26,377 nucleotides of DNA from a virus, in IMG/VR virus record IMGVR_UViG_3300017971_000698, positions 1 to 26,377 of that record. The stretch is one strand, 5' to 3'. The number at the start of each line of letters is the position of its first letter. Position 1 is the first letter of the stretch. The position numbers and the translations under genes are program-made. This document shows positions 1 through 26,377 of this stretch, piece after piece. The notes beneath the pieces were generated by a model. The model did no database searches, was not told where the DNA came from, and saw only the letters and a program-made list of their open reading frames with translations.

Positions 1-1
1 A

Positions 2-349
2 GAGGTCTGTGAGCATGTGCGTGTCTTCACGTTTTCGAATGAGCTTGTCGAGGTTGCCCCGCGCCGCGGCTTCGCCCTGCGTGACGCCATCACTGGATCC
101 CAGCCGCACCGCGGAACCTATCTCGGTGCCGCGGTCCGCAGATGCCCGAAGCACGATCGCCTGATCGTCTTCACAGATGAGCAGTCACACGACACCGTAC
201 CCGATCCCACTGAGGCGAACTCCTACATGGTCAACGTCGCGTCCCACCAGAACGGCGTCGGCTACGGCGCATGGACACACCTCGACGGGTTCTCAGAGGC
301 GGTCATCCGCTGGCTTGTAGAGTACGAGAAGTTCGTGGAGCAGGAATGA
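2..349 (+). CDS. TROVE/Ro60-like protein, C-terminal vWA part (5' partial)
   Basis: The reading frame is open to the left edge, so only the last ~115 residues are present; the GTG at 17 is probably internal. The fragment matches the end of bacterial Ro60/TROVE proteins: RVFTFSN, then the strand VFTDEQSHDTVPDP, then NVASHQNGVGYG and WTHLDGFSEAVIRWL. In the family an N-terminal HEAT-like ring (not in the window) binds Y RNA and misfolded or decaying RNA, and the C-terminal von Willebrand A domain carries the metal site and docks partners such as PNPase. The DxSxS metal motif would lie upstream of the window. It overlaps the next gene by ATGA, so the pair is probably co-translated. Family assignment is confident; the role in a phage (RNA quality control, stress or tRNA repair) is inference. 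Confidence 0.85.
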   Translation, partial: EVCEHVRVFTFSNELVEVAPRRGFALRDAITGSQPHRGTYLGAAVRRCPKHDRLIVFTDEQSHDTVPDPTEANSYMVNVASHQNGVGYGAWTHLDGFSEAVIRWLVEYEKFVEQE

Positions 350-483
350 ACGGATCGAAGCAGCTATGGATCGGCGAGGAACTCCACAAGCTCGTGAAGA
401 TCAAGGCCGCTAAGCGCGGGATCTCCATGCGGGATCTTGTTGAGAAGGCGGTCGTGGCCTATCTCGCAGCATCCGAAGACTAG
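346..483 (+). CDS. Small ribbon-helix-helix-like protein (45 aa)
   Basis: The ATG at 346 overlaps the TROVE stop codon and has GGAGCAGGA just upstream. The 45-residue product has the pattern of a ribbon-helix-helix or Arc/CopG-like domain: a short strand (KQLWIGEELHKLVK), a first helix with basic residues (IKAAKRG), the turn ISMRDLV, and a second helix (EKAVVAYLAA). Such proteins dimerise and bind DNA, often as autoregulators or antitoxins. No toxin-like partner is visible; the only coupled gene is the TROVE gene. It could be a repressor of that operon. Family assignment is from pattern only. Confidence 0.65.
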   Translation: MNGSKQLWIGEELHKLVKIKAAKRGISMRDLVEKAVVAYLAASED

Positions 484-491
484 CGAAGAGG

Positions 492-530
492 CGGCCCTCA
501 GCGATGTCTGTTGAGGGCCGTTTGACTTTC
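492..530 (+). terminator. Hairpin terminator after the TROVE/RHH operon
   Basis: A perfect 9-bp stem (492-500 CGGCCCTCA with 512-520 TGAGGGCCG) and an 11-nt loop is followed by a T-rich stretch (TTTGACTTT). It starts nine bases after the RHH stop codon. The T tract is interrupted, so it may be only moderately efficient. It overlaps the next promoter. Confidence 0.7.
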
Positions 531-549
531 CCTGCCGCATTGTTATAAT
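522..549 (+). promoter_or_regulatory. Sigma-70-type promoter
   Basis: TTGACT at 522-527, a 16-base spacer and a perfect TATAAT at 544-549. It immediately follows the terminator stem, so the -35 box uses the terminator's T tract. Transcription would start near 556, inside or next to the ribosome binding site of the next gene, giving a very short leader. It would drive the early gene run from 570 onward. Confidence 0.75.
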
Positions 550-569
550 GGTTGTCGGAGGTGATGCAG

Positions 570-920
570 GTGGCAAACACAGCGAGAGGGAAAGTCAAGT
601 CCACGCTGGGGGAAGTAACAGCAATCAAGGCGCGAATGCTTGCCGCCGGCGAGATTGAACTCGCTGAGGATAGCGGGCGCGATGTTGTCGAGAACGCCCT
701 TTTGCTCGAATGCGAGGGATCAGATTGGCGGGTCCGCGGCGGGCGCTACTTTGTAATTCACGAAGATGACTATCTCGTCCCAGAGCTGGTCGCAGCGCTA
801 GATCGCATTATGGACTACGCCCACACAGGCGCAGCGGTTCGTGATGTGTTGACAAGCGAGCAGCCGGAGTTCATTGCAGCCAGGAAGGTCCTCGCCAAGG
901 CCCGAGGGGAGACGCCATGA
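570..920 (+). CDS. Hypothetical early protein (116 aa)
   Basis: The start is chosen as GTG at 570 because GGAGGTGAT at 557-565 is an excellent Shine-Dalgarno match at good spacing; the TTG at 552 would lie in front of it. The protein is acidic, with a mixed N-terminal helix (KARMLAAGEIELAED), a central WRVRGGRYFVIHEDDY strand pair and a C-terminal helix. It is the first gene after a strong promoter, which fits an early gene. I do not recognise the family. Confidence 0.75.
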   Translation: MANTARGKVKSTLGEVTAIKARMLAAGEIELAEDSGRDVVENALLLECEGSDWRVRGGRYFVIHEDDYLVPELVAALDRIMDYAHTGAAVRDVLTSEQPEFIAARKVLAKARGETP

Positions 921-1141
921 TAGGTGCGATGGAACGTGCGATCCAGCGGTGGTTGGAACATCGACGGAGACTGTTTCGGGATCCGTTTTACGCTTGGTGG
1001 ATGAATCCGATCACGTGCCGTGATGGCGAATGGAAAATCGTTCACTTGAGGCCAGAAGATTTCGACGCAATCACGGTAGGGACGATCGACGCTTCATCAA
1101 TACAAGTAGCGAGCCTGGTAGAAGAAGGCGATCCATCATGA
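917..1141 (+). CDS. Hypothetical protein (74 aa)
   Basis: The start codon overlaps the previous stop (ATGA), suggesting coupled translation. The product begins with a basic, tryptophan-containing amphipathic helix (MERAIQRWLEHRRRLFRD) followed by an acidic second half. There are no metal-binding or membrane motifs. Unrecognised. Confidence 0.7.
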   Translation: MIGAMERAIQRWLEHRRRLFRDPFYAWWMNPITCRDGEWKIVHLRPEDFDAITVGTIDASSIQVASLVEEGDPS

Positions 1142-1368
1142 AAACAGGCGCTGTTTCTCTCGTCGCCGAGGTCCTCGCCGGCGCGGAGTGGATCAAAGTC
1201 CGCGCCTGTTGCTGTCAGATGAAGGCCGCGCTGACGATCGCGGAGACGGGCCGGACGACGGTCCGGATCGACGAGGACGGCTACGTGCTAGCGTCTGCGC
1301 CGCACTTGCCGGCGCTTGAGTTCTGCCCTTGGTGTGGGCGTGCGTTGGTCGTGGAGGAGGTAGCGTGA
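1138..1368 (+). CDS. Small CxxC protein (76 aa)
   Basis: The ATG at 1138 overlaps the upstream stop as ATGA; longer in-frame starts would overlap the upstream gene. The protein holds a cysteine cluster (RACCCQM, near residue 25) and a C-terminal FCPWCGRAL knuckle, together able to bind one zinc ion. The ending CPWCGRxL resembles the closing knuckle of many small phage zinc ribbons. Function unknown; nucleic-acid or protein binding is the usual guess for this class. Confidence 0.75.
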   Translation: MKTGAVSLVAEVLAGAEWIKVRACCCQMKAALTIAETGRTTVRIDEDGYVLASAPHLPALEFCPWCGRALVVEEVA

Positions 1369-1541
1369 TGTCTGGCAGTCCTGGATTTCATTGCACGGCA
1401 TGCGGCGCGGAATGGGGTCAAGCCGGCTATGGCGATGCGTGCTCGAAGGAGGCGCTGTTCGACGACCAGGTTGTCGGCCTGATCGAAGACGGCCACTGCC
1501 CTGCGTGCGGGGAGAGCGGCGTGGTCGAGGAGGTGGAGTGA
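1368..1541 (+). CDS. Small double-CxxC zinc-ribbon protein (57 aa)
   Basis: GTG 1365 or ATG 1368 are both possible; TGATG overlap with the preceding gene favours ATG 1368. Two knuckles are visible, CTACGAEW near residue 9 and CPACGESG near residue 43, the layout of a single rubredoxin-like zinc ribbon. It ends exactly where the next ATG begins. Likely a nucleic-acid-binding or adaptor miniprotein; specific role unknown. Confidence 0.72.
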   Translation: MSGSPGFHCTACGAEWGQAGYGDACSKEALFDDQVVGLIEDGHCPACGESGVVEEVE

Positions 1542-1891
1542 TGCTTCTCTGTTACGACCTCTCTATGCCAGGGCGCAACTCGTGGAACGGCAAATGGACA
1601 GGGGAAGGGCGTCCATACCTAATCGTGCGCAGCTATCGCGGCAAAGCCCGCGAAGAATCGATGCGCGCTGTCTTGGAAAACCAGCCCTATTTCTACCGCT
1701 GGGACGATGGATGGTGTGCGCGCGTGGGCGTACGCCTTATAGATGGCCGAGAGGCCGCACGCTTGAGGCGCAAGAGCGCGGGATTCGCAGCGTACGACTG
1801 GATGGTCGACTCGCTTGAACAGCGTGGCTATATCACTACCCGCCCCGCGAGCAAAGGAGCGATGATCACATGGCGAAGATGCCGCGGGTAG
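1541..1891 (+). CDS. Hypothetical protein (116 aa)
   Basis: Start ATG 1541 overlaps the stop of the zinc-ribbon gene and is preceded by GAGGAGGTGGAG. The protein is tryptophan- and arginine-rich (NSWNGKWTGEGRPYLIVRSYRG, YRWDDGWCARVGVRL) and ends in a basic tail. It looks like a single small alpha/beta domain; the opening LCYDLSMPG and the aromatic core are clear but do not match a family I can name. It overlaps the next gene by 22 bases. Confidence 0.68.
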   Translation: MLLCYDLSMPGRNSWNGKWTGEGRPYLIVRSYRGKAREESMRAVLENQPYFYRWDDGWCARVGVRLIDGREAARLRRKSAGFAAYDWMVDSLEQRGYITTRPASKGAMITWRRCRG

Positions 1892-2127
1892 AGCGGGACA
1901 TCCCGGTCCCGAAGAAGCTCCACGACGGCGGCTCGGGCCGCAAGGCGAAGTATCCGTGGGAGCGGCTGGCGATCGGCGAGTCGTTCCTCGTCGAGGGCGG
2001 CAAGCGGGCCTCCGTGCGGTCGAACGCTGCCAATTGGGAACGCAAGCTATCGATCGCCCGTGGTGCTGAGGTGAGATTCACGGTGATGCCCGTCGAGGGC
2101 GGCGTCCGCGTGTGGCGGGTGGAGTGA
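1870..2127 (+). CDS. Small phage protein, KYPW-x-GESF family (DUF7303-like, 85 aa)
   Basis: The AGCAAAGGAGCGATGATCAC leader lies just upstream of ATG 1870. The protein has the family signature seen in many phage genomes: a basic N-terminus, KYPWERLAIGESFLVEGG near residues 28-45, SNAANWERK, and a final strand GGVRVWRVE. This corresponds to a small beta-rich domain, resembling DUF7303. Function is not established; its basic, repeat-strand nature would fit nucleic-acid binding. The family label is from memory of the pattern. Confidence 0.75.
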   Translation: MAKMPRVERDIPVPKKLHDGGSGRKAKYPWERLAIGESFLVEGGKRASVRSNAANWERKLSIARGAEVRFTVMPVEGGVRVWRVE

Positions 2128-2139
2128 AAGGAGGATGCA

Positions 2140-2373
2140 TTGATCGAGAACTATGCAGGTTGGTCGATCGTCGAAGCGTTCGGGATCCCTGTTCGGGTCT
2201 TCGGTGCCCAGGTCTATCACCATGCTGGGCGTGACGAGTACGCAATCGAACGCGACCACGAATGCCTTATGCATCCGAACGCGACTGAGGCATCGGTGTT
2301 GGAGCACATCCTCAAGCTCCAGCGTGAGCACGAGAGGATGGTAGGAGCGGCACAGAAAGGAGGCACGCGGTGA
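2140..2373 (+). CDS. Hypothetical protein (77 aa)
   Basis: The start is TTG 2140, set by AAAGGAGG at 2127-2134. No ATG is available in frame near this site. The product carries a central histidine/aspartate-rich segment (VYHHAGRDEYAIERDHECLMH) and a C-terminal charged helix (EHILKLQREHERM). Not recognised. It overlaps the next gene by GTGA. Confidence 0.65.
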   Translation: MIENYAGWSIVEAFGIPVRVFGAQVYHHAGRDEYAIERDHECLMHPNATEASVLEHILKLQREHERMVGAAQKGGTR

Positions 2374-2549
2374 AACAGTATCGGACAACGGAGTGGACTA
2401 GCGATGCGGAAATCAAGGAGCTTCTTGAAAGCATCGGCGAAATCAACCTTGTCATCGCGGATGGCGGCGTGACGCAGTTCGTTTGGAAGGTCGGCGACAA
2501 GATGTACTTGGTCAACTCGACCGCATTCAAGGACATCGTTGAAGCATGA
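2370..2549 (+). CDS. Hypothetical short protein (59 aa)
   Basis: GTG 2370 overlaps the upstream stop (GTGA) and has AGAAAGGAGG at 2354-2363. The 59-residue product begins VKQYRTTEWTSDAEIKELL and has an alternating strand pattern (INLVIADGG, QFVWKVGDKMYLV), consistent with a small alpha/beta fold. The stop overlaps the next ATG by ATGA. The tight coupling on both sides and strong ribosome binding site support a real gene. Function unknown. Confidence 0.62.
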   Translation: MKQYRTTEWTSDAEIKELLESIGEINLVIADGGVTQFVWKVGDKMYLVNSTAFKDIVEA

Positions 2550-2842
2550 ACTACGTTGCCCCGTCGATTGAGACAATCCGCAAGTACGGTCTTGAGAGCC
2601 ATGTGCGGCGCGCGCTTGGCCTGATCCATGCGGTCAGGGAGCTCGGCGAAAACAGGTGGAGCGTGAACGGTCACGTCGTTGTCTGGGATGGTGTGGGCTG
2701 GCTATGTGATTGCACAGACTACGCGCTCAAGGGGCCGAGTCATGGCTACTACTGCAAGCATCCGCTGGCGGTGTGTCTGAGGAGTGAGGCGTATCGGTGG
2801 CGGGTTATCGAGGCGATTGAAGGAGGCATGAATGACCGGTGA
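2546..2842 (+). CDS. SWIM-like zinc-finger protein (98 aa)
   Basis: Residues ~53-77 read WLCDCTDYALKGPSHGYYCKHPLAV, preserving the CxCx(n)CxH arrangement of SWIM zinc fingers, which bind DNA or proteins (known in MuDR transposases, SWI2/SNF2 helicases and archaeal and phage miniproteins). The N-terminal 50 residues form a helix followed by strands (WSVNGHVVVWDG) leading into the finger. It is directly upstream of the recombinase-like ATPase, and SWIM domains elsewhere partner recombination proteins; a link to the ATPase is inference. ATG overlaps the previous stop. Confidence 0.75.
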   Translation: MNYVAPSIETIRKYGLESHVRRALGLIHAVRELGENRWSVNGHVVVWDGVGWLCDCTDYALKGPSHGYYCKHPLAVCLRSEAYRWRVIEAIEGGMNDR

Positions 2843-4034
2843 AGCGATCAAGACGAAGCTTTTCACCCCGGCGTTGAACCGACTCGCCTACGCGAAGGTC
2901 GCGTTCTACGGATCGCAGGGCGCGGGCAAGACGGGTACGGCAATGCGCGTCGCGATCGGGCTGTCGAAGCTCGCCGGTGGGGAGGACGGGCCGCGCCCAA
3001 TCTTTTTCGTTGACACGGAGACGGGCTCGGACTTCTTCGTCGACAAGCAGGCGGAGAACGCGGTCCGAACGGACCTGACCGACGGCGCGGAGATCCCGCT
3101 CTACCAGCTCAAGACGCGGGCGTTCCGGCAACTGCAAAAGGCAATCGAGGAAGCCGAGGCGAACGGCGCCATCCTCGTGATCGATTCCGTCAGCCACTTC
3201 TGGGATGAGCTGATCGCGGCGTACATGAAGCGGATGCACCGCAAGATTATGAAGTTCCAGGACTGGCAGCCGGTCAAGCACGATTGGCGGGAGATGTTCG
3301 CAACGCCGTTCGTCAACTCGAAGTGTCACATCGTAAGCTGCGGGCGACTCCAGCAGCTCTTCGAGGACATGTTCGACGAGGAGGGCAATCGGGACATCGT
3401 GCAGGTCGGTAGCCGGATGCGCGCCGAGAAGGAGTTCGGCTACGAGGCCAGCCTGGAGGTAGAGATGGAGTCGATGCGGGTCGGCGTCGACGAGCTCCGG
3501 GCTGCGAAGGACAAGAAGGAACGCGCGGGCCTGTCGATCCGCTCGGACATGATGATCCAGGCGACGGTACTGAAGGATCGGTCGGAGATGCTGAACGGGC
3601 AGGTTTTCCAGTTCCCGACGTTCGAGGACTTCCTCCCGCACGTCCAGTGGCTGAACCTCGGCGGCGAGCATCTCGGCGTCGATGCGACCACGAGTGAAGC
3701 GCTGTTCTCGACGGGCAATAGCCACGCGCAGCGCAAGCGCAAGAAGGAGATCGCGCTCGACGAGTTGAAGGAAGAGTTCTCGCGTGCTTTCCCTGGCCGC
3801 GACAAGGAGACGAACATCCTCAAGAGCGACGTCGCGAACGAGATCTTCGGCACGCGCTCTTGGGAGGCCGTGCAGGACATGAAGTTGGAGGAAATCGTAG
3901 ACGGCCTCACTGTCTTTCGTCGCGCGATCGAGGAGATCCAGACAACGGAGCAGCCCGACGTGGCGGACATCGTGAGTCGAGCGAAGGACGAGGTGAAAGC
4001 CGAGCGAGAGATGGCGAGCACAGTGGTAGAGTAG
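2832..4034 (+). CDS. RecA-like AAA_24 / Sak4-like ATPase (400 aa)
   Basis: Walker A GSQGAGKT lies at residues 27-34, the DTETGS loop at 61-66 and Walker B ILVIDS at 114-119, followed by SHFWDE. This is the phage nucleotide-binding protein group (AAA_24) related to Sak4, RecA-core single-strand annealing ATPases that work with a phage SSB in recombination. The C-terminal 150 residues are charged and may bind partners; Sak4 itself is shorter, so this is an extended form. ATG 2832 has AAGGAGG upstream and overlaps the SWIM gene by 11 bases. The neighbouring nuclease and Cas7-like genes suggest a recombination block. ATPase is confident; annealase role is inferred. Confidence 0.85.
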   Translation: MTGEAIKTKLFTPALNRLAYAKVAFYGSQGAGKTGTAMRVAIGLSKLAGGEDGPRPIFFVDTETGSDFFVDKQAENAVRTDLTDGAEIPLYQLKTRAFRQLQKAIEEAEANGAILVIDSVSHFWDELIAAYMKRMHRKIMKFQDWQPVKHDWREMFATPFVNSKCHIVSCGRLQQLFEDMFDEEGNRDIVQVGSRMRAEKEFGYEASLEVEMESMRVGVDELRAAKDKKERAGLSIRSDMMIQATVLKDRSEMLNGQVFQFPTFEDFLPHVQWLNLGGEHLGVDATTSEALFSTGNSHAQRKRKKEIALDELKEEFSRAFPGRDKETNILKSDVANEIFGTRSWEAVQDMKLEEIVDGLTVFRRAIEEIQTTEQPDVADIVSRAKDEVKAEREMASTVVE

Positions 4035-4035
4035 C

Positions 4036-4064
4036 TTGCACGACCTACTCTTACGATATATACT
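4036..4064 (+). promoter_or_regulatory. Candidate promoter for the GIY-YIG / Cas7-like genes
   Basis: TTGCAC at 4036-4041, a 17-base spacer and TATACT at 4059-4064 lie directly after the ATPase stop codon. The -10 box is near consensus and the -35 is weak. A start near 4071 would place the whole periodic repeat at 4095-4192 in the 5' leader of the GIY-YIG mRNA. Confidence 0.5.
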
Positions 4065-4094
4065 TGTGCTGTTGTACCGTGGAAGGGCGTGTTG

Positions 4095-4192
4095 GGCTAA
4101 GGCATAGCCGGGCAAGTCAAGGCGAGGACGATGCGCTGAGGACGGGTGACGCATGGTGCGGCGATGCGAGGCGCGGTGTGGCAAGGCAAGCT
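4095..4192 (+). repeat. Degenerate pentameric repeat, copy A (NGGYN, 5-bp period)
   Basis: GG or GC steps recur every five bases. In one phase they fall at 4101, 4106, 4111, 4116, 4121 and 4126; in a second at 4155, 4160, 4165, 4170, 4175, 4180, 4185 and 4190 (units such as AGGCG, CGGTG, TGGCA, AGGCA). The stretch is non-coding, strand-biased for purines and G-rich, and lies between a candidate promoter and the GIY-YIG start. The period of five excludes a codon explanation. Function unknown. Confidence 0.72.
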
Positions 4193-4216
4193 TCACGGAC
4201 GGGAGAAGGAGGCACG

Positions 4217-4588
4217 ATGCACCCACTACGGACACCTATCGGAATCGATGAGGGTTCCGACGGTGCAGTTACCATCTCGGGGACAATCCCACGGCTTGCC
4301 TCATGGGAGCGGATCTCGTTCCGGGACATCGAACAGCTGCCACGTGCGCCAGGCTGTTACGCTCTGTACCGCGCGGGAGAGCTGATCTATCTAGGAGAGT
4401 CAGACAACATCCAAGAGCGGCTGCGGGGCCACAGGAAGCACTTCGATGAAGCGCGCTGGTTGCGCGTTGACGGCTTCCAGCGCGTGCTGATTGAGAAGGC
4501 GCTGATCTGGCGCTTCATGCCGGCAGAGAACAAGGAGATGAGCCGGCACGATTGGCGGATGAGGATAAAAGAGGAGGTGATGTGTTAG
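4217..4588 (+). CDS. GIY-YIG nuclease domain protein (123 aa)
   Basis: Start ATG 4217 follows GAGAAGGAGG. The full GIY-YIG signature is present: G46-C47-Y48 (GIY), Y58-L59-G60-E61 (YIG), R68 in IQERLRGHR, catalytic-position E93 in LIEKALIWRF, and N105. It is a stand-alone minimal domain with ~40 extra residues at the N-terminus and no DNA-binding finger at the C-terminus. GIY-YIG enzymes cut DNA and occur as homing endonucleases, repair nucleases (UvrC, Slx1) and restriction enzymes. The gene is flanked on both sides by pentameric repeats, and could be a repair/recombination nuclease or a small mobile gene. Confidence 0.8.
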   Translation: MHPLRTPIGIDEGSDGAVTISGTIPRLASWERISFRDIEQLPRAPGCYALYRAGELIYLGESDNIQERLRGHRKHFDEARWLRVDGFQRVLIEKALIWRFMPAENKEMSRHDWRMRIKEEVMC

Positions 4589-4760
4589 GCCAACGGGGAA
4601 TGGTTTGGCGCGGTCCGGCGGGTCCTGGGCAGGTCGGTGTATGGTAGAGCGAGGCAGGATCCGGCAGAGCATGGCCTGGCAAGGCAAGGACAACCGGGCG
4701 TGATTAGGCTAGGTTCGGCTTGTCCAGATAGGGCAAGGTACGGCAAGGTAGAGTGAGGAG
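4586..4760 (+). repeat. Degenerate pentameric repeat, copy B (NGGYN, 5-bp period)
   Basis: This fills the 177-base gap between the GIY-YIG and Cas7-like genes. GG pairs fall in register at 4602, 4607, 4612, 4617, 4627, 4632; then 4643, 4653, 4663, 4673, 4678, 4683, 4688; then 4707, 4712, 4717, 4732, 4737, 4742, 4747 and 4757. The last units read AGGCT AGGTT CGGCT and later AGGTA CGGCA AGGTA. Units are not identical but the five-base register persists with two phase shifts. The end of the array runs into the AGTGAGGAG ribosome binding site of the next gene. Confidence 0.78.
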
Positions 4761-4765
4761 AAATC

Positions 4766-5392
4766 ATGAGGAAGTTTAGCGTAACGATCCAAGGAATGGC
4801 TCCGGGGCTTTTGCAGCACCGGTACGACCCGACTCCACAGATGTCAGGCGCGAAGGTGGCATCGGCCCCGAAGTTCAGTCTCTCCGAGTGGAGAAACGCC
4901 GTCTATGCTACTGAAGACGGCAAGGTCTATCAACCTGCCGTCCATCTTGAGCAAGCGATCAGCATCGCCGCGAAGACGGAACGGATGAAGGGACAGAAGA
5001 CGTGGATGGACTGGGTTCGTGGGAACCTTCTCATCACGCCTGATGAGATTCCACACGGCGTCGACATGTCGAGCCTCGAAAAGGCGGAGAGCGCTCCGCA
5101 GCAACCGCTCGGGAACGCGTTGGTCTACCGCAACGGACAAGCGGCCTTGCACGTCGCGCGAGCAATCGTCGGCAAGGCTGCGGTCCCGAGGGTCCGCGTC
5201 TTGCTGTTCCCTTGGTCTCTGTCGTTCACGATTCACACACGCGATGTGCCTTTCGAGATGCCGGCAGATGTCTTGGAGCGGATCATCACGAACGCCGGGA
5301 TCTTCCCGGGCATCGGGGACTACAGGCCGCAGTGCAAGGGCAAGCACGGCACTTTCGAGCTCGTTGAGATGGCAGAGGAAGCAGTAGCATGA
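4766..5392 (+). CDS. RAMP/Cas7-like phage protein (208 aa)
   Basis: Start ATG 4766 follows GAGTGAGGAG. The opening strand VTIQGMAPGLLQHR, the segment WRNAVYATEDGKVYQPAVHLEQAI, the core FPWSLSFTIHTRDVPFEMP, and the C-terminal glycine-rich loop GIFPGIGDYRPQCKGKHGTF (the tail of the fold) recall a family common beside AAA_24 ATPases in phages. The Gly-rich GxGxxRxxxxGxF loop and ferredoxin-like strand order resemble RAMP/Cas7 proteins, which coat RNA or ssDNA. A direct role, such as binding ssDNA with the Sak4-like ATPase, is inference. Its leader is the pentameric repeat B. Confidence 0.7.
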   Translation: MRKFSVTIQGMAPGLLQHRYDPTPQMSGAKVASAPKFSLSEWRNAVYATEDGKVYQPAVHLEQAISIAAKTERMKGQKTWMDWVRGNLLITPDEIPHGVDMSSLEKAESAPQQPLGNALVYRNGQAALHVARAIVGKAAVPRVRVLLFPWSLSFTIHTRDVPFEMPADVLERIITNAGIFPGIGDYRPQCKGKHGTFELVEMAEEAVA

Positions 5393-5422
5393 CATCTGTA
5401 CAGCATCGAAAGGAGGCAACAC

Positions 5423-5788
5423 GTGAAGATTCACATCGATAGCGGGGCGCGGGAGATCGTCTTCCCGCTCACAGGCGAAGCGGGGCCTTTGCTGGCCGCG
5501 ATGGATCAGGTCGTTCTCTGCAAGCGGCAGTACAAGGACGGACTCCCGAAGTTCGTCCCAGATCCAGAGGCATCTTTGACCATCGAGTCCATCCCGGATT
5601 CTGACGTGGCCGAGACGCCAGAGATCGACCCGGCGCTTGTTTCTGTCGCACAACAAGTCGAGGTCGAGAAGGATCGCTGGCTCAAGGAGTACCGGCGGGC
5701 GAACGATTTGGAGAAGGAGTTGAAGGAACTCAAGGCGAAAGTCGCGGAGTTCACGTCCGCCCAAGAAGCAGAGGAGGCGGTAGCATGA
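5423..5788 (+). CDS. Hypothetical protein with C-terminal coiled coil (121 aa)
   Basis: GTG 5423 is preceded by AAAGGAGG at 5409-5416. Residues 1-60 form a small beta-rich domain (KIHIDSGAREIVFPLTGE); residues ~75-115 are a charged coiled coil (EVEKDRWLKEYRRANDLEKE and LKELKAKVAEF). The tail is alanine/glutamate rich. It follows the Cas7-like gene by 30 bases and probably belongs to the same transcript. Family not recognised. Confidence 0.72.
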   Translation: MKIHIDSGAREIVFPLTGEAGPLLAAMDQVVLCKRQYKDGLPKFVPDPEASLTIESIPDSDVAETPEIDPALVSVAQQVEVEKDRWLKEYRRANDLEKELKELKAKVAEFTSAQEAEEAVA

Positions 5789-6093
5789 CACGGGGCGAGT
5801 TCATTGCAACGTGCCATTCGTTGCATGAGGCATGGACTGTTTTGTACTCGGATGGTGCCGTGATTGGTCTCATGGCCCACGATTCCTGGCTTGAAGTGCA
5901 GGTCCAATGGTCGGATCTGGTAGGGCTTGTGGCAGAGACGCCCGTGCAACTTTCCTTCCGGTATGATCGCCAATACCCCTGGGAAGCGGCCACGATGTTG
6001 GGGCAAGTACGCGTGTGTGCTTTGCTGACGACGGCGCAGAAGAAGGCAGCCGAGCAAGACGGGCTTGCCGTTGCGGGAGAAGTGATCGCGTGA
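5785..6093 (+). CDS. Hypothetical protein (102 aa)
   Basis: ATG 5785 overlaps the preceding stop (ATGA). The protein looks like a single soluble alpha/beta domain (GEFIATCHSLHEAWTVLYSD, WLEVQVQWSDLVGL, VQLSFRYDRQYPWEAATMLG) with a charged helix at the end. Not recognised. It ends in a TGATG that could start the next reading frame. Confidence 0.7.
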   Translation: MTRGEFIATCHSLHEAWTVLYSDGAVIGLMAHDSWLEVQVQWSDLVGLVAETPVQLSFRYDRQYPWEAATMLGQVRVCALLTTAQKKAAEQDGLAVAGEVIA

Positions 6094-6389
6094 TGAACGG
6101 GGCGGCTGCGGAAGGGAGACACCGAGCAAGACGCAGAATCGGCCGCGGGGAACGGAATCACGCGTTGTCCCGGTCGCTGTGGTCAGATCTTGCCCCGATC
6201 CGGCCAGCCGCCCCAAATCGATCCCCGTTTCGCAGCGCAGGGAGGAGGGCCTGCAGTCACAGGTCTTCCATGGCTGCGAGCGATGGGGCATCAGTCGCAA
6301 CACAGGGCGGTTCAGCCCGCATCTGTGTCACTTCCACCGGGCGGTCTTGGCGACTGGGGCCGCCCATAGAAGGGAGGCGCGATGAATGA
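6093..6389 (+). CDS. Doubtful reading frame in a 290-base unclear segment
   Basis: A frame opens at the TGATG junction (6093) and runs to 6389, but its product is Arg/Ser/Ala-rich and low in hydrophobic order. A second frame with GTG 6179 ends at 6385 in an ATGA with the next gene and contains HGCERWGISRNTGRF and HLCHFHR. A third frame contains RCPGRCGQILPR, like a zinc knuckle, and ends at 6369. No single frame is convincing. The segment may be a frameshifted gene with CxxC and CxxH halves in different frames, or non-coding. Confidence 0.25.
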   Translation: MNGAAAEGRHRARRRIGRGERNHALSRSLWSDLAPIRPAAPNRSPFRSAGRRACSHRSSMAASDGASVATQGGSARICVTSTGRSWRLGPPIEGRRDE

Positions 6390-6573
6390 AGAAACGCTGC
6401 GCGATCTCACGGATGCGATGAGGCTCGCGTTCCTCTTCATGACTGCCCCGCTCTGGGGGCCGCCTGTCCTATTCGTGTGGTCGTTTTGTCATCTGGTCGG
6501 CGCGGTAAGGCAGTTCGATCGTGCTTGGGAGACAACGTGGCAGCTGGCAAGTGGAGAGGAGTGGCCGTGGTGA
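6382..6573 (+). CDS. Small membrane protein (63 aa)
   Basis: ATG 6382 follows AGAAGGGAGG. Residues ~13-40 are one hydrophobic stretch (MRLAFLFMTAPLWGPPVLFV, then WSFCHLVGA) flanked by charges, giving one or two short membrane segments; a PP pair could kink the helix. The tail is tryptophan-rich and acidic. Single-pass or hairpin membrane peptide of unknown role; holin-like function cannot be claimed, since no lysis neighbours are present. Confidence 0.68.
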   Translation: MNEETLRDLTDAMRLAFLFMTAPLWGPPVLFVWSFCHLVGAVRQFDRAWETTWQLASGEEWPW

Positions 6574-6710
6574 TCCGAGCAATTGCGGCGGCGAGGAGAG
6601 GGCGAAGTGGGGAACTAGCCCCCTTGTGCCAGTCCTCTACTGGTGGCTCTATGTGCGATGGGTGCGGGAAGCGACAAAAGACTGAGGCGGTAGCCTCCGG
6701 GAGGCGAGAG
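6574..6710 (+). other. Unclear short segment with two competing small frames
   Basis: One frame (GTG 6570, GTGA overlap with the upstream stop) reads through in phase into the next gene and contains PLCQSS and MCDGCGKRQ, a possible CxxC knuckle. A second frame (GTG 6551 or 6626, stop at 6683-6685) ends VPVLYWWLYVRWVREATKD, a plausible hydrophobic tail, just before the repeated leader. I cannot decide which, if either, is expressed. Confidence 0.35.
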
Positions 6711-6733
6711 ATGAGGCCTAGGGCCGAAATGAT
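6691..6733 (+). repeat. 43-bp direct repeat, copy 1 (leader and first codons)
   Basis: Identical over 43 bases to 6970-7012. It contains the palindrome GCCTCCGGGAGGC (6693-6705), whose right half is the ribosome binding site, then ATG 6711 and the first codons (MRPRAEM). The palindrome could pair with itself and hide the ribosome binding site. Confidence 0.9.
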
Positions 6734-7319
6734 AGATGCAGTAAGGCAGGCGCTGCAGTCGAAGGATGTTAGGCTTGATGAATCCGATCTGGGCTTGCAT
6801 GTGACGTATCCACTCGACACCGGAGAATCCCTCTACTTCGTATTGTCTTGGGAGCAACTGAACTACGCATGGGATATCGAAGGAATGGTCGAGGGCGAGG
6901 TATTCCAGCAAATGTTCCCTGATGCGCCGTTGCCTCACGAAGCCTATGCACTGCTGGCTGCGTTGGCGATAGCCTCCGGGAGGCGAGAGATGAGGCCTAG
7001 GGCCGAAATGATGGATTGTCCAATCTGTGGCCGAGTCTATCATGGAGATCATGGATGCGGGACAGCTATTTTGACAGGGTCGGCATATGCCGAACACATC
7101 ATGTCTGGTTGCTCAGTCTCGCCTGCTTGGCAGGGCGCCCGGATCGACGGCGGCTTGTTCGTACCCAATGATAGCATGCGGTATCCATCGTGGGAGTGCC
7201 CAGCCAACGCGGGGATGTGTCCGATCTGTTGGCATCGGCGCAACCCAGACCGTGAACGAACTATCGCAAAAGGGTGGGTCAAAGAAGCGATGGCCTCCGG
7301 GAGGGGAGGATGGAGATAG
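6711..7319 (+). CDS. Two-module protein with zinc-binding C-terminal half (202 aa)
   Basis: ATG 6711 is chosen for the GGGAGG ribosome binding site at 6699-6704; an in-frame GTG at 6570 would add 47 residues. The first ~85 residues form a soluble domain (LHVTYPLDTGESLYFVLSWE, then LNYAWDIEG and PHEAYALLAALA). The sequence ASGRREMRPRAEM then appears in mid-protein because the 43-bp leader is repeated in frame. The second module has CPICGRVYHGDHGC and later CPICWHRR, two knuckles of a zinc-binding fold. It is probably either a fusion of two once-separate genes or one frame translated from two starts. No family recognised. Confidence 0.6.
   Translation: MRPRAEMIDAVRQALQSKDVRLDESDLGLHVTYPLDTGESLYFVLSWEQLNYAWDIEGMVEGEVFQQMFPDAPLPHEAYALLAALAIASGRREMRPRAEMMDCPICGRVYHGDHGCGTAILTGSAYAEHIMSGCSVSPAWQGARIDGGLFVPNDSMRYPSWECPANAGMCPICWHRRNPDRERTIAKGWVKEAMASGRGGWR
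6970..7012 (+). repeat. 43-bp direct repeat, copy 2 (internal leader and start)
   Basis: This is an exact copy of 6691-6733, 279 bases downstream and therefore in the same reading frame (279 = 93 codons). It again carries the GCCTCCGGGAGGC palindrome (6972-6984), ribosome binding site and ATG (6990). Retained identity suggests a recent duplication, conversion or selection. Confidence 0.9.
6990..7319 (+). other. Possible internal start: separate zinc-binding protein (109 aa)
   Basis: Because copy 2 of the leader supplies a ribosome binding site and ATG identical to those of copy 1, translation may begin at 6990. This would give MRPRAEMMDCPICGRVYHGD and a 109-residue protein with CPICG and CPICW knuckles. 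The frame is the same as the upstream module, so the product equals the C-terminal half of the longer protein. Confidence 0.45.
7293..7304 (+). repeat. Third copy of the GCCTCCGGGAGG palindrome
   Basis: The 12-base core GCCTCCGGGAGG recurs six bases upstream of ATG 7310 and again includes the ribosome binding site. The surrounding bases differ from the two longer copies (GGGGAGG follows instead of CGAGAG), so only the palindrome is shared. Here it encodes the end of the upstream protein (ASGR). Confidence 0.8.
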
Positions 7320-7477
7320 CAGAAGCAGAGCGGATCATCGCGGAGTGGTTGGGGTGGAGGCAAGAAGGTGATTGGTGGGAGGATTACTGCATCCGTGCGT
7401 CAGAGCCCGTAGGCGACAAAATCCCCGGTCCGCCGCTAAAAAAGCGGTCTTGGATTGGCCGCCGGAATGAGGTATGA
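7310..7477 (+). CDS. Short 'phage ABA sandwich'-like protein (55 aa)
   Basis: ATG 7310 follows GGGAGGGGAGG and overlaps the end of the upstream gene by 10 bases. The start EAERIIAEWLGWRQEGDWWED matches the N-terminal xRIxxWLGW motif seen in the longer proteins at 12629 and 13762. Only the first part of the domain is present, so it is a truncated member or a minimal form. The tail (PLKKRSWIGRRNEV) is basic. Its stop sits inside the -10 box of the next promoter. Confidence 0.6.
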   Translation: MEIAEAERIIAEWLGWRQEGDWWEDYCIRASEPVGDKIPGPPLKKRSWIGRRNEV

Positions 7478-7478
7478 T
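7450..7478 (+). promoter_or_regulatory. Candidate promoter of the replication genes
   Basis: TTGGAT at 7450-7455, a 17-base spacer, and TATGAT at 7473-7478. The -10 is good and the -35 weak (three of six). A transcript would begin near 7485, at the start of the GATCGTC repeat array, and would read the replisome organizer gene. A weak -35 next to repeats fits a regulated promoter. Confidence 0.5.
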
Positions 7479-7483
7479 GACAC

Positions 7484-7549
7484 GGGGACGATCACCGGAT
7501 CTCGACCTCTCCACTAGGTCTGGGATCGTCTCTGTGCGGGATCGTCCCC
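7484..7549 (+). promoter_or_regulatory. Operator-like GATCGTC repeats in the leader
   Basis: GGGGACGATC (7484-7493) is a perfect inverted repeat of GATCGTCCCC (7540-7549). A third GGGATCGTC lies at 7522-7530, a direct repeat 16 bases before the one at 7538-7546. Between them GACCT (7504-7508) pairs with AGGTC (7516-7520). The outer arms could fold as a long RNA stem, or the three units could be binding sites of a repressor or of the replication initiator encoded next. Confidence 0.55.
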
Positions 7550-7574
7550 ACACCCTACACAGAGGGGGACAGAA

Positions 7575-8330
7575 GTGAGTATCAGATTCACGCTTCGTAC
7601 TAAATGCAACGACCCAGAGTATCGTGCCCTACCTCCCGATGCGAAGCTGCTACTCGAACACCTGAAGGACGTATGCGACCCTGCAGGTTTCCTCGAATGG
7701 GATCCACAGCGGGTGCGGTTCGAACTCGGGCTAAGTCCAAAGCGGATCGAGCGTGCTATTCAAGCGCTTGTCACTGCCCGTCGTGTAGCTGACAACGGTG
7801 TCCGGCTCTGGATACCGGATCACATCACCGAACAACGGAACTGGCCGCTCAATCCTGACAACAACTCACATAAGGGTATCATCCGTTTGCTGGAAGAGCG
7901 TATCGGGTTCGATCCTCGGATCGGGCTGCTCCTCTCCGGGGAAGGACTACCTCAGGCCTTTGGAGCCCCTAGTGAGGGCTTGTTCAGGGACACAAGTATA
8001 GGTAAAGGTAAAGGTACAAGTAAGGGTTCTGTTGAAGAAGATCTTCGCTTCACCAACTTCTGGGATCTCTACCCGCGCAAGGTCGCCAAGAAGAAGGCGT
8101 GCGAAGCGTTTGCCAAGGCTGTCAAGTCGGACGAGACATTCAAGGCCATCATGGAAGGGCTTCGTCGGCACGTCGGCTGCCAACAGTGGGAGAAGGACGG
8201 CGGACAGTACGTGCCGTATCCAGCGACGTGGCTGAACCAGGAGCGATGGGAAGACGAGGTGAAGCCGGGGCAGCAACGCGGTGCCCGTGGCCGCGACGAC
8301 TCGGAATACGAGGGGGTTGTGAGGCGATGA
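7575..8330 (+). CDS. Phage replisome organizer / replication initiator (251 aa)
   Basis: GTG 7575 follows AGAGGGGGACAGAA. Residues 1-95 form a winged helix-turn-helix typical of replisome organizers (YRALPPDAKLLLEHL, GFLEWDPQRVRFELGLSPKR, RRVADNGVRLWIPDHI). A Gly/Lys linker (GKGKGTSKG) leads to a C-terminal domain beginning FWDLYPRKVAKKKACEAFAK and ending WLNQERWEDE, the region that recruits the helicase loader or helicase. Together with the DnaC-like gene two genes downstream it would open the origin and load helicase. The origin may lie in or beside this gene, as in lambda O; this is inference. Confidence 0.8.
   Translation: MSIRFTLRTKCNDPEYRALPPDAKLLLEHLKDVCDPAGFLEWDPQRVRFELGLSPKRIERAIQALVTARRVADNGVRLWIPDHITEQRNWPLNPDNNSHKGIIRLLEERIGFDPRIGLLLSGEGLPQAFGAPSEGLFRDTSIGKGKGTSKGSVEEDLRFTNFWDLYPRKVAKKKACEAFAKAVKSDETFKAIMEGLRRHVGCQQWEKDGGQYVPYPATWLNQERWEDEVKPGQQRGARGRDDSEYEGVVRR
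8001..8025 (+). repeat. Short GGTAAA tandem repeat coding for a linker
   Basis: GGTAAA is repeated twice with two diverged units following, and encodes the GKGKGTSKG linker of the replisome organizer. The tract is slippage-prone, and such linkers vary in length among phage initiators. Confidence 0.7.
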
Positions 8331-9001
8331 AAGAGCGTCCGATCCTTTTCAAAGGCGAGATGGTGCTGGCGATTCTCGAAGGCAGGAAGACGCAGACGCG
8401 GCGGGTAATCAAACCTCAGCCGATTGGCCCGGATCACATACGGTATGCTGGCACAGCCATTGACGGTGATCACATCATCCTCGGCGATAGCTCGGGGAGT
8501 GGTTTGCCGATCAAGAATCTGGCGTCTGGTAGCGACGGAACATTTTTGCCGTTCGCATATCGGACGTGCCCTTACGGCGTCCTCGGCGATCGCCTGTGGG
8601 TGCGGGAGACGTGGCGACCTGAGATCGAAGACGATACGGGGTTTGCCTGCATCAATTATTGTGCAAAAGGGTCCAAGGCGGTCGGGCGCAATCGGATCTT
8701 ACCGTATATGAACGGCACCGAGAATTGGCGCCCCTCCATCCACATGCCGCGCTGGGCATCGCGGATCGATCTGGAGATCACGGACGTTCGCGTCGAGCGG
8801 GTGCAGGAGATCTGGGCTGGGGACGTGGTCCACGAAGGCATATTCCCAAACCCTGGGTGTGGATTCAGTGCGGAGACGGCGACGATGGCTCGGCATGCAT
8901 TTCGCGACCTCTGGAACTCCATCAATGCCAAGCGCGGCTACGGCTGGGAGGAAAATCCGTGGGTGTGGGTAATCGAGTTCAGAGTGGTGGAGGCACGATG
9001 A
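8327..9001 (+). CDS. ASCH-domain protein (224 aa)
   Basis: ATG 8327 overlaps the previous stop (ATGA). The N-terminus ILFKGEMVLAILEGRKTQTR(R) and the blocks CPYGVLGDRLWVRETW, PSIHMPRWASRI, LEITDVRVERVQEI and NPWVWVIEFR are the recognisable set of phage ASCH proteins. ASCH is a PUA-like beta-barrel thought to bind RNA or nucleotides; some family members cleave RNA or hydrolyse N4-acetylcytidine. A middle insertion (CINYCAKGSK) is typical of phage members. It sits between organizer and helicase loader genes, but no replication role is known. Family confident, function unknown. Confidence 0.85.
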   Translation: MKERPILFKGEMVLAILEGRKTQTRRVIKPQPIGPDHIRYAGTAIDGDHIILGDSSGSGLPIKNLASGSDGTFLPFAYRTCPYGVLGDRLWVRETWRPEIEDDTGFACINYCAKGSKAVGRNRILPYMNGTENWRPSIHMPRWASRIDLEITDVRVERVQEIWAGDVVHEGIFPNPGCGFSAETATMARHAFRDLWNSINAKRGYGWEENPWVWVIEFRVVEAR

Positions 9002-9708
9002 TCCAGGGCAGCAACTTCGGCCCCGAGTTCGCGGACGCCTACTTCCGATCGACACGCGTCCACGCCGGAAACCGGGCCGCTTTTTCGGCTTGCGAGGATC
9101 TTGCGGCTGGACGGCTGCAGGGCGTCGTGATCTTCGGCCTGGTCGGTACAGGCAAGACACACCATCTCGTCTGCGCGGCACGCGAGTTTGAGGATCGGGT
9201 GTGGATGGAGCGGCGATTCCCCGAGAGCGGCGAGGCGGCTGGCGAGCTCGTCAAGGTCGACGTGAAGCAGCTCATGGCCGAGGCGGCGAAACGATACGCG
9301 GAGATCGATCCGGCGAGCGAGCCTGCGCCGACGCTCACACGGGAGGAGATGACGAACCTCGCCGATGTGCGGTTCTGGTTCGTCCCGGAACTGGCCGAGA
9401 CGTTGCGGTCTGAGATCTCCGAGGGTGTACGTTGGACGGCGGAGAAGTGCAAGGAATGCGACTTGCTGGTGCTCGACGACCTCGGTTCGGAGCGCACGAC
9501 CGACTTCGTGCTGGAGGCGCTGGAGCAGATCATCGACTACCGGTACCGGCAGCACCTCCCGATCGCGGTGAGCACGAATCTGCGGTGGCCGGGCGCGGTC
9601 AGGGATAGGTACGGTGACCGTGCCGTGTCGCGTTGGTCGCAGCACTGCGCGGTTGTGGAGATGACGGGGCCTGATCAGCGTGTGAGAGGGGGCGAGGAGT
9701 CCCCATGA
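8998..9708 (+). CDS. DnaC-like helicase loader ATPase (236 aa)
   Basis: ATG 8998 overlaps the ASCH stop. Walker A GLVGTGKT (residues 47-54), Walker B LLVLDDLGSE (156-165), sensor 1 STN (192-194) and the arginine-finger region RYGDRAVSRW (204-213) place it in the DnaC/IstB-type AAA+ group. Residues ~75-125 hold an extra acidic insertion. Such ATPases load the replicative helicase onto DNA melted by the organizer protein encoded just upstream. No helicase gene is in the window, so it may use the host DnaB or one outside. A DnaA-type role is less likely, as no initiator DNA-binding domain is present. Confidence 0.85.
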   Translation: MIQGSNFGPEFADAYFRSTRVHAGNRAAFSACEDLAAGRLQGVVIFGLVGTGKTHHLVCAAREFEDRVWMERRFPESGEAAGELVKVDVKQLMAEAAKRYAEIDPASEPAPTLTREEMTNLADVRFWFVPELAETLRSEISEGVRWTAEKCKECDLLVLDDLGSERTTDFVLEALEQIIDYRYRQHLPIAVSTNLRWPGAVRDRYGDRAVSRWSQHCAVVEMTGPDQRVRGGEESP

Positions 9709-9959
9709 TCCACGCAGTGCAGATCGCCGGACGCCGCGACACAGTGAACTATCGAGTCGGCTGGCGGTTGCTCCCTGTGTGTCGCGAGATTGTGACGGGA
9801 TTGCTCCGCGCAGTGGAGGCGGCGCAGCAATTCGATCGGGAATATCGGGCGATCTTCGGCTCCCCGCCGCGCTATCGGGGCGATCCCTGGCACCGCCCAG
9901 TGCCTCCATACCGTGATCCAAGGACAAAGGAGATGGGATGCACGCGGCGCAGATCGTGA
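9705..9959 (+). CDS. Hypothetical protein (84 aa)
   Basis: ATG 9705 overlaps the loader stop (ATGA). The N-terminal half is a mixed helix (RVGWRLLPVCREIVTGLLRAVEAAQQFDRE); the C-terminal half is proline- and arginine-rich (GSPPRYRGDPWHRPVPPYRD) and likely unstructured. It overlaps the next gene by 22 bases. Not recognised; the tail might bind DNA or a protein partner. Confidence 0.62.
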   Translation: MIHAVQIAGRRDTVNYRVGWRLLPVCREIVTGLLRAVEAAQQFDREYRAIFGSPPRYRGDPWHRPVPPYRDPRTKEMGCTRRRS

Positions 9960-10309
9960 ACGATGACGGCAGCTACCGCGCGACGAAGCCGGGCGAGGTA
10001 TTCCGATTCCTCGATGAGCAGCTGGGCTGGGTCGAGGAAGACGGCGTGGAGTTTCTGGCGTCACCGTGGTTTTCGAGCTGGCAGTTGACGGAGCGATGTC
10101 GGACAGCGGCGATCGGGACGCGGGTATCTGAGATCCGCGCATGGTTGCCGGGTGGCTTGAAGTTGTGCCAGGCCGAGCGTTTGCGACGATACGAGATCCA
10201 GCAAAGCTATCGCAGCGGCGCGTGGTACTACCGGCTTGTGCGTTGGCCGGAGGTGGAGCAGGCTGAGCAGATGGCGCTTGCTGGGATGGCGGAAGGGAGG
10301 CGGGAATGA
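9938..10309 (+). CDS. Helix-turn-helix-like protein (123 aa)
   Basis: ATG 9938 is preceded by CAAAGGAGATGGG. Residues ~45-95 show the pattern of small phage winged-helix proteins: helix, recognition-like segment TRVSEIRAWLPGGLKLC, then the strand SGAWYYRLVRW, as in the common T-RISELR-x-G-x-I...YYRL arrangement. DNA binding is likely; whether it regulates transcription or helps replication is unknown. Confidence 0.65.
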   Translation: MHAAQIVNDDGSYRATKPGEVFRFLDEQLGWVEEDGVEFLASPWFSSWQLTERCRTAAIGTRVSEIRAWLPGGLKLCQAERLRRYEIQQSYRSGAWYYRLVRWPEVEQAEQMALAGMAEGRRE

Positions 10310-10605
10310 TGAAGAATGTCCAGATTCGCGATGGCAGACTTGCGATGACCAAGCTCGCAGAGCACGGGATGCTTGATGGGTTCACTGTGTTCGACCTAGC
10401 GCAGATGACCGACGAAGAAGTGATCCGTACTGGCGCGAAGTATGCGGCGAAGATCATGGAGCCCCTTGTCAAGTGGATCGAGGAGAATATATTCCCGGCA
10501 CTACGACACTTCCTCGACGAGTTCTGGGAGTGGTGGGAATCATTGCCGCCAGAAGTGAGAGACAACATCTTGGAGGAATCGACTGATGCCGACGACAGGT
10601 CCTAG
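10306..10605 (+). CDS. Hypothetical acidic protein (99 aa)
   Basis: ATG 10306 overlaps the previous stop and has GAAGGGAGGCGGG upstream. The sequence begins KNVQIRDGRLAMTKLAEHGM and ends with amphipathic, tryptophan-rich acidic helices (EPLVKWIEENIFPALRHFL, then DEFWEWWESLPPE). The acidic DDRS end overlaps the HNH gene by 20 bases. No family recognised. Confidence 0.65.
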   Translation: MMKNVQIRDGRLAMTKLAEHGMLDGFTVFDLAQMTDEEVIRTGAKYAAKIMEPLVKWIEENIFPALRHFLDEFWEWWESLPPEVRDNILEESTDADDRS

Positions 10606-11473
10606 CGAGAAAACACGGCGCGAAGTCTTCGCGCGCGACAACGTTGATTGCCAATTCTGGCATCGTGAACCAGTCGAGGCGACGAAGATCTCGCATATGA
10701 TCCACCAGGGTCCGGGAGGTCTTCCACCGGAGCATGAGTTGAACCAACCGGGGAATTTGGCGTCGTCGTGTTCGGAGTGCCATCGGCGATTCCCGCCGAA
10801 CGGTCGGTGGCGGTGGCGGCAGTTCGAGCCGATCGGGTTCGGCGTGGATCACGTGGGGCAGCGTATGGTGATCGAATCGCCGAGCGGGAAGGTTGTCCCG
10901 AAGCGAGATCTCTGGTTCTACAACCGCTGGCGCTGGAAAGAAAGCGAAGCAAAGTACCTCGAATTGGAAAACTGGATTGCGAAGGAACACAGCGCAGCAT
11001 GGAAGGCGGCCGAATTGATCGCGTGGTTCAAGGATCACGGGATCGCTCACGCTGCCGTCAGCGAGGCTGCGGACTATCTCGACGTAGCGGCGGATGTTGG
11101 GCTCTCCAGCGGCGAAGCGAAGAAACGAAAGCGAGTTGCGGGCTTCAGGGGAGGGCTTGCAGTCCCCGGACAGAACGCGCTCGATCGCGTCTCGCTCGAC
11201 GTGGCCGATCGGCTCCGGAAGATCCCCGATGACGAGCTGGTCGCAGTGGCCGGATGGTTCGCGGACCTCCCGCCCGCCGAAGCGTGGTCCCGATTCAACG
11301 AGAAGTATCCGGGGCCTGAGAAGCGGAAGACGTACCGCATTTTCACAGGAGCATTCCGTGAAGAGTCTGCTGCCGAGGATGATGCGATAATCACGAAGAA
11401 GGGCGAGGTAGTAGTGAAGGGAGGATCGGTGATTCGGGGGCCACGGGAGGAGATCGAAAAGGAGGCGGAATGA
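10586..11473 (+). CDS. HNH endonuclease (295 aa)
   Basis: ATG 10586 follows TTGGAGGAATC. The HNH block is at residues 11-70: REVFARDN, H37 (ISHMIH), N57 (QPGNLASSC), C62 and C65, H66 (CSECHRRF). The remaining ~225 residues are helical and charged and are not recognised; they include a segment beginning LDRVSLDVADRLRKIPDDE and a basic RKRV stretch. HNH enzymes nick or cut DNA; in phages they often assist packaging, but this one lies about 5.7 kb from the terminase genes and could equally be a free-standing homing endonuclease. Confidence 0.8.
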   Translation: MPTTGPSEKTRREVFARDNVDCQFWHREPVEATKISHMIHQGPGGLPPEHELNQPGNLASSCSECHRRFPPNGRWRWRQFEPIGFGVDHVGQRMVIESPSGKVVPKRDLWFYNRWRWKESEAKYLELENWIAKEHSAAWKAAELIAWFKDHGIAHAAVSEAADYLDVAADVGLSSGEAKKRKRVAGFRGGLAVPGQNALDRVSLDVADRLRKIPDDELVAVAGWFADLPPAEAWSRFNEKYPGPEKRKTYRIFTGAFREESAAEDDAIITKKGEVVVKGGSVIRGPREEIEKEAE

Positions 11474-11691
11474 CAAAGCTCGAATACCAGATCATATCGG
11501 TAGTCAATGAACCGATGCTGCTTCAGGAAGCAGTACGCTGTGCGATGCTAACGGGCTGGAATCCGGTAGGCGGGATCGGCGTGACGCCTGTTGATAGGAC
11601 CAATAATGTGCATGTATCTCAGGCGATGACGAAGGAGGCGAGGATGCATGACCTAGCGTGGGAGATCGCGGAGGCCGCCGATGAATCGTGA
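11470..11691 (+). CDS. DUF1737 family protein (73 aa)
   Basis: ATG 11470 follows AAAAGGAGGCGGA. The family pattern is plain: EYQIISVVNEPMLLQEAVR, GWNPVGGIGV and HVSQAMTK. DUF1737 proteins are small phage and bacterial proteins of unknown function; the domain also occurs fused to other modules. The usual domain is about 50 residues, so this is a complete member with a short acidic tail. Confidence 0.8.
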   Translation: MTKLEYQIISVVNEPMLLQEAVRCAMLTGWNPVGGIGVTPVDRTNNVHVSQAMTKEARMHDLAWEIAEAADES

Positions 11692-11718
11692 CGCGCTGGT
11701 CGAGCAGAAGGAGGAATC

Positions 11719-11910
11719 ATGCACGAAGCAATTCCTGTAGTGAGGGTGTCAGTCATGGGAGAGGGATCTACGTACATCTTCCGTGCAACTGATCTTGGAC
11801 ACCAGACCCATCTCTTCGACGGGTGTGATCCCGGTGATTGGTATCGCTTCGAGTTCGGCGTAATGACGCAGGAAGAACTGGACGCGCTACCCGAGTTCGG
11901 CGGGTTCTAG
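11719..11910 (+). CDS. Hypothetical protein (63 aa)
   Basis: ATG 11719 is preceded by GAAGGAGGAATC, a strong site. The product is a compact, acidic, strand-rich protein (VRVSVMGEGSTYIFRATD, DWYRFEFGVMTQEELDALPE). It is not recognised. Two bases separate it from the DUF551 gene, whose own ribosome binding site is weak, so that gene may be translated by reinitiation. Confidence 0.62.
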   Translation: MHEAIPVVRVSVMGEGSTYIFRATDLGHQTHLFDGCDPGDWYRFEFGVMTQEELDALPEFGGF

Positions 11911-11912
11911 TC

Positions 11913-12182
11913 ATGTCCCGCGAGCGACTGATCGAGCAGATCCGCAACGCGCCGGAGGATCATCCACTGTCGCTGATCGAGTGGATTCCGGTCGAGGAGC
12001 GGTTGCCGGAAAGCGGTCGGCCAGAAGAAGGATGGCGTGCTGTGTGGGCGATCGCCGATGGGTATCTGCCTGTGACGTTGTGGAGAAATATGAGGCTCGG
12101 ATGGCGCTGGTTTTCGACGGGGCATCCATTCTCGGCGGCTGTGATTTACTGGGCCGAGATCCCGGAGGTGCGAGATGGATGA
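11913..12182 (+). CDS. DUF551-like protein (89 aa)
   Basis: The recognisable core is IEWIPVEERLPESG, AVWAIADGYLPVTLWRN, WRWFSTGHPFSA and the ending VIYWAEIPEV, matching phage DUF551 proteins (consensus WIPVxERLP...WAEIP). ATG 11913 lacks a good ribosome binding site and probably depends on coupling to the gene two bases upstream. Function is unknown; the family is common in phages and cryptic prophages. Confidence 0.8.
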   Translation: MSRERLIEQIRNAPEDHPLSLIEWIPVEERLPESGRPEEGWRAVWAIADGYLPVTLWRNMRLGWRWFSTGHPFSAAVIYWAEIPEVRDG

Positions 12183-12345
12183 GATGAAGCAACATGCTGA
12201 GATTTGCCCAGTGTGTGGCGGTCGCGGCACGGTCCCGCCTGATCTACAGTACGGGTCGACGTCAGTTGGCATAGAGCAAACATGCCATGGATGTGGCGGC
12301 TGCGGATGGGTTGTGGTGCCGGACAGGAGGGCCGATTGCGACTAG
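12175..12345 (+). CDS. DnaJ-type zinc-ribbon miniprotein (56 aa)
   Basis: ATG 12175 lies five bases after GGAGGT. The product has CPVCGGRG (from residue 11) and CHGCGGCGW (from ~37), two CxxCxGxG motifs as in DnaJ or anti-TRAP zinc-binding proteins. Too short for a DnaJ; likely one folded zinc site with a role in protein or RNA binding. Not present in longer annotation thresholds because it is only 56 residues. Confidence 0.68.
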   Translation: MDEMKQHAEICPVCGGRGTVPPDLQYGSTSVGIEQTCHGCGGCGWVVVPDRRADCD

Positions 12346-12632
12346 GGACGCATGGAGCAGTCCGCGGACATCCGACGCGGTTCGACGAGGATGCGTGGGA
12401 ATGGGTTTGGGCCGATACGCTTGAACTTGTTGGCGATGGTCAAGGCCGGCCATGTGCGCGCTGTGGCCAGTATCCGACCCCTGAAGGCCACGACGCATGT
12501 ATCGGGACGCTGGGCGGCGGAGTAGTCTCGGCTTGTTGCGGGCACGGCATTGAGATCCCGTATCTCATGTTCGAGGATGGCACAAGATTGGAAGACAAAG
12601 CAGCGGCGAGATTCATGAAGGAGGGCCGATGA
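12336..12632 (+). CDS. Zinc-binding hypothetical protein (98 aa)
   Basis: TTG 12336 is chosen because ACAGGAGGG at 12323-12331 lies at the right distance and the in-frame ATGs upstream would overlap the previous gene. The protein has RPCARCGQYPTPEGHDAC followed by LGGGVVSACCGHGIE and YLMFEDGTRL, a recurrent phage family in which CxxC, C and CCGHG cluster cysteines and a histidine. Possible zinc site. Function unknown. Confidence 0.72.
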   Translation: MRLGTHGAVRGHPTRFDEDAWEWVWADTLELVGDGQGRPCARCGQYPTPEGHDACIGTLGGGVVSACCGHGIEIPYLMFEDGTRLEDKAAARFMKEGR

Positions 12633-13003
12633 ACGCGAAAGAGAGGATTGCGAGGTGGCTAGGAATCTTCACAGAGATGCCGAATAAGGGGGCCGATCCA
12701 GAATGGGGCGAGGTCTTTTCGTATCAAGGGCAGACATGGCTTGCTGTCGAGAGCAATCGCCACGGCTGTGCTTTCGAGACTATTGCATGGCTGCCCGACG
12801 TTGACATCGCCCTCTGGCATGGTGAGGACGGCCTGCTGGCGAAGATAGAGGAGCGTGGATTGATCTACAAGTTTCTCTGTCAACTCATTAAAAACGAAGG
12901 TGATTTTAGCATGCCTTCCGCGGTTGAATTGTGGGGCATGCTGAGATCGTCCCCCGCCCAACTTACAGCGGCGTTGGCGGAGGTGATCGGCGATGGGCTC
13001 TGA
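12629..13003 (+). CDS. 'Phage ABA sandwich'-like protein (124 aa)
   Basis: ATG 12629 overlaps the previous stop (ATGA) and follows GGAGGGCCG. The pattern ERIARWLGI near the start and the C-terminal block SSPAQLTAALAEVIGDG correspond to the xRLARWLGW ... TPxQLxxALxxV proteins. It is related to the gene at 13762 and less closely to 18868. The fold is an alpha-beta-alpha sandwich of unknown function, abundant in phage accessory regions. Confidence 0.68.
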   Translation: MNAKERIARWLGIFTEMPNKGADPEWGEVFSYQGQTWLAVESNRHGCAFETIAWLPDVDIALWHGEDGLLAKIEERGLIYKFLCQLIKNEGDFSMPSAVELWGMLRSSPAQLTAALAEVIGDGL

Positions 13004-13178
13004 TAATTCAGCCGCATGGGTTCGTCATGAGGAGGAATCGCGATTCATCGAAGTCCCGTGCCAGAACTGCGGAAAGCCTGTCCGTGTCTATGCGCCGAGT
13101 GGTGTATGGCGAGGATGCGCGTTCTGCCGAGACTGCCTCGACACCACAGGCACGTATATCTACCGAGAGGCATGGTGA
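12993..13178 (+). CDS. Zinc-ribbon miniprotein (61 aa)
   Basis: ATG 12993 follows GGAGGTGATCGG. Two knuckles are visible: CQNCGKPVRVY (~residue 23) and CAFCRDCLDTTG (~43). This is the standard small zinc ribbon of phages. It is co-directional and overlaps the preceding gene by 11 bases. Function unknown. Confidence 0.7.
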   Translation: MGSDNSAAWVRHEEESRFIEVPCQNCGKPVRVYAPSGVWRGCAFCRDCLDTTGTYIYREAW

Positions 13179-13184
13179 TCGGCG

Positions 13185-13469
13185 ATGCCTGAGATGACGG
13201 CAGAGGAAAGGGCAAAGTCGTTCATTGAATCGTTGCTGATCAGCATTCATTGGAACGGAGAGCGGAGCGAGCATCCTCATGATGTCAAGTGGCTCGCTGC
13301 GCGGGTGAAGCAGCTTATTCCGAGCGTGATGCCTTTTCTCCTCGCCGCCCAACGCGAGGCCGAGGAGCGGATGAGGGAGCGGTGCATTCTAGCGGTTGGC
13401 GCTGGGCAGAATGGAGCAGTTGGAGCTTACATCCGCGCCCTGCCGTCGGAGTACGGAGAGGACAAGTGA
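13185..13469 (+). CDS. Hypothetical protein (94 aa)
   Basis: ATG 13185 starts six bases after the previous stop; its ribosome binding site is weak (GGTGATCGG). The product is mainly helical (AEERAKSFIESLLISIHW, VKWLAARVKQLIPSVMPFLL, QREAEERMRERC), giving two or three helices and an unstructured acidic tail. It ends in GTGA overlapping the next gene. Not recognised. Confidence 0.65.
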   Translation: MPEMTAEERAKSFIESLLISIHWNGERSEHPHDVKWLAARVKQLIPSVMPFLLAAQREAEERMRERCILAVGAGQNGAVGAYIRALPSEYGEDK

Positions 13470-13762
13470 AGCCAAGCGCAGTCGACTTCACGCGAGCGGA
13501 GTGTCGTTGGCGGCCATGTGAGTGGGGCGGTGCCGACGAGGGACCCCATCCCGGTGACGAGCTGGTCGTCAGCACAGCGGACTACTCAATCGCAACGCGC
13601 TTACGGAAGGCGCGGGATCAAGGTCGCCACGTCGTCCGCAAGACAAGGGGTGACACCGCGATCACGCACCACGAGGTGCTGCGCGAAGAGGACGGAGCGT
13701 TCATCCTGCGGCGTGTTGGTCGCGGGCCCTCAGAGTGGTATAGTAGAGGGAGGGAGGCGTAA
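13466..13762 (+). CDS. Hypothetical protein (98 aa)
   Basis: GTG 13466 overlaps the previous stop. The protein is basic and arginine-rich (RLRKARDQGRHVVRKTRGD, LRRVGRGPSEWYSRGREA) with a short DELVVSTADYSIATRL core. Not recognised; the composition would suit nucleic-acid binding. Its stop overlaps the start of the next gene. Confidence 0.62.
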   Translation: MKPSAVDFTRAECRWRPCEWGGADEGPHPGDELVVSTADYSIATRLRKARDQGRHVVRKTRGDTAITHHEVLREEDGAFILRRVGRGPSEWYSRGREA

Positions 13763-14109
13763 TGACAGACAACGACAGGCTTGCGAGGTGGCTCGGCTGG
13801 CACAACCGGAACGTCGTCGGCGAGTGGTACTCGACGCCGGATGGGGGACGGCAGAGCGATCCGCCGGCGTTCGAGACGAACGATGCCTTGTGGAGGGGGC
13901 CGAAGGGCGCGATCGCAGCGGCGTGCGAAAAAGCGCCCGTTTTGTTCGGCAAGGCGATCTGGTTCGAGGCGCGAGAGGACGGACCCGAACCGGATCATCG
14001 AACGCTGGAATTCAACAGGACCGTATCCGCTGTCCTGACCGCTACGCCGCTTCAGTTGAAAACCGCCCTACTTCGGGTAGTGGATCAGTGGGAGGATGAC
14101 GGGGAATGA
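13762..14109 (+). CDS. 'Phage ABA sandwich'-like protein (115 aa)
   Basis: ATG 13762 follows GGGAGGGAGGCGTA. The opening NDRLARWLGWHNRNVVGEWY and the C-terminal TATPLQLKTALLRVVDQW match the paralogue at 12629, although the middle differs. The pair is probably an old duplication. Function unknown. Confidence 0.68.
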   Translation: MTDNDRLARWLGWHNRNVVGEWYSTPDGGRQSDPPAFETNDALWRGPKGAIAAACEKAPVLFGKAIWFEAREDGPEPDHRTLEFNRTVSAVLTATPLQLKTALLRVVDQWEDDGE

Positions 14110-14282
14110 ACGCCGAGACGCTTGATCGTGCAAAGAAGGAAGCCCTACGCTTCGTTGATCGTATTCGCGCCTACCAGGCGGCGGCGTGCGATGGCGGCGC
14201 TCCTGGGAAGGATCGCGCGGCGGTGCGACGGGCATCGATGGATCTGACGCGGACGCTCGCGGATCTGAGGCAGGGAAGATAG
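14106..14282 (+). CDS. Short conserved phage protein (58 aa)
   Basis: ATG 14106 overlaps the previous stop (ATGA). Two helices separated by a glycine-rich turn: DRAKKEALRFVDRIRAYQ, then GGAPGKDRAAVRRASMDLTR and LADLRQGR. Ends 15 bases before the methyltransferase gene. This type of helical hairpin with a RRASMDLTRxLAxLR ending is recurrent in phages; no function is known. Confidence 0.68.
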   Translation: MNAETLDRAKKEALRFVDRIRAYQAAACDGGAPGKDRAAVRRASMDLTRTLADLRQGR

Positions 14283-14296
14283 ATAAGGGCGTCGAA

Positions 14297-15577
14297 ATGC
14301 CGGAAACGAAGATACGGATAGCGTGCGAGGGAGCTGCAACACTGCCTCTCGACGCGTTTGAGTTCTTCCAGGGGGACCTCAAGAAGCTTACGCCGAAGAA
14401 CGCCGAGCGGCTCCGCAAGGAGATCCTCCAGGACGGCTTCTCGGAACCGGTCGCCGTCTGGCGCAAGGGAGAACACAACTGGATCCTCAACGGGCACCAG
14501 CGCATCGCGGTGTTGCGGAGCATGGCGGACGAGTTCGAGATTCCGCCGCTGCCCGTGTCATGGGTCGAGGCGAAGACGTACAAGGAGGCGAAGCACAAGC
14601 TTCTCGGACTGACTTCGCAGTACGGCGAGATGACGTTCGATGGGCTGGCTGCGTTCTCCAAGGATCTTGATCTGTCATTCGACGACCTGGACACGACATT
14701 CCGGTTTCCGGAGGTCGATCTATCTGCGTTTCGCGAGATGGAGGACGATTCCGAGGCGGTTGCCGAGATGATCGATCGCGCCGAGGCTCTTCTTGAGAAG
14801 TGGGGAGTGGAACGTGGACAGATATGGGAGATTTCCGGCAAGGCGGGAACGCATCGAGTGATGTGCGGGGATTCGACGGACGATGGCGATGTGGCGTTAC
14901 TGCTTGGCGACGCGGAGCCGTATCTGATGGTGACTGATCCGCCGTATGGCGTGGAGTATGACCCGACGTGGCGCGATGAAGCTGGCGGCCAATTTGGCGA
15001 TGGCAGGACAGTGCAGCGCGGTAAAGTATTGAACGATGACCGCTCAGATTGGAGCGAGGTGTTTCGCAACTGGCCGAGCGCAGTCCTATATTCCTGGTCG
15101 CCGGGCGGCGACCACATTATAGCGACGGGCAAGGCAATTCTTGACGCCGGGTTTCAGATCCGTGGTCAGATCATTTGGCGGAAATCTCACTTTGTACTGA
15201 GTCGCGGAGCATACCACTGGCAGCATGAGCCTTGCTGGTACGGAGTTCGGAGTGGCTCGAAAGCTAAGTGGGTAGGAGATAGGAAACAGTCAACGGTGTG
15301 GGATCTCGCTGGGATGAATCCTGCCGGAGGATGCGGCGAAAAGAAAACTGGACATGGGACACAGAAGCCCGTCGAGTGCATGGCGCGGCCTATCCGCAAC
15401 CACGAGGGTAACGTGGCTGACCCATTCCTCGGCTCTGGCACAACTGTAGTGGCTGCCGAGCAAGAGGGGCGTATCTGCTACGGCATGGAGATCGAGCCGA
15501 AGTACGCCGCCGTGACGCTTGAACGTCTCGCTGCGTTGGAGCTTGAACCAAAACAGGTGACGGATGTCCGGTTGTGA
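14297..15577 (+). CDS. ParB-like / DNA N4-N6 methyltransferase fusion (426 aa)
   Basis: Residues 15-75 form a ParB/sulfiredoxin-like domain (LPLDAFEFFQGDL, ILQDGFSEPVAVW, NGHQR with GHQR at 66-69). The methyltransferase follows: DPPY at 214-217 (catalytic motif IV) and, far downstream, DPFLGSGTT at 375-383 (AdoMet motif I). With DPPY before the FxGxG motif this is a beta-class amino methyltransferase, producing N6-methyladenine or N4-methylcytosine. Start ATG 14297 has only a weak ribosome binding site. No matching restriction enzyme is adjacent, so it is an orphan likely used against host restriction. Target site cannot be read from the sequence. Confidence 0.88.
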   Translation: MPETKIRIACEGAATLPLDAFEFFQGDLKKLTPKNAERLRKEILQDGFSEPVAVWRKGEHNWILNGHQRIAVLRSMADEFEIPPLPVSWVEAKTYKEAKHKLLGLTSQYGEMTFDGLAAFSKDLDLSFDDLDTTFRFPEVDLSAFREMEDDSEAVAEMIDRAEALLEKWGVERGQIWEISGKAGTHRVMCGDSTDDGDVALLLGDAEPYLMVTDPPYGVEYDPTWRDEAGGQFGDGRTVQRGKVLNDDRSDWSEVFRNWPSAVLYSWSPGGDHIIATGKAILDAGFQIRGQIIWRKSHFVLSRGAYHWQHEPCWYGVRSGSKAKWVGDRKQSTVWDLAGMNPAGGCGEKKTGHGTQKPVECMARPIRNHEGNVADPFLGSGTTVVAAEQEGRICYGMEIEPKYAAVTLERLAALELEPKQVTDVRL

Positions 15578-15581
15578 TCAC

Positions 15582-15610
15582 TTGACAATACCGGTCGGGT
15601 ATGGTATGGT
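15582..15610 (+). promoter_or_regulatory. Strong promoter with an operator-like inverted repeat
   Basis: A perfect TTGACA (15582-15587), a 17-base spacer and TATGGT (15605-15610). The spacer contains ATACC-GGTCG-GGTAT (15588-15602), an inverted repeat with 5-bp arms, in the right place for a repressor. The predicted start is near 15617, so the ATG at 15617 is unlikely to be used and the next gene starts at 15641. It would drive the packaging operon. Confidence 0.75.
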
Positions 15611-15640
15611 TGGTTTATGAAAGCCCCGAAGGAGGCAAGC

Positions 15641-15895
15641 ATGACCAGGAAAAAGGAGACCACACCACGGCCGATAGAGCGGACGGTGCGGATGTACAAA
15701 GTGGTAGATGGAAGCAGGACAGCGAAGGTGAATGCCCCGAGTAGCGCCCAGGCGGCGTCGCAGTTTTCCAAGATTCCAGTTCGTCGGTTGGCTTCTTCGA
15801 ACTTTCATGACGAGCGTGGATTCTCGGTCTTCATCGTATGCACGGATGATTTGCACGAGACGGACCATACGGTTGCTGTCTGGAGGATGTCATGA
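15641..15895 (+). CDS. Hypothetical basic protein (84 aa)
   Basis: ATG 15641 is chosen over ATG 15617 because AAGGAGG (15629-15635) lies at ideal spacing and 15617 coincides with the predicted transcription start. The product is basic at the N-terminus (TRKKETTPRPIERTVRMY) followed by a mixed core (FSKIPVRRLASSNFHDERG, FSVFIVCTDD). Not recognised. First gene of the packaging operon. Confidence 0.7.
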   Translation: MTRKKETTPRPIERTVRMYKVVDGSRTAKVNAPSSAQAASQFSKIPVRRLASSNFHDERGFSVFIVCTDDLHETDHTVAVWRMS

Positions 15896-16119
15896 ATGCG
15901 GGGACCAAGGTACCGATAGCGAGCGTGGCAGTGAAGACGGAAAGCTACGCGTTCGCGCACGGACGGAAGCCCCGCGGACGCGGCTGGTGGTGGTTCGGAT
16001 TCGGCGGCGGAGTCACGTACCGTGAGTTCCAAGCGTTCGGACTGTACAGCGAAGCCAGGCGCAAGGCGCAGACGTTTGCGGCGTCGTGCGGATGCCGCGA
16101 AGTGACGGTGCTTCCATAA
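15892..16119 (+). CDS. Hypothetical protein (75 aa)
   Basis: ATG 15892 overlaps the previous stop (ATGA). It has a glycine/tryptophan/arginine-rich middle (RKPRGRGWWWFGFGGGVTY), then SEARRKAQTFAASCGCREVTVL. One CGC pair at the end may bind metal, but no complete site is seen. Not recognised. Confidence 0.62.
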   Translation: MNAGTKVPIASVAVKTESYAFAHGRKPRGRGWWWFGFGGGVTYREFQAFGLYSEARRKAQTFAASCGCREVTVLP

Positions 16120-16268
16120 TGCGTGCAGCGTATGAGAAGTTTACGCTTCAGCTCAATACGGAAACCGACGCGGATGTGATCAAGTATCTGGAGAGCCAAG
16201 CGAACAAGAACGACACGATTCGGCAGGCTCTCAAGGAACGAATGGCTCGCGAGGAGCAATTAGCGTGA
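16119..16268 (+). CDS. Short helical protein (49 aa)
   Basis: TAATG overlap with the upstream gene and a GTGA overlap with the downstream gene place it between two clear genes. The product reads RAAYEKFTLQLNTETDADVI, then KYLESQANKNDTIRQALKER, a short strand followed by two helices, close to the ribbon-helix-helix layout. It may be a small DNA-binding regulator; this is inference from pattern. Confidence 0.6.
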   Translation: MRAAYEKFTLQLNTETDADVIKYLESQANKNDTIRQALKERMAREEQLA

Positions 16269-16822
16269 AGGCGAGCAAAGAGAAGAAACACCCTGGCGGG
16301 CGTCCGCGCATCTTTGCGACTGTCGCCGCGATGGAGAAGGAGATCGACGCATACTTCGACGAGTGTGACAAGGGCGTTCCGGAGCAGGTCATCACGAAGC
16401 AGGGGGGGCCGGGCGAAGTAACAGGTGTCAAGGTCGTCGAAGTGCGGAAGCCGATCCCGTACACCATGACGGGACTCGCGAATAGACTCGGGATTTCTAG
16501 GTGGACGTTGGTCAACTACACAAACAGGTCCGACGATTTTGGAAAGAAGTTTTTCCCCACGATAACGCGCGCGCGCGCGAGGGTCGAAGAGAATCTGGAG
16601 CGGCGCCTGTATTCAGGCGTCGGCTCACCGCACGGCCATGAGTTCGGCTTGCGGAATAACTTCGGGTGGCAAGACAAGCAGACGCACGAGCATAGCGGGC
16701 CTGACGGCGGGCCGATGCAGCATCAGCATGAGATGGCCGACCTGTCCGATGAGCAGCTGTTAGAGCGGATCGAGCGGCGCAGGAAAGCGATGGCGGAACT
16801 TGACGACGGGGATAGCGATTGA
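16265..16822 (+). CDS. terS: Terminase small subunit (185 aa)
   Basis: GTG 16265 overlaps the previous stop. The layout matches gp3-like packaging proteins: GGRPRIFATVAAMEKEIDAY at residues 11-30, a helix-turn-helix (MTGLANRLGISRWTLVNY), an oligomerisation helix (ITRARARVEENLERRLY), and FGLRNNFGWQDKQTHEH. The small terminase recognises phage DNA at pac or cos and regulates the large subunit encoded next. Its tail (LSDEQLLERIERRRKAMAEL) probably contacts the large subunit. A CG dinucleotide run occurs at 16565-16578. Confidence 0.85.
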   Translation: MKASKEKKHPGGRPRIFATVAAMEKEIDAYFDECDKGVPEQVITKQGGPGEVTGVKVVEVRKPIPYTMTGLANRLGISRWTLVNYTNRSDDFGKKFFPTITRARARVEENLERRLYSGVGSPHGHEFGLRNNFGWQDKQTHEHSGPDGGPMQHQHEMADLSDEQLLERIERRRKAMAELDDGDSD

Positions 16823-18299
16823 GGAACGCGCAGAGCTAGAGCGCAGGAATCGCGCCGACCTTGGGGAGCTTGCACGTCGGCGGCTTTCTTCTTTCTGCGA
16901 GTACACGGGGGAAGGCCGCTGGGTTCACTCGCCGCACCTCGACTTGCTCTGTGAGAAGATCGAGGAAGCCGAGCGGTGGACGAACGAGGGGCACGACGAG
17001 ATCAAGCTGATCGTCGTGTCAGCACCTCCGAGGCACGGAAAAAGCGAGGCCGTTTCCCGCAACGCGCCTGCGTGGTTCCTCGGGCGAAACCCAGACAAGG
17101 AAGTGATCCTCGCAGCGCACACGGCGAGTCTCGCAACGGATATGAGCAGGGAAGCGCGGCGGATCTTCCGGGACTATGCGGGCCCGCTGTTCGGCCTTGA
17201 ACTGTCTCAGGACACGCAGTCGGTGGAGTTGTGGCATGTCGCTGGGCACAGCGGGAAGATGCAGGCGGCCGGCGCCGGCGGACCGCTGATGGGGCGCGGG
17301 GGAAGCCTAGTCATCATTGAGGACCCCCACAAGAGCTTGGAAGAGGCGGAGTCTCCGACGTACCAACGGAAGATCCTCGAATGGTTCAAGTCGACGATCG
17401 TGCGGAGCCTTGCTCCGAGCGGCGCAATCGTCATTGTAGCATCGCGGTTGCACACGAAGGATCTGATCGGGCAGCTGTTGGAGGAAGCCGAGATCAGCGG
17501 GCTTGTGTGGGAGATGGTTGAGTTCCCGGCGATCGCGGGGGAAGACGATCCACTCAGACGCGAAGAAGGTGCGGCGCTATGGCCGTGGCGGTTCAACGAG
17601 AAGCGGTTGGCTCAGATCCGCGCTTTGCTGGCGAGTGAGAGGATCTGGCTCGCGCAGTATCAGCAGAGACCGACGCCAGACGTCGAGGGCGCGTTGTGGA
17701 AGCTTGGCCTGATCGATGCGCTGCGGATCGGCGAGGGACAGATGCCCGAGCTCTACAGGACGGCGATCTCGTGGGACCCGTCGACGACATCAAAGAAGAC
17801 GAGTGACGAGCACGGCATCTATGTGCTTTCCGTTGGCGCTCCGTACTACGCCTCGGGCGAGGGATCGACCATCGGTGAGCTTGACACGAAGCACGGTTAC
17901 GTGCGTGACAACCTCTCAGGGATCTACACGCCGGACGAAGCGACGCGGATCGTGATCGACGCCTATCATCGATACGGTGCCGGGGCCGTCGTTGCAGAGG
18001 ACAATCAGGGCGGTGACTGGATTGAGACAGCTGTGCGGTTGCGAGACCCCGACGTGTCCTACCACGGCATCACAGCGTCGGAATCGAAGAAGGGCCGCGC
18101 GGAGCCTGTTTCCGCGCTCTATTCTCAGCGAAGGATCCACCATGTTGGTGTGTTCACGCAGCTCGAGAAGGAGTTGACGACATATACTGGGCCGCCGATG
18201 CCGTCACCGAACCAGCTGGATGCGGTGGTGCACGGCTTTGCGGAGTTGTTCGATCTGGCGAAAACGCGGAAGGAACGGAAGCCGGTCGGAGTGTGGTGA
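16800..18299 (+). CDS. terL: Terminase large subunit (499 aa)
   Basis: Walker A SAPPRHGKS (residues 74-82) and Walker B LVIIED (170-175) mark the packaging motor ATPase; the coupling motif is near VASRLHTKD (213-221). The C-terminal RNase H-like nuclease has D326 (ISWDPS), E400 (VVAEDNQGGD) and D474 (NQLDAVVHG) as metal ligands. It translocates DNA into the prohead at the portal encoded downstream. TTG 16800, inside the end of terS, is the only plausible start. Full length for the family. Confidence 0.9.
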   Translation: MTTGIAIEERAELERRNRADLGELARRRLSSFCEYTGEGRWVHSPHLDLLCEKIEEAERWTNEGHDEIKLIVVSAPPRHGKSEAVSRNAPAWFLGRNPDKEVILAAHTASLATDMSREARRIFRDYAGPLFGLELSQDTQSVELWHVAGHSGKMQAAGAGGPLMGRGGSLVIIEDPHKSLEEAESPTYQRKILEWFKSTIVRSLAPSGAIVIVASRLHTKDLIGQLLEEAEISGLVWEMVEFPAIAGEDDPLRREEGAALWPWRFNEKRLAQIRALLASERIWLAQYQQRPTPDVEGALWKLGLIDALRIGEGQMPELYRTAISWDPSTTSKKTSDEHGIYVLSVGAPYYASGEGSTIGELDTKHGYVRDNLSGIYTPDEATRIVIDAYHRYGAGAVVAEDNQGGDWIETAVRLRDPDVSYHGITASESKKGRAEPVSALYSQRRIHHVGVFTQLEKELTTYTGPPMPSPNQLDAVVHGFAELFDLAKTRKERKPVGVW

Positions 18300-18308
18300 G
18301 GAGGCAAT

Positions 18309-18503
18309 ATGAAACGGAGACTACGGCTTGCGGTTGCATGGTGGCGGGCGCGGAGCAAACGGCCTGCCGTCGGAAGGCTCGGGCTCGGCCTTACGCAATG
18401 GCGGAAACCGGGAGGGAATGCACACGACAGGCGGAAAGCGTGGCGGCGGTTCCTGCGTGATCCATCGCGACACGTGTTGATTGAGATAGGGGGACAAGAT
18501 TGA
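18309..18503 (+). CDS. Hypothetical arginine-rich protein (64 aa)
   Basis: ATG 18309 follows GTGAGGAGGCAAT. The product is very basic (MKRRLRLAVAWWRARSKR, DRRKAWRRFLRD) and rich in tryptophan. It is possibly a nucleic-acid-binding miniprotein, but such high Arg content can also arise from a chance frame in GC-rich DNA; the strong ribosome binding site supports expression. Confidence 0.5.
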   Translation: MKRRLRLAVAWWRARSKRPAVGRLGLGLTQWRKPGGNAHDRRKAWRRFLRDPSRHVLIEIGGQD

Positions 18504-18548
18504 TGCTGAAATGCGGGCGGGCGCGCGAAGTACTTGAGGAGGCATGAC

Positions 18549-18857
18549 GTGAACAAGGAACAGCTTGTGGAAGAGGTATCTGGTCGGTTCAAGACAGCGG
18601 TCGAGGCGCTGAACTTCTTTCCGAATGGACCGCAGGGCGAGTTGTGGGAGGCGCTCGCGGAGATCGCAAGAGAGAATCCAGAGGGGGCGCAGCTCGGATC
18701 GGTGCTCATGGACGACGCCGTGAAAAAGACGCTTGCCGGGATCAAGCAGCTTGCCGTTGGATTCGCGATGTTCGGGGTACACGTTGACGTCGGTGATGGC
18801 GAATCGGGCGACTTGCGCAAGCGGCTTGGGAAGTTCTTCGGGAGTAGCGCTGGATAA
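18549..18857 (+). CDS. Hypothetical protein (102 aa)
   Basis: GTG 18549 is supported by TTGAGGAGGC at 18534-18543; TTG 18534 would place the start inside that site. A helical protein (KEQLVEEVSGRFKTAVEALN, DDAVKKTLAGIKQLAVGFAM) with a GELWEALAEIARENPEG segment. Not recognised. A 14-codon frame (18503-18547) leads directly into it. Confidence 0.65.
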   Translation: MNKEQLVEEVSGRFKTAVEALNFFPNGPQGELWEALAEIARENPEGAQLGSVLMDDAVKKTLAGIKQLAVGFAMFGVHVDVGDGESGDLRKRLGKFFGSSAG

Positions 18858-18867
18858 GGAGGCGAGG

Positions 18868-19332
18868 ATGACGCGTGATGAAGTGATGGCGATGTCAGAT
18901 GAGGAGCTGAACAGCACAGCAGCCCGGCTCGATGGATGGAGACCGCCCGAACAGCCAGACGCGGGGATGCCGGTCGGGCTGATGTTTCATTCTGAGCCCG
19001 ACGGTGAGATGTGGTATGACACGGAACTGGATCGGAAGCTCTCGTCTGGTCGTCGCGTACCCGTCGAGGAGGTCAATCGGGCGGTCCACTGGCATACGGA
19101 TGATGGCCGCGCGGCATCTGGGTTGCCCAACTACTGTCACGACATCGCGGCGGCGTGGGAGTTGGTTGAGTCGGTCCGCGAAAATGCGTTGCGCTTCCAG
19201 GTTGGAAATACGCGGCATTGTTGGGATAGTTGGTGGGCGGAGTTCAGAGGGGGCAAGCCGACAGTCTATGCCGAATCAGCGCCCAAGGCCATCACCCGCG
19301 CCTTCGTCCTCGCGATGGACGGCAAAGCATGA
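18868..19332 (+). CDS. Phage ABA sandwich domain protein (154 aa)
   Basis: ATG 18868 follows AAGGAGGCGAGG. The C-terminal half is the typical block NYCHDIAAAWELVESVRENA, WWAEFRGGKPTVYAESAP and KAITRAFVLAMDGK, shared with the 'phage ABA sandwich' family. The N-terminal DEELNSTAARLDGWRPPE segment resembles the LNxxVAxxLGWR start of these proteins. Function unknown; the family is frequent in phage accessory regions. Overlaps the next gene by ATGA. Confidence 0.78.
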   Translation: MTRDEVMAMSDEELNSTAARLDGWRPPEQPDAGMPVGLMFHSEPDGEMWYDTELDRKLSSGRRVPVEEVNRAVHWHTDDGRAASGLPNYCHDIAAAWELVESVRENALRFQVGNTRHCWDSWWAEFRGGKPTVYAESAPKAITRAFVLAMDGKA

Positions 19333-19607
19333 GCCGCTCGAAGCGCCACACGCTCAGGAACCGCGACCTGCGTGCTGGGCGGAGAATGCACGCGCTACGC
19401 CGTGCCAGGCAGCGGTACGGCCAGTATCTGACGATGGCCGACCTCGACGTGATCTCCGAGATGATCCGGAGCGGGGAGGGCCGTTGCGTCGAGGTGAAGT
19501 CGCGCACCGTCACGATCTGGGACGTGACGTACCGCGGCGTCGAGATGCGCGTGGCCTACAGCAAGAAGTGGGGGATGCCGCTGTCGTTCTACGAGGTGTA
19601 CGATTGA
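19329..19607 (+). CDS. Hypothetical basic protein (92 aa)
   Basis: ATG 19329 overlaps the preceding stop (ATGA). A strongly basic N-terminal helix (RSKRHTLRNRDLRAGRRMHA, then LRRARQRYGQYL) is followed by a strand-rich half (VEVKSRTVTIWDVTYRGV, MPLSFYEVYD). Probably a small nucleic-acid-binding protein. Not recognised. Confidence 0.65.
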   Translation: MSRSKRHTLRNRDLRAGRRMHALRRARQRYGQYLTMADLDVISEMIRSGEGRCVEVKSRTVTIWDVTYRGVEMRVAYSKKWGMPLSFYEVYD

Positions 19608-20020
19608 TTTACACGATTGGGCCGCGCGAAGTGTACGACAGGCACCACGAGGAACTTGGCGATCGGCATGCAAAGCTAGGGAGATTGACACCTTCGGAAG
19701 CCTATCTACATAACGCCGTGGTCATGATGAGCGATCCGCACTGGGCTATCATTCGTGAGCCGGAGAGAGGCTACCGAGGGGGTTGCGTGTTCCAGAGTAT
19801 CGGCAAGGCGCTGCTTGGGCTGATCCGCGCGAAATTTGATCGGGAGTATGGCGTCTATGGAGTCGGTGCTGATTGGGATGCGGACACGGTGGCCGGGCAT
19901 GGGAATGAGGAGTTCGGGCATCACGATCTACTCGTAACGAGTCGCATCGTGACTGGTTGTCTCGCAAGTGTTCCAGGAACAGTGAAAAGCTGCGCATGGA
20001 CGAAGACTGCGGTCAGGTGA
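19604..20020 (+). CDS. Conserved phage protein (138 aa)
   Basis: TTG 19604 lies five bases after GAGGTG, overlapping the upstream stop codon. Core blocks are YTIGPREVYDRHHEEL, DPHWAIIREPERGY, CVFQSIGKALLGLI and VYGVGADWDADTV, a recurrent phage family of unknown function. The last ~20 residues (GCLASVPGTVKSCAWTKTAV) look unlike the rest and may be a run-on after a frameshift, since the next gene's frame overlaps here. Confidence 0.68.
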   Translation: MIYTIGPREVYDRHHEELGDRHAKLGRLTPSEAYLHNAVVMMSDPHWAIIREPERGYRGGCVFQSIGKALLGLIRAKFDREYGVYGVGADWDADTVAGHGNEEFGHHDLLVTSRIVTGCLASVPGTVKSCAWTKTAVR

Positions 20021-20175
20021 CTGGTAGCTATCCAACCACGCGGTGCAACCCGATGGCCGCGTGGGGCGATCACGGGAAGTACGACGGCAAGGAGCAGGAT
20101 TCCAGGAAGCCGCGATGGTCGCTGATGACGGTGCGCGTGCGGTTTGAGATCGTTGAAAGAAAGGAGTCGGAATGA
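19996..20175 (+). CDS. Hypothetical protein (59 aa)
   Basis: The start is uncertain: ATG 19996 (weak ribosome binding site) or an upstream start at 19957. The product (DEDCGQVTGSYPTTRCNPMA, then PRWSLMTVRVRFEIVERKE) is a small strand-rich protein that ends in a ATGATG overlap with the next gene. Not recognised. Confidence 0.5.
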   Translation: MDEDCGQVTGSYPTTRCNPMAAWGDHGKYDGKEQDSRKPRWSLMTVRVRFEIVERKESE

Positions 20176-20405
20176 TGCGCCTAGCGAAGCGAGGACCGCG
20201 AGTCGGCGTTGGCATGAAGCCAGCACGCGCGAACGAGGAAGTCGCGACGTGTGCCAAGTGCGGGAAGAAGATCAAGCGGAAGGACCTCGGTCATAGGGCG
20301 AGTTCCATTGTCGGCGCGAAGAGCAGCGGGATGCTCTGCCCGAAGTGCGCGAAGGGGAAGCGGGGCTTGCTCGGGCGGATGGTTGATATGGTAGCGGGAA
20401 GGTGA
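20172..20405 (+). CDS. Zinc-ribbon miniprotein (77 aa)
   Basis: ATG 20172 follows AAAGGAGTCGGA. Two knuckles are visible, CAKCGKKIKRKD near residue 27 and CPKCAKGKRG near residue 56, with a lysine-rich linker. A basic C-terminal helix (LGRMVDMVAGR) ends the protein. Small zinc-binding phage protein of unknown role. Confidence 0.7.
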   Translation: MMRLAKRGPRVGVGMKPARANEEVATCAKCGKKIKRKDLGHRASSIVGAKSSGMLCPKCAKGKRGLLGRMVDMVAGR

Positions 20406-20406
20406 A

Positions 20407-20649
20407 ATGAATGGCGACAAGGAGTGCGTGATGATTGAGGATATGTGCCCGAATTGCGGAGCGAGGTTGACGCATGTTGAATACACGACGTATCCGTCGA
20501 TTCCAGGAGTTGTATGCCCGCAATGCGGATTCAGGGCCGAGCGCAAACAACAGAAGATAGAACAGCGAGTGTTCGAGGTGCCGCCTGATTGGGCTGTTAC
20601 ATCTCCTGGAGTTGACGTCGCGAAGGGACAAATGGAAACAACTTCCTAG
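20407..20649 (+). CDS. Zinc-ribbon miniprotein (80 aa)
   Basis: ATG 20407 starts one base after the previous stop. CPNCGARLTHVEY near residue 14 and CPQCGFRAERKQ near residue 37 form a zinc ribbon; the C-terminal half is polar. Last gene before the portal promoter. Confidence 0.7.
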   Translation: MNGDKECVMIEDMCPNCGARLTHVEYTTYPSIPGVVCPQCGFRAERKQQKIEQRVFEVPPDWAVTSPGVDVAKGQMETTS

Positions 20650-20659
20650 CCCCAATCCG

Positions 20660-20688
20660 TTGACGCGGCGCGCTCCCCCTGCTAGATT
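20660..20688 (+). promoter_or_regulatory. Promoter for the capsid operon
   Basis: TTGACG at 20660-20665, a 17-base spacer and TAGATT at 20683-20688, all in a gap of 109 bases between genes. The start near 20695 gives a leader of about 65 bases that contains a hairpin. It would express portal, protease/scaffold, and capsid genes. Confidence 0.65.
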
Positions 20689-20709
20689 GAGGTAACGCGC
20701 AATGCAATA

Positions 20710-20735
20710 GGCTCTGAGCGCGGGTGGTCAGGGCC
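20710..20735 (+). terminator. Hairpin in the portal leader (attenuator or terminator)
   Basis: GGCTCTGA (20710-20717) pairs with TCAGGGCC (20728-20735) with one G-T pair and a 10-base loop, followed by GCTTTCATTG. The T stretch is short, so termination may be partial. It lies between the promoter and the portal start, 24 bases from ATG 20759, and resembles the hairpin at 492-520. Confidence 0.55.
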
Positions 20736-20758
20736 GCTTTCATTGTTGAGGGGGACCG

Positions 20759-22174
20759 ATGGGCCGCGACTCACGTGGGCGATTCACGCCGCTGACAGCC
20801 GACGATGTACGTCGGAATCAGCGTTTGGCTGTCAATTCCAGCACGATCGCGAGTCGGTCAATCCTTTCACATCTGGCGGGGTACCAGTTCGGCGGCGACC
20901 GTGACATCGACACGAACCTCGGCTACACAAAAGACCCGACGCTCGATCAATACCTGTCCTACTACAACCGGCGTGGGCTCGCCTCTACGATCGTAGACGC
21001 GCCGGCCAAGACAACGTGGCGTCGGCGCCCGGTCGTCACCGACGGGTCCGAAGGCAAGTCGAAGTTCATGAAGGGCTGGATCGAGCTGCGCGATCGTCTG
21101 AAGATCTACTCGTACCTAGAGCGGGCGGATCGGCTCTCTGGAATCGGGCGGTATGGCGTGATTCTGATCGGCACGAAAGACGGTCAACTTTCTGAGCCGC
21201 TTGAGAGAGTCGGGAGCAACAAGGACGTGATCTACCTCTCGACGTTCAGCGAGGTCTACGCGGACATCCGGTCCCATGACACAAACGTCAACAGCCCGCG
21301 CTTCGGCCGACCGGAGACGTACAACATCGACCTCAAGAGCAACGTGGTCGAGGGCATGAAAAGCGGGATCGGGATACGGGCCGTCCACCACTCGCGGATC
21401 ATCCACATTGCCGAGGGCTTGCTTGAGAACGAAGTGTTCGGCGAACCCCGATTGCAGAAGGTGTACAACTACCTGCAGGACTTGGATAAGGTGGTGGGCA
21501 GCTCGGCTGAAGCATTCTGGCAGAACGTCGTCAAAGGGTACGTGCTGCAGCCGAAGGAAGGGTTCGAGATGACTGCAGGCGGGCGCTCTGCGGTCAAGGA
21601 AGAGTGGCAGAGCTATATCCACAACCTGCAGCGGCTCATCAGCTCGGAGGGGATCGACTGGAAAGAGATCGGGGCCACGCCAGAGGATCCCGGCAACGTG
21701 TTCAAGGTGCTTATCCAACTCGTCTCCGGCAAGACGGGGATTCCGCAGCGCATCCTGCTCGGGAGCGAGCGCGGGGAGCTCGCGTCGTCTCAGGACGAGG
21801 CGAACTGGCTTGGCCGTATCGCCGAACGGCAAGAGCAGTTTGCGGGGCCGAACATCCTGGAGGCGCTGATCGACCGCCTGATCGACATCGGGGCGCTGGA
21901 CGCACCGCAGGACGGGCAGTACGAGGTTGAGTGGCCAAACCTGTTTTACCTGACGGATCAGGAGCAAGCCGAGGTCTACCAAAAGAAGGCCGAGGCGATT
22001 CACAAGGTCAGCGCGGGACAGCCGATGGATTTGTTTACGGTGCCAGAGCTACGCGAGATGGTTGGACAACCGGCCGAGCCGGAGGGCGTTGCTCTGACCG
22101 TCCAGGAGCTTGACGAGAGCGACGAAGAGGTCGCCGCGATGTTCGCGAAGTTGCGAGGGAGGTCTGCGGAATGA
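20759..22174 (+). CDS. Portal protein, DUF1073 family (471 aa)
   Basis: ATG 20759 follows TTGAGGGGGACCG. Features of DUF1073-type portals are visible: an N-terminal basic stretch (GRDSRGRFTP), LDQYLSYYNRRGLASTIVDA, ADRLSGIGRYGVILIG, HHSRIIHIAEGLLENEVFGE, a wing/stem helix with KVLIQLVSGKTGIPQRILLG, SERGELASSQDEANW, and the C-terminal helices LIDRLIDIGAL and NLFYLTDQEQAEVYQKKAEA. The portal is the dodecameric ring at one capsid vertex through which the terminase packages DNA. Normal length for the family. The same Pfam domain was noted in Acb1-fusion proteins, but no Acb1 nuclease motif is seen here. Confidence 0.88.
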   Translation: MGRDSRGRFTPLTADDVRRNQRLAVNSSTIASRSILSHLAGYQFGGDRDIDTNLGYTKDPTLDQYLSYYNRRGLASTIVDAPAKTTWRRRPVVTDGSEGKSKFMKGWIELRDRLKIYSYLERADRLSGIGRYGVILIGTKDGQLSEPLERVGSNKDVIYLSTFSEVYADIRSHDTNVNSPRFGRPETYNIDLKSNVVEGMKSGIGIRAVHHSRIIHIAEGLLENEVFGEPRLQKVYNYLQDLDKVVGSSAEAFWQNVVKGYVLQPKEGFEMTAGGRSAVKEEWQSYIHNLQRLISSEGIDWKEIGATPEDPGNVFKVLIQLVSGKTGIPQRILLGSERGELASSQDEANWLGRIAERQEQFAGPNILEALIDRLIDIGALDAPQDGQYEVEWPNLFYLTDQEQAEVYQKKAEAIHKVSAGQPMDLFTVPELREMVGQPAEPEGVALTVQELDESDEEVAAMFAKLRGRSAE

Positions 22175-23040
22175 GCGCACAGATTGCAGAACTAGTCGCC
22201 CTTGCTAAACGCGAGTTAAACCTGCGCCTCAAGCCCGTACAGGACCAGTACGAGGCGGAGATGGTCAAGCGGTTCGGGCTGCTTGAGAAGCAGATCCGCG
22301 CGAAGATCGTCGACGAAGGATTCCTCGGGGGTACGAAGATCCGTACCGCGATGGCTGTGAATGCTGACGTGTACGACTATCCGCACGCGGCGGAAAAGGT
22401 GCAGGCGTTCATGACGTGGCTTGCCAAGCAAGAGGACGCGGGAATCCTGGAGATCATTAGCTACGAAGGTCGGTCGACCGTGAAGCACACGGGCTGGCAG
22501 AACATCTACGTGAAGCGCAGCTACTCGAAGGGTGCCGAGTGGGCGGAGAAGAAGATGAGGGAACTTGGTTTGGAGATCCCCGCGGCAGCCGACACGGCCA
22601 TCGGCGTGACGCTTGCCGGACCATTCCACGCCGATGCACTTGGGATGCTGTACACGCGCAACTTCGCAGAGCTAGAGGGGATAACACGGGCGATGGATCA
22701 ACAGATCTCGCGGGTGCTCACCGACGGGTTGGCGCAGGGCAAGAATCCCCGCGCCATCGCCTCCGACCTCGCCGGCAGAAACGGGCGCGTGAGGAAGATC
22801 GGCCTGACCAGGGCGCGGACCTTGGCGCGAACGGAGACAGCGCGGGCGTTCGACGAAGCAACGCTGAATCGATACACGGACTTCAAGGTGGAAAAGGTTG
22901 ACTGGATCTACGGCGGCGGACCGTGCCCGACGGGCGTCTGCCCGGACGGCGCGGGTGCTTCTCCGTACACGCTTGAAGAGGCACGTGGGTTGCTGCCGGC
23001 TCATCCGAATTGCACCTGCGCGTGGGCACCGGCGGTGTGA
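22171..23040 (+). CDS. Phage head morphogenesis protein (SPP1 gp7 / Mu F-like, 289 aa)
   Basis: ATG 22171 overlaps the portal stop (ATGA). A charged N-terminal region (EAEMVKRFGLLEKQIRAKIV) precedes the conserved C-terminal domain: ISRVLTDGLAQGKNPRAIA, RTLARTETARAFDEATLNRY and the ending HPNCTCAW. The TETxxAFxxxxxxRY and HPxCxC blocks are diagnostic for the gp7/F family, minor head proteins bound to the portal during prohead assembly. The HPNCTC block and its preceding cysteines (GPCPTGVCPDG) may bind metal. Confidence 0.87.
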   Translation: MSAQIAELVALAKRELNLRLKPVQDQYEAEMVKRFGLLEKQIRAKIVDEGFLGGTKIRTAMAVNADVYDYPHAAEKVQAFMTWLAKQEDAGILEIISYEGRSTVKHTGWQNIYVKRSYSKGAEWAEKKMRELGLEIPAAADTAIGVTLAGPFHADALGMLYTRNFAELEGITRAMDQQISRVLTDGLAQGKNPRAIASDLAGRNGRVRKIGLTRARTLARTETARAFDEATLNRYTDFKVEKVDWIYGGGPCPTGVCPDGAGASPYTLEEARGLLPAHPNCTCAWAPAV

Positions 23041-23041
23041 G

Positions 23042-23248
23042 ATGAAAGCACAAAAGAAGTCTGGCGGGACGAAGAAGCACGGGCGCAATCTTGTCAAGTG
23101 CGCGGCCTACCGTGCATCAGGAAGGCGCTATCGCAGCAAAGATCGCAAGTGCAGGAAGTCGAATGGGAAACCGTATTCGGTCGTATGGGCGGAATCGCGA
23201 TCAGCAAATAGGCTTTCCACGACGGCGGGGGCTAGAGCGGGAAGATGA
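23042..23248 (+). CDS. Small basic phage protein (68 aa)
   Basis: ATG 23042 starts two bases after the previous stop and overlaps the next gene (ATGA). The block GGTKKHGRNLVKCAAYRASG is the start of a small basic phage protein found near capsid genes; here the end (SVVWAESRSANRLSTTAGAR) differs and may reflect a short C-terminal change. Role unknown, perhaps DNA or capsid association. Confidence 0.62.
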   Translation: MKAQKKSGGTKKHGRNLVKCAAYRASGRRYRSKDRKCRKSNGKPYSVVWAESRSANRLSTTAGARAGR

Positions 23249-25086
23249 AGCTAGTAACGTTACAGACAGTCACGGCGGAGGTACGCGAAGAGGTCGTCAA
23301 CGGCAAGACGTATCTCGTTGCACCCGTCGTTGCCGTGCGTGCTGGAGTGCTGAACAGCGCGTTGTTGACGGCGGACGAGTTGCACAAGGTCCTCCCGGTT
23401 CAGTGGGATGACATTCCCATCCCGGTTGGGCACCCGATGCGCGGGGACGAGCCGATCTCATCGACTGACATTGCGGTCATCGAGCAGAACGTGTGCGGGC
23501 GCTTCTACCATGCCTACTACGATGGGGACAAGCTGAAGGGCGAGCTGTGGGTCGACGTCGAGCGTGCGCTTGAGATGGGCGGTGAGGCGGAGAAGGCGCT
23601 GCGCACGCTGCAGGCTGGTGATCCACTTGAGGTTTCGACGGGATATATCTGCGACGAAGAGGAGCGGCCCGGCACGTGGAATGGTATCCCGTACGACGTG
23701 GTCCAGCACAACATCCGCCCGGATCACATCGCGCTGCTTCCATCTGCGATCGGTGCGTGCTCGTGGGCGGATGGATGCGGTGCGCCGAGGATCAACGAGA
23801 GGGAGCAGACCATGCTGACAGTTCAATTGCGAGAGGGGGAGAGTTTCGAGGATAGGACGCGGGCGCTTGAGACGGCGTTGCGAGAACAGTACATGCCGGC
23901 AGACGGAGGATTCCTGTACGTTTCCGATCTCTATGAGGATGCGGTCGTGTACAACCTTCGATCGGAGGACGGGAAAACCGATGCCTATTTCCGCGTAGGC
24001 TATGGATTCAGCGGCAAAACCATCGTCTTCTCCGGACAACCGATGAAGGTCGATCGCAAGGTGACCTATACGCCGCTTGCCGCAAACATCCGCAGCGCAG
24101 CACGCACGCCATCCTACAGCGGCAAGGAGAGCACGTCGTGGGAAGGGCCGACGCTCTCCGACATGATTGACGGCTACGTGAAGCACACGGGCGGCGACAG
24201 GCCGGAGAGTTCGCGCGTGGCTGATCTTCCAGGAGCGGTCAAGTCGTGGATCGCTAGCAAGACGCTGCTTGGCGAGGCGTCGGCGGAGGACACGCGGAAC
24301 CTGATGTTCTTCCCGGTGGTCAACCCGAGCACGGACAAGCTGAACGAGAACGCGTTGCGTGCCGTTATCGGCGGTCGTGGCGCACAAGCAGATATACCGG
24401 CGGCGGCGAAGAAGTCCGCGCAGGACAAGGCACGGGCACTGTTGGAGAAGGAGTTCACGATGGCGACACAGTCGGCGAATTGTGAGAAGTCGATCCTGCA
24501 GAAGATCGGCGCGTTTTTTCGGACCCTAGGGGTGAACACGATGGACAGAGAAGAGATGGTGAAGACGCTGCAAGAGCGAGGCGTTGCTGAGGACCTGTAC
24601 AAGGATCTGGGCGACGGGCAACTGGCGTGGATGGTGGAGCACAGCGAGCCTGCCGAATCAGCTGAGCCCGCGGCGGAACCAGCGGCCCCGGCGGTCGAGC
24701 CTGCTCAACCGCAAGCCGAATCGGGTGCGAACATGATCGAGGGGGCTGCCCCTATCGGACCCCTGGATGAGCCGCTGCAGATTTCGGCTTCGATCGACGG
24801 CGACACGGAGATCGACGGCGTGAAGTTCAGCGAGATCGCCGCGCTCGTGAAGAACCAGAAAGCTGAGGATACGGAGAAGCGGAACAGCCTCGTCGCGCGG
24901 TTGGTCGCGAACGAACGCTGCACGGTCAGTAAGGAGACGCTGGAAGGTGCCTCAATCGAGATGCTCGCTCAGTTGGTAGCCAACTTCGAGCCGGGCAGCT
25001 ACGTCGGTGCAGGCGTCCCGCGCGGCTCGGGGTCGGAGATTCCGCAAGCGCCGGCGATCCTGTTGGCGAAGAAGGAGAGTGAGTAG
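23245..25086 (+). CDS. Prohead protease (DUF2213) - middle domain - scaffold fusion (613 aa)
   Basis: Residues 1-188 are a DUF2213 protease: VGHP at 61-64, EVSTGY at 129-134 and DHIALLP at 160-166, with H63, S131 and H161 as candidate catalytic residues. Residues ~190-405 form a second region (FEDRTRALETALREQYMPAD, TPSYSGKESTSW, VKSWIASKTLLGEASAEDTR, GGRGAQADIPAAAKKSAQDK). Residues 406-613 are a scaffold-like tail with a Glu/Pro/Ala-rich stretch and charged helices. In the family the protease clears the scaffold and processes capsid. ATG codons at residues 190 and 406 have ribosome binding sites, so shorter products are possible. Confidence 0.85.
   Translation: MKLVTLQTVTAEVREEVVNGKTYLVAPVVAVRAGVLNSALLTADELHKVLPVQWDDIPIPVGHPMRGDEPISSTDIAVIEQNVCGRFYHAYYDGDKLKGELWVDVERALEMGGEAEKALRTLQAGDPLEVSTGYICDEEERPGTWNGIPYDVVQHNIRPDHIALLPSAIGACSWADGCGAPRINEREQTMLTVQLREGESFEDRTRALETALREQYMPADGGFLYVSDLYEDAVVYNLRSEDGKTDAYFRVGYGFSGKTIVFSGQPMKVDRKVTYTPLAANIRSAARTPSYSGKESTSWEGPTLSDMIDGYVKHTGGDRPESSRVADLPGAVKSWIASKTLLGEASAEDTRNLMFFPVVNPSTDKLNENALRAVIGGRGAQADIPAAAKKSAQDKARALLEKEFTMATQSANCEKSILQKIGAFFRTLGVNTMDREEMVKTLQERGVAEDLYKDLGDGQLAWMVEHSEPAESAEPAAEPAAPAVEPAQPQAESGANMIEGAAPIGPLDEPLQISASIDGDTEIDGVKFSEIAALVKNQKAEDTEKRNSLVARLVANERCTVSKETLEGASIEMLAQLVANFEPGSYVGAGVPRGSGSEIPQAPAILLAKKESE
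24460..25086 (+). other. Possible nested scaffold start (208 aa)
   Basis: ATG 24460 is in frame at codon 406 and lies six bases after AAGGAG (24448-24453). It begins MATQSANCEKSILQKIGAFF and would express the scaffold alone, as lambda Nu3 is made from inside gene C. The presence of the binding site is seen; use of the start is inference. Confidence 0.5.
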
Positions 25087-25088
25087 CG

Positions 25089-25538
25089 ATGGCACAGCAT
25101 CACGCGACACAGAAGTCGGTGATTGTCCGGTCGACCCCCGAGGGGCCGATCCAGAAGGAATGGATCATGGACGCGGCTTGCCTGCCAGGCATGGCGGTCG
25201 AGTACGCAAGCTCGACGCGCATCCAGGTCTTGTCGGCGACGCTTGACCCGACGCTACGGGTCGTTGTCGAGAGCGGCACGATCCCGTCGGACGGAACGTA
25301 CGCGAGCGGCGACCAGATGCCGTTCATCGTGCCTCAGCGCGGTGACGAGGTCATGGTCTACGCGACGGCGGCGGCTCTGTCGACGCTGGCGGTCGGGAAT
25401 GAGCTGGTCTCGGACGGGGCCGGGTTCCTGATCTATGCGGCCTCCCCGATTGTGGGCGAGGCGATGGCCGTGGTCATGGAAGCTGCGACGATCGCGGCGG
25501 ACCCAGGTCTGACGCAGGTCATCGTGGAGGTGTTGTGA
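25089..25538 (+). CDS. Head decoration/stabilisation-like protein (149 aa)
   Basis: ATG 25089 lies three bases after the previous stop and between scaffold and major capsid genes, the usual position of a decoration protein (lambda gpD-like). The sequence is strand-rich with small residues (GMAVEYASSTRIQVLSA, GDQMPFIVPQRGDEVMVYAT, VGNELVSDGAGFLIYAA, EAMAVVMEAATIAADPGL), compatible with a beta-tulip fold. Assignment rests mainly on position and composition. Confidence 0.65.
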   Translation: MAQHHATQKSVIVRSTPEGPIQKEWIMDAACLPGMAVEYASSTRIQVLSATLDPTLRVVVESGTIPSDGTYASGDQMPFIVPQRGDEVMVYATAAALSTLAVGNELVSDGAGFLIYAASPIVGEAMAVVMEAATIAADPGLTQVIVEVL

Positions 25539-26377
25539 TGAGTTACCAAGTCGGAGATGTACAGATTGGGACGACGGAAGCGCTGTTGGGCGGGTCCAAC
25601 AATGTGCTCAGGATTCTCCGGTCGAATGGGTGGAATCTTGGCGCGCTCCGTACGAACGCAACGCTCCCGAAGAACGCATGGATCGCCATTGACAACACCG
25701 TGCAAGAGGTTGCTGGTCAGCGCCTGAACGCGATCGCCGACTTGCAATCGCGCGGGTTTACCCGTGACCTCGGTGGTCTCGGCATCCTCTACGACTACTG
25801 GCAGAATGCGTCGGATGGCTTGACCGCACGGCAAGACATGGATGGCACGTCGACCGGCGATGAGAACGCTCTCGATTTCGGGGAGACGGGTGTGCCCATT
25901 CCGATCACGCACTGCGACTTCCGGATTCCGATCCGGCAGCTTGCTGCGATGGAGCGGTCGGGCACTCCGCTCGACACGACGATGGTCGCCCAAGCGACGC
26001 GTAAGGTCGTGGAGAAGCTCGAGGACACGCTTGTCAACGGGTCGACCGTCGTGTCAGGCGGCAACTCGCTGTACGGCTACATGACGTACACGAACTCGAA
26101 CGCGATCAGCACCCTGACCGGCAACTGGACGGGCACGATCGCCGGCTGCGAGGCCGATGTGCGGCTTCTGATCGCCGAGCTTGAGAACGACAGGCACTGG
26201 GGACCGTACATGCTGTACGTCCACGCGAACGAGTGGAACGACCTACGGCAATCCCACGCCTACACGGGCAAGAGCTACTACCAGATCCTGAAGGACATGG
26301 CCGGTATCGAGGACATCAAGCCGCTTGGCGTATTGGCCGCGAATGACATCCTTCTCGTCGAGATGAGCCGGGAAACC
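25538..26377 (+). CDS. Major capsid protein, 3' partial (280 aa present)
   Basis: ATG 25538 overlaps the previous stop (TGATG) and the frame is open to the right edge. The HK97-fold capsid pattern is recognisable: LLGGSNNVLRILRSNGWN, VPIPITHCDFRIPIRQLAAM, ERSGTPLDTTMVAQATRKVV and EKLEDTLVNGS, the encapsulin-like DUF2184-type major capsid group. The missing C-terminus would complete the A domain. Highly expressed in phages; the strong leader upstream (GTGGAGGTGTT) fits. Confidence 0.88.
   Translation, partial: MSYQVGDVQIGTTEALLGGSNNVLRILRSNGWNLGALRTNATLPKNAWIAIDNTVQEVAGQRLNAIADLQSRGFTRDLGGLGILYDYWQNASDGLTARQDMDGTSTGDENALDFGETGVPIPITHCDFRIPIRQLAAMERSGTPLDTTMVAQATRKVVEKLEDTLVNGSTVVSGGNSLYGYMTYTNSNAISTLTGNWTGTIAGCEADVRLLIAELENDRHWGPYMLYVHANEWNDLRQSHAYTGKSYYQILKDMAGIEDIKPLGVLAANDILLVEMSRET

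What the first reader, a model, noticed from the sequence alone, without database searches (positions are those of the whole stretch)
4095..4760. Five-base periodic G-rich repeat fills both gaps around the GIY-YIG gene
GG (or GC) steps recur every five bases in both gaps, in runs of up to eight to eleven units, with two or three phase shifts, although the units differ in sequence. Nothing else in the window does this. The non-identical units but fixed register imply selection on spacing, not recent slippage. Established precedent: TRAP binds RNA at (G/U)AG triplets spaced to a five-base period, and RAMP/Cas7 filaments bind nucleic acid with a short fixed footprint. The repeats sit in the leaders of the GIY-YIG and Cas7-like genes, so they may be a binding track for the Cas7-like protein (an autoregulator), a replication or recombination site, or a target for the nuclease.
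Basis: partly seen in the sequence, partly recalled or inferred. Interest (0 to 1): 0.82.

Follow-up and report, generated by a model that had tools for sequence, protein, structure and literature searches.

The report
Phage RNA-guided VIPR locus
The odd five-base rhythm beside this phage gene is most likely a set of guide RNAs for a small CRISPR-like protein, a phage-versus-phage weapon called VIPR that was first described in 2026; this copy is a divergent one with a DNA-cutting-type enzyme gene set between the guides.

Summary
Both gaps carry a GG-every-five-bases register far beyond chance: a GGY/NN register score of 34.5 and 55.5 against a maximum of 14.0 and 20.5 in 1000 dinucleotide shuffles each, and nothing else in the window above 13.5.

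The units are GGYNN: a fixed GG-pyrimidine and a variable dinucleotide. That is the signature of vrRNAs, the guide RNAs of VIPR (Viral Interference Programmable Repeat), described in a 2026 preprint (PMC13142463).

The 208-residue protein is a Vipr. AlphaFold (pTM 0.85) gives a RAMP fold; the 50 best PDB matches listed are all CRISPR effector structures. Its family aligns with the prototype SUSP1 Vipr (hhalign E 2e-33). Its PHROG (4652) occurs in 40 of 50 phage records with such tracts, usually directly beside them, and in 0 of 41 records without.

So the tracts probably encode guides that the Vipr protein carries to matching DNA of rival elements. The GIY-YIG gene between the two tracts is a plausible accessory nuclease: a relative (L167) has a restriction-type nuclease-like gene in the same position. 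No natural target was found. TRAP-like binding and autoregulation are not supported. This is a new, divergent member of a known kind.

The parts
4036..4064 (+). weak sigma-70-like promoter (TTGCAC, 17 nt, TATACT) just before the first tract; inferred start of the first guide transcript near 4071
   Evidence: read from the sequence; -35 matches only 3 of 6, so it fell below the promoter scan's threshold; inference only
4081..4194 (+). vrRNA-like tract 1, two register runs: A (4086-4125, NN = GT GG AA AT CG AA AA GA) and B (4145-4194, NN = GA AT GC GA GA GC GT AA AA TC)
   Evidence: register score 34.5, 0 of 1000 shuffles reach it; units decoded
4217..4588 (+). GIY-YIG nuclease-like gene (123 aa), candidate accessory (vap) gene, sandwiched between the tracts
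   Evidence: Pfam PF01541 E 0.0013, below the curated cut-off; UvrC GIY-YIG domain in PDB E 0.003; link to VIPR by position and analogy with L167 only
4597..4761 (+). vrRNA-like tract 2, register runs C1 (4602-4626), C2 (4628-4687, NN = AG GG AT AG GA AG CC AG AT CT AA AA) and D (4697-4756, NN = GT TA TA TC TT CA AG AA AC AA AG GA); runs into the ribosome-binding site of vipr
   Evidence: register score 55.5, 0 of 1000 shuffles reach it; strongest period-5 power of the window; decoded
4766..5392 (+). vipr gene: 208-aa RAMP (Cas7-like) protein, PHROG 4652
   Evidence: phrog_4652 E 3.9e-11; AlphaFold pLDDT 85.5, pTM 0.85; best PDB matches are CRISPR effector structures; family aligns with SUSP1 Vipr, E 2e-33

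Best explanation
The two gaps encode guide RNAs (vrRNAs) of a phage-borne VIPR system. Each transcript is a chain of GGYNN units. The 208-aa Vipr protein is inferred to coat the RNA, gripping each GGY and leaving each NN free to pair with DNA, one target base being skipped between dinucleotides, so that the NN series specifies a sequence in a rival phage, satellite or prophage. The complex would block transcription there. The GIY-YIG protein, encoded between the guides, may cut the bound DNA. Shown here: the register, the RAMP fold, homology to the characterised Vipr, and the co-occurrence of tract and gene. Inferred from PMC13142463: RNA production, the pairing rule and the interference. Weakly inferred: the role of the GIY-YIG protein.
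For: Register far above chance and unique in the window. Units have the published vrRNA form GGY + variable NN; SUSP1's own vrRNA tracts, re-read here, also contain one-G-off units such as TGT and AGT. Predicted RAMP fold: all 50 PDB matches listed are CRISPR effector structures, mostly Csm and type VII, best E 2.5e-6, probability 1.00; BFVD lists a 'Cas system-associated RAMP superfamily protein'. Family profile against SUSP1 Vipr: hhalign probability 99.9%, E 2e-33; SUSP1 Vipr hits phrog_4652 with 323 bits. phrog_4652 in 40 of 50 IMG/VR records picked only for a GGCAA repeat with a variable tract, and in 0 of 41 records without variable tracts. In all 30 relatives mapped, same-strand GGYNN tracts lie near the gene, most within 75 bases. 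Nearest relatives L158-L167: tracts beside vipr in all but L165, hammerhead ribozymes inside the array in three, as the preprint reports for some types.
Against: No natural target found: exact 10-unit queries for runs C2 and D gave no IMG/VR hit, and 8- or 9-unit seeds gave only chance-like hits that do not extend. About a third of the units deviate from strict GGY. No conserved structured 3' tail or ribozyme was recognised at this locus. Relatives' vipr is only 18-34% identical and the window protein sits on a long branch. No expression data exist.
Confidence: 0.9

Rival explanations
1. The tracts are mRNA leader elements bound by the Cas7-like protein to control its own operon (TRAP-like autoregulation), without any DNA target.
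For: Both tracts lie in the leaders of genes, tract 2 runs into the vipr ribosome-binding site, and no DNA target was found.
Against: Binding for regulation alone would not keep the NN bases variable while fixing GGY; many relatives have tracts downstream of vipr or long arrays (up to 251 units in L080), not only leaders. (G/U)AG triplets are not at a five-base spacing.
Confidence: 0.05
2. The tracts are simple tandem repeats or low-complexity G-rich DNA (slippage, G-quadruplex) without a dedicated partner.
For: Many related tracts contain perfect GGCAA runs, and spaced GG pairs could form weak two-tetrad quadruplexes (own knowledge).
Against: In the window the units differ while the register and the pyrimidine hold; Tandem Repeats Finder sees only a 19-base array there. 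The tracts co-occur with one protein family (40 of 50 against 0 of 41).
Confidence: 0.02
3. VIPR is real here, but the GIY-YIG gene is an unrelated selfish homing endonuclease inserted between two guides.
For: Only 3 of 50 tract-bearing records have a GIY-YIG gene, none next to vipr; GIY-YIG and HNH homing endonucleases are common in phages (own knowledge), and L158 has a free HNH gene after its tract.
Against: L167 has a DUF2726/DUF559-like gene in the same tract-gene-tract-vipr order, and L166 keeps its homologue (49% identical) just upstream of the vipr tract. PMC13142463 reports nuclease accessory genes in some types.
Confidence: 0.45

Closest known systems
VIPR (Viral Interference Programmable Repeat) systems, PMC13142463; prototype Escherichia phage SUSP1 (type II)
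   Same: Phage-encoded; one small RAMP protein with a conserved glycine-rich C-terminal motif, homologous to SUSP1 Vipr; intergenic GGY/NN pentanucleotide tracts on the same strand beside the gene; a candidate DNA-acting accessory gene in the operon.
   Different: Vipr is divergent and lies outside the SUSP1 clade; both tracts lie upstream of vipr with the accessory gene between them; more one-G-off units; no recognised 3' tail; the accessory gene is GIY-YIG rather than the SUSP1 Vap1 protein; no target identified.
Cas7/Csm3 backbone subunits of Class 1 CRISPR effectors
   Same: Predicted fold and, by inference, polymerisation on a guide RNA.
   Different: No sequence similarity reported by Pfam or NCBIfam; guide is a five-base repeat with variable dinucleotides instead of a contiguous spacer.
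TRAP (trp RNA-binding attenuation protein) sites
   Same: RNA elements with a roughly five-base register in gene leaders.
   Different: TRAP needs (G/U)AG triplets, which show no five-base spacing here; the partner protein is a RAMP, not a TRAP ring.

Membership tests
VIPR | RAMP-fold Vipr protein of about 20 kDa | tested here: met
   AlphaFold pTM 0.85; the 50 best PDB matches listed are all CRISPR effector structures
VIPR | homology to a characterised Vipr (SUSP1) | tested here: met
   hhalign 99.9%, E 2e-33; phrog_4652 hits SUSP1 Vipr at E 2e-98 and the window protein at 3.9e-11
VIPR | G-loop | tested here: met
   C-terminal G-G-R-G pattern: G182, R187, G195 invariant and G178 nearly so in 31 sequences; identity as the RAMP G-loop is by analogy
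VIPR | thumb domain | tested here: inconclusive
   RAMP fold matched as a whole; thumb not delimited
VIPR | vrRNA tract of 9-16 YNNGG units with fixed GGY and variable NN | tested here: met
   runs of 8, 10, 5, 12 and 12 units; 30 of 47 strict GGY, 17 one G off
VIPR | tracts in intergenic sequence flanking vipr | tested here: met
   4597-4761 abuts vipr; 4081-4194 lies one gene upstream; same in relatives
VIPR | 3' structured tail of the vrRNA | tested here: inconclusive
   no Rfam match at the locus; tracts end near ribosome-binding sites; no covariation test possible without close relatives
VIPR | vrRNA expressed and bound by Vipr | not testable with these tools
   needs small-RNA sequencing and pull-down
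VIPR | NN series matches a DNA target with one skipped base | tested here: inconclusive
   no credible target in IMG/VR (runs C2, D) or 84,980 genomes (run C2 only)
VIPR | accessory (vap) gene acting on DNA | tested here: inconclusive
   GIY-YIG candidate between tracts; L167 has a DUF2726-family gene there
TRAP-type leader | (G/U)AG triplets at a near-constant short spacing | tested here: not met
   0 and 1 pairs at lag 5
CRISPR-Cas | CRISPR array and further cas genes | not tested
   no dedicated array search was run and only some window genes were scanned

The most novel reading that the evidence does not exclude
A phage-borne VIPR lineage in which the RNA-guided RAMP is paired with interchangeable DNA-cutting-type accessory genes (GIY-YIG here, DUF2726/DUF559-like in L166/L167, HNH in L158) encoded among the guides, that is, target destruction used by phages themselves, whereas the preprint assigns nuclease types to host defence.
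Probability: 0.3. Interest if true: 0.78.

Novelty: new member of a known kind. Interest (0 to 1): 0.55.

Why it matters
VIPR was described only in 2026 and reads DNA by a non-contiguous RNA code thought to predate CRISPR. This locus widens the family: a divergent Vipr outside the studied type II clade, tolerant of one-G-off units, with a nuclease-type gene between guides in a phage. It also shows that PHROG 4652 (listed as unknown function) is the Vipr family, and that a simple five-base register scan finds VIPR loci from raw sequence.

Tried and rejected
Single-sequence relative searches of IMG/VR with the Vipr and ATPase proteins found nothing; the Vipr protein has no tblastn relative in annotated phages or plasmids. 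The 31-row alignment was too divergent for pattern search; a three-row alignment worked. Cronobacter phiES15, nearest to the ATPase (39%), has no gap after its ATPase gene. Target searches: run C2 with 10 units and run D with 10 units gave 0 IMG/VR hits; run C2 with 8 units gave 3 IMG/VR hits and with 9 units 2 genome hits, and run D with 8 units gave 29, all with chance-like extension. Nothing in the window itself is targeted. Rfam gave no credible match in the window. TRAP-like spacing rejected. A GIY-YIG gene is not a general neighbour of vipr. Assignment to one of the seven VIPR types was not possible because the preprint's supplement could not be read here.

Full report
WHAT IS THERE. The window is an uncultivated virus record of 26,377 bases from IMG/VR with a portal gene and other phage-type genes. 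On the + strand: an AAA_24 / Sak4-like ATPase (2832-4034), gap 1, a 123-aa GIY-YIG-like gene (4217-4588), gap 2, and the 208-aa gene (4766-5392).

THE OBSERVATION. GG pairs are in excess at lags 5, 10 and 15 in both gaps, and period-5 power peaks in the window at 4601-4720. A local score that rewards GG-pyrimidine every five bases and allows small shifts gives 34.5 (4081-4194) and 55.5 (4597-4761); 1000 dinucleotide shuffles of each gap never exceed 14.0 and 20.5, and the rest of the window stays at or below 13.5. Decoded by hand, the runs are A (8 units), B (10), C1 (5), C2 (12) and D (12). All 47 units have a pyrimidine at position 3 in this register, 30 are strict GGY and 17 lack one G. The register was chosen to fit, so the shuffle test, not this count, carries the statistics.

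RELATED TRACTS. Most of these loci contain long tracts of GGC + variable dinucleotide. A full-text search then led to PMC13142463, which describes VIPR: a phage-encoded RAMP protein, Vipr, with vrRNAs made of alternating GGY and hypervariable NN, which recognise DNA through the NN bases with one skipped target base between them, and repress rival phages, satellites and prophages.

MEMBERSHIP. The 208-aa protein matches PHROG 4652, unknown function, E 3.9e-11. That PHROG is found in 40 of 50 records chosen for the repeat with a variable tract and in none of 14 control genomes; in a second set, 0 of 41 IMG/VR records (chance target hits, or GGCAA hits judged to lack a variable tract) have it, while SUSP1, the prototype, hits at E 2e-98. 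The control set was picked by me and is not random. In all 30 relatives mapped, same-strand tracts lie near the gene, most within 75 bases. The SUSP1 record shows GGY/NN tracts on both sides of the gene I take to be its Vipr (28474-29061, minus strand), as the preprint describes. The window family aligns with that protein (hhalign 99.9%, E 2e-33). The AlphaFold model (pLDDT 85.5, pTM 0.85) has as its 50 listed PDB matches only CRISPR effector structures, mostly Csm and type VII. The protein's identity as a Vipr is therefore well supported.

NEAREST RELATIVES. Eleven loci (L158-L168) encode closer relatives. Tracts lie beside vipr in the complete ones except L165, whose flank looks repetitive but scores below threshold. 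L160, L161 and L164 carry Hammerhead_II ribozymes above Rfam's gathering score inside the array, matching the hammerhead-interspersed arrays of the preprint; L161 also has a GemA gene of Mu-like phages. L167 has the order tract (255-389), gene, tract (782-965), vipr, the same order as the window; the gene is homologous (49%) to one in L166 that matches DUF2726 and DUF559 weakly, families I know as PD-(D/E)XK-type nucleases (own knowledge). L158 has an HNH gene after its tract. In a tree of 37 Viprs the window groups with these (support 94/79) outside the SUSP1 clade (95/91), on a long branch whose place is unsure.

HOW IT PROBABLY WORKS. A transcript from about 4071 (weak promoter-like match, inferred) or from the ATPase operon would carry the guides. 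Vipr would bind the GGY steps and present the NN bases to DNA. The runs give NN series usable as predictions, for example C2: AG GG AT AG GA AG CC AG AT CT AA AA. C2 ends in AA AA and B has AA AA just before its last unit; tracts elsewhere often end in GGCAA units. Whether these terminal units are a fixed handle was not tested and the sampling pattern favours them.

TARGETS. None found. Exact 10-unit queries with C2 and D gave no hit in IMG/VR. Seeds of 8 or 9 units gave 3, 2 and 29 hits whose remaining units match at chance level. Nothing in the window is targeted. Only exact seeds could be searched in the collections and the likely rivals may be unsequenced, so this neither supports nor refutes.

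THE GIY-YIG GENE. It matches GIY-YIG weakly (Pfam E 0.0013, under the cut-off; UvrC domain E 0.003) and keeps the G-Y, YLG and arginine signature by eye. It is not a general neighbour of vipr (3 of 50 records, none adjacent). Accessory nuclease and passing homing endonuclease are about equally likely. The preprint main text names nuclease-bearing types, places them in host defence, and does not mention GIY-YIG; its supplement could not be read here.

VERDICT. Real, functional in kind, and already explained by a system published in 2026: a new, divergent member of VIPR. The open and interesting part is whether phages themselves run a DNA-cutting VIPR with interchangeable nucleases.

Noticed in passing
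L080 2209-3494 (reverse complement coordinates): A single GGYNN tract of about 1.3 kb and 251 units, with four-base register slips recurring every roughly 45 bases; looks like a staggered or end-to-end guide array.
   Followed up: partly
L167 255-1531 and L166 1817-3081: A DUF2726/DUF559-like gene upstream of vipr, in L167 between two guide tracts; candidate nuclease accessory gene (49% identical between the two loci).
   Followed up: partly
L160 1075-1132, L161 3147-3204, L164 479-536: Type II hammerhead ribozymes inside vrRNA arrays; a second, sub-threshold hammerhead in L161 at 2147-2206, ahead of vipr.
   Followed up: partly
PHROG 4652: Family listed as unknown function; it is the Vipr family (SUSP1 Vipr scores 323 bits) and can be re-annotated.
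   Followed up: yes
window 2832-4034: AAA_24 / PHROG 1366 ATPase related to Sak4-like annealing proteins, 39% identical to a Cronobacter phage phiES15 protein, directly upstream of the VIPR locus.
   Followed up: no
window 14186-15577: N6/N4 DNA methylase gene with an extra N-terminal region, upstream of the packaging genes.
   Followed up: no
window 4180-4189, 4678-4687 and many relatives: Guide runs often end in or near GGCAA GGCAA; may be a fixed 3' handle, but the sampling pattern favours this and it was not tested.
   Followed up: no
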